Counted from the stretch's first letter, positions 1-64,000 are shown. The stretch is 64,000 nucleotides of DNA from Bacteroidota bacterium (GCA_947507965.1 CANNQU010000003.1:1-64000); one strand, 5' to 3'. Numbers and translations are program-made. The notes: generated by a model from the letters alone, not told the origin.

Positions 1-1106
1 CTCTTAGCCAATTCAATGGCGGCTAGGGTATCGGCCGTTTCTCCACTTTGAGAAATAGCAATCACAATATCATCTTCACCCACCACCGGGTTGCGATAGC
101 GAAACTCCGAGGCATACTCTACTTCAACAGGGATGCGTGCAAAATCTTCGAACAAATATTCAGCCACCAAACCGGCATGCCAGCTGGTGCCACAGGCTAC
201 AATAATAATTCGTTTGGCATTGATAAACTTATGTTCATACTCACGTAAGCCACTCATTTGAAAAGTACCGTTCTTGGCATTGATACGTCCACGCATGCTA
301 TCTAAAATACTACGAGGCTGTTCATAAATTTCCTTCAGCATGAAATTATCATACCCTCCTTTCTCGATACTCTCAATACTTAAATTTAATTCTTCGATGT
401 AAGGATTCTTTTTTATTTTGTTATCATCAATGTTTTTAATTACTAATTTTAGATTATTGATAATAGCAATCTCACGGTCTTCGAGGTATATTACATTACG
501 GGTGTATTCGATAATAGGAGTGGCATCACTTGCAATAAAATATTCGTCAATCCCTACTCCCACCACCAAGGGGCTGCCTTTACGAGCTGCAATCAACAAC
601 TGCGGATGATTTTTACTTACGATGGCAATAGCATACGCCCCTACTACTTCATTTAAGGCCAAGCGCACGGCTTCTTCAAGCTCTACTTTTGCATTATCAC
701 GTATATCTTCAATAAAATGAATGAGCACTTCTGTGTCGGTATCACTGTTAAACGTATGCCCTTTTTTTATTAAAGCTTCTTTTATAGAAGCGTAATTTTC
801 AATGATGCCATTGTGTATAATAGCCAATGTGCCATCCTGACTTAGGTGAGGATGGGCATTACGGTCATTGGGCTCTCCGTGGGTGGCCCAACGGGTATGA
901 CCGATGCCTATGGTTCCAGAGGTGTTTTTATTCGCTACATGTACTTCAAGCTCTGAAACTTTTCCGGCTTTCTTATATACGTTTAGTGAAGTATCCAGCA
1001 GTGCTACGCCAGCACTATCGTACCCACGATATTCTAATCGCTTTAAGCCATTAATTAAAATGGGGTATGCCTCCTTGCTACCAATATATCCTACGATGCC
1101 ACACAT
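1..1106 (-). CDS. glmS: Glutamine--fructose-6-phosphate aminotransferase (isomerizing), C-terminal part cut by window edge
   Basis: Reverse-strand translation from ATG at 1106: MCGIVGYIGSKEAYPILINGLKRLEYRGYDSAGVALL... (N-terminal Cys glutaminase), then HTRWATHGEPND and SIS-domain motif ACGTSWHAG...SQSGETADTL; open to base 1. Confidence 0.95.
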   Translation of the reverse strand, partial: MCGIVGYIGSKEAYPILINGLKRLEYRGYDSAGVALLDTSLNVYKKAGKVSELEVHVANKNTSGTIGIGHTRWATHGEPNDRNAHPHLSQDGTLAIIHNGIIENYASIKEALIKKGHTFNSDTDTEVLIHFIEDIRDNAKVELEEAVRLALNEVVGAYAIAIVSKNHPQLLIAARKGSPLVVGVGIDEYFIASDATPIIEYTRNVIYLEDREIAIINNLKLVIKNIDDNKIKKNPYIEELNLSIESIEKGGYDNFMLKEIYEQPRSILDSMRGRINAKNGTFQMSGLREYEHKFINAKRIIIVACGTSWHAGLVAEYLFEDFARIPVEVEYASEFRYRNPVVGEDDIVIAISQSGETADTLAAIELAK

Positions 1107-1194
1107 ATTTTTACAGTCGAATTAATGATTTGATGCAAAAATACGTTTTTCTGTTCTAGTCTTAAGAATAACTAGGCAAGGTAAGAAAATGTGC

Positions 1195-2025
1195 TTATTC
1201 CAGTACCATCAACTCGCGTTTCATTTCTTTGTTTCCAACACGCAATATTATGTAATAGGTACCTGCTTTGTAATCGGTGTTTTTTATGCGGTAGTTTATC
1301 CTTAGAATTCCAGCTTGTTTGGTTTCGTTAAGAAATAAGTTTACCGTTTTTCGGTTAGCATCAACTAAAAGAACCTGCACCATGGCTCTGGTGGTAATAA
1401 TTTGATCGAACGTACCTTCAATAATCATTTCTTTTCGAACCTTTGGTTTTGCCTTTGGGTAGTTTATTATCTTTTTTTCTTTGGCTACAAATCCTCGTAG
1501 TTCGTTGGTCATGGCGTAATCATTGCCTTCGCTACTTCCAATGGAAGCGATGTCAAGGTTGTCGGTAATGGTCCATACGGCACTTTGGGCATTGCTATTC
1601 TGGTATTTCTTTTTCTCAATGAACTGCGAAATGCGCAATAATGCACCTTGAGCCATGGTGCCAAGTCGAAACGCAATCCTTCCTGGAGAAGCTTTATGCG
1701 CATTAATACACATAGCATATACCGCCGTTGCCACAATCCTTCTAGGAGTTAGTCTCACATGTTCGCTTTGGGTAATAATAAGGTTCTGAGCGGAACTGTC
1801 GCTACACTGAATTTTTTGTCCGCAATCGATATCAATATCTAATGTTTGTGTTGTGGTGTTCTCTGTTTGCAGCGTTGCACATTTTCCAATATGCCCATCG
1901 TTACCCGTTATGTTGAGTTTTATATAACCTTTCGCCATGGCATCACTTAACTTTAAATGGGTTTGAGCCATTAATTGGCAACCAAAGGCAAAGAATAGAA
2001 GGGTGGTGAGGATGGTAAATTTCAT
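1195..2025 (-). CDS. Hypothetical secreted protein (signal peptide)
   Basis: 276 aa ORF with N-terminal signal peptide MKFTILTTLLFFAFGCQLMAQ; no family recognised. Confidence 0.7.
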   Translation of the reverse strand: MKFTILTTLLFFAFGCQLMAQTHLKLSDAMAKGYIKLNITGNDGHIGKCATLQTENTTTQTLDIDIDCGQKIQCSDSSAQNLIITQSEHVRLTPRRIVATAVYAMCINAHKASPGRIAFRLGTMAQGALLRISQFIEKKKYQNSNAQSAVWTITDNLDIASIGSSEGNDYAMTNELRGFVAKEKKIINYPKAKPKVRKEMIIEGTFDQIITTRAMVQVLLVDANRKTVNLFLNETKQAGILRINYRIKNTDYKAGTYYIILRVGNKEMKRELMVLE

Positions 2026-2150
2026 GATTTTTGAAGTGGTTTAGTCTAACCCTTTATGAGGTATAAATGCAAAAAGTAAATGTATTAATCGTAAAAATGG
2101 TTGAAATCGTGACGATAACGTTTATTATTGCAACCTTATTTTACATTATC

Positions 2151-4190
2151 ATGAAAAAATATTTTATACTATTTCTTGTTTTAGGTGTTCTAACGGTGCT
2201 CACTTCCTGTGGTTCAGAAAGAACCCAAGAGGCCGTTAAAAAACGCAATTACATTGATTCGGCAAACTTCGATTTCAATGTAAAACCATCAGAAAACTTT
2301 TATTCGTATGCCAATGGTTCTTGGTTAAAGAATAATCCAATACCACCAAGCGAAAGCCGCTGGGGTAGCTTCAGTGAGATCCAAGAGTTTAACTACAAAG
2401 CGCTACATGATTTACTTGATGAGTATTCGGGTAAGCAAAATAAAGAAGGTACGATAGAGCAGAAAGTGGCCGACTTTTATAAAAGTGGAATGGATAGCAC
2501 TCTATTGGAAAGTCGGGGCTACCAAGATATCATTCCGGATATGGAACGTATCCATGCGATTAAATCCACGGATGACCTAATTAATGAATTGTGCCTGCAA
2601 CAGTTGGAAGGGAGTAACCCATTAATAGGATTCTATGCCGATCAGGATGCGAAAAACAGTACACAGATCGCAGCCCAGTTATGGCAGGCAGGCATCGGTA
2701 TGCCGAATAGAGATTATTATTTTAAAGACGACGACCGGACAAAAAAAATACGCGAGGCGTATAAAAAATATTTTGTAACACTTTTTAATTTAATTGGCGA
2801 GAAAGATGCCGAGGGTAAATACGCTGCTGTATATGCCTTAGAAAAGAAATTGGCCGGAGCATGCAAATCGCCTGTTGAGTTGCGTGATCCTGAGGCCAAT
2901 TATAATAAAATTTCAATTGTCGATTTGAACAAGCAAACGATCAATTTAAATTGGACGGCCATCCTGAATAATTTCAAAGTGCCTGCGCAAGATTCAATCA
3001 TTGTTGGACAACCTAAATATTATTTAGAGGTGAGTAAACAAATCAAAGGCACGAACTTGGCTGATTGGAAAACCTATTTGATATGGCACACTTTAAAAGG
3101 GTCGGCACCGTATATGAGCGAAGCCTTTATAGCGGCGAACTTTGAATACAGTGGTAAAGCGTTAAGTGGTCAGAAGGAGATGAAACCACGATGGAAACGA
3201 GTATTACAAGCCGTTGATGGTGGTTTGGGCGAAGCTTTAGGAGAATTGTATGTAAACAAATATTTTAATAAGGAAGCGAAAACAAGCATGCTCGGATTGG
3301 TGAAGAACCTTCAAGAAACCTTTGGTGAGCATATTACAGCATTGGAATGGATGAGTAACCCAACCAAAGAGAAGGCATTAAAAAAACTCAATGGCTTTAT
3401 GTTGAAGATTGGCTATCCAGATAAGTGGCGTGATTACAGCAGTGTAAAGATCGTACCGAATTCTTACAGTTTAAATTTACGTGCGATCGGCAAATTTGAA
3501 TACCAGCGTATGATCGCTAAGATAGGAAAGCCTATCGACAAAACCGAATGGGGCATGAGTCCTCCAACCGTTAATGCCTATTACAACCCAGGCTTTAATG
3601 AGATTGTATTTCCTGCCGGAATATTGCATTTCCCATTCTTTGAATTTGATGCGGATGATGCCATAAACTATGGTGGTATTGGTGCGGTAATCGGTCATGA
3701 AATGACACATGGTTTCGATGATCAGGGAAGTCAGTATGATGCCGATGGAAATTTGAAAACGTGGTGGACGGATGAAGATCGCAAAAAGTTTGATGCCTTA
3801 ACACAGCAAGTAGTGAAACAATATGATCAATATACCATCTTAGATTCCATGCACATTAACGGGAGTTTAACACAAGGCGAAAATATTGCCGATTTAGGAG
3901 GTGTTAGTATCGCCTATGCTGCATTCAAGAAAACGGCACAAGGAAAAGCTACAGATAAGATTCTTGGATTTACTCCGGATCAACGATTTTTTCTCTCCTG
4001 GGGGCAAATATGGCGTAATAACATAACCGATGAAGCAGCCGCATTGCGTATCAATACCGACCCACATTCGCCAGGTATGTACCGTTGTAATGGGCCATTA
4101 ACGAACTTCACCCCTTTTTATAATGCCTTTGGAATTAAGGAAGGCGATGCGATGTGGAAACCAGAAAACGAAAGACTGAAAATTTGGTAA
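2151..4190 (+). CDS. pepO: M13 family zinc metallopeptidase (neprilysin/PepO-like), lipoprotein
   Basis: HEMTHGFDDQGSQYD zinc motif, GENIADLGG, C-terminal W; start moved to ATG 2151 (MKKYFILFLVLGVLTVLTSCGS lipobox) from ORF start 2067. Confidence 0.93.
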   Translation: MKKYFILFLVLGVLTVLTSCGSERTQEAVKKRNYIDSANFDFNVKPSENFYSYANGSWLKNNPIPPSESRWGSFSEIQEFNYKALHDLLDEYSGKQNKEGTIEQKVADFYKSGMDSTLLESRGYQDIIPDMERIHAIKSTDDLINELCLQQLEGSNPLIGFYADQDAKNSTQIAAQLWQAGIGMPNRDYYFKDDDRTKKIREAYKKYFVTLFNLIGEKDAEGKYAAVYALEKKLAGACKSPVELRDPEANYNKISIVDLNKQTINLNWTAILNNFKVPAQDSIIVGQPKYYLEVSKQIKGTNLADWKTYLIWHTLKGSAPYMSEAFIAANFEYSGKALSGQKEMKPRWKRVLQAVDGGLGEALGELYVNKYFNKEAKTSMLGLVKNLQETFGEHITALEWMSNPTKEKALKKLNGFMLKIGYPDKWRDYSSVKIVPNSYSLNLRAIGKFEYQRMIAKIGKPIDKTEWGMSPPTVNAYYNPGFNEIVFPAGILHFPFFEFDADDAINYGGIGAVIGHEMTHGFDDQGSQYDADGNLKTWWTDEDRKKFDALTQQVVKQYDQYTILDSMHINGSLTQGENIADLGGVSIAYAAFKKTAQGKATDKILGFTPDQRFFLSWGQIWRNNITDEAAALRINTDPHSPGMYRCNGPLTNFTPFYNAFGIKEGDAMWKPENERLKIW

Positions 4191-4214
4191 TCCGTTTAAA
4201 TATAAAATAGTGAG

Positions 4215-4243
4215 ACCCACGGTATTGACCGTGGGTTTTTTAT
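4215..4243 (+). terminator. Rho-independent terminator after M13 peptidase
   Basis: ACCCACGGT-ATTG-ACCGTGGGT followed by T run. Confidence 0.9.
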
Positions 4244-4262
4244 TTACTTTTGAAAACAATTT

Positions 4263-5147
4263 ATGACCTTGCGTAAAAAAATATTGTTCGTGGTAAACCC
4301 TATTTCTGGCGGTCTAAGCAAAAGAAAACTACCGGAGCTTATTATAAAGAATTTGGATCGGACACTATTTGAGCCGGAGCTTTTTTATACTTCTCTGGAA
4401 CTTAATGCAAGAGAAATTACACGTAGAGCAATAGAAGAGAAATTTGATATTATTATAGCTGCCGGTGGAGATGGAACCATGAATCAGGTAGCACAATGCC
4501 TTATTCATACCCATATTATTATGGGTATATTACCCTTGGGATCGGGTAACGGCTTGGCACGACATCTTCATATTCCGTTAAAGGTAAGCAGCGCGATTGC
4601 TTTTATCAATAAACTAAACGTTACACGCATTGATACCATTAAAATTAATGATGAGTATAGCGTGAATTGTATCGGAGTTGGGTTCGATGCCTTTGTAGCG
4701 CATCACTTTAGCAAGCTCCCTAATCGTGGTTTAAAAACATATGTAGCGGCCACCTTGAAACAGTTTACGAATTACAAAAGACAATTTTATACCTTATCTA
4801 TTGATGGGCAAGTGTTTGCCGACAAGGCGGCTATTATTACCATTGCCAACTCTTCCCAATGGGGCAATAACTTTTACATCGCTCCCACAGCAGATATCGC
4901 CGATGGCAAAATGGATGTCACCATTATTAAACATCTAAACTATAGAAATATCATACAATTAACTTACCGATTACTGTCGAAAACGATTCAAAAATCATCA
5001 CAGGCCGTTACTTATAAAGCCGAGAAAGTAAATCTTATTTTGGAAGAGAATACACCGATGCATATTGATGGTGAGCCGAGGCTGGTACGTGACCTTTTTA
5101 GTATCGAAATCGTTCCAAATTCATTGAATATATTATGTGATTTGTAA
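4263..5147 (+). CDS. Diacylglycerol/lipid kinase family protein (YegS/DagK-like)
   Basis: VNPISGG...AAGGDGTMNQVAQCL...LPLGSGNGLARHL motifs. Confidence 0.92.
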   Translation: MTLRKKILFVVNPISGGLSKRKLPELIIKNLDRTLFEPELFYTSLELNAREITRRAIEEKFDIIIAAGGDGTMNQVAQCLIHTHIIMGILPLGSGNGLARHLHIPLKVSSAIAFINKLNVTRIDTIKINDEYSVNCIGVGFDAFVAHHFSKLPNRGLKTYVAATLKQFTNYKRQFYTLSIDGQVFADKAAIITIANSSQWGNNFYIAPTADIADGKMDVTIIKHLNYRNIIQLTYRLLSKTIQKSSQAVTYKAEKVNLILEENTPMHIDGEPRLVRDLFSIEIVPNSLNILCDL

Positions 5148-5178
5148 GATTATAAAACGAACCAATTGGATTCGAAGT

Positions 5179-5529
5179 TTATTTTCTCTTCCCGTTTTCA
5201 TCGAAAACATTTTTCATATGCATTTCGGTAAGACAATATAACCCTGCACACGACAAGATGAGAACCAATGCGAAGAGCCCCAACTCCTGGAGACCGAAAT
5301 GGGCTAGTGTACTACTCACCAAAGCGGCAATTAAGAAAAAGATACTTAACAAAAGCAGGAGCCTTCCAACATAGGTATTGGCCTCTGTCCAGGTATCCTG
5401 ATTTCGCATCGAAGATTTCATGTGATACCCATAGTATCTGTTTATTTTTTTCGGCGGGTAAAATTTATAAATAAGTGCTAATAGGTTTAGCGCGATGGCG
5501 ATGAGAATAGCGGAGTTAGAATATAACAT
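5179..5529 (-). CDS. SdpI family (YhfL/SdpI-like) membrane protein
   Basis: YYGYHMKSSMRNQDTWTEANTYVGR motif plus three predicted TM segments. Confidence 0.65.
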   Translation of the reverse strand: MLYSNSAILIAIALNLLALIYKFYPPKKINRYYGYHMKSSMRNQDTWTEANTYVGRLLLLLSIFFLIAALVSSTLAHFGLQELGLFALVLILSCAGLYCLTEMHMKNVFDENGKRK

Positions 5530-5544
5530 AGTATGGGGCGTTTG

Positions 5545-7134
5545 TTATTCTTTAGTAAATCGGGTGGTATAGCATTCGGCTAAGCTTTTTAATTCCAGGA
5601 TATATACCCCTGCAGCCAATTTTTGAAGGTCAATTACATTATTGTAATCCGCTATCTGTGAGGTTACCAATACCCCATAGCAATTGTAAATATGGATGGT
5701 GAAATTAACGGCATTGGCAATGCCAAAATGCAATTTATCGCGTACCGGATTAGGAAATACTTGTAATCTTGAAACTTCGGTGCCCTTTATGCCGACAGGG
5801 AAATTAATCCAGATATAGTTTGATTTTGTGGCTTGGTCGACACCCCATGGATTGGTTACTTTTAAATCGATGGTATAAAAACCTCCTTTGGTGAAATTTA
5901 CGGCGATACTTTTTAGTGTGTCAATACTACCCGCATTAAAGGTATAAGTAGATGGGAGGATCGTCCATTTCCAACGTGTAGGGGTATTGGAAGAGCTATC
6001 GGTTAGTGTTACCAAACTAGAAATAGTTGCATTGAGTTTATCGGCTCCAAATTTAATCACCGGCACATCACCTACTTTAATATAGGCTGTCTTTGTTAAG
6101 GTATTCAACCCTACATCATTTTGAGCACGAAGGCTAACGGTATAGCTTCCATTGGCGCCAAATTTAACTTGTATGTTCTTCAGTGTATCAAGTGTACCAT
6201 TGATGAGGGTATATGTTGCCGGCGTAATGGTCCATTTCCATCGCGTAGGAAAATTCGTCGATAGGTCGGATAGGGTTACCGTATTGTTTATTTTAGGAAA
6301 AAGAATATCGGCTGAAAAGTTAGCTACTGGAGCAACCGGAATATAATGATATTGATCGCGGTATTTCACTGATGTGATAGCTCCTATTGGGGAGACTGTA
6401 ATTTCTAAAATCGGAATATGAATTCCTTTGGCGAGCCATTTATACTCTATTCTATCATTTGTAATTGGGATCGGAGGTATGGGGAATCCTCCAAATGTTA
6501 CCTTCACCGTGTCAGTTTCCGTAATGACTGATTTGATACGCAGGACATCAAAGGTTCCAAACGGAGTCGTTATCTTGCCCCATCCATCAACACTGTTTTT
6601 ACGTTTGCCCGACTGAATATAGCTTCCTAGTGTAGGTATCGTAGTTGACACATAAAAAGTACCGGAATCAATATCGGTATAATTCAAAGGGAAATAATAG
6701 AGTTCATCAGGGTCGCTGTAATCACTAGCTAGAGGGATCCCTGAAGTGGTGAAACCCGTACCCTCTATGGTAAATTTTGTGGTAGTATTTTTATAAAAAT
6801 CCCATACATTTTTTTGGGTAAGTGGTCCTAACACCACGGAATCGGCTCGTTTATATCCAATCATTCCGGCAAAGTATAAAAAATAGGGCGTTGCCGTCGA
6901 CGATTTATAAGATTCGAGCAATTGGTCGGTAGGGGTGAGGGCGCTGAAGTTCCAAACATAATTTGCTCCCGTATTAGCTGCAATGGTGGTCGCATTTAAT
7001 CCGGAGGTTGCTCCGGTGCTGTATCGTACGGTGTCATTCACCACCGGCATATCGGCAGAAGTAATCGTAATGGCTGTTTGCGCGTTCAGCAGTGCTGAAA
7101 GAAAACAGAATATTAGGAGGCAAAGATTTTTCAT
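5545..7134 (-). CDS. Secreted protein with two PKD-like domains and T9SS type A sorting domain
   Basis: Signal peptide; repeated TRWKWTI.P.TYT...DTLK.I.V.F modules; C-terminus LQVFPNPVRDKLHF...GVYILELKSL typical of T9SS CTD. Confidence 0.88.
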   Translation of the reverse strand: MKNLCLLIFCFLSALLNAQTAITITSADMPVVNDTVRYSTGATSGLNATTIAANTGANYVWNFSALTPTDQLLESYKSSTATPYFLYFAGMIGYKRADSVVLGPLTQKNVWDFYKNTTTKFTIEGTGFTTSGIPLASDYSDPDELYYFPLNYTDIDSGTFYVSTTIPTLGSYIQSGKRKNSVDGWGKITTPFGTFDVLRIKSVITETDTVKVTFGGFPIPPIPITNDRIEYKWLAKGIHIPILEITVSPIGAITSVKYRDQYHYIPVAPVANFSADILFPKINNTVTLSDLSTNFPTRWKWTITPATYTLINGTLDTLKNIQVKFGANGSYTVSLRAQNDVGLNTLTKTAYIKVGDVPVIKFGADKLNATISSLVTLTDSSSNTPTRWKWTILPSTYTFNAGSIDTLKSIAVNFTKGGFYTIDLKVTNPWGVDQATKSNYIWINFPVGIKGTEVSRLQVFPNPVRDKLHFGIANAVNFTIHIYNCYGVLVTSQIADYNNVIDLQKLAAGVYILELKSLAECYTTRFTKE

Positions 7135-7193
7135 CTAACTTTAAATATTACAGAACGTGTAAGCAAATATAGTGTTATTTTGTAAGCACACAT

Positions 7194-9026
7194 ATGAGTA
7201 AAGGTTTATTAATCGTCGCTTTATTTTTAGTGATGGAGAGTGCATCACAACCAAATCCCCAATGGGCTACCACGGCCGTATGGTACCAAGTATTTCCCGA
7301 GCGGTTTTGTAATGGCGATACTACCAACGATCCGACGGCCTATTCGATGAAAGGGGCTTATCCTCACGACGAGAATTCACCTTGGCAAATTCATCCATGG
7401 GCTAGCGATTGGTATAAATTACAACCTTGGGAGCAGGCAAATAAGAAATCTTTGGGGTATAATATCCAGCGCCGCCGCTATGGTGGTGATATTCAAGGCA
7501 TCCTTAACAAACTCGATTATCTAAAAGAATTAGGGATCACGGCCATCTATTTGAACCCCATATTCTATGCCCCTTCATTACATAAATATGATGCTATTTG
7601 TTTTCATCACGTAGATCCTTATTTGGGGCCAAACCCAAAGGAAGATTTGGAAATCATGGCAACTGAAACGCCTGACGACCCCAATACTTGGCACTGGACC
7701 GAAGCAGATAAGCTAGCTTTGAAATTAATTGAGGAAGTGCATCAAAGAGGAATGAAAATAATATTTGATGGGGTGTGGAATCATCTGGGGATTGAAAATG
7801 TTTTCATAAAAGACGTGGCCCAAAAGGGGCAACAAAGCAAATATGCTAACTGGTTTAATATCAGTGACTGGAATGCCAAAGGGGAAATGGGAATGCCCTT
7901 TAAATATGGCACCTGGTTTGGTGTGAAAGAGTTGCCCGAAATAAAAGAGGATAAAAATGGCATCGTAAAAGGGCCGAAAGAATATATTTTTAATTGCACT
8001 AAACGATGGATGCTGCCCAATGGAAATGTAAAAAATGGTATTGATGGATGGCGACTCGATGCCGCTTATAGTGTTCACTTGAAGTTTTGGATAGCGTGGA
8101 ATACGCTGGTGCACCAACTGAACAAAGATTCCTATACAACGGCAGAAATTGTAGATGGACCAGCAGAAGTGAAACGGTATTTAGATGCAGGGTTCAATGC
8201 GGTTATGAATTACAATTTTGCATATGCAGCGCATGATTATTTTATCAATCAAAAACTTACATCTACAGGACAGCAGTTGGATGCGAAAAATCAAATGATG
8301 ATGAAAACTTATGGGAAGAAGATGTACTGTATGCAGAACCTCTACAATAGTCACGATGCACAACGCCTTGGTAGTGCGGTAGCAAATCCTGATTTAGGGC
8401 ATTTTGAAGAATGGGGTAGTTTCTTTGGCATGTCGCAAGCCGAACATAATGGGAATTATAATACTTCGAAACCCAATGCCGAACAAATAAAAACGATGAA
8501 GCTATTAATCGCATATCAAATGTGTATGCCTGGTGCACCGATGTTTTTATATGGTGATGAAGCGGGTATGTGGGGAGCCAATGACCCCGATTGCCGTAAG
8601 CCAATGGTGTGGCAAAATGATGTTTACGAGAACGAGGAATTCGATGCCAATGGCCGTATCAGCAAGAATGACGTAGTGAAATTTGATTCGGCTATTTTCA
8701 ATTATTATAAAACATGGATTGCCTTGAGAAATACGAACCCGGCCTTGAGTTTAGGAACCTATAAGATGCTTGCAAGTGTTGATAGTGCAGGCCTTTTTAT
8801 TTTTGAACGCCGCTGGAAAAAGGAAGTTTTTTATATCGTAGTAAATAGAAGTGAGAAGGATTTCGAATCTATCTGGTGGGTAGGAAGAGATGATAATATC
8901 TTTCGCCAACTTTTTCCTTCTGAGGTGCTTTTAGGCTTTTCACCGTTTGTTAATGCCTTAAAAATGAAAATTAATTATAGTGTAAGAGCTAAAAGCATAT
9001 CGGTTCTAAAAAGGAATTCCAAGTAA
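7194..9026 (+). CDS. Secreted GH13 family alpha-amylase / cyclomaltodextrinase-like
   Basis: AVWYQVFPERFCNGD, GVWNHLG, GWRLDAAYSV (nucleophile), TAEIVDG (acid/base), NSHDAQR. Confidence 0.92.
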   Translation: MSKGLLIVALFLVMESASQPNPQWATTAVWYQVFPERFCNGDTTNDPTAYSMKGAYPHDENSPWQIHPWASDWYKLQPWEQANKKSLGYNIQRRRYGGDIQGILNKLDYLKELGITAIYLNPIFYAPSLHKYDAICFHHVDPYLGPNPKEDLEIMATETPDDPNTWHWTEADKLALKLIEEVHQRGMKIIFDGVWNHLGIENVFIKDVAQKGQQSKYANWFNISDWNAKGEMGMPFKYGTWFGVKELPEIKEDKNGIVKGPKEYIFNCTKRWMLPNGNVKNGIDGWRLDAAYSVHLKFWIAWNTLVHQLNKDSYTTAEIVDGPAEVKRYLDAGFNAVMNYNFAYAAHDYFINQKLTSTGQQLDAKNQMMMKTYGKKMYCMQNLYNSHDAQRLGSAVANPDLGHFEEWGSFFGMSQAEHNGNYNTSKPNAEQIKTMKLLIAYQMCMPGAPMFLYGDEAGMWGANDPDCRKPMVWQNDVYENEEFDANGRISKNDVVKFDSAIFNYYKTWIALRNTNPALSLGTYKMLASVDSAGLFIFERRWKKEVFYIVVNRSEKDFESIWWVGRDDNIFRQLFPSEVLLGFSPFVNALKMKINYSVRAKSISVLKRNSK

Positions 9027-9066
9027 TTCGTCAGCATTAAGAATTCAATAATACCTTTGACGACAC

Positions 9067-9840
9067 TCACCACGTTAACTTTTCTTTGTTCAGAAATGCA
9101 GCAATACCCCGCTTGCAATCATCTGTGGAGCGGGCTTGGGCATTGCGCTCTGAGGCGAGCTGCAGTGCCTTGTCGATGGATAAGTTTTGAATGTCGTTCA
9201 TGAGGCTTTTAGTAAGCGCAACCGATGAGGCAGAGGTTTCAATACAAAGTTTCTCTGCTATTTTTGCTACCTGGGTTTTTATTTCATCTGCATCAATAAC
9301 CGCATTTATTAATCCGATTTTCGAGGCCTGTTCTGCATCAATAATTTTCCCGGTGAGTAATAATTCTTTTGAACGAGCTTCACCAATTTTTCGTAATAGA
9401 AAGAAGGAGACGATGGCCGGGATGAAACCAATTTTCACTTCGGTATATCCGAAGTTGCTCTTTGGGGTGGCGTAGCACAAATCGCACACCGTGGCCAAAC
9501 CACATCCCCCGGCAAGTGCAGCACCCTCCACCATGGAAATGATCGTTTTTTGATGAGAATATATCAGTTTAAAAAGTAGCGCCAGATTTTTGGAGTCGTC
9601 TAGGTTTTCTTCATAGGTATTGTTTTGAAGCTGTTGCAGATAGGCCAGATCGGCTCCTGCACAGAAAGCGTCGCCATTGGCTTGCAACACGATGACACGT
9701 ACCGTGTCGTCGTTATTTAAAGCAGTAAAATAATCGATTAACTGCGTGATCATTTCTATGCTCAACGCATTTCGTTTCTCTCCTCGGTTCAACGTGAGGT
9801 AAACAATTTTTTCGTGTTGGTGTTTTAAAACGATATCCAT
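9067..9840 (-). CDS. Enoyl-CoA hydratase/isomerase family protein
   Basis: VYLTLNRGEKRNALS, FCAGADLAYLQ, EGAALAGGCGLATVCDLCYA; start ATG at 9840 preferred over ORF start 9900. Confidence 0.92.
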   Translation of the reverse strand: MDIVLKHQHEKIVYLTLNRGEKRNALSIEMITQLIDYFTALNNDDTVRVIVLQANGDAFCAGADLAYLQQLQNNTYEENLDDSKNLALLFKLIYSHQKTIISMVEGAALAGGCGLATVCDLCYATPKSNFGYTEVKIGFIPAIVSFFLLRKIGEARSKELLLTGKIIDAEQASKIGLINAVIDADEIKTQVAKIAEKLCIETSASSVALTKSLMNDIQNLSIDKALQLASERNAQARSTDDCKRGIAAFLNKEKLTW

Positions 9841-9889
9841 AGGGCAAAAGTATAAAAATGAATCGCAAATCCAGATTAATTGTGGCGGG

Positions 9890-11989
9890 TTAATTTTCAA
9901 TAGTAATAGCTCCTTCTGTCAGCAAATCATAATATACGAGTTGCAATTGATTCGCTTCTTCTATGTATTTATTTTTTCTCCAGCGATTTAATGAGCCATC
10001 GAAAACAACCCTCTTGAAGTTGAAATGGTTTTGCAATTCTCTTAAACTAATCTTGCATTTTCTACAAATGACGAGGTCGTCGATCGTTACTTTTTCTATG
10101 GTATCGAAGGAGGCGTTTTCATCTGCAAAATAGATGGTTGTAGATGGTGTAATAAGATAATGTGGGGTAAGCATCAGTTGAGAAGATTGATAGTTGGCAA
10201 ACGTGTTTTCGATTTTAGCAGGTGCTACACCATAGCGATTCCAAAGTCCTTTAAAATGGGTTCTAAAATTTGCTGAATTTCCGGATATGGTGCTATCACA
10301 AAATAAGTAGTTGTTTTTTCGATCAATAATATTGATGGATAAGGAGCCAACGATGGAGTTCAACACAACGACCTGTTGAATGCCATGTTGGTATTTTTTT
10401 ATACCGATATTAACGAATAAAATAAAAAGCAAGACCATCGCTGCTTTTAGATATAATTTTTGGGCATTGACAAAATATACAGAAGCACTTATCATGATTA
10501 GATATAGAATCGTTGTCTCCATTTGGTTTAAATAGAGATGTTCGGTTACGGCAAAAGGCAGGGCTTGAATTTTAAAGATGATGGCATCTGCAAAAGCAAT
10601 GAGCTGCGTAATACCATAACCCAATACCGCCGCCGCAGCGGTGATTTTGGAGATTACAATAAGTAGAATACCGGCATACATTATTAAGGTGGTAGTGGGA
10701 ATAATGAGGAGGTTTGACAGTATAAAAAAATTGGGAAACTGATTAAAATAATACAAACTGATGGGTACGGTGGCGATCTGTGCCGCTACCGATACCGTGA
10801 TTAGGGTCCAAATTTCTTTTCCAAGCCATGATTTAAATAGTAAAACAGGAGCAATCTTTGGCTGAAAATATACGATACCGATAACGGCAAGATAGGATAA
10901 CTGAAATCCCGCATCAAACAAATAATACGGATCATAACACAATAGAAAACAAGCCGAGGTAAAGAGATTATTGTAAATGCTGATATCGTCGCGGAGCAGT
11001 TTGCCGAGTATAATAATAGTAAACATTACCGAAGCGCGTATAATGGATGGTGCCATGCCACTTAGTAAGGAATAAAACCAAATAAGAATCAAGGTGAAAA
11101 ATGCACTTAGCCATGCGCCATATTTCTTTTTTTGTAACGGTTTAAATAAAAAACTCACTACGAAATATAGAATGGCCACATGCATACCCGAAACAGCGAG
11201 TACGTGCAATGTTCCGGTACGAGCAAAGGCATCCACCACGTCGTTATCCAATTCGTCTTTAAATCCAAAAAGCAATGCCCCGGCAACACCACGCTCTGTT
11301 TTTTGATCGATATTTTTATTGAGGATATCGAGTAATAAATCTCTGATACGATAAACAAACCGCAATAATTCTGTTTCTTTTCCTTCCTTAAGAAGGGTAT
11401 AATCTTCGGCTTTTAAAAATGCTTGCTGATGAATATTTTGATACGCAAGGAAACGTTTAAAGCTAAATTCTCCGGGGTTTTTGGGTGCTGAAACCTCTTT
11501 TTCAATGCACGATACAAGGATCTCATCTCCACAATAGAGAGGTGCTTTGAAATCCATTCCATAAGAAAAATATATTAGCAATCGCCCTTGGGTAGCATAC
11601 GTTTCATGGCCATTGAATACGCCGGTAACCTCTCCAATGGTTTTGTACGTTTTTCGTTTATGTGCTAATGGTTCTTTAAGTTTTACAATCAAATATTTTT
11701 TATTGGGTATATTCTCAAAGTAGGCATCGTATTTTGTTTCATTGTTGATGGAGGTAAGTGCCAACCCAAAGGCCAGCCAGAAAAGTTGAAGTGAGCCAGC
11801 GAAGTGATAACGAAATTTGTATTTTGAGCGGAGTAGGGCAGCATAGGAAAAAGTGAGTATAAGTAAGCTAAAAACGGCAAGCAGTATGAAACTCAGCGTG
11901 GGAGAAAAGTGAAAATGATCTTGTAAGGTTATACCCAAAATAAATGGGATAACATAACGCATAAACGGAAACCGTGCGAATGGATTCAT
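9890..11989 (-). CDS. comEC: ComEC/Rec2 family competence protein
   Basis: FARTGTLHVLAVSGMHVAILY, ALLFGFKDELD, APSIIRASVM, multiple TM segments, N-terminal DUF4131-like region. Confidence 0.92.
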   Translation of the reverse strand: MNPFARFPFMRYVIPFILGITLQDHFHFSPTLSFILLAVFSLLILTFSYAALLRSKYKFRYHFAGSLQLFWLAFGLALTSINNETKYDAYFENIPNKKYLIVKLKEPLAHKRKTYKTIGEVTGVFNGHETYATQGRLLIYFSYGMDFKAPLYCGDEILVSCIEKEVSAPKNPGEFSFKRFLAYQNIHQQAFLKAEDYTLLKEGKETELLRFVYRIRDLLLDILNKNIDQKTERGVAGALLFGFKDELDNDVVDAFARTGTLHVLAVSGMHVAILYFVVSFLFKPLQKKKYGAWLSAFFTLILIWFYSLLSGMAPSIIRASVMFTIIILGKLLRDDISIYNNLFTSACFLLCYDPYYLFDAGFQLSYLAVIGIVYFQPKIAPVLLFKSWLGKEIWTLITVSVAAQIATVPISLYYFNQFPNFFILSNLLIIPTTTLIMYAGILLIVISKITAAAAVLGYGITQLIAFADAIIFKIQALPFAVTEHLYLNQMETTILYLIMISASVYFVNAQKLYLKAAMVLLFILFVNIGIKKYQHGIQQVVVLNSIVGSLSINIIDRKNNYLFCDSTISGNSANFRTHFKGLWNRYGVAPAKIENTFANYQSSQLMLTPHYLITPSTTIYFADENASFDTIEKVTIDDLVICRKCKISLRELQNHFNFKRVVFDGSLNRWRKNKYIEEANQLQLVYYDLLTEGAITIEN

Positions 11990-12050
11990 TACTGTTATTA
12001 ACTTAAGATTTTATTTTACGACGATTCAAATATAGAAAAAACAGGATAAT

Positions 12051-12086
12051 AAAAAAAGGCAACTGATTGCTCTATTGCCTTTTTAT
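12051..12086 (-). terminator. Intrinsic terminator downstream of the OmpA/PD40 gene
   Basis: AAAAAAAGGCAA...TTGCCTTTTTATT inverted repeat. Confidence 0.75.
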
Positions 12087-12103
12087 TATGATGCTATTAC
12101 TAA

Positions 12104-14359
12104 TTACTGCCTTGGCTTAGGAGGTGCACCATCGGTTGGAAGGGGTGTCGGTTTTCCACTACGAGGGCGTTCTGCCGGACTTCCGGGTGTTGCTCCAGGA
12201 GTAGTGGTACGAGGTGTTTCTTGAACAGGAGCAGGCACTGGAACCGGAACAGGAGCCGGTTCATTATGAATCGAATCAGGCACTCGAGGTGCATCAGGCA
12301 TACGATCTTTATTGTTTTTTCTGAATTTTAAAAGCAATTCTTTACATGGTTCACAGGAGTCCACATTGGTGCATTCGAAATCTAATTTCATGCCTTTAAC
12401 CCATTCGGTGGTTATTATTCGTGTTGTCGTTCTTCTGTTTTTCTGATGCATCTCGTCGCTACAGCCTTTAGCATAATTGCCGGGCTCACACTCGCAATCA
12501 TTGGTTAAGCGATATTCACCGTAGCCTCTTGCGATTAATCGCTCGTTGTCGATACCATGGCGAACCATATAATTTACGGCACTATCTGCTCTGCGCTGAC
12601 TTAAGTCGCAATTATAATCCATTCGGGCACGGCAGTCGGTATGTGATCCTAATTCTAGCGCTACCTCTGGGTATTTATTCAGTACTTTTATAACCGAGTC
12701 AAGCGTGAGTGCGGCATCGGGGCGAATGGTTGCACTATCTAAGTCGTAGTAAATATCCAAAACGATAGGTTCAACAGGCTGACGTTCTAAGTATAAGTCA
12801 ACTACAAAATCTTTTGATTCTTCAAGCCCTTTGGTTGAAACGGATTCGTTACGACTATCGAAATAACGCTTCTTCTTACCATAGAAAAAATAGTCGGTAT
12901 TGCCTTTGATAATTTGTTTTACTGTTCCGGCATTATTGGTTATGAGTTTCACGATGGAAGTGTCGTAACTATTGGTGAGTGGTACGTCAACCATCGGAAG
13001 TATTTCACGGGTGTTTTTATCGAATGTCCTTACCGTTAACGTATAAATCAAAGGGGTCATGGTAAAGGAATAAATATCATCGTCTTTCAATGATGCCCGA
13101 TTACTTGTAAAGAATCCATTTTCTTTCGATTGGTCGCAAATAAAACCGAAATCATCACCTGAACTATTAATGGGTTGGCGCATGTTTTGAGCAGCACTCC
13201 AACTGGCGCCATCGCCTTTGCTCATGAAAATATCAAACCCACCGATTCCACAATGGCCTTTTGAGCCGAAATAGAGGGTGCCATCAGGGTGAATGAACGG
13301 ATACATCTCATCCTTGATGGTATTAACCGAAGGGCCTAAGTTAATAGGATTGCTCCATGTTTTACCTTTTTTTACATAATTACAAACCCAGATATCCTGT
13401 CCTCCAAGGCTGCCTTCCATATCGGAGGCAAAATATAATTTGCTTCCATCGGAACTGATACTTGGATGCCCCCAAACATGCACCGTATCATTGCAAAAAG
13501 ATAAGGGATTGTTATAGTCTATTTCCGTCCACCCTGCCGATTTTTTATCTAATTTATAAATCATGCAATTGATAGATTTCCCATCTTTTCCACCGCACTG
13601 GGTAACGTACATTACATTGCCTTTCGTGTCGAATGCTATGGTGCCTTCATTATAAGGGGTATATACATCGGCAACGGGGTTTGGCTTGCCTAAATTTTCG
13701 CTAGTATAAGGATTGGCTGCGCCTTTTATTTTCTTTTTATCTACCTTCGATAAATACAAGTCGTAAAAGCCTCCATGCCCATCCCATTCGTATCCTGACT
13801 TTCCATTTGCATTCGCCCTGTCGGAAGTAAAATACAAGCCTTCTTTACCATAAACAGGAGCTAAATCATTATCCTTGCTATTTAATTTTTTCTCATTTTG
13901 AACGATATAGCGAGTTTTTAAATCTTTCCATTTAAGTGCATCTTCACAGCCACTAATTTCGCAATCCGCCATTTCCGCCATTTTATCAGGGAAGCGTTTC
14001 TTAAAATCCTGAAGTGCAACAATCGCTTCCGGCCACATTTGATTGGCTTTTAACATTTTGCAGTACATCATTACCACTTCAGGCTCTGCCGTCTTTATCA
14101 TGGATGCTTTCTTATACCAAGTAAGTGCTTTTTTATACTGAGACGCATTCTTGTAACATTCGCCTACAATTTCTGCGTAGGCTAATTTCTCTTTTTTTGT
14201 GGTTTCCTTTTGTGCGTATAGGTAGGCGTATTGCTCTGCGGCAGTGTGGAATTGCTTTTTGTCTTTGCTGATGATTGCTTTTGTTAGCGTTGGCTTGCAC
14301 GTGCTTCCCATAAATAAAAATGGGATAATCGTCAAAATCCAAAATAATCTTTTTGTCAT
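12104..14359 (-). CDS. OmpA family protein with N-terminal TPR-like and PD40/WD40-like repeats (PorE-like architecture)
   Basis: Lipoprotein-like N-terminus (FMGSTC), TPR-like helices, LYFTSDR/LYFASDMEGSLGGQDIW/LYFGSKGHCGIGGFDIF PD40 repeats, C-terminal YYDLDSATIRPDAALTLDSV...LGSHTDCR...LSQRRADSAVNYM OmpA domain, Pro-rich tail. Confidence 0.88.
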   Translation of the reverse strand: MTKRLFWILTIIPFLFMGSTCKPTLTKAIISKDKKQFHTAAEQYAYLYAQKETTKKEKLAYAEIVGECYKNASQYKKALTWYKKASMIKTAEPEVVMMYCKMLKANQMWPEAIVALQDFKKRFPDKMAEMADCEISGCEDALKWKDLKTRYIVQNEKKLNSKDNDLAPVYGKEGLYFTSDRANANGKSGYEWDGHGGFYDLYLSKVDKKKIKGAANPYTSENLGKPNPVADVYTPYNEGTIAFDTKGNVMYVTQCGGKDGKSINCMIYKLDKKSAGWTEIDYNNPLSFCNDTVHVWGHPSISSDGSKLYFASDMEGSLGGQDIWVCNYVKKGKTWSNPINLGPSVNTIKDEMYPFIHPDGTLYFGSKGHCGIGGFDIFMSKGDGASWSAAQNMRQPINSSGDDFGFICDQSKENGFFTSNRASLKDDDIYSFTMTPLIYTLTVRTFDKNTREILPMVDVPLTNSYDTSIVKLITNNAGTVKQIIKGNTDYFFYGKKKRYFDSRNESVSTKGLEESKDFVVDLYLERQPVEPIVLDIYYDLDSATIRPDAALTLDSVIKVLNKYPEVALELGSHTDCRARMDYNCDLSQRRADSAVNYMVRHGIDNERLIARGYGEYRLTNDCECEPGNYAKGCSDEMHQKNRRTTTRIITTEWVKGMKLDFECTNVDSCEPCKELLLKFRKNNKDRMPDAPRVPDSIHNEPAPVPVPVPAPVQETPRTTTPGATPGSPAERPRSGKPTPLPTDGAPPKPRQ

Positions 14360-14603
14360 GTGTCCTGGTAATTTATATGCTAAATATCACTAAAATCCGA
14401 TTTCTGTGTAAACGGTGCAAAAGAAAGTTCCAAATAACGCCAAATTTACCCGAAAAGAAAAATTATACGTAAAGTAAATTAAAAAAAATCATTCTTGCCC
14501 AAAACAAGGAAAATATTAACCGTTGTGTTTGGCGAAGTAATTGACGCCTGAAATGCATTTGTTAATGAAATGAATTTTAAAATGGTACGAAAGGGGAGTG
14601 TGC

Positions 14604-15005
14604 CTATGGCGTTTTTGTGTCATTTGATTGTTCCTTGCCCGAAAAACGCTTGTATAATTGGCGGGCAATGGATTTGATACCTTCAGGATTCTTTGATACC
14701 ACACGGGTAATTCCAATTTCTAAAAGCGTCCCTAAAATATTCACCAAAGGATTTTTTGATTTACCAACGATTGCTTTTTTAGAGATAATACCCATCGTTA
14801 AGCCAATTGCTGAATCCACCAAATTGGTGGTTAAATTCGGTGATGAGACGAAATCTTTAGCCATGCTTTTAAATGAATTCAGAGGGTTTAAACTCGCTAT
14901 CGCACGATTGAATCGTTCTTTAACAGCGGCCTCCTGCTCTGCTTGTTTAATTTCAATTTTAAAAATCGCATCCTTCAATGCAATGGTAGAAGTTATCTTT
15001 TGCAT
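14604..15005 (-). CDS. Hypothetical protein of a YtxH/holin-X/small-protein cassette
   Basis: Start at MQKITSTIALKDAIFKIEIKQ (15005) preferred over the 15158 ORF start because that overlaps the next CDS; no family named. Confidence 0.65.
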   Translation of the reverse strand: MQKITSTIALKDAIFKIEIKQAEQEAAVKERFNRAIASLNPLNSFKSMAKDFVSSPNLTTNLVDSAIGLTMGIISKKAIVGKSKNPLVNILGTLLEIGITRVVSKNPEGIKSIARQLYKRFSGKEQSNDTKTP

Positions 15006-15010
15006 TCTGT

Positions 15011-15349
15011 TTAGTTTAGCGTCTGGGTAATGATTACGGTTGCAATTCGCCGTTTGATTCGTTTGGAAGTAAGTAGAAACAATACCAAAAGAAGCAGGTA
15101 AAAGATGGACACGATAAAAAATCCATAATAAGTATGGCCTGAAAGCTCTCCTAACCAAAAGGCGATACCGATATTCAGGAAAAGAAATAGCATCGATAAA
15201 ATCAGAATCAAGGCGAGGCGGATCGCTAACGTTGAAAACAGTTCGGAAATTTTCTCAATTGCTTTTAACTTCATTAATTCCACGCTGGTATTCAAGTAAG
15301 TCTTAACGTTCTCGAAAAGCAATTCAAAATGATTTTCTTTTTCTTCCAT
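15011..15349 (-). CDS. Phage holin superfamily III / holin-X-like membrane protein
   Basis: Two TM hairpin with amphipathic N-term (MKLKAIEKISELFSTLAIRLALILIL...IGIAFWLGELSG); typical neighbour of YtxH. Confidence 0.75.
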   Translation of the reverse strand: MEEKENHFELLFENVKTYLNTSVELMKLKAIEKISELFSTLAIRLALILILSMLFLFLNIGIAFWLGELSGHTYYGFFIVSIFYLLLLVLFLLTSKRIKRRIATVIITQTLN

Positions 15350-15391
15350 ATAAATTCGTTGTTAGAAAGTTGATATCCTAAATTTGGATCA

Positions 15392-15670
15392 TTATTTACG
15401 CATTGACTCCAAATCTTTAAGTGCTGCTTCTACATTCGATTTTAGGTCGGTTACAAGTTCATCTGCCTCCTTTTCTGCCCAATTTGTTTTACTCGTAATG
15501 GATGCAATCAATTGGTCAATTTTGTTGTTTAGATCGTCGGCGTATTCTTTTCCTTTTTTAGATATTTTTTCCCTCGTTGCCGATCCTTTGTCGGGTGCAA
15601 ATAATACCCCAAGTAGTGCTCCTACTGCAACACCTGCAAGTACGCCTAAAAGTAATTTATCTTTGCTCAT
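15392..15670 (-). CDS. YtxH domain-containing protein
   Basis: LLGVLAGVAVGALLGVLFAPDKGSATREKISKKGKEY. Confidence 0.92.
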   Translation of the reverse strand: MSKDKLLLGVLAGVAVGALLGVLFAPDKGSATREKISKKGKEYADDLNNKIDQLIASITSKTNWAEKEADELVTDLKSNVEAALKDLESMRK

Positions 15671-15818
15671 GGTATAGCTTTTTAATGCCAGTACAAAGGT
15701 ACAGATAACTTTTATGAAATTTTTATTCTAGTTTCTTTCAACGAAAGCGATTGATGTGGTATAGCATCAAAAGTTTAACTACCTAGCGTATTCCAATTTA
15801 AGGAATCGAAGCCCGCCG

Positions 15819-16232
15819 TTAAAAAATTTTATTGATACGTGAAGCGATGACTTCGAGCCAAGACTCTGATAACGGTTTGGAAATAAAATCACACACGGCG
15901 TCATAGGTTTTCGCTCGTTCGATATCATTGGAATCAATAGACGAGGTGAGCATATAAACGTTACACCTACTTAAAACCGACGATGGAAATTTACTGTATT
16001 CCTCTAAAAACTCCCAGCCATCGACTTCAGGCATATTGATATCGAGAAAAATGACATCAGGAAAGTTATCCGGTTCGGTGTCAATTATTTTGTTGAGATC
16101 GATAAGCGCTTTTCTAGCCTCTAAATAACATGTAACCGAAGCAGTAAAGTTTGAAATTTTAATAATCCGCTCATTGATCATATTTACAATAGAATCGTCG
16201 TCAATTAAAAAAACACGTTGAATAGCTTGCAT
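15819..16232 (-). CDS. Stand-alone response regulator receiver protein
   Basis: FLIDDDSIVN, DVIFLDINMPEVDGWEFL, MLTSS, ISKPL; no output domain. Confidence 0.92.
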   Translation of the reverse strand: MQAIQRVFLIDDDSIVNMINERIIKISNFTASVTCYLEARKALIDLNKIIDTEPDNFPDVIFLDINMPEVDGWEFLEEYSKFPSSVLSRCNVYMLTSSIDSNDIERAKTYDAVCDFISKPLSESWLEVIASRINKIF

Positions 16233-16385
16233 ATCTGATGGCCTAATGGACTTACTTTTTTAAACTAGGTACTAGTTATTGTTCAGATTTTGTAGGTGGC
16301 AAGATACATATTCTCTAAATATCAAAGATTAATATTTGTCCTATATTTGAACATAAATTATGGTGCTACTTAAAATTAAATATCA

Positions 16386-16994
16386 ATGATTGCAGTATTC
16401 ATCAAGGAACATCTTTCCAAAGACAAAAAATTAAAGCAAATTATTGATCGGGTTTTGCTTTCACCCCCCATACCGGGCAATGATTTATATTATAATTTAA
16501 TGCGTGCAATTACCGGTCAACAGCTATCGGTAAAGGCAGCCGCAACAATTTGGGAACGGGTTTTAAACCTTTTTCCACAACGATACCCGGAACTAAATTT
16601 AATCTTGGCAATGGATATCGAACAGCTACGTGGAGCAGGGCTTAGCTATCAAAAAGCAGGCTATTTGAAAAATATTGCTCAGTTTGGACTGGACGAAACC
16701 TTGGATTACAAAAAGTTAAAGAAAAAATCGGATCTTGAACTGATTGAATATTTAACGAAAATAAAGGGCGTTGGACGTTGGACGGTAGAGATGATATTAA
16801 TGTTTAGCCTGCTGCACGAAGATATCTTGCCACTGGATGATATCGGAATTCAAAACGCGATGAAAAGAACCTATAAACTCGAAACTACAGGAAAGCAGCT
16901 GAGAATAGATATTGAGAAAATTGCTCGGAAATGGCAACCTTACCGAACTTTTGCCTGTTTGTATTTGTGGCGCTCTTTAGAGAATATGCCTTAA
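16386..16994 (+). CDS. DNA-3-methyladenine glycosylase II-like (HhH-GPD)
   Basis: AITGQQLSVKAA, LTKIKGVGRWTVEMILMFSL, LPLDDIGIQNAM. Confidence 0.92.
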   Translation: MIAVFIKEHLSKDKKLKQIIDRVLLSPPIPGNDLYYNLMRAITGQQLSVKAAATIWERVLNLFPQRYPELNLILAMDIEQLRGAGLSYQKAGYLKNIAQFGLDETLDYKKLKKKSDLELIEYLTKIKGVGRWTVEMILMFSLLHEDILPLDDIGIQNAMKRTYKLETTGKQLRIDIEKIARKWQPYRTFACLYLWRSLENMP

Positions 16995-17138
16995 TAGGGT
17001 GAGTTCGTTGCCTTCGGGTGTGTCTGTTTCAAGCGATACAAGTATTTACGTCTATACCATTGGTTATTCAGAAGCGATTCTGGAATAAATGGGGTACAAT
17101 AGAGTAGATTCGCTTTTTTTTAGTAGGTTTGAAGACAT

Positions 17139-20100
17139 ATGAAACAATTGGCAATTTGCATTTTATCACTTCTCGGCCTCATCCATGAAATAAATGCACA
17201 AACAACCCTTTTGACGACTAGAAATTATAGTGAAAATTTAGTGAAGAGTGAAAAATTTAGCGCTCTTTTCAGGTCTAATGTTTTCGAAGATAGAAGCTAT
17301 CTTTATATTAAATTTTCTTCTCTCCCAAATGAGGAGGCCATGTTGTTAGCAAAGAAAAACGACATACGATTTTTAGAGTTTATTCCGACCACTGTTTATT
17401 TGCTCTCCATACCTAATACAAGTCAGTCATGGAACTATCTTACTGCGCATGGTGATAGCATTTGCAATATTGTTTTTGAAAACAGTAAATTTTCAGATCG
17501 TCTCATTAAAAAGTACCCGATATCCTCCAGCATTTCATCAGAAAAGGTGATTTTTTATGCTTATTGTCAGAATGACATTTCGGTTGAAAAGTTTGCGCAT
17601 CATGCTATGGAATGGGGCGAGGTGCTTGCTGTGAGTGAAACATTTCATCGAATAACAATGGCCATATCGTTGGATAAGCTCCTCCTGTTTAGTTCAAATC
17701 CAATGGTTAAAATAATCGACCTTGCACCCCCTACGCCAGTTACCTTTAATGTTCCAGGTAAAACAACACATAGAAGCAGTAATATTGGGAGTCTTTTTGG
17801 TCGAAACTTGCAAGGCGATAGCGTAGTCCTTGGCGAATGGGATGGAGAGGGTGTGGGCACTCATGTTGACATCGATACACCCCGCATAAAGCGTATGAGC
17901 CCATACGTAAATAATAGTAATGGAGCCCATGCTACACATGTTTGTGGAACTATGGCAGGTGCCGGATTAATAAATCCCTATGCTTTAGGAATGGCTCCGA
18001 AAGCGAAGGTATTTAGTTGGAATTTTTACGGTGATATAACGGGTCAAATGGACAGTGGGGTTCGATTCCAGAACGTGCTTATTACTCAAAATAGCTATGG
18101 CTATGGCGATCCTGACGACCCATGCCCAAACCGTGGCGTTTATGATGATGTTAGTCATGAATTAGATCTTTTGGTACGTATTCACCCGGAGTTAATTCAT
18201 GTTTTTGCTGCAGGAAATTCACAGTCTCTCTGTGGCTTAGGAGGCTTTCGTACGGTGTTTAGTGGTTTTCAGTCGGCGAAAAATATCATCAGTGTCGGAG
18301 CACTCAACGATCAGGATGCCATGAGCTCTTTCAGTAGTTGGGGGCCGGTACGTGATGGACGATTAAAACCGGAAGTCTGCGCGGTTGGTGTGAATGTTTA
18401 TTCCACTCAAAATTCAAATCTCTATGCAGGAGGCTGGAATGGCACGTCTATGGCTTGCCCAGGCACCAGTGGAACAATAGCGCAACTGGTGCAACGGTAT
18501 CATCAACTCCATTCCGGGGTACATCCTCAGGCGTCATTAATACGTGTGATTTTAGCCAACACAGCCGACGATATCTTAAATGCAGGGCCCGATTTTAAAT
18601 CAGGCTTCGGACGAATTAATGCCCTTACTGCTGTAAAAGCAATGGAACAATCAAGGTATAAAATGGACAGTGTTTCTCAAGGCACATTTAAGATGGATAG
18701 TATCTTCGTTCCTTTCGGACTGCATCAACTAAAGATTGCTTTAGCGTGGAGTGATAAAGAAGCGGCTATCCTTGCTACGAAAGCCTTAGTAAATAATTTG
18801 GATTTGTACCTTGTTACTCCCCTTAACGATACCGTGCGTCCTTGGATTTTAGATACCCTCAACAGAAACAGTTTGGCCGTAAGAGGTATCGATTTAATGA
18901 ATAACCTGGAGCAGATAACGATTAATGCACCGGATCAGGGATACTATAAAATCTATGTACAAGGAACCAGTATCCCTTTTGGACCTCAAACGTACGCTTA
19001 TACTTACGAACCGGTTGCTAAAGCAATTACCATGATCTTTCCCAATGGGGGTGAGTTATTAATTCCAGCGAAATCATATACCCTAAAGTGGGATGCTAAT
19101 GGGGTTGGAAGCACGTGTAATCTTGAGTATAGTTTAAATAATGGATCGAGCTGGACGTCCATTGTTTCCGGAATTTCTGTTGCCTTAAAAAACTACAATT
19201 GGGGAGTACCCGCCACCAACACAAGTTTAGCTCGTATTCGAATTACGGCCGGCAGCTACTCCGATGTAACGGATTCCACTTTTTCCATTTTAGCCGTTGT
19301 TGATTCTATTAAAGGTGTTGTCTGCGATCGACAAGTAACGTTAAAGTGGAAAAAAATTGGCGGTGCAACTCAATATGAAGTAATGATGTTGAAAAATGGA
19401 AGCATGCAATCCGTAGGGGCAACCATCGATACTTTTTTCACGGTGCAAAATTTAGTAAACAACGTAAAATATTGGTTATCTGTTCGTTCAAAATTCAATA
19501 ATGCCTTTGGTGAAAGAGCGATTGCGGTTGCTTTTACGCCTGGCATTTCGCCGGTGCCCCCTTCGGTAACACGGCAGCCCGTCGTGCCACCTGTATGCAG
19601 CGGCACATTGGTTACTTTGAAGGCAAAAGCGAGTGGTACGCCAACCATCATACAACAATGGCAGGTAAGCATCGACACAGGGAAAACATTTATTAATATT
19701 CCTCTGGCTACCGATACCGTCTTTTCTTTTGTAGCCTATACCGCAATGAATAACTATAAATTTCGATCTTATTTTTACAATAGTTGCCAAAATTTTCAAT
19801 ATACCGATACCGTGACCTTGCATGTAGATACGACCCTAAGCTTCACACAACAACCATTGGATCTCATCGCTTGTGCTGGAACGAATGCGCAGTTTCAGGC
19901 ATTTGCTCCTTCTAATTCTATACCGTTATATCAGTGGCAATATGATGATGGTTTAAATGGCTGGCTCGATCTTTTGGGCGATTCAACGCCGACCCTCAGG
20001 CTGTATACTATATCCTATTCGAGCAATGGCTGGCGTTTCCGACTGAAAGCTTCGAATGCCTGCACCATGAACGTATATAGTAGCATCGCCACGTTAAAGG

Positions 20101-21620
20101 TAAACGCCCCTTTGAATGTTACGGCAGTGGGAAGCAAAACAATTTGTTATGGCACCACCACCACCGTAAGTGCTTTAAGTTTAGGAGGCGACACGGCGAG
20201 ATATGGTTATGAGTGGAGTTTAAACGGTACGCTAATACAACGTTCACATTCTCCGGATCTGAACGTTACTCCCTTAGCTTTTCAAACGTATAAAGTGATG
20301 TTATGGGACAGTTGCTCTCCTTGGGCAGTAAGAGATAGTGATTCGGTATCGGTAAACGTATTACAACCGCTCTCCATAACGGCCACTACGTATGTGCCTC
20401 TTTGTAAAGGTAACACGGCTTCTCTTACCGCTGCAGGGGCAGGAGGAAATGGTAATTATACGTATGGTTGGTTGGTAGGAAATACACTCATTCAATACTC
20501 AAAAGCAAACTCAATTTCGGTTACACCTGCCGTAACCACTACCTATCGTGTTTTTGTAACCGATAGTTGTACCCTGTTTAACGACACATCGAATACGTTG
20601 GTCTATGTACGGCCCGCATTGCATGTTGTTCAACAAACCATTCCCGATACACCATGTATAGGGGCACCGGCTACCATTACTGCCGTTGGTTCGGGAGGCG
20701 ACCTCTCGTACACCTATACTTTTATTGATGAGAACACCAAGATGGTTTTACAAAGTGGTTTAAATAATAAGCTAATTTCAACTATTAATACGAACAATAA
20801 TTATATCGTTGTACTTAACGATAGCTGTACCGCAGTGAACGACACCCTCCGTTTTAAGATTCCAATGAGAAATAAATTATCATTGACTACATCAAAATTG
20901 CCCAATTTTGATGTATGTGGTAATACCCTCGTTCAGCTTAGTAGTAGTCCTAATGGAGGGGCTCTTAAAAACTATACTTTTCAATGGCGAAAATCGGGCA
21001 GCACCAATGTGCTTGGAACCAATAAGCTACTCACCATCTCTACACCCATTACCTCACGTTATATCGTAACGTTAAACGATGGGTGCACCGTTGCCAGTGT
21101 TTCTGATTCCATAACGGTTGTTGTTGAAACCCCGAATCCGATATTTTCAAGCAGCTATACCAATGGGCAGGATTACGCTTTCTTCTTTGCGTTGCAGCCT
21201 GGATACAAGAGCTATCAATGGAATTTCGGCGATGGTGATACAACTTCGGAATTCCAACCCAATCATCGATATAAAAAGAAAGGCAGTTATAATGTATGCC
21301 TAAAGGTTTCAACGTTTAATAACTGTGATTCTGAATATTGTCAAACGGTAATTGTTTATTTTAATAATGGAATAGCAGGTAGACAGGTCAATGGATTTCA
21401 TTATTCGCCCAATCCGTTTAGTAATAAAATCAACTTGAAATTCGATGATATTCTCCCATTAGAAGTAAAACTTTTTGACGCTTTGGGAAGAGAGGTAGAA
21501 ATTAATATAGGAGTTCAAAAAACGACCGTATTGAATACAGTGGAATTAGCTTCAGGCAATTATGTTTTAAAAGTGATATATAAAGATTCTGTTAACTATG
21601 TGAAGCTAATCAAGAGGTAG
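17139..21620 (+). CDS. S8 (subtilisin-like) serine protease with Ig-like/FN3/PKD regions and T9SS C-terminal domain
   Basis: GEWDGEGVGTHVD (Asp), NGAHATHVCGTMAGAG (His), NGTSMACPGTSGTIAQL (Ser); PKD YQWNFGDGDTTSEFQPNHRY; C-terminal FHYSPNPFSNKINL...GNYVLKVIYKDSVNYVKLIKR. Confidence 0.93.
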   Translation: MKQLAICILSLLGLIHEINAQTTLLTTRNYSENLVKSEKFSALFRSNVFEDRSYLYIKFSSLPNEEAMLLAKKNDIRFLEFIPTTVYLLSIPNTSQSWNYLTAHGDSICNIVFENSKFSDRLIKKYPISSSISSEKVIFYAYCQNDISVEKFAHHAMEWGEVLAVSETFHRITMAISLDKLLLFSSNPMVKIIDLAPPTPVTFNVPGKTTHRSSNIGSLFGRNLQGDSVVLGEWDGEGVGTHVDIDTPRIKRMSPYVNNSNGAHATHVCGTMAGAGLINPYALGMAPKAKVFSWNFYGDITGQMDSGVRFQNVLITQNSYGYGDPDDPCPNRGVYDDVSHELDLLVRIHPELIHVFAAGNSQSLCGLGGFRTVFSGFQSAKNIISVGALNDQDAMSSFSSWGPVRDGRLKPEVCAVGVNVYSTQNSNLYAGGWNGTSMACPGTSGTIAQLVQRYHQLHSGVHPQASLIRVILANTADDILNAGPDFKSGFGRINALTAVKAMEQSRYKMDSVSQGTFKMDSIFVPFGLHQLKIALAWSDKEAAILATKALVNNLDLYLVTPLNDTVRPWILDTLNRNSLAVRGIDLMNNLEQITINAPDQGYYKIYVQGTSIPFGPQTYAYTYEPVAKAITMIFPNGGELLIPAKSYTLKWDANGVGSTCNLEYSLNNGSSWTSIVSGISVALKNYNWGVPATNTSLARIRITAGSYSDVTDSTFSILAVVDSIKGVVCDRQVTLKWKKIGGATQYEVMMLKNGSMQSVGATIDTFFTVQNLVNNVKYWLSVRSKFNNAFGERAIAVAFTPGISPVPPSVTRQPVVPPVCSGTLVTLKAKASGTPTIIQQWQVSIDTGKTFINIPLATDTVFSFVAYTAMNNYKFRSYFYNSCQNFQYTDTVTLHVDTTLSFTQQPLDLIACAGTNAQFQAFAPSNSIPLYQWQYDDGLNGWLDLLGDSTPTLRLYTISYSSNGWRFRLKASNACTMNVYSSIATLKVNAPLNVTAVGSKTICYGTTTTVSALSLGGDTARYGYEWSLNGTLIQRSHSPDLNVTPLAFQTYKVMLWDSCSPWAVRDSDSVSVNVLQPLSITATTYVPLCKGNTASLTAAGAGGNGNYTYGWLVGNTLIQYSKANSISVTPAVTTTYRVFVTDSCTLFNDTSNTLVYVRPALHVVQQTIPDTPCIGAPATITAVGSGGDLSYTYTFIDENTKMVLQSGLNNKLISTINTNNNYIVVLNDSCTAVNDTLRFKIPMRNKLSLTTSKLPNFDVCGNTLVQLSSSPNGGALKNYTFQWRKSGSTNVLGTNKLLTISTPITSRYIVTLNDGCTVASVSDSITVVVETPNPIFSSSYTNGQDYAFFFALQPGYKSYQWNFGDGDTTSEFQPNHRYKKKGSYNVCLKVSTFNNCDSEYCQTVIVYFNNGIAGRQVNGFHYSPNPFSNKINLKFDDILPLEVKLFDALGREVEINIGVQKTTVLNTVELASGNYVLKVIYKDSVNYVKLIKR

Positions 21621-21780
21621 GAGTTTTGCGTGTCCTCCTACAATATAAAAGGTATTCGGTTATGGGCTGTTAAATTTCGAGTCGGTAACTTTTAATTTGT
21701 TAACCCCGAATAGAAGAGGTAATTTGAATAAATAGCAATAATTCCATTCAATTAAAAAGTGTAGTTTTAAACCTTTCCCG

Positions 21781-21788
21781 TACCTTTG
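21781..21788 (+). promoter_or_regulatory. Possible Bacteroidetes -7 element
   Basis: TACCTTTG matches TAnnTTTG 42 bp upstream of ATG 21830; no clear TTG at -33. Confidence 0.35.
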
Positions 21789-21829
21789 CATCACAACCCA
21801 AACAATTTATTTTTAATACTTTTTATATT

Positions 21830-22270
21830 ATGAGAATTTTATTTTTAGCGATTACCATTTTATTCTTCGGCACTTCATTTGCTCAAAAAGGAAAGGCAAA
21901 CCAGCTTTCACCAGCCGACAAAACACAAAAGTTTTTAAAACGTTGGGGAAAGGAATTGGCGCTTAGTGTGGAGCAGAAGACAAGTGTGGAGCCATTGATT
22001 TTAGATATGTACACCAAGATGGCAGCTATTCGTCTCGATACCTCCATGCAGAATAAATCTAAAAAGTTAGCGATGATGGGTGCCCGTAAAATTAGTCTCG
22101 ATGGATTTAAAGGTTTTCTAACTCCGGAGCAAGTGATATTATACGACAAGAAAGTTCAGGAAATGGCAGCGAACCAAAGGGTGCAAAGGTCTAAGGAGAA
22201 CGAGAAAAACGAGAAGAAAGGGATAAAGAAAGAAGCGGAAGAGGAAATTGAGAATGCAGACATCTTTTAA
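21830..22270 (+). CDS. Small secreted hypothetical protein (Lys/Glu-rich C-terminus)
   Basis: Signal peptide MRILFLAITILFFGTSFAQ; heptad-like C-terminus EKNEKKGIKKEAEEEIE. Confidence 0.7.
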   Translation: MRILFLAITILFFGTSFAQKGKANQLSPADKTQKFLKRWGKELALSVEQKTSVEPLILDMYTKMAAIRLDTSMQNKSKKLAMMGARKISLDGFKGFLTPEQVILYDKKVQEMAANQRVQRSKENEKNEKKGIKKEAEEEIENADIF

Positions 22271-22304
22271 CTAGCCTTTTTGTGTTTACTTTGCCTCGTT
22301 TATT

Positions 22305-23069
22305 TTGAAGAATATTTATTTCATATCCGATTTTCATTTAGGGGTGCCTAGCTATGAAGCGAGCCGTGAAAGGGAGAAAATGCTATGTGCATTCTTAGAC
22401 GGGATTCAGAATGATGCGGAGGAAATATTTCTGGTAGGCGATATTTTTGATATGTGGTATGAGTACAAGTCGGTGGTGCCCAAAGGATATATTCGATTAT
22501 TGGGTACTTTGGCACGACTAAGCGACCAGGGAGTGAAAATTTCCGCCTTTACTGGTAATCACGATATGTGGATGTTTGGCTACTTTGAGAAGGAATTAAG
22601 CATCCCTGTTTATCGTAGTAATATGGAACGTGAGTGGCAAGGCAAAAAGTTTTTAATAGGCCATGGCGATGGGTTAGGCCCCGGCGATAATGGGTACAAA
22701 TTCATTAAAAAAGTTTTTGCTAATAGGGTATGTCAATGGTTTTTTCGATGGGTCCATCCGGATATAGGCTTATCGATTGCAAATTTTTTCAGCCGTCGTA
22801 GTCGTATCGCTACGGGCACAACGGATGCCACATGGCAAGGCGATGAGAAAGAACATCTGTTTGTATATTGTAATTCGGTATTGAAGCAAAATCATTTCGA
22901 TTACTTTATTTTCGGGCATCGGCATCTGCCTCTTCAAAAGAAAGTGGGGGAAAATTCAACGTATATCAATTTAGGCGATTGGGTAAGGTATTTCACGTAT
23001 GCCGTTTTCGACGGCCATACGTGTGAATTGAAAACCTATCATGGCCTTTCCGACACGGTATCGTCCTGA
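22305..23069 (+). CDS. lpxH: UDP-2,3-diacylglucosamine diphosphatase
   Basis: FISDFHLG, LVGDIFDMW, FTGNHDMWMF, IGHGDGLGPGD, FGHRHLP metallophosphatase motifs; TTG start. Confidence 0.9.
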   Translation: MKNIYFISDFHLGVPSYEASREREKMLCAFLDGIQNDAEEIFLVGDIFDMWYEYKSVVPKGYIRLLGTLARLSDQGVKISAFTGNHDMWMFGYFEKELSIPVYRSNMEREWQGKKFLIGHGDGLGPGDNGYKFIKKVFANRVCQWFFRWVHPDIGLSIANFFSRRSRIATGTTDATWQGDEKEHLFVYCNSVLKQNHFDYFIFGHRHLPLQKKVGENSTYINLGDWVRYFTYAVFDGHTCELKTYHGLSDTVSS

Positions 23070-23308
23070 AAGAAGTATATACTTTTTGGTTACTAATCCA
23101 GTTACAAGTTTACCCATTTTTTTTAATCCTGAATACCGTTTACATTTGACGAACTGGAGGAAGCGGAAACGAGCTCTGCTGAGGGGCAACTAGCCAGGAT
23201 TAATCCAGTCAGATAAGAATTACACAGGGAGGAAAATAGTTGAATTTTTAAAACCGTATTCGTAATTTTCTTTGTGCTCCAACTCAAATTCTATATATTC
23301 GCCATTTA

Positions 23309-25375
23309 ATGTCGTTCCTATATCCTGCGTTTCTTTGGGCTCTTACAGCACTGGGTATTCCCATCATCATCCATTTATTTAATTTTAGAAGGTATAAAAA
23401 AATATATTTTACAAATGTCCGTTTTTTGCAAGAGCTGAAGGAGGAAACACAATCCAAGCAGAGGCTAAAGCATTTGCTGATTTTGGTCTCTCGATGTTTG
23501 GCAGTGGCTTGCCTTGTTTTGGCTTTCTCTCAACCGTATATTAAAAAACAACAAAGCAATCAGGTAGCAGGCGACCATGCGATAAGTATTTATTTAGATA
23601 ATTCATTTAGCATGGGTGCCAAAGGCATTGAAGGTGAATTACTGGAACAGGCCAAAAATAAAGCCCGAGACATCGCTAAATACTTTCGTAGCAGTGATTT
23701 GTTTCAGCTACTAACCAACGATTTTGAAGGAAGACACCAAAGGTTAATCAGTAGAGATGAATTTTTAAAATTCGTTGATGAGGTTAAGCTTTCGCCCCAG
23801 CGTCATACGTTAAGCGAAGTATTAAACAGGCAGAAGGAATGCATGAGAAATACGCAGGGTAATAAGCAAATTTATTGGCTAAGCGACTTTCAGCGCTCAT
23901 CTGTTGATTTAGGTTTAATTGCCAATGACCCCACCTTGAATATACAAGCATATAATTTGCAGCCGTATGAGCAGCAAAATATTTATATCGATAGCTGTTG
24001 GTTCGAATCGCCTTATGTTGCACTAAACGAAAGCAATAAACTAATGGTGCGAATTCAGAATGTATCTAAAAATGATGTAGAAAATGGCTCATTAAACCTT
24101 AAAATAAACAAGGTACAGAAAGCGATTGCCTCTTATAACATAAATAAGAACACGGCTACCATCGTAGAGATGAACATTAACCTAAACAAGAGTGGTTGGA
24201 ATTCGGCAGAGCTATTCATCACCGATAACCCGATAACATTCGACGATAATTTATTCTTCTCCTTTTACGTAGATGAGCAAATACCGGTACTAAGTATTAA
24301 TGATAAAGAGGCCAATGAATATGTAAAAGCAGTTTATGGGAGTAATATTTATTTCAACTTGAAAGAAGTAAGTGTCAAGAATATAAATTACGATGAACTT
24401 AAGAATGTTAAATTAATTGTATTAAATGAAGTGCAAGAGGTAAGCAGCGGATTGCAACAACAGTTAAAACTATATGTTGAGAATGGTGGTAGTTTGCTGG
24501 TGCTGCCCAACAGCACAATGAAAACAGTTGGAAATGGCTATACCAAGTTTCTACAATCGATGCAAGTCAATGTTTTCGATGGCCTTGATTTTACGAAGCA
24601 AAAGCTTGCAGACATTGATTTACAGGATATAATATTTAGAGATGTTTTCGAGAAAAAACAAAACAATATCGATTTACCAGAAGTGTTTAAATGTTATGCC
24701 ATGAATAATTCCGTAGTCCCCAATCAGGAGGTACTGATGCGATTAAATAATGGAAAGCCCTTCTTTTGTAGATACACGATCAAAGCGGGAACCGTGTATT
24801 TGAGTTCAACCCCATTTAATTTGGATTGGAGCACCTTGCCCAAAAACGCTCTATTTGTTCCACTAATGTATAAGATCGCGTTACTTGGCAATAAGCATCT
24901 GCCACTGTATAGTATCATTGGTAAGGATAAAATAGTAACTTTAAGACAACCGTTTAAATCGGGTCAAGAGATGCCGGCACTGCGTAGCGACAACGATGAA
25001 ATTATTCCAGAGCTGCTGAACACTCAAGGTAGAAACGCCTTATATATACCTTATCTGAGTTTTAGCGGGATGTATGCTTTTAAGCCGAAAAGCAATGGCG
25101 ACACCTTGTTACAACAATTTGCTTTTAATTATAGCCGGGAAGAAAGCGCACTTCATTATTTCTCAGAACATGAATTGGAGTCAGAACTTGGCTCACACAG
25201 CATTCATTATTTGAACGCAGTAAGTAATGTAGCAGAAAAGGCAATCGCAGAAACGCAGTATCGCAGTAGTTTATGGAAATGGTTTGTAATGCTGGCGTTA
25301 TTGTTTTTAGCGATCGAAATTTTGTTAATTAAATTTTATCAACCAACCATCAAACCCTTAATCGTGCAATCATGA
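23309..25375 (+). CDS. BatA domain-containing membrane protein (aerotolerance regulator N-terminal type)
   Basis: MSFLYPAFLWALTALGIPIIIHLFNFRRYKKIYFTNVRFLQELKEETQSKQRLKHLLIL; C-terminal TM. Confidence 0.88.
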   Translation: MSFLYPAFLWALTALGIPIIIHLFNFRRYKKIYFTNVRFLQELKEETQSKQRLKHLLILVSRCLAVACLVLAFSQPYIKKQQSNQVAGDHAISIYLDNSFSMGAKGIEGELLEQAKNKARDIAKYFRSSDLFQLLTNDFEGRHQRLISRDEFLKFVDEVKLSPQRHTLSEVLNRQKECMRNTQGNKQIYWLSDFQRSSVDLGLIANDPTLNIQAYNLQPYEQQNIYIDSCWFESPYVALNESNKLMVRIQNVSKNDVENGSLNLKINKVQKAIASYNINKNTATIVEMNINLNKSGWNSAELFITDNPITFDDNLFFSFYVDEQIPVLSINDKEANEYVKAVYGSNIYFNLKEVSVKNINYDELKNVKLIVLNEVQEVSSGLQQQLKLYVENGGSLLVLPNSTMKTVGNGYTKFLQSMQVNVFDGLDFTKQKLADIDLQDIIFRDVFEKKQNNIDLPEVFKCYAMNNSVVPNQEVLMRLNNGKPFFCRYTIKAGTVYLSSTPFNLDWSTLPKNALFVPLMYKIALLGNKHLPLYSIIGKDKIVTLRQPFKSGQEMPALRSDNDEIIPELLNTQGRNALYIPYLSFSGMYAFKPKSNGDTLLQQFAFNYSREESALHYFSEHELESELGSHSIHYLNAVSNVAEKAIAETQYRSSLWKWFVMLALLFLAIEILLIKFYQPTIKPLIVQS

Positions 25376-26634
25376 AAATAATTGTAAAGAAAGTAACCGT
25401 TTCTGATATCTCTTCTACTCACCATGGCAAGACCATCGATTTATTGATTGAAGAAGGAATGATAAAAAGGATTGCGAAGGATATCCATGAAGAAGGTGTA
25501 ACCGTTGTTGATGGCAAAGGTGGTTTTATTTCGCCAGGATGGTGCGATTTACGTGCTAACTTTTGCGAACCCGGATTAGAACACAAAGAAGACCTTGACT
25601 CGGGAATGAAAGCTGCCATAGCGGGTGGTTTTACAGCGGTGGCTATTACTCCGGAAACGAAGCCTATTTTGCATAGCAAGGCAGAAATTGAATTTATTAT
25701 AGGGAAAACAAGAAGTTCGCTTCTCGATGTTCTACCGTATGGTGCGGTTACACACAACCTCGATGGCCTCAATCTGGCAGAGATGTTCGATATGAAGAAA
25801 AGTGGAGCTGTTGCATTTTGCAATGGAAATCATTCAATTGCTAATGCGGGTGTCATGCTTCGGGCTTTATTGTATGTTAAAAATTTCGACAGCTTTATTC
25901 TTTCTCATGCCGACGATTTGAACGTAAGCAATAATGGAAAGATGAATGAAGGGTTAACTTCGGTTTTGTTAGGTATGAAAAGTATCCCGGCTATCGCAGA
26001 AGAATTAATTGTTGCCCGTGATCTGGAATTACTGAGATATACGGAAAGCAAAATTCATTTCTCCCATATTAGTACAAAAGGTTCGATAGCCTTAATTGCT
26101 AAAGCTAAGGCACAAGGATTACAGGTGACCTGTGATGTGGCGATTGCGAATTTAGTATTTGATGAAACTCAACTGATGGAGTTTGAAACTAATTTCAAAG
26201 TGAATCCTCCTCTACGAACTCAGGAAGATATAGAGGCACTTATTGCTGCAATTAACAATGGAACCGTGGATGCAATTAGTAGCGACCACCGACCCCAGAA
26301 TGACGAGAACAAGGACGTAGAATTTGATAATGCAGCCAATGGAATGAATACAATACAAACGTTTTATAATTTATTGCTCATGCTGGATGGTAGAATCGAA
26401 TGGGGGAAAATGATAGAAGTCATTAGTTCCAACCCGCGAAGAATTTTAGGGTTGCCAACCGTTTCTATAAAAGAAAATACGGAAGCCAATTTCACCCTAT
26501 TCAGCCCATCGGTAAGTTGGAATTACAATGCCTCAAGTAACTATTCTCGCTCTAAAAATTCTCCATTATACAATACCCAATTAAAAGGAAAAATAATTGC
26601 AGTAGTGAATAATAACCAAGTGTATGTTGGGTAA
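25372..26634 (+). CDS. pyrC: Dihydroorotase
   Basis: Amidohydrolase fold; GWCDLRANFCEPGLEHKED, ATG overlaps TGA of upstream gene, SSDHRPQND, NPRRILGLP. The usual HxH is replaced (DLRANF), suggesting a non-canonical/inactive-type variant. Confidence 0.85.
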   Translation: MKIIVKKVTVSDISSTHHGKTIDLLIEEGMIKRIAKDIHEEGVTVVDGKGGFISPGWCDLRANFCEPGLEHKEDLDSGMKAAIAGGFTAVAITPETKPILHSKAEIEFIIGKTRSSLLDVLPYGAVTHNLDGLNLAEMFDMKKSGAVAFCNGNHSIANAGVMLRALLYVKNFDSFILSHADDLNVSNNGKMNEGLTSVLLGMKSIPAIAEELIVARDLELLRYTESKIHFSHISTKGSIALIAKAKAQGLQVTCDVAIANLVFDETQLMEFETNFKVNPPLRTQEDIEALIAAINNGTVDAISSDHRPQNDENKDVEFDNAANGMNTIQTFYNLLLMLDGRIEWGKMIEVISSNPRRILGLPTVSIKENTEANFTLFSPSVSWNYNASSNYSRSKNSPLYNTQLKGKIIAVVNNNQVYVG

Positions 26635-26681
26635 GCCATACCATGCGTTTTGACCTCCATTGGAGGATTGCCCTGTTTAAT

Positions 26682-26711
26682 AAACACCGTATTTCATTCG
26701 GTGGTTTTTTG
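26682..26711 (+). terminator. Probable intrinsic terminator after pyrC
   Basis: AAACACCG-TATTTCATT-CGGTGGTTTTTTG. Confidence 0.6.
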
Positions 26712-26881
26712 TTAAGAACTTCGATTTCTAAACTCCGTATTACCTGATTATTTTGCTGACTGGTAAAATAAACTTTCAACCTGCACGTTAACTGCTTACA
26801 ATCACTAGGTATTTCGCAAAAAGGATGAAGCATATTTTACTTGAAAAATTTATCATTATTTGTTTCAATTAAATATATATT

Positions 26882-27595
26882 ATGCTATTATCCGCACTAT
26901 TTTTACAATCAGTAACCACTACGGCCGACACCTTAAACAGAGTTGCCGCCAGTACCGCCGCCGCCACGCCAGAAGCTACGTTGAGCCTCCTGGATTTGTA
27001 TTTGAAGGGGGGCGTAATTATGTATCCGATTACCTTACTTAGTATCATATCAATCTATTTCTTTGTAGAGCGATACCTAACCATTAGCAAAGCATCGAAA
27101 ATAGATCCCAACTTTATACTTCAGGTTAAAGATTTAATCAATAGTGGGAATTTAAAGGGTGCAAAATCATTATGTGAGCGTACTCAAACGCCGTATGCTC
27201 GAATTGTGGAGAAAGGGGTAACACGAATTGGTAATCCATTAAAAAACATTGAAGTAGGTATGGAAGCTGTGGGTAAGTTAGAGGTATATAAGCTGGAGAA
27301 GACCCTTTTTGTATTAAGTACCATCGCCTCGGTAGCTCCTATGTTTGGCTTTTTAGGTACCGTTTTTGGAATGATTAAGACATTTTTTAACATCGCACAA
27401 TCGGCTAATATTGCCATTGATGTTATTGCCGGTGGTATTTATATCAAGATGGTTTCTTCGGCAGCAGGCCTTATTGTGGGGATGATATCGTACATGTTTT
27501 ATAATTACCTCAATGCGAAAATTGATCGGGTAGTAAACCAAATGGAAGGAGTATCGTTTGAATTTTTGGAAATGTTACAGGAACCGGCGAAATAA
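26882..27595 (+). CDS. exbB: MotA/TolQ/ExbB proton channel family protein
   Basis: YPITLLSIISIYFFVERYL, STIASVAPMFGFLGTVFGMIKTFFNIA, MVSSAAGLIVGMISYMFYNYL. Confidence 0.92.
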   Translation: MLLSALFLQSVTTTADTLNRVAASTAAATPEATLSLLDLYLKGGVIMYPITLLSIISIYFFVERYLTISKASKIDPNFILQVKDLINSGNLKGAKSLCERTQTPYARIVEKGVTRIGNPLKNIEVGMEAVGKLEVYKLEKTLFVLSTIASVAPMFGFLGTVFGMIKTFFNIAQSANIAIDVIAGGIYIKMVSSAAGLIVGMISYMFYNYLNAKIDRVVNQMEGVSFEFLEMLQEPAK

Positions 27596-27616
27596 GCAAA
27601 TTAACTATCTATCATT

Positions 27617-28024
27617 ATGGAACTAAGAGATAAGCGCCACCGACATGCCACCATTGAAACTGGGGCACTGAGCGATATATTGTTTTTTTTACTGATTTTC
27701 TTTTTAATTACCTCCACGATGGCTAACCCAAATGTAATTAAATTGATTCGTCCTAAATCATCATCAGCAGATAAAGACCCTAAAAAGCCAACGGCCATTA
27801 TATCCATTGATGCCGAACATAAGATTTTTATAAACCGCAATGTAACGACGATGGAGTCGTTGCAGGTTGATTTAGAAAAGGAAATGGAAGGGAAAGCAGA
27901 ACCAGCGGTACTCCTTAATGTGGCAAATGAGGTAACGGCCGAGGAGATTGTGAAAGTTATGGAAGTGGTTCAGTATAAGTTGAAAGCTAAAATTTCTCTT
28001 GCTACCGATAAGCCGAAAAATTAA
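27617..28024 (+). CDS. exbD: ExbD/TolR biopolymer transport protein
   Basis: TGALSDILFFLLIFFLITSTMA, downstream of exbB. Confidence 0.9.
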   Translation: MELRDKRHRHATIETGALSDILFFLLIFFLITSTMANPNVIKLIRPKSSSADKDPKKPTAIISIDAEHKIFINRNVTTMESLQVDLEKEMEGKAEPAVLLNVANEVTAEEIVKVMEVVQYKLKAKISLATDKPKN

Positions 28025-28133
28025 AATAGGAGTAAAAGAATAACAAAACGTAAGATCAGTTTCGTCTTTCAAGGTGTGTTGTTTACCTTTAGAGGATTTA
28101 ACCGATTAACGAAAACCTCAATTAATTAAGAAT

Positions 28134-29018
28134 ATGACCGATCTGATTATTAAATGGTTGATACTTCCTGTTGCAGGGTTGTCAATATATCTTGTATCTA
28201 AAATTAAGAATCATCAAACATCTGGAATTATTACCACCACGATTGTGCATGCGGTATTCATTGTTTTACTCTTTATACTACCCGGATTTAAGAGTGATTC
28301 TGTGTTTGCGGGTGAAGGAATGGAAGTGGCTCTAGGCTCCGATATGGAGGGAGGTAATTCAAATACGCTGGCAGCCGAGGGCGCTGAAAATTCAACCACC
28401 CCACCTCCTGAAGAGAGCAGTAACAATAGCTTAGACAAGGAGATAGCCACCGACGACCAAAGCGAAAGTGATGTGGTGGTGCCTGCCAAAGATAAAAATA
28501 CCACCACTACCCCAACGAAACCGAATAAGAATCCTCCAATAGTTACTAAGCCGGCACCTAAAGTTCCAGATCGGAAAGTTGACCAAGGTTCAACCTATCA
28601 CAAGGATAAAAGTGGTAAGAAAAATGGTAATGATGGTGGCGATCCCAATAGCCCAGGACAAGGAGGGAAGGACCAAGGAAACACCGGTGACCCCAATGGT
28701 CATGGTAAAAATCCAGACACCGGTAGTCCAGGCACCGGCACCGACAAAGTTCAAGCGTATTTAAAAGGAAGAGCCGCCAAATCATTGCCTACCATAGCCA
28801 CTGACTTTGAGGAAACAGGGATATTAAAATTTGAGGTGGTGGTGAGTCCTAGCGGCAAGGTTAAAAGCGTTCGTAAAATTCCACCTTCCACCATTACAAA
28901 TTATGCGCAAATTGAAAGAATGAAGACGCTCATTCTTTCGAAATTATTATTCGCCGCTAAACCAGATGCAGAAGAGGAAGAGACGGGTAGTTATACGATT
29001 CGTTTTGAAAGAAAATAA
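28134..29018 (+). CDS. TonB/TolA-like energy transducer with low-complexity linker
   Basis: N-terminal TM, long Gly/Asn/Asp/Pro linker, C-terminal LKFEVVVSPSGKVKSVRKIPPSTITNYAQIERMKTLILSKLLF TonB-like fold; follows exbB/exbD. Confidence 0.75.
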   Translation: MTDLIIKWLILPVAGLSIYLVSKIKNHQTSGIITTTIVHAVFIVLLFILPGFKSDSVFAGEGMEVALGSDMEGGNSNTLAAEGAENSTTPPPEESSNNSLDKEIATDDQSESDVVVPAKDKNTTTTPTKPNKNPPIVTKPAPKVPDRKVDQGSTYHKDKSGKKNGNDGGDPNSPGQGGKDQGNTGDPNGHGKNPDTGSPGTGTDKVQAYLKGRAAKSLPTIATDFEETGILKFEVVVSPSGKVKSVRKIPPSTITNYAQIERMKTLILSKLLFAAKPDAEEEETGSYTIRFERK

Positions 29019-29054
29019 TAGAGGATATTATCATTAATATAGAAAAGTAATTTA

Positions 29055-30452
29055 ATGTTATCCTACAAGCAAACTCTAAATTACTTATATACCCAGTTGC
29101 CGATGTTTACCCGAGTGGGTGAAGCAGCCTATAAGCCCAACCTAAACAATACACTAAAACTTCTTGAGGCATTAAATAATCCACATCACAAACTAAGGTG
29201 CATTCACGTGGCAGGCACCAATGGCAAAGGTAGTACGAGTAATATGCTCGCCGCGGTTTTGCAGCGTGCCGGATATAAAACCGGACTTTATACATCACCG
29301 CATCTTCTCGATTTTCGTGAGCGAATTCGACTCAATGGTAAAATGATTTCAAAGCATTATGTGGTTCAATTTGTGGATCAACACAGGGCTCTTTTTCTCG
29401 AGATAAAGCCTTCTTTTTTTGAGATGACCGTAGCCCTCTGTTTTAAGTATTTTGAAGACCGTAAAATTGATATTGCCATCATAGAAACAGGCCTTGGAGG
29501 GCGTTTAGATTCTACTAATGTAATTACACCGCTACTCAGTGTAATTACCAATATAGGGTTAGATCATACCAATTTGTTAGGCGGTACTGTTCAAAAAATT
29601 GCGGCAGAGAAGGCCGGAATCATAAAGCAGATGGTGCCCAGTGTAATGGGTGAAACGGATGTTCTTACCAAGCGCATTTTTATAGCGAAGGCTAAAGAGA
29701 TGAAGAGTGAGCTCGTATTCGCAGATCAACGAATAAAAATTGAAACACGACGAAGAAAAGTTGACTCAATGGATATTAAAGTTATGGATGCAGGCAAAAC
29801 CTGGTTTGATAAAATTACGATCTCTTTGGCCGGCACCTATCAATTGAAAAACATTGCTACCGTTTTACAAAGCATTAAACTTTTGCGATCTTCATTGGTA
29901 ATCACGGATAAGGATATCGTAAAGGGCTTGGGCCATATTCAGCAGATTACGGGCTTTGCGGGCCGATGGCAGGTAGTACAACAACATCCGTTAGTAATTT
30001 TAGATACCGGTCATAATGCCCATGGACTAACACAAAGCATGGAGCAATTAAAAGAATATCGTACAAAAAAAATTCGCATCGTGTTGGGTGTAGTACAGGA
30101 TAAAAAATTAGATGATATTTTTTCTTTACTACCTCAAAATGCCGACTACTATTTATGTTCACCCAATCTCCCCAGAGCTTTGCCGGTGAATGAATTACTG
30201 ATTTCATTTCGATCTCATAACCTAAATTCGATTGCTTGCTTAAGTGTTGTTAAGGCATACCTAAAAGCGCTTAGCGAGTCACAAAGGGAAGATGTTATTT
30301 ATGTAGGAGGCAGTACTTTCGTCGTTGCTGAGGTTTTAGAGTATTTGAAGAAGAGGGAGAACATGCGAGAATCAAAACCAACAAAACCATCGACTATAAC
30401 CCGTATTCCTACAAAGAAAATTGCGACCCAAAAGTCTAAAAAAATTGAATAA
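29055..30452 (+). CDS. folC: Bifunctional folylpolyglutamate synthase/dihydrofolate synthase
   Basis: HVAGTNGKGSTSNMLAAVLQRAGYKTGLYTSPHLLDFRERI, ETGLGGRLDSTNV, LDTGHNAHG. Confidence 0.95.
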   Translation: MLSYKQTLNYLYTQLPMFTRVGEAAYKPNLNNTLKLLEALNNPHHKLRCIHVAGTNGKGSTSNMLAAVLQRAGYKTGLYTSPHLLDFRERIRLNGKMISKHYVVQFVDQHRALFLEIKPSFFEMTVALCFKYFEDRKIDIAIIETGLGGRLDSTNVITPLLSVITNIGLDHTNLLGGTVQKIAAEKAGIIKQMVPSVMGETDVLTKRIFIAKAKEMKSELVFADQRIKIETRRRKVDSMDIKVMDAGKTWFDKITISLAGTYQLKNIATVLQSIKLLRSSLVITDKDIVKGLGHIQQITGFAGRWQVVQQHPLVILDTGHNAHGLTQSMEQLKEYRTKKIRIVLGVVQDKKLDDIFSLLPQNADYYLCSPNLPRALPVNELLISFRSHNLNSIACLSVVKAYLKALSESQREDVIYVGGSTFVVAEVLEYLKKRENMRESKPTKPSTITRIPTKKIATQKSKKIE

Positions 30453-30930
30453 GCAAGTGATACCTAAAATAATTATTTATACCGATGGGGCCGCCCTTGG
30501 AAATCCAGGTCCTGGTGGATATGGCGTGGTGATGCTCTACGGGGATAAGCGCAAAGAAATTAGCGAAGGGTATAAACTCACCACCAACAACCGCATGGAG
30601 TTGCTAGCCGTGATCGTGGCTTTGGAGCATCTAAAGAAGGAGAATCTGGAAGTCACTATTTATTCCGACTCGCAATATGTGGTTAATAGTATTGAAAAGA
30701 AATGGGTTTTTGGCTGGGTAAAGAAAGGCTTTAAAGGCAAAAAAAATGAAGACCTATGGCGACGATATTTGCTTGTACACGAAAAACATAAAATAAGTTT
30801 GGTATGGGTTAAAGGGCATGCCGGGCTAAAGGAGAATGAGCGCTGCGACGAACTCTCTGTGATAGCGGCCCATAGCCGCCAGAAGCACAGAGATGTTTGG
30901 TATGAGGAGAATTCAGGAAGTGAAAATTAG
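30445..30930 (+). CDS. rnhA: Ribonuclease HI
   Basis: IYTDGAALGNPGPGGYGVVMLYG, TTNNRMELLAVIVALE, IYSDSQYVVNS, WVKGHAG; likely TTG start 30445 (or GTG 30457) overlapping folC stop. Confidence 0.93.
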   Translation: MNKQVIPKIIIYTDGAALGNPGPGGYGVVMLYGDKRKEISEGYKLTTNNRMELLAVIVALEHLKKENLEVTIYSDSQYVVNSIEKKWVFGWVKKGFKGKKNEDLWRRYLLVHEKHKISLVWVKGHAGLKENERCDELSVIAAHSRQKHRDVWYEENSGSEN

Positions 30931-31039
30931 TAACGAAAGCGACTATTTTATTCTGTTGCTTTGGCAATCGAAGGAATCTTTAGATTGATCGTTGTTCAAG
31001 AAGAATGCCGTTTAACGTAAATATAAAAAAATCAGAATC

Positions 31040-32374
31040 ATGAGAATTCATCTAATTGCCTGTGGAGGTGCAGTAATGCATAATATGACCATTGCATTGC
31101 ATCTAAAAGGATATCATGTGACCGGCAGTGATGACGCCATTTACGAACCGGCAAAATCGCGTTTAGAAAAATATGGCTTATTGCCTGATCGCTTAGGATG
31201 GGATGCCAATAGAATCACGACTGAATTAGATGCGGTAATACTAGGGATGCATGCGAAGAAGGACAATGCTGAATTGCTTCGTGCGCAAGAATTGGGATTG
31301 AAAATTTATTCGTTTCCCGAATTCATTTATGAAAATTGCAAAGATAAAATTCGTGTGGTAATCGGAGGAAGCCATGGCAAGACCACCACCACGGCTATGA
31401 TCATGCATGTATTGCATGTGCTCCATAGGAAGTTTGATTACATGGTAGGTTCGCAAGTGCAAGGCTTCGAAACCATGGTACAGCTAACCGAAGAAGCTCC
31501 TATCATTATTTTGGAGGGCGACGAATATCTGTCATCACCCATTGATATGCGACCGAAGTTTCATTTATACAAACCCCATGTTGCCATGATCACCGGTATC
31601 GCATGGGATCATATTAATGTGTTTCCCACCTTTGAGAATTATGTTGAGCAATTTGAAATTTTCGTGGAGTGTATGGCTCCTCTTACGAAATTGTTCTATT
31701 ATGAAAATGATGCCAATCTAAGAAGAATCGCAGCGAACAACACCCGGATACATAGTAAAGCATACCGTACGCCATCGTACACAATTGATGATGAAAACAT
31801 AACCCATGTTTTAAGTGGAGAAAAGACCTACCCGTTACAAATTTTCGGTGAGCATAATTTGCAAAATATGGAAGGTGCGCGCATGGTGTGTGAATGTTTA
31901 GAAATCTCGGCCGATGCTTTTTATTCTGCCATGCAATCATTTACAGGCGCGGCAAAGCGCTTAGAGCTTTTGCATAACAGCGATAAGCTCATCGTGTATC
32001 GGGATTTTGCGCACTCACCTTCCAAGTTAGCAGGAACAGTGAAAGCAGTGAAACAACAATTTAAAAACAAGAAGCTCATCGCGGTCTTTGAGTTGCATAC
32101 CTTTAGTAGCCTCGATCGTAATTTCCTCCCTCAATATTTAAATTGCATGAAAGATGCCGACATGGCTTTGGTGTATTTTGATGAAGAAACATTAAAACAA
32201 AAAAACAAGGCTTTAACGATAGAAGAAGTGAAAGCGGGTTTTGGAGCTAATGTGAAGGTGTTTTCAAAGGCATCCTTAGTAGAGGAGGAGATTTATAAAT
32301 TGACACAGGCCCACCCTGCGGTTCTTTTGCTTATGAGCTCGGGCACTTTTGGTGGTATAAAGTGGGAATTTTAA
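31040..32374 (+). CDS. mpl: Mur ligase family protein, UDP-N-acetylmuramate:tripeptide ligase (Mpl)-like
   Basis: HLIACGGAVMHNMTIALHLKGYHVTGSDD, IGGSHGKTTTTAMI, LEGDEYLSSPIDMRPKF, YRDFAHSPSKLAGT. Confidence 0.82.
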   Translation: MRIHLIACGGAVMHNMTIALHLKGYHVTGSDDAIYEPAKSRLEKYGLLPDRLGWDANRITTELDAVILGMHAKKDNAELLRAQELGLKIYSFPEFIYENCKDKIRVVIGGSHGKTTTTAMIMHVLHVLHRKFDYMVGSQVQGFETMVQLTEEAPIIILEGDEYLSSPIDMRPKFHLYKPHVAMITGIAWDHINVFPTFENYVEQFEIFVECMAPLTKLFYYENDANLRRIAANNTRIHSKAYRTPSYTIDDENITHVLSGEKTYPLQIFGEHNLQNMEGARMVCECLEISADAFYSAMQSFTGAAKRLELLHNSDKLIVYRDFAHSPSKLAGTVKAVKQQFKNKKLIAVFELHTFSSLDRNFLPQYLNCMKDADMALVYFDEETLKQKNKALTIEEVKAGFGANVKVFSKASLVEEEIYKLTQAHPAVLLLMSSGTFGGIKWEF

Positions 32375-32400
32375 AGTGGATTTTAATCGGGGAATAAATT

Positions 32401-32408
32401 TAATTTTG
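32401..32408 (+). promoter_or_regulatory. Possible Bacteroidetes -7 element upstream of pgmB
   Basis: TAATTTTG matches TAnnTTTG; only 4 bp upstream of ATG 32413 so weak. Confidence 0.25.
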
Positions 32409-32412
32409 CAAT

Positions 32413-33060
32413 ATGAAGATTAAGGCATGTATTTTTGATTTGGATGGCGTTATTGTGGACACGGCGAAGTTTCATTTTAAAGCGTGGAAGCAATTGGCTG
32501 ATGAACTCCAGATTCCTTTTAATGAACATGATAATGAGCAACTCAAAGGGGTAAGTCGCACTACCTCATTGGAGATTATTCTACAAAAAGGCACAAAAAA
32601 ATATAGCGATGACGAGAAGTTATTGATGGCGAAGAAAAAAAACGAATGCTATCTGGAGTATTGTGCCACGATTGATGCGGGAGATATCTTGCCCGGAATA
32701 AAATTATTCCTTGACGAATTAAAAGAAAAAAAAATCCTCGTAGGCTTGGGTAGTGCAAGTAAAAATGCGCTACTTATTCTTAACAAATTAAACCTCACAA
32801 GTTACTTCGATGCCATCGTTGATGGCAATAAAATAACGGAAGCGAAACCAAATCCTCAGGTTTTTTTAAAAGCGGCTGAAGAGTTAAATGTACTGCCTCA
32901 TGAAGCGGTTGTTATTGAAGATGCTGAAGCCGGCGTGGAAGCTGCCGTGAAGGGTGGATTTTTTTCAATAGGAATTGGCGATCCGAAGATTCTTGCCAAA
33001 GCAAACGTTGTTTTCTCATCAACAGCGTACTTAAACCTGGTTGTTTTAAACCGGTTATAG
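32413..33060 (+). CDS. pgmB: Beta-phosphoglucomutase (HAD superfamily)
   Basis: CIFDLDGVIVDTAKFHFKAWKQLA, LKGVSRTTSLEIIL, GLGSASKNA, AKPNPQVFLKAAEEL, VVIEDAEAGVEAA. Confidence 0.92.
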   Translation: MKIKACIFDLDGVIVDTAKFHFKAWKQLADELQIPFNEHDNEQLKGVSRTTSLEIILQKGTKKYSDDEKLLMAKKKNECYLEYCATIDAGDILPGIKLFLDELKEKKILVGLGSASKNALLILNKLNLTSYFDAIVDGNKITEAKPNPQVFLKAAEELNVLPHEAVVIEDAEAGVEAAVKGGFFSIGIGDPKILAKANVVFSSTAYLNLVVLNRL

Positions 33061-33086
33061 AATCGTAATTATCTTTCGAATAGATT

Positions 33087-33515
33087 TTATTTTTTCTTCA
33101 CGAAAATAGTTTCTCTGGTGTAGTCAACACCACTATTTGGAGCGGATATCCAGGTCCATTTCTCGCCACCAATAATTCGTTCACGGGTGTATGGTTTTCC
33201 GTCGATGAGCAGCCTATCGCCCTCGTGTTCATCTATTTCCCATTTCCCCTCTGTATCTGATTTTAAACCCGAGAAGGATGTGAAATTAACTTCAAACTGA
33301 GCTAAATCATAACCTTCAACGAGGGTCTTACTTAGGGCAAACCAACCCAGTGTATCGTTCTTAAGGGTAGAGTCGAGCAATTGTATTGCCTCTTCATACT
33401 TTACCTGTTCAACTTTTTGTATCACCCATACACCAGAAAATTGAAACGGCCCATTGCGTTTTCTACATGAAGTGGTAATGGAAAGTAAAAGAAGAATAGA
33501 GATAAATAATTTCAT
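33087..33515 (-). CDS. Module protein C, copy 1: small lipoprotein
   Basis: Lipobox ITTSCRKRN; shares GGEKWTWI..NSG..YTRETI.VK.K, KVEQV.Y, ND..GWFA, SGLK.D with 35058..35486. Confidence 0.8.
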   Translation of the reverse strand: MKLFISILLLLSITTSCRKRNGPFQFSGVWVIQKVEQVKYEEAIQLLDSTLKNDTLGWFALSKTLVEGYDLAQFEVNFTSFSGLKSDTEGKWEIDEHEGDRLLIDGKPYTRERIIGGEKWTWISAPNSGVDYTRETIFVKKK

Positions 33516-33532
33516 GGTCTTTTCCTATTTAA

Positions 33533-34294
33533 TTATAAGCTGTAAAGTTTGTAGGCCACCCCCAAATCGATAAATATGGATTGAAAACGGCTTTGAACGT
33601 AGTTTCCTTTATAATAAGGCCAACCACCCGTTGCCTGATAGGATACTAAGTCTTCCGGCAATCGTTGGTCGTAAACTTGATCATTAAAGTCTATACCACC
33701 AAAAATAGGGCACCATCGGAGGGCAGCTGTTAAGCCGATCGGTCCTTTTAATCGATATATTTTGCCGCCGATACAACTTGCTAAGGTAAAGGCATTATAG
33801 ATGCTATTTAATTTTGCATCGGTACCAATGCTTCGATAGCCGTCTCTATAGTTCATCTCTGCAATAATATTGGCATTGGCTACATAGATGCCAAAGAATA
33901 ACCCACCACCACCGTTCTTGGTGATGGTGCCATAACCAAAATCCATCCCAATCGTATTTTGTTTTAATTTGAATTCACGGGTCGTATAGGTGTTGATTTT
34001 GGATGATGAGGTGGCCGAAACATGATGCTGATAGTATCCCATCATAATGCCCATACCGTAGATGACATCGCATCCAAAAGAATATCCCATGGTGGCACCA
34101 AAATTTCGAAGCTTGGTTTCATTGTTTGGGTTTTGAAGGTTATAAGAGGTAACCAATTTTTGAAATGATGTGCCTCTTGTATAGCCTACTTTTGCATCGA
34201 TATGAGAGGCAATTAATAGGGTTGTTTTAGAGGAACTTTGCGCGAACAATTCGAGGGTAAGGAAGAGTAAAAACAGAGGAAATAATTTTTTCAT
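33533..34294 (-). CDS. Module protein B, copy 1: secreted, outer-membrane-barrel-like
   Basis: Signal peptide; MGYYQH, YTREF.L, YRDGY.SIG.D..LN.IY, RWCP, LPEDL shared with 35494..36264. Confidence 0.8.
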   Translation of the reverse strand: MKKLFPLFLLFLTLELFAQSSSKTTLLIASHIDAKVGYTRGTSFQKLVTSYNLQNPNNETKLRNFGATMGYSFGCDVIYGMGIMMGYYQHHVSATSSSKINTYTTREFKLKQNTIGMDFGYGTITKNGGGGLFFGIYVANANIIAEMNYRDGYRSIGTDAKLNSIYNAFTLASCIGGKIYRLKGPIGLTAALRWCPIFGGIDFNDQVYDQRLPEDLVSYQATGGWPYYKGNYVQSRFQSIFIDLGVAYKLYSL

Positions 34295-34309
34295 GTGATT
34301 CGAGTTTAT

Positions 34310-34960
34310 TTAGGATTTTGCTTTTTTCAAATTCAGTAATAAAGCTACCGTCAAATTGGATGGTTTTAACCTGTCGTTAAACCAAAATCGAACATCACCA
34401 AACCCCGTATGATAGGAAGTTTTTAGCGTCAGTTTTTCAGTTAGATGTCTTTCAATATGAATATCGAACATAAAAAAGGTAAGAGGAGGGAAGAGCATTA
34501 TGGGTTTCCCAAAGGCATCGCCCCAATCGGTATTATTGTAATTTTCAACGGTAGCATTTTTGTGTTTAACATTAAAATAGGTGGCATCCATTCCGCCACC
34601 GAACCCCCATTTTTTGTATTTATAACCGGCACAAAATACGAGTGCATTCATCTTTGGTTTGAACGATTCTTTATATTGTACGCCATTCTCGGAATATTCT
34701 GAGGTATAAATATTATGCCGATTATTCCAAGAAGCCTCCACCCAACCCTTTTCAAAATCAATCCTATATCCTAGATAGAGGCCGTGAAAGAGCGAATTAT
34801 AGTTAAAGTCGGCATGGTACTTTTTTTCTAAAACGAAGGTCTTGCTTTGAACATTACCCAAGCCAGGAACCCATATTCCTCCTTGATATCCGATAATAAA
34901 GCCTGCTTTGGTGGTAAAGCAAAAGAAAACAATAAAACAAAGGCTGGTAATTCGTTTCAT
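34310..34960 (-). CDS. Module protein A, copy 1: secreted, outer-membrane-barrel-like
   Basis: Start ATG 34960 (MKRITSLCFIVFFCFTTKAGFIIGYQGGIWVP); shares GF.IGYQGGI.VP, YHA.F.YN..F.G..LGYRI, N..T.AFLLN with 36280..36939. Confidence 0.8.
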   Translation of the reverse strand: MKRITSLCFIVFFCFTTKAGFIIGYQGGIWVPGLGNVQSKTFVLEKKYHADFNYNSLFHGLYLGYRIDFEKGWVEASWNNRHNIYTSEYSENGVQYKESFKPKMNALVFCAGYKYKKWGFGGGMDATYFNVKHKNATVENYNNTDWGDAFGKPIMLFPPLTFFMFDIHIERHLTEKLTLKTSYHTGFGDVRFWFNDRLKPSNLTVALLLNLKKAKS

Positions 34961-34986
34961 CTTTGGTTTTATGAGGGTGGGTTTTA

Positions 34987-35016
34987 CAAAGTTATAGAAT
35001 GCGAACAAACCACCAA
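34987..35016 (-). promoter_or_regulatory. Bacteroidetes sigma-ABfr-type promoter for module copy 1
   Basis: Reverse strand TTG (35016-35014) - 19 nt - TAACTTTG (34994-34987), 26 nt before ATG 34960. Confidence 0.75.
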
Positions 35017-35057
35017 ATTAAAAGCAAAAAAAATGCTGGAATATATTGCTATGAAAT

Positions 35058-35486
35058 TTATTTTCGCTTTACATAAATGGTTTCTCTTGTATACGATGCT
35101 CCGCTATTTGATTCCGTGATCCAAGTCCATTTTTCTCCGCCTGAAATACGGGTACGGGTAAAAAACTGATCATTAATTTCTAGTCTGTCCCCATTATTTT
35201 CATCAATCGCCCAAAAGGTATAGAAATCGGTTTTGAGCCCAGAGATAGAAACGAAATTAATTTTTATTTTGCCCTGACCGTTAAATCCGGTTGCATTTTG
35301 AAATGCGAACCAACCAACCGTGTCATTTTCTATTAAGGAATCGAGAGTTTTTTGATCATTGATGTACCTTACTTGTTCTACTTTTTGTATTTCCCATGCA
35401 CCGGCAAAATAAAACTTGTTATTTCTTTTTTTGCACGACACGGCAAGGAAAAAGAGGAAGAAAACCAGGATATATTTTTTCATCAT
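35058..35486 (-). CDS. Module protein C, copy 2: small lipoprotein
   Basis: Lipobox LAVSCKKRN; paralog of 33087..33515. Confidence 0.8.
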   Translation of the reverse strand: MMKKYILVFFLFFLAVSCKKRNNKFYFAGAWEIQKVEQVRYINDQKTLDSLIENDTVGWFAFQNATGFNGQGKIKINFVSISGLKTDFYTFWAIDENNGDRLEINDQFFTRTRISGGEKWTWITESNSGASYTRETIYVKRK

Positions 35487-35493
35487 TGAATAA

Positions 35494-36264
35494 CTATTTA
35501 AAGATTCCGGATAGATTTATTGCGATACCTAAGTCGAAGAAAAAAGATTGGAAACTGGCTTTTACATTTTTCCCTTGATATGAATTGGGTCCACCAGCGA
35601 TACCACTTAAATCTTCCGGTAAATACAGTAGCGCATTTTTGTTATTAGAACCTTTCCCGTAATCGCTCATCTCAATGATGCCCGACATCGGACACCATCT
35701 TACCGATGACGAAATGGCAACAGGACCAATTAATTGAAACGCTTTCACCCCAAGGCTGCCAGAGAAACCGAACCCATGATAAATTCCATTCAATATGCCA
35801 TCGTTTCCAATACTCTTATATCCATCTCGATATTTTATGCCGGAAGTAAGCACGGCACTAGCGTAATACACCCCGAAGAAACCAGCAATACCATTATTAT
35901 CCTGGATAACGCCTCCCCCAAAATCAGCCCCCCAGGATCGCTGTGTGAGGTAAAACTCGCGAGTGTAATATTCGTTTATTTGTGATGCAGCGTAGGCTGA
36001 AATTTTATGTTGATAATATCCCATGAAGATGCCTTCTTTGAACCACCAGTCGGCGTTTATAGCCCATCCGGTGCAGCTACCGAAATTAGGCAGTTTCGAT
36101 TTATTTGTTGGATTGGCATTATTATAGGAAGTGACAAATTTCTCAAAGGAAGACCCTTTTGTTGTTCCAACCTTACCTGAAACGCCAATCATCAAACTCC
36201 CTAACTGGGCATTGGTATTAAGCATAAAGAGGGTGATCCCAAAAAGCAATACGAGTTTCTTCAT
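35494..36264 (-). CDS. Module protein B, copy 2: secreted, outer-membrane-barrel-like
   Basis: Signal peptide MKKLVLLFGITLFMLNTNAQ; paralog of 33533..34294. Confidence 0.8.
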   Translation of the reverse strand: MKKLVLLFGITLFMLNTNAQLGSLMIGVSGKVGTTKGSSFEKFVTSYNNANPTNKSKLPNFGSCTGWAINADWWFKEGIFMGYYQHKISAYAASQINEYYTREFYLTQRSWGADFGGGVIQDNNGIAGFFGVYYASAVLTSGIKYRDGYKSIGNDGILNGIYHGFGFSGSLGVKAFQLIGPVAISSSVRWCPMSGIIEMSDYGKGSNNKNALLYLPEDLSGIAGGPNSYQGKNVKASFQSFFFDLGIAINLSGIFK

Positions 36265-36279
36265 GATTTGTTTTTTAAA

Positions 36280-36939
36280 TTATTTTCCAATATTTAATAA
36301 AAAAGCCAACGTAACATTGTTGGGCTTGAAATCATAAAATGTTTTTATTGCATCATTGGCAAAGGTAATCTCGCCAATTCCAAAATGGTAGGTAGCTCGA
36401 AGGCGAATTAACTTTCCAAAATGTCGTTCAAGGATAAAGCAGAAGCTTGGATTGTTAGGTAATCCGAATATGGTAATGGGCGTGCCATAGTCATACGTCC
36501 ATTTGGTGGCACTAAAGTCTGCTATTTTACCGCGCTTCATCATCACATTTAAGTTCGACATATTAAAACCAGCACCAAGCCCCCAGTTTTCATATATCAC
36601 TCCCGCATCAAAAACAAGTTCATTCATTCGAGTTTTAATGGAGAGTTTATATTTTTCATTTGTTGAGTTAAGGTATTCGGAGGTGAAAATATTTTGTTTT
36701 TTATTCCAAGCTAAGCTTATCCAATAGGCATCGTCTTCTATTCGATATCCCAAAAAGATACCTTTAAAAAAATTATTATAATGGAAGTTTGCATGATAAA
36801 CTTGGTTATAATAATACATGGTAGATTGGGTGTTTGCTATTGATGGAACATATATTCCTCCCTGATATCCAATAACAAAACCAGCTTTAGAAGAGATGCA
36901 AAAGAAGGTGATAAGACCCAGGGTAAAAAGTAGTTTCAT
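36280..36939 (-). CDS. Module protein A, copy 2: secreted, outer-membrane-barrel-like
   Basis: Signal peptide MKLLFTLGLITFFCISSKA; paralog of 34310..34960. Confidence 0.8.
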   Translation of the reverse strand: MKLLFTLGLITFFCISSKAGFVIGYQGGIYVPSIANTQSTMYYYNQVYHANFHYNNFFKGIFLGYRIEDDAYWISLAWNKKQNIFTSEYLNSTNEKYKLSIKTRMNELVFDAGVIYENWGLGAGFNMSNLNVMMKRGKIADFSATKWTYDYGTPITIFGLPNNPSFCFILERHFGKLIRLRATYHFGIGEITFANDAIKTFYDFKPNNVTLAFLLNIGK

Positions 36940-36966
36940 CTTTTAGCAGGAATGATTAGCTAAGAG

Positions 36967-36996
36967 CAAAGTTAATGCTTATAGCGGTACTTCCAA
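36967..36996 (-). promoter_or_regulatory. Bacteroidetes sigma-ABfr-type promoter for module copy 2
   Basis: Reverse strand TTG (36996-36994) - 19 nt - TAACTTTG (36974-36967), 27 nt before ATG 36939. Confidence 0.78.
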
Positions 36997-37005
36997 CCCC
37001 GTGTT

Positions 37006-38565
37006 TTAGGGCATTTCGTAGGCTACCATCACACTTCCAAAAGCCGGAATGAAAAGTTGATATGCCTGCAAACGCGAAATATGGTTTAGTGAAATGATTT
37101 TTTCAATTCCATTTTTTGTAGATAAGAGGCTTAGGTCTATTCCCGATTCCAAATTTTTTAAATTATGGATGATAAGATATTTTTTGTTGCCAATTTCTCT
37201 TCCATACATTAGAAATCCGTCCTTATGTATGAGTGAAAGGGTTAGCATACCATTGGCTAGTACCTCATCACTATTGCGTAAATGAATTAAATTTTTATAT
37301 ACATGGTAAATAGAATTTGTGTCGGCTATTTGTTCAGAAAGTCGTGCCGTTGTTTTGTTATGATAATTGGGCTCCCAGGTACTATTTGCTTCGTCGTTGG
37401 TTTGCCACAAAAAAGGTTCACGAATGTGTTCGTCGGGTTTTGGGCCATACATTCCTAATTCATCGCCATAATATAAATAAGGGGTGTAGGGCAGGGTAAA
37501 TAAAATGGCAGCAGCTTGCTTTGCTTTGTCTATATTGCCTTCCACCTCATCCATGATACGGGGATTATCATGGTTTGAAAGAATGAGGGCATCGCTAAAC
37601 ATTGGATTATGACGGTCGTAATTTTTATAGGCCTCCAGAAGTTTGGTGGTCATTAAATCTTTTTCTTCTTTGAGAGAAGCCTTAATATTAAACCAACAAT
37701 CGAAATTGAATCCTGCATTTAATCCCGCCTTAAGGTAAGGTGCAATTAAGGTGTCGCCTCCCCACATTTCTCCTACGATATAAAAATCAGGTTTTACTTT
37801 TCGTAGAGTTGTTGAGAACTGTTTCCACCACTCATAGTTTTTATTCCTTTCGGCGTAAGGATAAATATGGCTTGCCGCATCGAGCCGGTAGCCATCAATA
37901 TTACATTCCTTAATCCAGTAAATGGCCGACTCAATGATTTGAGAACGAACGATGTTGTTATCATAATTTAAATCAGGCATCCCTCTCCAGAAATAGCCAT
38001 AATACTTTTCCGATCCTTTAGCATGGTCGTCGAGCCAATGCCAGTGTTCGGGTTCTTTGTTCCAAAGGGTACGATCACTACTCCAGTAGTAATAGTTTTT
38101 ATAGGCAGCATTTCCTTTTGCTGACTCTTTAAACCATTCATGTTCAGAACTTGTGTGATTGGCTACAAAATCCAAGATGATCTTAATGTTAACCTTGTGT
38201 GCTTCTTCAACGAGCTGTTTTAACTCGGCCAAAGTGCCACATTCAGGATCAATTGCATAATAGTTCGTAATATCATATTTATGATACGTTGGTGATTCAA
38301 AAATAGGAGTGAGCCATATGGCTCCAATTCCTAAATCTTTCAAATACGGAAGTTTCTTTCGAATACCATTTAAATCGCCTTTACCATCGCCATTACCATC
38401 GGCAAACGACCGAGTGAAAACCTGATAAACCACCTGATTGGGAAACGTCGCATGAAGCCATTTTTCTGATGACGTTTGATTCTTATTTTCCAATTTTTGC
38501 GACATCATGATTTTCAATGGCAATACCATTATAAGCGTAATAAATACAGTATAATAGGTTCTCAT
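37006..38565 (-). CDS. GH13 family alpha-amylase
   Basis: VVYQVFTRSFADGNGDGKGDLNGI, DFVANHTS, GYRLDAASH, IVGEMWGG, LSNHDNPR; start ATG 38565 preferred (MRTYYTVFITLIMVLPL) over 38730. Confidence 0.93.
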   Translation of the reverse strand: MRTYYTVFITLIMVLPLKIMMSQKLENKNQTSSEKWLHATFPNQVVYQVFTRSFADGNGDGKGDLNGIRKKLPYLKDLGIGAIWLTPIFESPTYHKYDITNYYAIDPECGTLAELKQLVEEAHKVNIKIILDFVANHTSSEHEWFKESAKGNAAYKNYYYWSSDRTLWNKEPEHWHWLDDHAKGSEKYYGYFWRGMPDLNYDNNIVRSQIIESAIYWIKECNIDGYRLDAASHIYPYAERNKNYEWWKQFSTTLRKVKPDFYIVGEMWGGDTLIAPYLKAGLNAGFNFDCWFNIKASLKEEKDLMTTKLLEAYKNYDRHNPMFSDALILSNHDNPRIMDEVEGNIDKAKQAAAILFTLPYTPYLYYGDELGMYGPKPDEHIREPFLWQTNDEANSTWEPNYHNKTTARLSEQIADTNSIYHVYKNLIHLRNSDEVLANGMLTLSLIHKDGFLMYGREIGNKKYLIIHNLKNLESGIDLSLLSTKNGIEKIISLNHISRLQAYQLFIPAFGSVMVAYEMP

Positions 38566-38622
38566 ATCGAGTGTGAAGTTAAAATAAATATCCAACCTCG
38601 ACGAACGGGTTTGCAGAATAAC

Positions 38623-38660
38623 AAAAAAAAGTCTTCCTGCATTGCAGAAAGACTTTTTTA
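38623..38660 (-). terminator. Intrinsic terminator downstream of T9SS starch-binding-like gene
   Basis: AAAAAAAAGTCTTCCTGCA/TTGCAGAAAGACTTTTTT near-palindrome. Confidence 0.85.
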
Positions 38661-38677
38661 ATAGATGATTTATCGAA

Positions 38678-40375
38678 TTACTTAATACTAAGTTTCTCGG
38701 TAGCACGGGTATTGTTACCCATAATGTCAACGATATAAATCCCGGTTGGCAAGTCGCCTTTCGTGATGGTTAATTTACCTGTAATATCCGTGTAAGAACG
38801 TACCAGTTTACCAGTAACGTCGATGATATTTACGGAGTACGAACCAGTACCTAATTCAATAGAGGTGGTGTTGGTCATTGGATTTGGAAACATACGGAAA
38901 CTTTCATTTCTGCCATTATAGCTAATAGCTGAGATGCCTTTCGTGCATTTACCAAATACATAATAAATGGTTGATGCTCCTGCAGGACGAGCATAAACGC
39001 GTTGGTAACCGATACCTGAAGGTGATAAACAAGTTCTTCCCGCAGCAGCAGTATCATACACTTCGTCGGCAGCGTCATTAGCAAAATTGTAGTAGATGGT
39101 TCCAGGGCAAATAGAGTCGATAGAAACTTGATATGCTTTACCACCGGTATTCGGTACTGCTGCCATTTCTATTTTACCTCCTGTTGCTCCTTTAAGCCAT
39201 GAATTACTTCCTCTGCCTACCAAGTATATTTTAGTTCCTGGAGTAATTGTAGTTCCTGCGAAATCAACTTTAAACGTAACTTTCGAAGATGCCGGCGGAG
39301 CTGTACATGTGGTATTTTTACCAAAGCAATTCACAGGCAAGGTAGAAGTAGCTACAATATTTAAGGCACGATTACCACTTGAAATCCATCCGATTTGTTC
39401 CCAACTTACCACACCTTTACTCCAAACGCGATATTTGTAATCGATAGATGTACCGCTATCAAATGCATTTATGGTTAGGCTATAAACGCTGGTAGCACCA
39501 ACTTTTGCCATTTTTTGTCCTGGATTACCCCAGTTGCCTAACAAAGCGTGTCCACCGGTTACATCTACTGAGTCAATGGTTCCACAAGCAATTTCTTCTG
39601 CAATATCGGTGTTAAAGGTTACATTGTATTTTGGAAGGTTTAATACACAATTTGCACATTCGCTGAAACATATTGGAGTTAAAACGAGAGCTGAAGTAGT
39701 TACGGCTAATACACGGTTACCACCAGAAGGTGCGCAGCTTCCCGGTACACTTTCCCAACCACCTGTGCCATTTTTGAATTTGTATTCGTAGTTGCCTGCT
39801 GAAAGCCACATTTGACCTTCATAAACTTTACCGCTTGCATCTAAATTTAGCAATTGCGATTTATCACTCCAGCCATTGAAAGCACCGGCTGCCAAAACTC
39901 CTGCAGGATCAATGCTGGCTGCTTTTGCCATATTTACACGTACACGAACATATTGTTTGTTGTATCCGAATGACGAGAAAGCTGCTGAAGACAGACCTTG
40001 CCAAGAAACTAAAATAGTATCTTTCGATTTAGTGGTATCCACGGTAAACCAACGATTTCCGTTTCCTCCGCCTACCTGAGCGTCTGTTGGAACATTTTCT
40101 GCATTTCCGGCAGCTGAATTCCAGTCGGTGCCATTAATGAATTTGTACTCCACTTTCCCCGGGGTGGTGGTGGTGAATGAATAATAGTAAACTTGTGTTG
40201 TAGGGATATTTGCTAATGCTGTTGTTGATGGGCTCCACGACTGGAAACTACCGGCAATATGCATTCCATTGGCATGAACAGTTTGTCCGGTCATATCAAC
40301 TGCAAATAAAATTGTTGTGGCATTTGCAAGGTTTAGAAATGCAATAGCACTTAATAAAAGTAAAAAACGTTTCAT
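38678..40375 (-). CDS. Secreted protein with about four tandem starch-binding-like (CBM20/48-type) Ig-fold modules and T9SS type A sorting domain
   Basis: Repeated pattern (YKF.NG..W...GGNR...V; GAFNGWSDKS; GNWGNPGQKM); C-term FRMFPNPMTNTTSIELGTGSYSVNIIDVTGKLVRSY...LPTGIYIVDI. Confidence 0.85.
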   Translation of the reverse strand: MKRFLLLLSAIAFLNLANATTILFAVDMTGQTVHANGMHIAGSFQSWSPSTTALANIPTTQVYYYSFTTTTPGKVEYKFINGTDWNSAAGNAENVPTDAQVGGGNGNRWFTVDTTKSKDTILVSWQGLSSAAFSSFGYNKQYVRVRVNMAKAASIDPAGVLAAGAFNGWSDKSQLLNLDASGKVYEGQMWLSAGNYEYKFKNGTGGWESVPGSCAPSGGNRVLAVTTSALVLTPICFSECANCVLNLPKYNVTFNTDIAEEIACGTIDSVDVTGGHALLGNWGNPGQKMAKVGATSVYSLTINAFDSGTSIDYKYRVWSKGVVSWEQIGWISSGNRALNIVATSTLPVNCFGKNTTCTAPPASSKVTFKVDFAGTTITPGTKIYLVGRGSNSWLKGATGGKIEMAAVPNTGGKAYQVSIDSICPGTIYYNFANDAADEVYDTAAAGRTCLSPSGIGYQRVYARPAGASTIYYVFGKCTKGISAISYNGRNESFRMFPNPMTNTTSIELGTGSYSVNIIDVTGKLVRSYTDITGKLTITKGDLPTGIYIVDIMGNNTRATEKLSIK

Positions 40376-40418
40376 ATAGATTGAAAATTAAAAATTTAAG
40401 TGGTAAATATACAAATAA

Positions 40419-41279
40419 TTATTTGCATTCAAAATATTTCGGATCATTATTTCCTACACTTCTATCAATTCCGCCATTATAGTTTTGGCGTCGAACGATA
40501 AATTGGGCCGAAACAATGGTTTTCCCAGAGGGCACTCCAAAGAACTCTCGAGGAATCATGGTAAGCTTAAACTGCCCTGAAAATTGTCCTTCCGTAATTT
40601 TTGTCATCTTTAAACCCGGCACGGTTCCAACATCAAAAAAGCCTGCTTTTTCTAAAAAAGTAGTATCACTGAGGGTTATTTTAGCATATAGATAACAGTC
40701 GTTGGCATCAAGATTTCGCATGGCTACGTTACGTTCTACCGGGTTATTATACATTACGGTTACAATTTCATCGGTAAAGGCGCACTTGGGTAGAGTATAA
40801 ATCGTATCCCTTTCAATAGGTGCTAATACTTTAATATTTAAGTCTTCGGTTTTTAGGTCGGGGGCACCATATCCGCCACCATCTTTAGGTTTTACCAAGA
40901 AGGAGATTCCTTTGGCGTAAACATCGCCTTGCGAAACACCATAAAAATCGGTAGGAATCATCTCGTAATAGTAAACCTTGGGTCCTTTCGTAGGGTCGGC
41001 GGTTAATTTTAAATTGTCGTTCGAGTTTTTCCAGGGCTGTGTGCCGGTACCATTCACATTGGCGTCGTTGGCCGGCAGCTCCCGTGGATTCCAAGTCCAC
41101 ATATAAAATGGACCGGTGAGACCGGCCAACGATGGATTGGTTACTTTCGATAAATCGACATAGATTCGGCAAACCGATCGAACATCGGTGGTTGGCCCAG
41201 GTTCAATCCAAGCAGCTTGGGCATTGGTATTAATAATTGCAATGATGCAAAGTGAAATAAACAGAATAAACTTTTTCAT
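40419..41279 (-). CDS. Secreted protein of SusC/D locus with two related domains
   Basis: Signal peptide; repeated MIP..F.GV..G......F.V; located between SusD and T9SS starch-binding-like gene. Confidence 0.75.
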   Translation of the reverse strand: MKKFILFISLCIIAIINTNAQAAWIEPGPTTDVRSVCRIYVDLSKVTNPSLAGLTGPFYMWTWNPRELPANDANVNGTGTQPWKNSNDNLKLTADPTKGPKVYYYEMIPTDFYGVSQGDVYAKGISFLVKPKDGGGYGAPDLKTEDLNIKVLAPIERDTIYTLPKCAFTDEIVTVMYNNPVERNVAMRNLDANDCYLYAKITLSDTTFLEKAGFFDVGTVPGLKMTKITEGQFSGQFKLTMIPREFFGVPSGKTIVSAQFIVRRQNYNGGIDRSVGNNDPKYFECK

Positions 41280-41305
41280 CTTCTTAACTTTCTAAATTTT
41301 AATAA

Positions 41306-41800
41306 TTACAATCGTACAAACTCCCATATATAAGAGTAGGCTATATTTTTAACTCCCTTTTTGAAATAATAGAATGACTTTTTCAATTTCAAGCTAGCAT
41401 CCGTAGGTCTGATGGTGCTTCCTAAAAGGAAGGTGTCTTTTACATTATTGGAATAATTGATTCGAATAGAAGTAGGATAACTATTATTATCAAAACTCCA
41501 GGTTCCACTGCCTGTTCCAAAATAGTTTTTCACGGTTCCGCTCGTCACGGCCGTAAAGTTAGTTTCTGTAAACGTAATGGTTGGCAGGGTTTTGGTTTTA
41601 TAGAAATCAGTGATGTCCAGCTTATCAGGAGAGGTAGCTGCCTCATCAATAACATAAGCATGACTCAAAATCCAAGTTGCCTGAAGCCCTTGCATTTTGC
41701 TGGGTTCATTGCCAATATCGTTGAACTTCTTTGGACGGCACGAAAATGTACTAATGGATAATAGTAAAAAGAAGACAGAAAATTTTAAGATACGTTTCAT
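41306..41800 (-). CDS. Small lipoprotein, lipocalin-like
   Basis: FSCRPKKF lipobox; GTGSGTWSFDNNSYPTSIRI; directly downstream of susD. Confidence 0.7.
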   Translation of the reverse strand: MKRILKFSVFFLLLSISTFSCRPKKFNDIGNEPSKMQGLQATWILSHAYVIDEAATSPDKLDITDFYKTKTLPTITFTETNFTAVTSGTVKNYFGTGSGTWSFDNNSYPTSIRINYSNNVKDTFLLGSTIRPTDASLKLKKSFYYFKKGVKNIAYSYIWEFVRL

Positions 41801-41812
41801 GATATTTTTTAA

Positions 41813-43198
41813 TTAATTGCAACCCCCTTCAGGGTTCATTTGAAATCCTTTAATAGTACTTTCTGATGCAGGAAATTGTAAGGTTAATCCGTTACAGTTC
41901 CACGGGGCGTTTCGAATACGAACATTAAGTTCACCTTTTGCACCCATGCGTTTGAGCTGTTGTACACGATCGCCTTCCATTGACATCTCTAGGCGTCGTT
42001 CCATGCGAGCCGCCACTTTTATTGTTTCGGCGCCACTGCCGAAGGATATGTTTTGTGAGATTCCACCAAAAGCTCTAGATAGAATTGAATTAACGTCGGT
42101 GATAGCAACCGATAGGTTAGTGTTTGTTTCTGCTAATGCTTCGGCTCGCATAAGTAACATATCGGTTAGGTAAAGAACAGGGATGTTAAAGTAATTCGAA
42201 TCAAATTTTAAAGAACGAAACCCCCCTACGCAAGGTGCATAGTAAACGCTTCGCTTGTCCCCTGTTCTTGATGTGGCTTCGGCATACAGGTTGGCAGAAA
42301 CGCCAATCTGAGGTTGATTTGAACCGACATCATGGTAGTTTCCACGGATATCACCCGATTTTTGATCATTGTTTGCCGACTTAATATAGAAGATCATTTC
42401 TTTTTTGGCACCTACCGAGTTGTCGTAAATATTGACACTATCGGCGAGCCCAAATTTACCTGAGTTTACAATGTCATTCACTTGTGTAATTACCCCGGCA
42501 AAATTATTCATCTGGAAATATACTTTAGCCAATAAGGCTTTGGCTGCGTATTTCGTTGCATTGGTATTATTCAAATTGATTTCAGCTAAATCAGGAATAG
42601 CTTCTGTTAAATCTTTGATTATGAAATCATAGGATTCTTTACAGGTACTTCTCTTGGTTACTTCGGGAAGTGAATTTTTGCGTAATGGAACACCTAAATG
42701 CGAATTGTCGGTGGTAAAGCCGTAAGGTTGAGCAAAATATCGAACAGCTGTAAAATGACCCAGTGCTCTCATGAATTTTGCTTCGGCGATCATGCGTGCT
42801 TTTTCCGAAGCAGTAAAATCAGGAACAATATCAATAAAATCTAAAACCGTATTCGCCTTGTAAATTATTTTATACATATCGCCATAAAAACCACCAATAG
42901 AAGTGTTAAAAAAGATGGTTGCTCGATTATATACCTCATTATAATCGTTGTTCGATTTGGGTGCAATTACGTTGTCGGATAATAACTCGCCATAATATTG
43001 CACCCTTCCGTTAAACAAGTTAGAAATATTGTCGTAGCCGGCATTGAGTACTTCTTGTACATCCGATGGTTTTTTCAAAGCATCAGCTTTTCTAACTTGT
43101 GTGGGGTCGTTTGGATCGACATCAAACATTTTTTTACAGCTAAAGAAAGCCGTAAGCAGTAAAAAAGAGCCTATTAAATATAGTGTGTTACGTTTCAT
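41813..43198 (-). CDS. susD-like: RagB/SusD family nutrient uptake outer membrane lipoprotein
   Basis: AFFSCKKMFDVDPNDPTQ, FMRALGHFTAVRYFAQPYG, AKALLAKVYFQM, LLMRAEALAE. Confidence 0.94.
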   Translation of the reverse strand: MKRNTLYLIGSFLLLTAFFSCKKMFDVDPNDPTQVRKADALKKPSDVQEVLNAGYDNISNLFNGRVQYYGELLSDNVIAPKSNNDYNEVYNRATIFFNTSIGGFYGDMYKIIYKANTVLDFIDIVPDFTASEKARMIAEAKFMRALGHFTAVRYFAQPYGFTTDNSHLGVPLRKNSLPEVTKRSTCKESYDFIIKDLTEAIPDLAEINLNNTNATKYAAKALLAKVYFQMNNFAGVITQVNDIVNSGKFGLADSVNIYDNSVGAKKEMIFYIKSANNDQKSGDIRGNYHDVGSNQPQIGVSANLYAEATSRTGDKRSVYYAPCVGGFRSLKFDSNYFNIPVLYLTDMLLMRAEALAETNTNLSVAITDVNSILSRAFGGISQNISFGSGAETIKVAARMERRLEMSMEGDRVQQLKRMGAKGELNVRIRNAPWNCNGLTLQFPASESTIKGFQMNPEGGCN

Positions 43199-43212
43199 GT
43201 GGTAATAATTAA

Positions 43213-46200
43213 TTAGAAGCCAATTACAATGGAAATACTATTGGTTCGCTCTTGTGGGGGGGTTAAATAAGTAATATTTGGGCTGGTGTTTCGGTCGGTG
43301 GCATTTTCAAAATCGCGCACTACTTCCGGGTCAAGACCTCTAAATTTGGTGAACAAGAATACATTAGTTGATACGAATCCAATTCTTGCTGACGCCAGTT
43401 TTGCTTTCTTCAATTGTTTTTCAGTTAACGAATAGTATAAACTCAAACTACGTAAACGCATATAAGAGGCATCTTTTAGCCATAGGTCGGTATTTATCCA
43501 AGGCGTTGCCGAACCATAAGTTGCTTTATCTTGTGTAAGAATAGGATAGGCGGCATTATCGCCGGGTTTTTGCCAACGGTCGAACTGGTCTTGCGTATGA
43601 TTCCAATTATCGGAGTCGTAGGTTCCAAGTTGACGCTTAGAGGAAGAGTCATAAATTTTACCACCAATACTATAAACAAAATTGACATCCAACTCCCAGT
43701 GGTTGTAAATTAAGGTGTTGCTCCACCCTCCATATGCTTTCGGGTAAATATTGCCTACTGGAACTCTATTGGCAGGGTCCCATTTATAGGTTTCATTTCC
43801 CTGCTTATCAAAATAAATGGGTTTGCCATTGGTTGGGTCAATTCTTGAAAATCGAACCAGGTAATTGGTACCCACTGGTTGTCCTTCCACTATTCGCGTA
43901 TCATTGGTTCCCCCACTCACCGCTTCCTCTGTATAAGATCCAATATCCAAAACTTTATTATAATTGCGAGCGATATTAAAGTCGATGGTGAACCTTAATT
44001 TGTTGCCATCAACAACGCGAAGCTTCGTGGCAAATTCGATACCTTGATTGTTTATTTTCCCTACGTTGGCTGCATAGTTTCCCGATTGGAAACCATAATA
44101 ATTAGGAACACTCACGCTTAAGATTACATCTTTCGTGTTTTTGTTGTAATATTCCAATACCCCGGTAATGCGCTCAGAAAAGAGCGAAAAATCGAAGCCA
44201 ATATCAAAGGTGGTCGTCGTCTCCCAATGGAAATCAGGATTCTCATATATTTCAACATAACGAGAAGGAACTCCATTATAAACGTTAGGGTTTACTTTGT
44301 ACCGACCCCACCATGGATACGACCCTCCAAAATTTGAGTTCCCCGACTTTCCAAAACTAGCACGAGCTTTTAAGAAGGTAAGTGTTTTGTTTTCTTTTAA
44401 AAATTTCTCATCGCTTATAATCCAACCTGCACCAATGGCAGGGAAGAAACCCCAACGGTAGTTTTCTCCGAACGTAGAGGAGTAATCGGCACGCCCATTG
44501 AGAGAAATAAAATATTTGTCTTTTAATGAGTAATTCACTCGTCCAAAATAACTATCAAATACCGAAATGCTTTTACTTAAAACGTTGGTTCCTATTTTTA
44601 AGTTAGAGTCGACTGGTGTGGTATTGTATAGTGGGCCTAAAATATTATTATATTCTAAATATTTGAAAGCCGATTTTGTTCTCTGGTATTCACTTCCTAA
44701 TAAATAAGAAAGCTTTTGATCACTTTTCAATGTTTGCGAATAGGAGGCCGTAGCTATAATATTATAGTTGTTTGTGTAGGTAGCACCGCGTTTTGCAATG
44801 CCTTTAGTTTGTTTCACCAAGGCCGTATCTTCATACACATCATCGGTATTATCTAAATAGTCATAGTTGCCATTAAGATGGAAGATCAAATTCTTGATCG
44901 GTGTTATATCTAAAACTAAACCCTGTAATGTTCGCTGTTGTTGTGTTCTCTGCGTTTTATTCTCTCTCATAAATACGGGGTTGTTATTGGGGCCAGCTCC
45001 CGTAAACCATCCACCATCGCTATTTTTTATTGGATATATGGGAAGTGCCGTGCTCATGGCCGCTCCCATTCCTCCTCCCCAGCCCCCATCTACGCGTTTG
45101 TTTATTCCATTAACATAAGAACCTAAATATGAAAGCTTTACATTTTTGGTCAGTTGATAATCTAAGTTGGCTCTGAGTGTCGATCGTAAATAAGCATCAC
45201 CGATAATATAGGTAGAATTATTATCATGGGTAGTATTCACATAGAGGTTTAATTTTTTATTGGCGTATGAGGTTCCTAAGCTATAGGTTTGTTTAAACCC
45301 GATATGGGTAGTTTCTTTAACCCAATCGGTATTCGTAGCCTGTGCCTGATCCCAAGATAAGCCTGCTGGCAATATGGGGTGTCCAACGCCTCCATCATTT
45401 TCAAAAGCCTCCTGCAACATTTGCAAGTACTCTTTATTGTTCATCATTTTTGGGCGCGAGGCCATAGTAGAAATCCCTTCACGAATCGAAAGATCAAATC
45501 GCAAGCCTTTCTTTTTAGCTCTTTTTGTGGTAATAATGATTACACCGTTTGAACCACGGGAACCATAAATAGCTGTTGCTGCGGCATCTTTAAGTATTTC
45601 GATGGATTCAATGTCATCGGGGTTTAGAGTTGCTAATGGGTTATTGTTTTTGCCACCGCCGTTTCCTTTATCGGTTGCATTTTGCATGAAATAATCCTGA
45701 GAAATAGGAATGCCATCCACCACATAAAGTGGGTCGCTACCGGCACTTACCGAAGCGATACCTCTGATTTTTACTACTGCGGCCGCCCCAGCTAGTCCGC
45801 TTCCTATGGATACCTGCACGCCTGCTGCTTTTCCTTGTAATGCGGCCTCTACACTTGGCAAAGGAATGGCGGTTAGTTCTTTGCTTCCAATTTTTGCCAC
45901 TGCACCGGTTACCTCCCTTCGCACCTGTGTGCCGTAACCTACCACGACCACCTCGTTGAGGTTTTTGTTGTCGGTTTGCATCTCGAATTTTATGGTCTTA
46001 ATTTCCCCTGCAGCAAGCTTTACGGCCTGTTTATTCGTTTGATACCCTAAATAGGTGGCTACCATCACATAGTTACCGGCGGCTAAACTTTTAAATTCGA
46101 AATTCCCATCCGCGTCCGTATTTTGGGCGGTGGTTGTTCCGTCGATTCGAACAATAGCAAAAGCCATGGGTTCGCTCTTCTCGTCGAGCATTTTTCCTTT

Positions 46201-46290
46201 TATGGAGGCGGTATTCTGTGCTTTTAATTGCGCTGAAAAAAACAGCAAACAAAACAATACAAAGAAGCGGTGAAGTATTTTTGAATTCAT
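43213..46290 (-). CDS. susC-like: SusC/RagA family TonB-linked outer membrane protein
   Basis: N-terminal carboxypeptidase-like repeat, NEVVVVGYGTQVRREVTGAVAKIGSKEL plug motif, DPLYVVDGIPI, ESIEILKDAAATAIYGSRGSNGVIIITTK. Confidence 0.96.
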   Translation of the reverse strand: MNSKILHRFFVLFCLLFFSAQLKAQNTASIKGKMLDEKSEPMAFAIVRIDGTTTAQNTDADGNFEFKSLAAGNYVMVATYLGYQTNKQAVKLAAGEIKTIKFEMQTDNKNLNEVVVVGYGTQVRREVTGAVAKIGSKELTAIPLPSVEAALQGKAAGVQVSIGSGLAGAAAVVKIRGIASVSAGSDPLYVVDGIPISQDYFMQNATDKGNGGGKNNNPLATLNPDDIESIEILKDAAATAIYGSRGSNGVIIITTKRAKKKGLRFDLSIREGISTMASRPKMMNNKEYLQMLQEAFENDGGVGHPILPAGLSWDQAQATNTDWVKETTHIGFKQTYSLGTSYANKKLNLYVNTTHDNNSTYIIGDAYLRSTLRANLDYQLTKNVKLSYLGSYVNGINKRVDGGWGGGMGAAMSTALPIYPIKNSDGGWFTGAGPNNNPVFMRENKTQRTQQQRTLQGLVLDITPIKNLIFHLNGNYDYLDNTDDVYEDTALVKQTKGIAKRGATYTNNYNIIATASYSQTLKSDQKLSYLLGSEYQRTKSAFKYLEYNNILGPLYNTTPVDSNLKIGTNVLSKSISVFDSYFGRVNYSLKDKYFISLNGRADYSSTFGENYRWGFFPAIGAGWIISDEKFLKENKTLTFLKARASFGKSGNSNFGGSYPWWGRYKVNPNVYNGVPSRYVEIYENPDFHWETTTTFDIGFDFSLFSERITGVLEYYNKNTKDVILSVSVPNYYGFQSGNYAANVGKINNQGIEFATKLRVVDGNKLRFTIDFNIARNYNKVLDIGSYTEEAVSGGTNDTRIVEGQPVGTNYLVRFSRIDPTNGKPIYFDKQGNETYKWDPANRVPVGNIYPKAYGGWSNTLIYNHWELDVNFVYSIGGKIYDSSSKRQLGTYDSDNWNHTQDQFDRWQKPGDNAAYPILTQDKATYGSATPWINTDLWLKDASYMRLRSLSLYYSLTEKQLKKAKLASARIGFVSTNVFLFTKFRGLDPEVVRDFENATDRNTSPNITYLTPPQERTNSISIVIGF

Positions 46291-46520
46291 GTAAATATGA
46301 TTCTATAAAATTGGTTATTACGACGTAAGGCACACAAAGTGAAGCTACAATTGTACATGTATTTTGCTTAAACTCCAAATTAAGTTTAGACTATTTTTTG
46401 ATTTAAGTAAAATTTGTTCTTCGTTACCGAATATCCTGTGCCCCAAGGAGAATATTTTTTACCTCGTTTTTATTCAGAAAAATATCGTTTTTTTGAAACT
46501 CCAAAAAAAATCCAGGTATT

Positions 46521-49349
46521 ATGATGAGCCGTATTCTGTTCGTATTCGTTTTTGTAGCGTTAGCTTCAGCCTCCTTTTCGCAAGCAAAATTAATTGAAAA
46601 GGTAGTCCGTCAGGGCGATGAGCTAACCATTCCGTATGAAATGTATCGTCTGAAAAACGGGCTCACGGTAATCATTCATGAGGATCATAGCGACCCATTG
46701 GTACATGTAGATGTTACGTATCATGTAGGCAGTGCTAGAGAAGAAGTAGGGAAATCGGGCTTCGCCCATTTCTTTGAACACATGATGTTTCAGGGGAGTA
46801 AGCACGTAGGCGATGATCAGCATTTTAAAATTGTGAGTAATGCAGGAGGAACCTTAAACGGAACAACCAACCGTGATCGAACAAATTACTATGAGACCGT
46901 ACCTAAAAAGCAGTTGGAAGTAGCGCTGTGGCTGGAAGCCGACCGTATGGGCTTTTTATTGGATTCGGTTAACCAAAGAAAATTCGAGAATCAACGAGAA
47001 ACAGTTAAAAATGAACGAGGGCAAAATTATGACAACCGTCCTTATGGTTTAGTTCAGGAAAATATTTCACGAGCTTTCTACCCTCAAGCGCATCCCTACA
47101 GCTGGTTAACCATAGGTTATATTAATCATTTGAATGCAGTAGATGTAGATGATTTAAAGAGTTTTTTTTTACGCTGGTATGGTCCTAATAATGCGGTGCT
47201 TTCTATAGGTGGTGATGTAAAACCAGCTGATGTTTTACTACTGGTTGAAAAGTATTTTGGGTCGATAAAGAAATGTCCTGAGGTAAAAAAGATGGCCGCA
47301 TCTCAACCCGTTCTTACGGAGGACCGATACGTCTCGATGAGTGATAATATTCGTCAGCCCCTGCTACGCAGGGTTTATTCTTCAGTACCATCATTTCATA
47401 CCGATGAAACAGCACTGGATCTTTTAGGTGAGATATTAAGCAGTAACAAGTCGTCGGTTTTCTATACCCAATTTATCAAGTCGCAATTGGCGTCATCTGC
47501 CTATGCCTCTAATTCATCCTCGGAATTAAGTGGGGAAATGTCGTTCAATGTAATGGCATATCCCAACATCAAGCTCAGTGATATTGATTCTTTGATAAAT
47601 ATTTGCTTTGCTGAATTTGAAATGCGAGGCGTTAGTGATGATGATTTGCTGAGAGCTAAGGCCAAGATGGAGACCAATTTTATTAAAAGTCTGGAAAGTG
47701 TTAATGGTAAAGTCTCGTCTCTGGCCTATTATTATACCCTTGGCGGCAATGCTAATTTGATGCAGAAGCAATTGAAGGAAATACAAGAGCTAACAAGGTT
47801 AGATATCCTTCGTGTGTATAATTTATATATAAAAAACAAGCATTATGTAGCGATGAGTGTATATCCTAAAGATAAAATAAATGTAGCCCACAACGACACG
47901 TACAAAACGCCGGAATGCGACCCACCGGCCTCAAAGAAAACGGCGAAGATAAAATTACGTATCGCCAAGGATTATTTTGATCGAAGTGCACAGCCCAAAG
48001 TTCTTACCGAGCCCATCATGCCTTTACATATTGAAGAGGTTCGAACCGCTTTTCCTAATGGCGTGTTGTTTAGTGGACTTACCCAAACGGAAATACCGTA
48101 TGTGAATATTCAAATAAGTATCAAAGGGGGGCATTTAATGGATTCTTATAATCCACAAAAGGCCGGTCTTGCAGTGCTTACGGCCCGTTTAATGAATGAA
48201 GGAACGGCTACCCTGCTATCGGAGCAATTCGAAGCCGAATTGGATAAAATAGGAAGCAGTATCTCGGTGAGTGCCGATGCTGAAAACACCTATATCAGTG
48301 TTGGAACTTTAAAAAAGAACATCGATGTAACGTTGGGATTATTAGCCGATAAATTATTATATCCTGCATTTCGTGAAATGGAGTTCAATCGGGCGAAGAA
48401 GCAGCAGCTGGAAGGAATAAGCAATTCATTAATTGCTCCATCATCGATTGCCGACCGGTGTTTTAATAAAATAATTTATGGAAACGACGATATTCGATCG
48501 ATTCCCAACGAAGGTACTACCGAAACGGTAAACCGTATTACCCTGGACGATGTAAAAGATTTTTTCAAGAAATACTATGTACCCCAGCTCACAGGAATCG
48601 TAGCTGTTGGTGATATCAATATGTTAGATCTTATTCAGAAATTGTCGTTTATAGGTCAATGGAAGCGCACCGAGATTAAATTACCGGAATCGATAAAAAA
48701 CGAACGTGTCACCACGACTAAGATTTATTTTATTCATAGTGATAAAGCTGCTCAGTCGCAGATAAGGGTTGGTTACTTGGCCTTGGCTTACGATGCCAAA
48801 GACCTCTATTATAAGGCCGGCTTGATGAATTTTATGTTTGGAGGCACCTTCAATAGCCATTTAAATATGAATTTAAGAGAAAACAAAGGCTGGACTTATG
48901 GGGTAAGAAGCGGTTTTAGTGGTACCCAATACCGTGGGCCATTTACGATATCGGGCGGTTTTAAAAAGAATGCAACAGATAGCACCCTGATCGAGATATT
49001 TAATGAAATAGATGCGTACCAGCGTAACTTATTGAGTGCGCAGGAGGTGGCATTCACAAAAAATGCAATCAACCAAAGTGAGGCTTTGAAGTATGAAACA
49101 CTGAATCAGAAGGCAGGTGTTCTTTTCGCCAAGCAACGTTATAATTTGGAACCCGATTATAAGTTGATGCAGTTGCAGGTTTTGATGACCTTGTCGGCGG
49201 AGGAAATTAGGGGCCTTGCCATGCGCTTGCTTGACTTAAGTAAGATGGCCATCATTGTTGTAGGCGACCGAAAAGTGGTGAAAGATAAATTAGGCCGGTG
49301 GGGCTATGAAGTAATTGAGTTAGACACGGAGGGAAAAGAACTAAAATAA
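46521..49349 (+). CDS. M16 family (pitrilysin/PqqL-like) two-domain zinc peptidase
   Basis: HVGSAREEVGKSGFAHFFEHMMFQGSKHV (HxxEH), FKKYYVPQLTGIVAVGDI second domain, signal peptide. Confidence 0.95.
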   Translation: MMSRILFVFVFVALASASFSQAKLIEKVVRQGDELTIPYEMYRLKNGLTVIIHEDHSDPLVHVDVTYHVGSAREEVGKSGFAHFFEHMMFQGSKHVGDDQHFKIVSNAGGTLNGTTNRDRTNYYETVPKKQLEVALWLEADRMGFLLDSVNQRKFENQRETVKNERGQNYDNRPYGLVQENISRAFYPQAHPYSWLTIGYINHLNAVDVDDLKSFFLRWYGPNNAVLSIGGDVKPADVLLLVEKYFGSIKKCPEVKKMAASQPVLTEDRYVSMSDNIRQPLLRRVYSSVPSFHTDETALDLLGEILSSNKSSVFYTQFIKSQLASSAYASNSSSELSGEMSFNVMAYPNIKLSDIDSLINICFAEFEMRGVSDDDLLRAKAKMETNFIKSLESVNGKVSSLAYYYTLGGNANLMQKQLKEIQELTRLDILRVYNLYIKNKHYVAMSVYPKDKINVAHNDTYKTPECDPPASKKTAKIKLRIAKDYFDRSAQPKVLTEPIMPLHIEEVRTAFPNGVLFSGLTQTEIPYVNIQISIKGGHLMDSYNPQKAGLAVLTARLMNEGTATLLSEQFEAELDKIGSSISVSADAENTYISVGTLKKNIDVTLGLLADKLLYPAFREMEFNRAKKQQLEGISNSLIAPSSIADRCFNKIIYGNDDIRSIPNEGTTETVNRITLDDVKDFFKKYYVPQLTGIVAVGDINMLDLIQKLSFIGQWKRTEIKLPESIKNERVTTTKIYFIHSDKAAQSQIRVGYLALAYDAKDLYYKAGLMNFMFGGTFNSHLNMNLRENKGWTYGVRSGFSGTQYRGPFTISGGFKKNATDSTLIEIFNEIDAYQRNLLSAQEVAFTKNAINQSEALKYETLNQKAGVLFAKQRYNLEPDYKLMQLQVLMTLSAEEIRGLAMRLLDLSKMAIIVVGDRKVVKDKLGRWGYEVIELDTEGKELK

Positions 49350-49390
49350 GAGCAAATAGGTATGTTGGTAACGGTTAAATCGCAGCCATA

Positions 49391-50464
49391 TTAAGCTCTT
49401 CCCATGTTCCTCAAATGATTAAAGTGAGAAACAATGGCATGCCGCATTTTAGGATATACAAAATAGGGCACCCCAAACTCTTCGCAAGTGGAATGAATGA
49501 TCTTGCTAATAGCAGGATAATGCACATGAGAAATTTTTGGGAATAAATGATGTTCCACTTGAAAGTTTAGGCCTCCAACACACCAAGAAATTATTTTGCT
49601 ATTGGGTGAAAAATCAGCCGTTGTTTTAATTTGATGAATCGCCCATTCATCCTCCATTTTCCCGTTTTTACCTTCCGGATTAGGGAAGCTGGTAAGTTCA
49701 ACCGTGTGGGCCAATTGAAATACGACACTTAATACAATACCGGCTAATAAATTAATGGTAAGAAACCCAATCAACCACCACACGAATCCCAGGGTATAGA
49801 GCGGCAGGGCAATAAACAGGAATAAGTTTAATGCCTTAAAGCCCCAGAACATGATATGGTCGAGAATGTCTAACTTTTTAAGTGGAATGGAACCCACTTT
49901 ATGCAGGAAATATTTTTTGTAATCGGTAAAAAACACCCAAAACATATAAAGTAAAGAATAGAGGAACCAAACGTAAAGATGCTGAAAACGATGGATTTTA
50001 TAAAATTTCTGGAATTTACTAAAACGTAGAAGTATGCCCGCATTGATATCATCATCTAAACCGGTAATATTGGTGTAGGTATGATGAATGATGTTGTGTT
50101 TCACATTCCACATAAAACTACTAGCGCCAAGCACGTTTACGCTATATGCCGCTATTCGGTTGAGCCATTTGTAATTGCTAAAACTCCCGTGACTGCCGTC
50201 ATGCATTACATTAAATCCAATAAAAGAAATTACAAAACCTAAGATTATAGCCTCTATTAAGGCAATAAACCAAATGGGTGTAAAAAACACCAGGTGTATA
50301 TAAAGTCCGATGAAGGCCGTTACTAGGAGTATAGCCTTAAAGAATAATTGTAGATTCCCATGTGATGAAATGCCCTTTTCCTTAAAATATACTTCAGTAC
50401 GATGTTTCAACACCGAGTGAAACGAAGGGGTTATTGCAGGGAATTTAGAAATCGGTGTACTCAT
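49391..50464 (-). CDS. Fatty acid desaturase (acyl-CoA/lipid desaturase)
   Basis: HDGSHGS, HNIIHHTYTN, QVEHHLFP histidine boxes. Confidence 0.94.
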   Translation of the reverse strand: MSTPISKFPAITPSFHSVLKHRTEVYFKEKGISSHGNLQLFFKAILLVTAFIGLYIHLVFFTPIWFIALIEAIILGFVISFIGFNVMHDGSHGSFSNYKWLNRIAAYSVNVLGASSFMWNVKHNIIHHTYTNITGLDDDINAGILLRFSKFQKFYKIHRFQHLYVWFLYSLLYMFWVFFTDYKKYFLHKVGSIPLKKLDILDHIMFWGFKALNLFLFIALPLYTLGFVWWLIGFLTINLLAGIVLSVVFQLAHTVELTSFPNPEGKNGKMEDEWAIHQIKTTADFSPNSKIISWCVGGLNFQVEHHLFPKISHVHYPAISKIIHSTCEEFGVPYFVYPKMRHAIVSHFNHLRNMGRA

Positions 50465-50571
50465 ATAAAACAGATCAGATTGTAGGCAAAGATACGCCTT
50501 TTTATATTGGGTGATCTAAAGGTGTCGGTAGATGCCCCTAAAGGTGAACTTTCCGCTTCACCATCAAGTGA

Positions 50572-50611
50572 AATAAACAAGCCCATCCAATATTGGATGG
50601 GCTTGTTTATT
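50572..50611 (-). terminator. 40-bp perfect palindrome, probable terminator of secDF
   Basis: AATAAACAAGCCCATCCAATATTGGATGGGCTTGTTTATT equals its own reverse complement; downstream of secDF. Confidence 0.88.
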
Positions 50612-50650
50612 AAAGGGTAGGATATTAAAGAATCCCAATAACTTTTTTTA

Positions 50651-53611
50651 TTATTTAATACCTTCGAAATCACTTCCTCCAAAATCTACCACTACTGGCG
50701 TTGCAATACAAAGCGAAGAGTAGGTACCTACCAAAACGCCGATAAGCAATGCAAAAGAGAAGCCTTTAATGGCAGGCCCACCGAAAAGGAATAGTATTAA
50801 ACACACCATAAATATCGTTCCTGCTGTAACAATGGTACGGCTTAAGGTAGCGTTTAGGGCGTAATTAATGATCTTCACCCGGTCTTTTTCTTTTTTGTTT
50901 AAATTAAGGTATTCGCGAATACGGTCGAACACCACAACGGTGTCGTTCATGGAGAAAACCAGAACGGTTAATATCGCTGCAATGAAATCCTGATCTAAAT
51001 CCATGGAGAACGGTACGATACCATCGAGTATGGAGAAAAAGGAGAGCAACAAAAATACATCATGAAACAAGGCCACGGTAGCACCTACTCCAAATTGCCA
51101 TTTACGGAATCGGATAACAATGTAAATAAACATGCCAATGATGGCGATGAAGATTGCTCTAAGGGCAGAATATTTTGCATCGGAGGCCATGGTAGCACCA
51201 ATTTTACTGCTACTTAGTACCGATGATGAATCAACGGCAAAACCTTGTGCCATGAGCCCATCCAACATGTGTTTACGCACTTCAGGTTCGCTGGCATTAA
51301 CATTGTCGATTTTATAGGTAGTGGTAATTTTTAACTTTGAATCGCTACCGAAGGTTTTAACTTGAGGCGTTAGGTTGTCGAAATTTACAGCCAACGCTTT
51401 AGCTACCTCAGAGGTATTTGCCGATTTATCCAACTTCACGACATAGCTCCATCCTCCTTTGAAATCAACCCCTAAAGAAAATCCTTTGGTGTACATAGAG
51501 ATAGCGCCCAAAATAATGATGGTGCCGGATATGATATAATATATTTTTCTTTTACCTACCCAATCAAAGCTAGAGCCCTTAAACAAATTGGCTGAGAGGG
51601 ATGTTGAGAATTTCACTTCTCTCCCTTTGTCCATCCAGCGTTCAATTTGGAGTCGGGTAATAAATATTGCAGTGAATAAGGAAGTAATAATACCGATAAT
51701 CAAAACTACGGCAAACCCTTTAATAGGCCCGGTGCCTAAAAATACAAGAACCAAACCTGCCATTAAACCGGTAACGTGTGAGTCGATGATCGCAGAGAGC
51801 GCATGTTTATAGCCTTCGGAAACCGATTGCCTTAAGTTTTTACCACTTCGCATCTCCTCTTTTACACGCTCGTTTATCAAAACGTTGGCATCAACGGCTA
51901 CGGCAAGCGTAAGAACAATACCGGCAAATCCAGGAAGTGTTAATGCAGAGTGTAACGAGGCTAGAACTCCCAGAATGAAGAATAAGTTAATAATTACCGC
52001 AATATCCGATGATATACCGGCAAGGTTATAATACAATACCATGAAAATGATAATCGAAATAAAGGCAATCAACAACGTTAACAATCCGGAGCGAATCGCT
52101 TCTTTACCTAAAGAAGGTCCTACAATTACCTCTTCAATGATTCTACACGGTGCAGGCAGCTTTCCGGTTTGTAATATATTGGCCAAATCCTGGGCCTCTT
52201 TTACCGTGAAACCTCCGCTTATTTGAGCGTTTCCATTGGGTATCTCCCCCATTACATTTGGGGCAGAATAAACGGCACCGTCTAAAACAATGGCGATGCT
52301 TTTGTTGATGTTTGCTTTGGTAATTGCAGCCCAATCCTGAGCTCCTTTAGCGGTCATTTGCATGCTTACATCGGGTGATCCTGTGAGAGGGTCGTAATCC
52401 TGGCGAGCTGAGGCCACCGCTGCACCATCCATTACAGCGCCACGAGTTATATCTTTGGCCTTCAAGGCATACACATAAACGAATCCATTGTCTGATTTGG
52501 ATCCAAACGCAAAGCGAATGCCTTGTGTAGCAGAGAGCGAATTAATAAAGCTATAAGCCGTAGGACTATTTAAGTAACGATTAAAAGTGCTGGTATCTTT
52601 AATGGCAACATAGCAAATTAATGAACCTTTCATATAACCCTTTTCCTTATTAAGGGCCGGTTGTAAAATTGCCATTAAAGGATTGTCTTTGATTAGTTTG
52701 GCATTTTTCGCCTCTGTAGATGAATCTTCAACAGTTGAATCCTCGTTGTTAGCTACCGTAGCTGTTGAATCGGAACCTACTTTAGTGGTTGTATCAATTA
52801 CTACAGGCATTGTTTCACCACTCATTACTTTGCCCAATCCCTTACTGATGGTATCGAGAAGTTTATAAACATCATCTCCATTGGCATAGGTTTCCCAAAA
52901 TTCTAGTTTTGCGGTGCTCTGAAGTAACTTTCTTACGCGTTCCGGGTCGTCTGCTCCAGGCAATTCAACTAAAATTCGTCCTTGATTTTCTAATTTCTGG
53001 ATGGTAGGTTGTGTTACACCAAATTTATCAATACGACTGCTGATAATTTGAAAAGAACGATCAATAGCACGTGAAGATTCGTCTTTTATCATTTTCAAAA
53101 CATCATCATCGCTACTTTGTAGGTTGATGGATTTATTGGTAGGGGTGGCGAAAATGGCTGCCAACTTTTTGCCGGAGCTAAGTTTTTGGTATTCTTCGTA
53201 GAAGATGTCGATAAAGGAGCGCTGACTTGTAATGGCAATTTTTTCGGCATTATCCACAGAAGCATTGAAATTCGCATCAGGATTGTTGTTTGACAATGCC
53301 TTCACGAAATCTACTTGAGATACTTCGAGTGTAACATTCATACCCCCTTGAAGGTCCAAGCCAAGGGTGATGCAGTTTTCTTTACACTCCTTATAGGTGA
53401 ATTTTGCAATGAGTAGGTTGTATACCTGAACATTGCCAATTGAGTCTTTATAGTAGCGTAATTTAGCGGAGTGCTCTTCGGCTGAAAACTTACTGGCATA
53501 AGCTTCCGCTTTTTTGTCATAGTTCCATACCACAAAATTAAACGATAACTGGTACAAACTAATAATTGCCAACACGACGGCAAAAAACCTTATCAATCCT
53601 TTATTCTTCAT
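50651..53611 (-). CDS. secDF: Fused protein translocase subunit SecDF
   Basis: GLDLQGGMNVTLEV, VDANVLINERVKEEMRSG (SecD), SLGVDFKGGWSYVV, DTVVVFDRIREYL (SecF). Confidence 0.96.
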   Translation of the reverse strand: MKNKGLIRFFAVVLAIISLYQLSFNFVVWNYDKKAEAYASKFSAEEHSAKLRYYKDSIGNVQVYNLLIAKFTYKECKENCITLGLDLQGGMNVTLEVSQVDFVKALSNNNPDANFNASVDNAEKIAITSQRSFIDIFYEEYQKLSSGKKLAAIFATPTNKSINLQSSDDDVLKMIKDESSRAIDRSFQIISSRIDKFGVTQPTIQKLENQGRILVELPGADDPERVRKLLQSTAKLEFWETYANGDDVYKLLDTISKGLGKVMSGETMPVVIDTTTKVGSDSTATVANNEDSTVEDSSTEAKNAKLIKDNPLMAILQPALNKEKGYMKGSLICYVAIKDTSTFNRYLNSPTAYSFINSLSATQGIRFAFGSKSDNGFVYVYALKAKDITRGAVMDGAAVASARQDYDPLTGSPDVSMQMTAKGAQDWAAITKANINKSIAIVLDGAVYSAPNVMGEIPNGNAQISGGFTVKEAQDLANILQTGKLPAPCRIIEEVIVGPSLGKEAIRSGLLTLLIAFISIIIFMVLYYNLAGISSDIAVIINLFFILGVLASLHSALTLPGFAGIVLTLAVAVDANVLINERVKEEMRSGKNLRQSVSEGYKHALSAIIDSHVTGLMAGLVLVFLGTGPIKGFAVVLIIGIITSLFTAIFITRLQIERWMDKGREVKFSTSLSANLFKGSSFDWVGKRKIYYIISGTIIILGAISMYTKGFSLGVDFKGGWSYVVKLDKSANTSEVAKALAVNFDNLTPQVKTFGSDSKLKITTTYKIDNVNASEPEVRKHMLDGLMAQGFAVDSSSVLSSSKIGATMASDAKYSALRAIFIAIIGMFIYIVIRFRKWQFGVGATVALFHDVFLLLSFFSILDGIVPFSMDLDQDFIAAILTVLVFSMNDTVVVFDRIREYLNLNKKEKDRVKIINYALNATLSRTIVTAGTIFMVCLILFLFGGPAIKGFSFALLIGVLVGTYSSLCIATPVVVDFGGSDFEGIK

Positions 53612-53811
53612 TGCTACTTTTTTAAATGTATAAAATTAATAATAAAAACCTTTTATTTAAGTTACGTGGGTTGTATCCCAAGCTAAAAAAACGAGGTGCA
53701 AAGATATAAAAGAGAGCCATATAAAAAAGAACGAATCTAAAGGAGTGATTTAGGACGATACAATCACTCTGAAAGTAGCCACATGGGAGAGCCGTTATTT
53801 TAAATATTTCC

Positions 53812-54333
53812 TTAAAAATTAACCGGTATGGCCCCTGTTGAAATGGTATTGCTCTTATTTAATGCCCTATCGACGAGGAAAATATTGAGTTTAATGGAGT
53901 CGGGTATAATGGCGCCTATAATGGATTCTAACTTCAAAGTGATGGTTCCGTTGATGCTCTTATTACGTGTGTCGGGCTGGAGATTGGAGATTCTATCGTT
54001 ATAATTTACCGTATCTGCTCCATTGATAAGATAACTATAGACTCCATTTTTTCCCACCAAATATTCGGCAAATATATTATAGTAATAACGCTCTCCGATT
54101 CTAAAAGGGGAGGCCGTGTCGGTTAGGTTCAACCCGATATTACCATCACCATCCTCAAATTCAAATTTTAAATAGATGAGAGAATCGGTTGGGAAATTCA
54201 TATACTGAATCTTAGAATACCCCAAATAAGTTAGGTGAGGAATAGAGCTTATTGCATTTGGTTTGCGACATTTTATTAAAAAAAGGCACAAGATTGAAGC
54301 CGAAACCAACAAAATTAAATATTTTCTAATCAT
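53812..54333 (-). CDS. Hypothetical lipoprotein
   Basis: [27 protein letters not shown] from ATG 54333; [17 protein letters not shown]. Confidence 0.7.
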
Positions 54334-54375
54334 TTTTCTCTTCACGAATATAATAAAATTATTTTTGCAACACCA

Positions 54376-56055
54376 ATGACGAATCTTATTACACGCGCGG
54401 CCATACGCGCACCCCACGGAAACCAGCTTTCTTGTAAAGGCTGGATACAGGAAGCAGCCTTGCGTATGCTAATGAATAACCTTGATCCGGAGGTGGCCGA
54501 GCGCCCGGAAGATTTAATCGTTTACGGTGGTCTAGGGAAAGCAGCACGCAACTGGGAGTGTTATGATACCATCGTAAAAGCGTTGCGTGATTTAGAAAAT
54601 GATGAGAGTCTTTTAATTCAAAGTGGCAAAGCGGTAGCTATCTTAAAAACACATTTGGATGCCCCTCGCGTTTTGCTTGCCAATAGCAATTTAGTAGGCA
54701 AATGGGCTACGTGGGAGCATTTCAGGGAGTTGGATAAAAAGGGATTAATAATGTATGGGCAAATGACCGCTGGGAGCTGGATTTACATTGGGTCTCAAGG
54801 TATTGTACAAGGCACTTATGAAACCTTCGCTGAGGCAGCAAAAAAGCATTTTAATGGAACCTTAAAAGGAACTATTACGGTAACTGCCGGATTGGGGGGG
54901 ATGGGGGGTGCTCAGCCATTAGCCGTTACGCTAAATGAAGGCGTTTGCCTCGTTGCAGAGGTGGAAGAGTGGCGTATTAAGAAGCGAATAGAAACACGTT
55001 ATCTCGATCGAATGAGCCGTACTATTGATGAGGCGATCGACATGGCTATGAAGGCAAAAGAAAACGGAATCGCTCTTTCTATTGGGGTTTGGTGCGATGC
55101 TATTAGCTTGTTGGAGCGTATGAAAGCACGACAGGTGATACCTGATTTACTTACCGATCAAACCTCGGCTCATGACCCATTGATTGGATATTACCCTCAC
55201 GGGATGAAGACGGAAGTAGCCGATGCCCTGCGTAAAAATAATCCGGAGGAATATTTAAAACGTAGTTACTCGAGTATTGTAACCCATGTAGAGTTGATGC
55301 TTGAGTTTCAGAAGATGGGAAGTATTACATTCGATTATGGAAATAATATTCGCGCCATGGCATTTGAACATGGGGTGAATAAGGCCTTTGATTTTCCCGG
55401 GTTTGTGCCTGCGTTTATACGACCTCAATTTTGCGAAGGACGCGGGCCGTTTCGATGGGTGGCCCTGAGTGGCGACCCGCAGGATATTTATACAACCGAC
55501 GAACTATTAAAGGAAATGTTTCCTGAAAATGCCGGGTTACAGCGTTGGCTGCGTATGGCCAAGGAGAAAATTTCTTTTCAAGGCTTGCCGGCACGTATCT
55601 GTTGGCTGGGGCAAGGCGAGCGCGAAAAAGCAGGATTGGCGTTTAACGAACTCGTACGCACTGGGAAAGTTAAAGCACCGATTGTTATTGGTCGCGATCA
55701 CCTTGATACGGGCTCGGTAGCCAGCCCCAACCGGGAAACGGAGTCGATGCTTGATGGCAGTGATGCCATTGCCGATTGGCCAATTTTGAATGCCTTCGTG
55801 AATATTGCAGGAGGCGCCAGTTGGGTTTCTTTGCATCAGGGTGGTGGCGTGGGCATGGGTTATAGCATACACAGCGGAATGGTTATTGTGGCCGATGGAA
55901 CCAAAGAAGCTGAAGAACGATTAAAACGGGTACTGCGAAACGACCCCGGAATGGGTGTAATACGCCATGCCGATGCCGGTTATGACATTGCCCTGGATAA
56001 CTTAAGGACACATGGCTTAGGGCTTAAGGATCGATTAAGTGACACTAAAATCTAA
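54376..56055 (+). CDS. hutU: Urocanate hydratase
   Basis: [13 protein letters not shown] motif, [37 protein letters not shown]. Confidence 0.93.
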
Positions 56056-56140
56056 ATACACGATATTAAAAAAGAAATGTTTCGGTATGGAAAATGTTTC
56101 TTAATTTTCCGTTCTTTAGTTTCTAATCTCAATTCAATCC

Positions 56141-56725
56141 ATGATCGCTCATCTCGAAGGTAAATTCACTACGATCACCCCCACGTTCGTGATACTCGAT
56201 GTTAATGGAGTAGGCTATGAAGTTCATATCTCACTCTATACCCATCTTAAAATAAAAGATTTAAAGCAAGGGCGCTTGCTCACGTATCTTAACATACGGG
56301 AAGATGCGCATGTGCTTTTTGGTTTCTTTGATGAATATGAAAAAAATCTATTTAAGCATCTCATTTCCGTGAATGGTGTAGGGCCTTCTACTGGTCGAAT
56401 GATCCTGTCGTCGCTCACGCCAAGTGAAATACAATTGGCCATCTCTGTAGGTAATATCGCCGCATTAACTGCTATTAAGGGAGTAGGCCCGAAGTCGGCA
56501 CAACGACTTATTCTGGAACTTCAGGATAAATTGAAACGTGAAACCATCGTGAATGAAGGTACTGGAGCCGGTATGGGTAGCCTCGTGCGCACAGAAGCGA
56601 TGGGTGCACTTACGATGCTTGGTTTCAGCAAAGCACCTGCCGAACGGGAAGTGGATAAACAGTTGAGAATGAACCCCATATTGACGGTTGAAGAGCTAAT
56701 CAAGCTAGCCTTAAAAAATTTATAA
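56141..56725 (+). CDS. ruvA: Holliday junction branch migration protein RuvA
   Basis: MIAHLEGKF, FGFFDEYEKNLFKHLISVNGVGPSTGRMILS, IKGVGPKSAQRLILEL. Confidence 0.95.
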   Translation: MIAHLEGKFTTITPTFVILDVNGVGYEVHISLYTHLKIKDLKQGRLLTYLNIREDAHVLFGFFDEYEKNLFKHLISVNGVGPSTGRMILSSLTPSEIQLAISVGNIAALTAIKGVGPKSAQRLILELQDKLKRETIVNEGTGAGMGSLVRTEAMGALTMLGFSKAPAEREVDKQLRMNPILTVEELIKLALKNL

Positions 56726-57417
56726 TGTACGAAGCCATAATTTTAGCCGGTGGTTTAGGTACACGCCTGAGAAGTGTGGTGGCTGACGTACCTAAAGTAA
56801 TGGCAACAGTGGCAGGCAAACCATTTTTGCATTACATCATAAAAAAATTAATTGACGAAAAGGTAGCTCGTATTGTTTTAGCGGTAGGCTATAAGCATGA
56901 AATCATCCAAGCGTTTATTGCACAATCTAACTATGAGGCTGAAATTGTTTTTAGTGTAGAACATGAGCCACGAGGAACCGGTGGTGCTATAAAATTGGCG
57001 TTGGAGCATGCAAAGCAAGAAAATGTTTTCATCATCAATGGGGACTCTTTTTTCGACTGTAATTTTGAACGTTTAATGCAGGGTCATCTCATCCATGATG
57101 CTGATATTTCGTTAGCCTTAAAGCCCATGCAGAATTTTGAACGTTATGGTACGGTGGAACTGAATGAACATCGAATCATACAATTTAATGAAAAAAAATA
57201 TTGTGAAGACGGGCTTATTAATGCCGGGATATATATTCTAAAAAGAAGTATTTTTAATGCTTTATCACTACCCAAAATCTTCTCTATGGAGAAGGAGGTG
57301 TTTGAATCACTTACTGCAACCTTGAAGCTAATTGGATTCCCTTTTACTAATTATTTTATTGATATAGGTATCCCAGAAGACTTTGAAAAGGTTCAGAAAG
57401 ATTTCAAACAACCGTAG
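56725..57417 (+). CDS. Sugar nucleotidyltransferase family protein (HddC/heptose-1-P guanylyltransferase-like)
   Basis: AIILAGGLGTRLRSVVADVPKVMATVAGKPFLHYII; TAATG overlap with ruvA. Confidence 0.85.
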   Translation: MYEAIILAGGLGTRLRSVVADVPKVMATVAGKPFLHYIIKKLIDEKVARIVLAVGYKHEIIQAFIAQSNYEAEIVFSVEHEPRGTGGAIKLALEHAKQENVFIINGDSFFDCNFERLMQGHLIHDADISLALKPMQNFERYGTVELNEHRIIQFNEKKYCEDGLINAGIYILKRSIFNALSLPKIFSMEKEVFESLTATLKLIGFPFTNYFIDIGIPEDFEKVQKDFKQP

Positions 57418-57420
57418 TTC

Positions 57421-57573
57421 TCATAAAACGTACAGTGTATCATTTTGAAGAAGATGGCGAGGAAACCAACCAACGATGGATCGCGATGTTATTTTAGTTT
57501 GGGTTCTAATTCCACTTCCTACGTGTTGTACAAACGTAATATAATCGGTTTCAATCTCGGGCGAAAAGCGCAT
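57421..57573 (-). CDS. Possible unlisted small ORF (50 aa)
   Basis: Reverse-strand ATG 57573 to TGA 57421: MRFSPEIETDYITFVQHVGSGIRTQTKITSRSIVGWFPRHLLQNDTLYVL. Confidence 0.3.
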   Translation of the reverse strand: MRFSPEIETDYITFVQHVGSGIRTQTKITSRSIVGWFPRHLLQNDTLYVL

Positions 57574-57656
57574 CGAATCCAAGTGGGTTGAAGAATTTCG
57601 CTAGGAATACCTCCAAAAGAGTAGTCTTTAATAAAATTTTCTATCTTGCAACCTTC

Positions 57657-59597
57657 ATGAAGCTGAAAAATTTATTACGTAAGAAAAGTGTCTCACAAGT
57701 ATTGGAAAATGCTGCCGGTGAGCAGGATGGACACACCCTAAGCAAACACCTCACAGCCCTCGACCTTACCGCCTTGGGTATTGCTGCAATTATTGGTGCC
57801 GGTATTTTTACGACGATTGGCAAGGCATCAGCTGATGGGGGGCCTGGGGTGGTATTTTTATTTATTTTCACGGCTATTGCATGCAGCTTTGCAGCCTTTG
57901 CCTATGCAGAATTTGCTAGCTTAGTACCCGTTTCAGGTAGCGCTTATACCTACAGTTATGTGGCCTTTGGAGAGTTGGTCGCATGGATTATTGGTTGGGC
58001 TTTGATAATGGAGTATGCCATAGGCAATGTTACCGTAGCTATTGGGTGGAGCGAATATTTCACTTCTCTTCTATCTCAAATAAATAGTGATGCATTAAAT
58101 ATTCATGGTATTCATTTGCCGGGTTGGATGACGCTCGATTTTCTGTCGGCTCACCGTGGCTTTAATGAGGCATCGGCATTAATGCAAAGCGGGAAATCGT
58201 TTGAGAATTTGAGCGCCGGCTTGCAAAGGGCTTATACTTCTTACACCATTGCTCCTACCTTTTTTGGGTTGCATATCGTCTTAAATATCCCTGCCTTGCT
58301 TATCATCCTGGCAATAACCATGTTGGTTTATCGTGGCATAAAGGAATCGCGAAATGCAAGTAATATGATGGTTGCTATCAAGCTTATCGTTGTGGTCTTG
58401 GTAATCATTGTGGGTACCGGTTATGTTGAGGTGTCCAATTGGAATCCGTTTATGCCCAATGGGGTGGGAGGGATTCTCAAAGGTGTTTCGGCGGTGTTTT
58501 TTGCTTATATCGGATTTGATGCCATAAGTACCACCGCAGAGGAATGTAAGGATCCTCAACGAGATTTACCCAAAGGGATGATGTGGGCGATCATAATTTG
58601 CACCATACTTTATATTTTGGTTGCGTTGGTTTTAACAGGAATGATTAGTTATAAGGACTTGGATGTGGCCGACCCCTTGGCTCATGTTTTTGAGGTATTA
58701 AATTTAAAATGGATGGCCGGAATAGTGGCGGTAAGTGCTGTGGTTGCAATGGCTAGTGTGTTACTTGTTTTTCAAATAGGGCAGCCCCGAATTTGGATGA
58801 GTATGAGTCGCGACGGATTACTTCCTCGGCGATTTGCTAAAGTGCATCCAAAGTTTAAAACACCATCCTTCTCTACGATTATTACGGGTGTCATCGTATG
58901 CGCCGGGACACTATTTTTAAATATCGATATGGTTACCGACCTCTGCAGTATCGGTACTTTATTTGCGTTTGTGCTCGTTTGTGGCGGCGTACTTAAAATG
59001 AATTTAGATCCCAATCGGCCCCCAAGTAAATTTAGAACACCCTATATCAACTCAAGGTATGTATATCTGTCTTTGATCGTCGTTGCCGTCCTTCTTTCAG
59101 TTAAATATAATAAGAAAAACACCATTGATTTTATTTCCAATACCCCAAAAATATATTCATCTTCGGCACTACTAATTGGTTTAAAAACGGATGAAATAGC
59201 GTTGGTGAAAAGTAAAATAATGGAGTCCAATGCCATTCAATTTAAGGAAAACGATAACGATGTTGAAGCCTATTTAAACACCTTGGATGAGCGCAACTAT
59301 GAAAATTTCGTTCAGCTATTACCCTTGGCCAACAAAAAAAAGTATGAGTCGGGCTTCGCGTTATTTAAACATAAAATACCAACCTGGATTTTCATACTAA
59401 GCGCCTTTGCCTTAGCGGTGTTTGCTTTTAAGCACAAGGCCTCACTCATACCACTGCTGGGTTTAACCAGTTGCTTATATATGATGAGTGAATTAGGCTA
59501 TAAAAATTGGATGTACTTCTTTATTTGGCTTGCCTTAGGCTTAGCCATTTATTTCGGATTTTCCTATAAGAACAGTAAACTAAATCGACTAGTCTAG
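57657..59597 (+). CDS. APC family amino acid permease
   Basis: LTALDLTALGIAAIIGAGIFTTIGKAS, GGPGVVFLFIFTAIACSFAAFAYAEFASLVPVSGSAYTYSY; start 57657 (MKLKNLLRKKSVSQVLE). Confidence 0.93.
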   Translation: MKLKNLLRKKSVSQVLENAAGEQDGHTLSKHLTALDLTALGIAAIIGAGIFTTIGKASADGGPGVVFLFIFTAIACSFAAFAYAEFASLVPVSGSAYTYSYVAFGELVAWIIGWALIMEYAIGNVTVAIGWSEYFTSLLSQINSDALNIHGIHLPGWMTLDFLSAHRGFNEASALMQSGKSFENLSAGLQRAYTSYTIAPTFFGLHIVLNIPALLIILAITMLVYRGIKESRNASNMMVAIKLIVVVLVIIVGTGYVEVSNWNPFMPNGVGGILKGVSAVFFAYIGFDAISTTAEECKDPQRDLPKGMMWAIIICTILYILVALVLTGMISYKDLDVADPLAHVFEVLNLKWMAGIVAVSAVVAMASVLLVFQIGQPRIWMSMSRDGLLPRRFAKVHPKFKTPSFSTIITGVIVCAGTLFLNIDMVTDLCSIGTLFAFVLVCGGVLKMNLDPNRPPSKFRTPYINSRYVYLSLIVVAVLLSVKYNKKNTIDFISNTPKIYSSSALLIGLKTDEIALVKSKIMESNAIQFKENDNDVEAYLNTLDERNYENFVQLLPLANKKKYESGFALFKHKIPTWIFILSAFALAVFAFKHKASLIPLLGLTSCLYMMSELGYKNWMYFFIWLALGLAIYFGFSYKNSKLNRLV

Positions 59598-60046
59598 TTC
59601 TTTATTAAGGTGTAAATAACCGAACTTTCCGGTGCTATTTTTTTAGATAGTTTTAATTCTTTAGCAGAAAAACTAATGATGTCAAGTCCTTCCACTGCCG
59701 GATTTTCTCTTGGAATAAGGAAGAGCATTTTGTTGTCACTGCTAATTTTCCAGCTACCCACATCGCTTTTCCCACGACGCACAATATCGAAGCTGTCTTT
59801 TTCGAATGAATAGGTTTCTTTTTTCGATTCTTCAATGAACGCAGTTATTTGTCCCTCCATTTTCGTTTTATATTCTGCTTCAAGAGAATCGGGCACTCCA
59901 TTCATCGAATTTTTCTTCAATTCTTCTAGATTGGTGATGGAACACTCGGAAACGGTCCATTTCCCAATAACCCTTCCTGCTTTAGATTGGCATGAAACAA
60001 TAAGAAGAGCAATGGCAAAGGAGCTTAATAATAATAACTTTTTCAT
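59594..60046 (-). CDS. Small lipocalin-like lipoprotein
   Basis: LLIVSCQSKAGRVIGKWTVSEC lipobox and GKW motif. Confidence 0.75.
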   Translation of the reverse strand: MKKLLLLSSFAIALLIVSCQSKAGRVIGKWTVSECSITNLEELKKNSMNGVPDSLEAEYKTKMEGQITAFIEESKKETYSFEKDSFDIVRRGKSDVGSWKISSDNKMLFLIPRENPAVEGLDIISFSAKELKLSKKIAPESSVIYTLIKN

Positions 60047-60104
60047 TTAATGAGATAGATTTTAAAAGTTGCAAATATAATATTCCGACATCTAAAAGAC
60101 GAAA

Positions 60105-61739
60105 TTAGTTTTTTGTGAGCACCGTTTTGTATTGTTTTATATTTCCGCAACCGTCTTCTACCATTAGCTCAAAGTTGGTTTTACCGGATAAATCAACTTC
60201 CCTGAGATTACAGTTAATGAGGTTATATTTTAAGTCATAACTGAACAAAATAAACTTTCCATTGGCCGTTGCTTTGAATTTTTTGACACCCGTCTGAGAA
60301 TCGGAGATACGAAATAGGAGTGAGCTATTATGGCTGATATTTCTTGTAGAAGGGATGTTTAATGGTGTAATAACAGGAGGCGTCGTGTCGATATCGATGA
60401 TATAGGTGCCACACGTTTTGGTGGTAGCCGTGAGGTAACCGTCTTTGAATTGGCCACCAATACTTCCTGCTGTCAGTGATTTTATATAAAGTTTGTGTTC
60501 TTTATGGTGTGGATTAATTAATGGAATAATCCGTAATGTAATTTCTTTCTGAAGCGGAATTACATTGCTTCCTACCCGATACGTATAGGAATATTTTCGA
60601 TAGGTGGTGTCGGCATAGAAGTTAAAGAAACAGGTATCAAACAAGGCCCCTGCAGGTATTTCCAAAACAGCTTTCCTGGCATTTAGTAAGTTTTTATTGG
60701 AGGGGATTAGGTTGTATTTTACAGGGGGCATTTTCTTGGAGTAGCCTCCTTTAAGGGTGAAGGTTTTTTGTGTTTGATTTCCAGCATGATCTTTGGTGAT
60801 GATCTTCAGCTTCACCGTTTCGCCCGGAGCGATGTTGATGATTCCATTGTTTTTTGTGTTATAATAGATCTCTGTTAGATCGCCATCGTCTTTAAAACAT
60901 TTTTCTATCCGGTATCCTTTCGTTTTTAGTACTTCGAAATCGAGATGAGAATTAATGCAACGCCAGTTATTGAAAGAGAAGGTATCCATTCGCTTTTCGA
61001 ATATCAGTTCATCATTTTTGTATAATTGTGTTTGGTATATCCCGGCATTGGATTCATAGTCGCTGTAATAATCGATACCGCTTATGCCTACGCCAACTCT
61101 TCCCGGATCAACGGTTATTATTTTGCCTTTGTCGGATGGTAAGGTTTGCAAAAAAATCGATTGTAATCCATTCAAGGTAAAAACAGAAACGGAATAAATT
61201 CTTGGGGAATAAATATCGTTAATTATAAACCCAAAATTCTCCGGGTTGAGCGCCAATTCTGTTTTTGTATCTCGTATTTCAAAATGGATATGAGGGCCGG
61301 CACTTCCACCCGTATTACCACTGAATGCTATAAGTTCTCCTTTTTTCACGTTTATCCGATTGGCCAGCAGCAGGGTATCTAACTCAAAATCCTCATTAGC
61401 ATATTGGCACCTCGTCGCGAAGTTTTTAATGGTGTCATTATAGGCTGAAAGATGTCCGTAAACACTGGTTAATCCATTGGGATGTGAGACATATAATGCC
61501 GTACCATATCCACGTTTACTCATGAGTATTCGTGAAACATAACCATCCTCTATGGCATATACTCTCCATCCTTCTTTACCATCGGTACGTATATCAATGC
61601 CGCTATGGAAATGGTTATCGCGCAATTCTCCAAAATTGCCAGCCAGTTTAATTTCTCCGTCTATTGGAGAACCAAAATTATATTGACTATAAAGAAAAGA
61701 GCAGGTAAAAAGCAGAAAAAACAAAACAAAATTCTTCAT
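60105..61739 (-). CDS. M23 family metallopeptidase
   Basis: FHSGIDIRTDGKEGWRVYAIEDGYVSRI, SHPNGLTSVYGHLS, GPHIHFEIRD (HxH). Confidence 0.94.
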   Translation of the reverse strand: MKNFVLFFLLFTCSFLYSQYNFGSPIDGEIKLAGNFGELRDNHFHSGIDIRTDGKEGWRVYAIEDGYVSRILMSKRGYGTALYVSHPNGLTSVYGHLSAYNDTIKNFATRCQYANEDFELDTLLLANRINVKKGELIAFSGNTGGSAGPHIHFEIRDTKTELALNPENFGFIINDIYSPRIYSVSVFTLNGLQSIFLQTLPSDKGKIITVDPGRVGVGISGIDYYSDYESNAGIYQTQLYKNDELIFEKRMDTFSFNNWRCINSHLDFEVLKTKGYRIEKCFKDDGDLTEIYYNTKNNGIINIAPGETVKLKIITKDHAGNQTQKTFTLKGGYSKKMPPVKYNLIPSNKNLLNARKAVLEIPAGALFDTCFFNFYADTTYRKYSYTYRVGSNVIPLQKEITLRIIPLINPHHKEHKLYIKSLTAGSIGGQFKDGYLTATTKTCGTYIIDIDTTPPVITPLNIPSTRNISHNSSLLFRISDSQTGVKKFKATANGKFILFSYDLKYNLINCNLREVDLSGKTNFELMVEDGCGNIKQYKTVLTKN

Positions 61740-61861
61740 TTCAATTTCTTGGAATTTGAGGAGTAGGCCTTTTGTACGGAACCAATACAGGGAATGACAT
61801 CTTTTTTATTTTTGAATTACTACTATTTTAAGCAGGCCAATTTAGGTGCCGTTTTACACTT

Positions 61862-63058
61862 CTATAATTCATGCCCCATTCGTATTTTTTTTGTTTCCAT
61901 ATACAAGGCATTATGTTTATTTGATTTAACTTTTAATGGGATATTCTCTACTATTTCCAAACCGTATCCAGTAAGTCCAGCACGTTTTGTAGGGTTATTA
62001 CTGAGAAGTCGCATTTTATTTATTTTGAGGTCGCGCAAAATTTGAGCGCCAACACCATAATCGCGTTCATCGGGCTTAAAACCGAGCTCTATATTGGCTT
62101 CTACGGTGTCCATGCCTTCTTCCTGGAGTTTATAGGAACGTAATTTATTGAGCAATCCAATACCCCTCCCTTCATGGTTTAAATATAAAATTACGCCTCT
62201 TCCTTCCTCTTCTATTAGGCGCATAGCCTCGTGTAACTGTTCGCCACAGTCGCAACGGCTACTACCAAAAATATCACCGGTGATACACGATGAATGCACC
62301 CGAACCATCACGGCATCGTCTTTATTCCAGACGCCTTTTACTAAAGCCAAATGTTCTTGATTCGTATGGGCTTGTTTATAGGCGTATAAGTTAAAGTCGC
62401 CATATTCTGTAGGCATCTTAACATCAATTACCCGTTCAATCAAACTCTCATAACGCAGGCGGTAATGGATCAAATCTTCGATACTCACAATTTTTAAATC
62501 ATATTTTTCCGCGATCTTAAATAGGTCGGGAAGCCTCGCCATTGTTCCATCGTCTTTCATGATTTCGACAATAGTTCCTGCCGGTTCGAATCCGGCCAAT
62601 TTTGCAAAATCGATAGCTGCTTCGGTATGTCCAGCTCGACGCAGAACTCCTTCAATATGCGCTTTTAATGGAAAAATGTGCCCTGGCCTGGCCAAATCAC
62701 CTGGTTTTGTATTTGGATTAATCAGCGCTTTTATCGTTTCACTCCTATCGTAAGCTGAAATGCCGGTGCTGATGTCGTTACGTATGAGGTCAACAGAGAC
62801 GGTGAAGGCCGTTTTAAGGCTTTCGGTGTTTTCTGCCACCATCATATCCAAGCCTAAGGTATTACAACGCTCTTCGCTAAGGGGCGCACAAATTAAGCCA
62901 CCACCTACCTTGGCCATAAAGGCGATCATCTCGGGGGTTACGTTTCTTGCAGCGGTTAGAAAGTCGCCTTCATTTTCACGGTCGGCATCATCAACTACAA
63001 TGATTAGTTTGCCTTTGCGTATATCTTCTACAGCTTCTTCGATGGTATTTAGTTTCAA
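61862..63058 (-). CDS. ribBA: Bifunctional 3,4-dihydroxy-2-butanone-4-phosphate synthase / GTP cyclohydrolase II
   Basis: VVDDADRENEGDFLTAA, GHTEAAIDFAKLAG, HSSCITGDIFGSSRCDCGEQLHEAM. Confidence 0.96.
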   Translation of the reverse strand: MKLNTIEEAVEDIRKGKLIIVVDDADRENEGDFLTAARNVTPEMIAFMAKVGGGLICAPLSEERCNTLGLDMMVAENTESLKTAFTVSVDLIRNDISTGISAYDRSETIKALINPNTKPGDLARPGHIFPLKAHIEGVLRRAGHTEAAIDFAKLAGFEPAGTIVEIMKDDGTMARLPDLFKIAEKYDLKIVSIEDLIHYRLRYESLIERVIDVKMPTEYGDFNLYAYKQAHTNQEHLALVKGVWNKDDAVMVRVHSSCITGDIFGSSRCDCGEQLHEAMRLIEEEGRGVILYLNHEGRGIGLLNKLRSYKLQEEGMDTVEANIELGFKPDERDYGVGAQILRDLKINKMRLLSNNPTKRAGLTGYGLEIVENIPLKVKSNKHNALYMETKKIRMGHEL

Positions 63059-63172
63059 GGTAATTTAAATTTAGGTTGGTATCGTTATTCTGAAAATAAT
63101 TGGGTTACAAGGTGCGAATTTACGATTCTGTTTTTTATTGTGATTGTATCTATAAATAATTAAACTTGCATT

Positions 63173-63685
63173 ATGTTTGTAATCACAAAAGCCGTGGCTG
63201 CCGATGTTGAAGCAATTTGCAATATAGGTGCTCAAACCTTTACTGATGCCTATTCGGCATATAATACAAAAGAAGATTTATCGGAGTATATTGCCTACTA
63301 TTTTTCAAAAGAAAAAATAGCAGACGAGCTTCGTATGGATAATACGGGTTATTATCTATGTCGGGAGAAGGGTGAAATCATAGGATACTTGAAGCTCAAC
63401 TTCGATATATCGTGTGAGGCCTTTGCCGGAAGTAAGGTAACCGAGTTACAGCGTATCTACGTTCTTAAAGAATATTACCGTAAAAAAGGGGGTAGCATAC
63501 TAATGCAGTATGCCGTGGCGTTATGCGAAAATTTGCAGTACGAATTTATATGGTTGGGGGTATGGAAAGAAAATAAGAGGGCCTTAAAATTTTATGATAG
63601 CTGTGGATTTGAAATTATAGGGGAGCGCAATTTTAAGTTAGGCAGCAAGGTATATGATGATTTTTATTTAAGAAAGAGATTGTAA
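63173..63685 (+). CDS. GNAT family N-acetyltransferase
   Basis: ELQRIYVLKEYYRKKGGSILMQYAVALCE, WLGVWKENKRALKFYDSCGFEIIGE. Confidence 0.93.
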   Translation: MFVITKAVAADVEAICNIGAQTFTDAYSAYNTKEDLSEYIAYYFSKEKIADELRMDNTGYYLCREKGEIIGYLKLNFDISCEAFAGSKVTELQRIYVLKEYYRKKGGSILMQYAVALCENLQYEFIWLGVWKENKRALKFYDSCGFEIIGERNFKLGSKVYDDFYLRKRL

Positions 63686-63717
63686 GTTGAACAAAATTTC
63701 GGTGCGTAAATGAAATG

Positions 63718-64000
63718 TCATTTAAATTTTCGTTCCACATCTGCAATGGGTAAATCATTGATGCTGGCAAAACGCTTAGCCATCAACCCATTCTCATCAA
63801 ACTCCCAGTTCTCGTTGCCATACGCTCTATACCATTGCCCATCTTGGGTTTTATATTCATATTCAAACCTTACAGCCATACGGTTTTCTCTAAACCCCCA
63901 CAATTCTTTTTTCAGTTTGTAGTTTAACTCTTTCTCCCATTTTAGTTTTAAAAAGGTTTTTACGGCCTCCCTTCCGGTAATAAATTCGGTTCTGTTACGC
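63718..64000 (-). CDS. DUF1348 / nuclear transport factor 2-like protein, N-terminus cut by window edge
   Basis: Reverse-strand frame open to base 64000: [92 protein letters not shown]. Confidence 0.85.

Follow-up and report, generated by a model that had tools for sequence, protein, structure and literature searches.

In the Bacteroidota, complexes of an outer-membrane barrel with a surface lipoprotein have been described as a hallmark of the phylum (PMC12578637). The described systems closest to the locus analyzed here are SusCD, the BAM complex with BamG-K, and the pair Bt1926-Bt1927, in each of which a barrel and a lipoprotein are encoded together or work together: BamG is a 14-stranded FadL homologue, and Bt1926 of B. 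thetaiotaomicron is an 8-stranded barrel, the proposed partner of the S-layer lipoprotein Bt1927 (PMC12578637).

The locus would be of the same kind but differs from these systems in its composition: three genes, named A, B and C, encode two small predicted barrels and a small lipoprotein of predicted lipocalin-like fold, and neither a TonB part nor a large surface protein is present. SusC is a large TonB-dependent transporter; no match to the SusCD-type families (SusC plus SusD) was obtained for A, B or C, and B is predicted to have eight strands. No large surface lipoprotein of the Bt1926-Bt1927 type was found inside the A-B-C unit, and none is constant beside the units examined. A search of the open-access literature retrieved no paper describing the unit or its composition, although the kind, a barrel with a surface lipoprotein, is known.

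Two tandem A-B-C units and their promoter pattern

Analysis of the ORFs of the window (the whole stretch of Bacteroidota DNA analyzed, 64,000 nt) identified six minus-strand ORFs, which make up two tandem A-B-C units within positions 33087-36996 (Table 1). The preliminary description of this DNA had reported two copies of one three-gene set, in the same order and on the reverse strand, and all six ORFs were recovered. In BLASTP comparisons, A1 and A2 were 41% identical over 220 aa (E 3e-61), B1 and B2 45% identical (E 2e-66) and C1 and C2 54% identical (E 3e-47); judged by these alignments, the likeness of the two copies cannot be due to chance. The genes within the window units are separated by 7-17 nt.

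Table 1. Positions of the A-B-C genes, the predicted promoters and the flanking genes in the window.
Feature	Position	Strand	Description
gene A1	36280..36939	(-)	219 aa; secreted; inferred outer-membrane beta-barrel; B paralogue by profile homology
gene B1	35494..36264	(-)	256 aa; secreted; predicted 8-stranded OmpA-like outer-membrane barrel (model is that of paralogue B2)
gene C1	35058..35486	(-)	142 aa; predicted lipocalin-like lipoprotein; lipobox Cys18; GxW as GAW (model is that of paralogue C2)
gene A2	34310..34960	(-)	216 aa; second-copy inferred barrel
gene B2	33533..34294	(-)	253 aa; predicted 8-stranded barrel; B protein used for the model
gene C2	33087..33515	(-)	142 aa; predicted lipocalin-like lipoprotein; C protein used for the model
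predicted promoter, unit 1	36967..36996	(-)	TTG-N19-TAACTTTG; 57 nt upstream of the A1 start codon
predicted promoter, unit 2	34987..35016	(-)	TTG-N19-TAACTTTG; 56 nt upstream of the A2 start codon; within the C1-A2 spacer
flanking amylase gene	37006-38730	same strand as units	named from its sequence
flanking HAD-family phosphatase-like gene	32413-33060	opposite strand	named from its sequence

Synonymous sites were found to be saturated between unit 1 and unit 2, and unit 2 resembles the one unit of a sister species (~80% amino acid identity) more closely than it resembles unit 1, which indicates that the two copies in the window are not the result of a recent duplication.

Three matches to the pattern TTG-N19-TAnnTTTG are present in the 64 kb of the window, against 1.78 expected by chance, and two of them are those located upstream of A1 and A2. 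The same pattern was found 56-57 nt before A in the congeneric genomes G021, G022 and G023; all five units of the genus have it before A, and upstream of their B and C genes it is nearly absent. The TAnnTTTG part corresponds to the known -7 box of Bacteroidota promoters, the Bacteroides/Flavobacterium consensus (PMC4747536, PMC9723704). The exact pattern is mostly absent in more distant lineages, and the promoter evidence covers this genus. Scans of sigma-70 promoters and terminators performed no better than those of shuffled sequences, and Rfam and tRNA scans returned nothing. We consider each window unit to be one operon with its own predicted Bacteroidota-type promoter. A longer ORF for A2, initiated at a TTG codon (34310-35008), was also observed; since it runs over the promoter of unit 2, this TTG is not likely to be the A2 start.

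The location of the units could mean that A-B-C is part of the neighbouring starch-utilization locus (a SusC/SusD-like pair, a carbohydrate-binding protein and the amylase) and handles starch products. A unit directly follows the amylase gene, on the same strand, in the window as well as in G021, G022 and G023; each of these three congeners carries one A-B-C unit, located at the corresponding site between the amylase gene and the HAD gene. In a further congener, G020, both the unit and a nearby amylase are missing. However, a promoter pattern of its own precedes the unit, which in other genera adjoins unrelated genes, and we regard a role in starch utilization as very unlikely.

Predicted folds of the three proteins

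The AlphaFold2 model of B2 (pLDDT 90.8, pTM 0.82) contains eight strands (residues 26-41, 67-79, 83-99, 105-125, 128-148, 164-183, 186-197 and 237-252), connected alternately by short turns (2-3 residues) and long loops (5-39 residues), which lie on opposite sides. The best Foldseek match was OmpA (9fzc; E 4.4e-6, probability 1.00), and Ail, NspA and OmpW were also among the fold matches. B is predicted with high confidence to be an OmpA-like 8-stranded outer-membrane barrel.

B has in common with the OmpA, OmpX-Ail, NspA and OmpW barrels the eight predicted strands, the short turns on one side and the long loops on the other, at an identity of ~10%. It differs from OmpA-type barrels in a conserved helix in loop 1, in a YxDGxxS-LNGxY motif in loop 3 and in being encoded as part of an A-B paralogue pair together with a lipoprotein; moreover, OmpA has a peptidoglycan-binding domain, whereas B does not. 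No B member scored above threshold with the Pfam OMP families, OmpA_membrane included.

The profiles of A and B were found to be homologous over their first half (hhalign probability 97.9%), indicating that A is a paralogue of B, and on the basis of this homology A is inferred to be an outer-membrane barrel as well. One A member reached the OmpA_membrane family, at an E value of 0.064 only, which is below threshold.

The most conserved residues of B (Y51, N52, R106, Y149, D151, G152, S155, N163, P213 and D215) map to the long loops or to loop rims. The conservation concerns particular loop motifs only: as a class, the loops were not significantly more conserved than the strands (p 0.66). From their length, the long loops are presumed to be extracellular. 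In outer-membrane proteins, such loops are generally the part that varies, and the conserved outward loops of B suggest a conserved partner.

Such a partner could be a surface layer or an adhesin held to the outer membrane by the barrels, which would act in anchoring or secretion with C as the assembly factor, as proposed for Bt1926/Bt1927. An 8-stranded barrel with a proposed role of this type is known in the phylum (PMC12578637), and some B-C or A genes adjoin proteins with T9SS-type tails. Against this, no constant large secreted neighbour was found and the genes flanking A-B-C vary from lineage to lineage; we judge this explanation unlikely.

Other functions were considered for the barrels. 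An enzyme of the OmpT, PagP or PagL type is disfavoured, no His being present among the 30 most conserved B positions. A general porin or an active transporter is also disfavoured, as eight strands leave no wide pore and TonB parts are missing.

The AlphaFold2 model of C2 (pLDDT 87.4) consists of a short helix (residues 23-26) preceding a strand at residues 28-41, the first of nine strands. The nearest solved folds retrieved by Foldseek were sandercyanin, lipocalin 15, crustacyanin and siderocalin, with probabilities of 0.9-1.0 but weak E values (0.03 at best) and TM scores of 0.4-0.5. A GxW motif follows the short helix: G28 is invariant in 27 of 27 C sequences, and residue 30 is a W in 18 of them, a Y in 5 and a K or R in 4. 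C is a lipoprotein, and its fold is predicted to be lipocalin-like. Its short helix, the strand starting with GxW and the number of strands resemble those of the lipocalins, including the Bacteroidota 'lipocalin-like' families Lipocalin_4 and Lipocalin_8 of Pfam. It differs from them in its lipid anchor, in the weak Foldseek E values, in the position of its gene directly after B and in the sequence matches, as no C member scored above the Pfam lipocalin thresholds (best E 0.035 for Lipocalin_8 and 0.039 for Lipocalin_4, one member each).

The surface-export signal of Bacteroidota lipoproteins, C-X-K-(D/E)2 or S(D/E)2 after the lipid-carrying Cys (PMC5080379), is missing from both window C proteins, in which the residues at this position are basic (CRKRN and CKKRN). 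This suggests that the window C proteins may face the periplasm. Among the 27 C relatives the strict signal is present in 3, and many others have some acidic residues.

These results agree with much of the preliminary description, which had assigned signal peptides to A and B, a lipobox to C and, as a suggestion, barrel folds to A and B. The signal peptides are readable in the sequences, and the models too start with an N-terminal helix; the lipobox Cys is invariant in all 27 relatives; the barrel idea is supported for B by the model and for A by its profile homology to B. The statement that no family could be recognized holds in so far as no family of Pfam or NCBIfam was matched above threshold by A, B or C, and a PDB sequence search with all three profiles gave none; it is sharpened by the OmpA-like 8-stranded barrel predicted for B and the lipocalin-like fold predicted for C. 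The A-B homology, the separate promoter of each unit, the solitary relatives of C and A and the B-C pairs without an adjacent A (see below) go beyond that description.

Distribution and inheritance of the unit

A class sample of 395 genomes was searched with the B profile and then, independently, with the C and A profiles. B was present in 30 of the 395 genomes, representing 17 genera, with 37 B matches; C is located directly downstream of B in 28 of these 37, and 21 A matches lie directly upstream of a B. The ordered A-B-C unit was found at 19 or more loci of the class sample, and family searches yielded further ones. The unit recurs in other genera of the family, at 14-26% identity, and in many Bacteroidia families, at 14-25% identity and with the same order and strand. 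Its genes overlap or nearly touch: the median gap across units was 4.5 nt for A-B and 1.5 nt for B-C, and overlaps were frequent. A and B co-occur in 22 of the 395 genomes (Fisher p 4e-21, a statistic that ignores relatedness).

In two genomes (G317 and G180) the B match without a C sits in an open frame cut near the contig end. G177 contains a further complete A-B-C unit, the B of which was too divergent for the first B search. No relatives of A-B-C were found in viral contigs, phages or plasmids, at the sensitivity of single-protein searches, and the PADLOC models of anti-phage defence identified 0 families for all six proteins.

Some lineages have a B-C pair with no A nearby. Outside the class, elsewhere in the phylum, B-C without an adjacent A was found in G456, G472, G546 and, weakly, G519, and in four genomes of family f4 the A relative is located apart from B-C. 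The B-C pairs without an adjacent A in other parts of the phylum indicate that B-C is the core and A its usual third member.

Trees of A, B and C were built from 23 units. Common to the three trees were the groups of window unit 2 with G021, G220b with G266, G142c with G176, G208 with G177, and G033 with G079, G100 and G103, as well as the placement of G220a with G007/G011/G024. G220 and G142 carry two different units each, which were placed in different groups identically for A, B and C. These shared groupings, found even in genomes with two unrelated units, indicate that the A-B-C block is inherited whole. Mirror-tree distance correlations were highest for B-C (rho 0.54, p 0.0005), followed by A-B (rho 0.24, p 0.001) and A-C (rho 0.14, p 0.055, marginal); the weaker A-C than B-C correlation points to A as the looser member of the module.

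The single unit of G021 appears to be a mosaic. Its spacer and first A codons are nearer to window unit 1 (0.72-0.78, versus 0.45-0.55 to unit 2), and the remainder of its A is nearer to unit 2 (0.78, versus 0.55 to unit 1). The simplest reading of these three sequences is an ancestral tandem pair from which one unit was lost by unequal crossing-over near the A start, consistent with a loss that left one promoter and one complete unit.

The preliminary description had proposed that the three genes function as a unit, a proposal supported by the recurrence of A-B-C across the class and by the concordant trees. With ordered A-B-C at so many class-sample loci, the homologues were found neither exclusively as single genes nor in known unrelated families. 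One could also read A-B-C as ordinary envelope genes that cluster by chance and lack a joint function, since C-like and A-like genes do occur solitary as well; an order kept over very deep divergence, the concordant trees and the duplication and loss of intact blocks speak against this explanation and leave it with hardly any probability.

Between close relatives dN/dS was 0.06-0.25 for A, B and C, indicating that purifying selection acts on all three genes. Such selection would also suit an accessory of outer-membrane homeostasis or assembly, which places or stabilizes barrels, lipids or lipoproteins and in which C, facing the periplasm, would be the lipoprotein that binds lipids. A lipocalin-like fold is suited to lipid binding, and the window C proteins, with no surface-export signal, may face the periplasm. 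This role is nevertheless improbable in our view, as the sporadic presence of B in the class and the absence of the unit from a congener argue against general housekeeping.

A candidate barrel-lipocalin complex

That the three genes act jointly as a unit is well supported. As to what they do, we give about an even chance to A-B-C being a self-contained operon for an outer-membrane complex of barrels and a lipocalin-like lipoprotein that would handle a ligand. A membrane complex would be in keeping with what the unit is predicted to encode on one message: two small barrels and a lipid-anchored, lipocalin-like protein.

In the proposed mechanism, one promoter upstream of A would drive all three genes. 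A and B, as paralogous OmpA-sized 8-stranded barrels, would sit in the outer membrane with the most conserved motifs on their long outward loops, and C would be anchored beside them, either docking on A/B or passing a small ligand to or from them. The ligand would be small, probably amphipathic or hydrophobic, and A-B-C would bind and handle it at the cell surface and would not act as a pore; the ligand or partner would be a conserved one. In other words, the membrane complex may bind or relay something small, or may hold a conserved surface partner. The scattered occurrence of the unit suggests a ligand or partner specific to a niche.

More tentatively, A-B-C may be an undescribed system, occurring in several Bacteroidota classes, in which a lipid-anchored lipocalin exchanges a small amphipathic or hydrophobic molecule with paired, paralogous 8-stranded surface barrels.

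The analysis turns three 'hypothetical proteins', the gene order of which outlasts divergence to below 20% identity, into one testable object with predicted folds, a predicted promoter and specific conserved loop residues. If the proposal is true, A-B-C would be a small, minimal barrel-lipoprotein complex, in which a lipocalin-like protein joins two barrels of the same type, in the Bacteroidota envelope, which is rich in barrel-lipoprotein complexes.

Polysaccharide locus adjoining the unit

Positions 37006-46290 of the window are occupied by a polysaccharide locus of starch type, whose genes all lie on the strand that carries the A-B-C units.

Genes of the starch-type locus (window positions) and fourth gene after C in genus g2 (positions in L006, L007 and L015)
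Feature	Location	Strand	Remark
SusC-like	43213-46290	shared by locus	
SusD-like	41813-43198	shared by locus	
Lipoprotein	41306-41800	shared by locus	weak DUF5004 similarity
Secreted protein, 286 aa	within 37006-46290	shared by locus	
Carbohydrate-binding protein	38678-40375	shared by locus	T9SS-like tail
Amylase	37006-38730	shared by locus	
Fourth gene, lipoprotein, g2	L006:240-731; L007:2798-3289; L015:465-956	that of C	

Relatives of A, B and C in other gene layouts

In three genomes of genus g2, C is followed on the same strand by a fourth gene, coding for a 163-aa lipoprotein with Cys. Three genomes of another class (loci L052, L053 and L054) carry a second small lipoprotein gene after C, at about 2780-3260; its product resembles C weakly (E 0.001-0.07), giving a B-C-C' layout.

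B-like barrels of family f102 occur single or as tandem pairs, with C absent (L058:1459-3060); they have an MFS-like transporter gene on one side and a different conserved gene on the other. The window's own genome, G000, contains a solitary A relative adjoining a dihydrolipoamide-dehydrogenase-like gene (L133, G000:C75) and a solitary C relative adjoining a DEAD-box helicase-like gene (L134, G000:C23).

Divergence along the unit

Synonymous divergence between G022 and G023 (L002 and L003), two genomes of the window's genus, was 0.03 for A, 0.23 for B and 0.60 for C, the fastest-changing gene of the unit in this comparison. This climb from A to C hints at recombination across the A-B-C locus.
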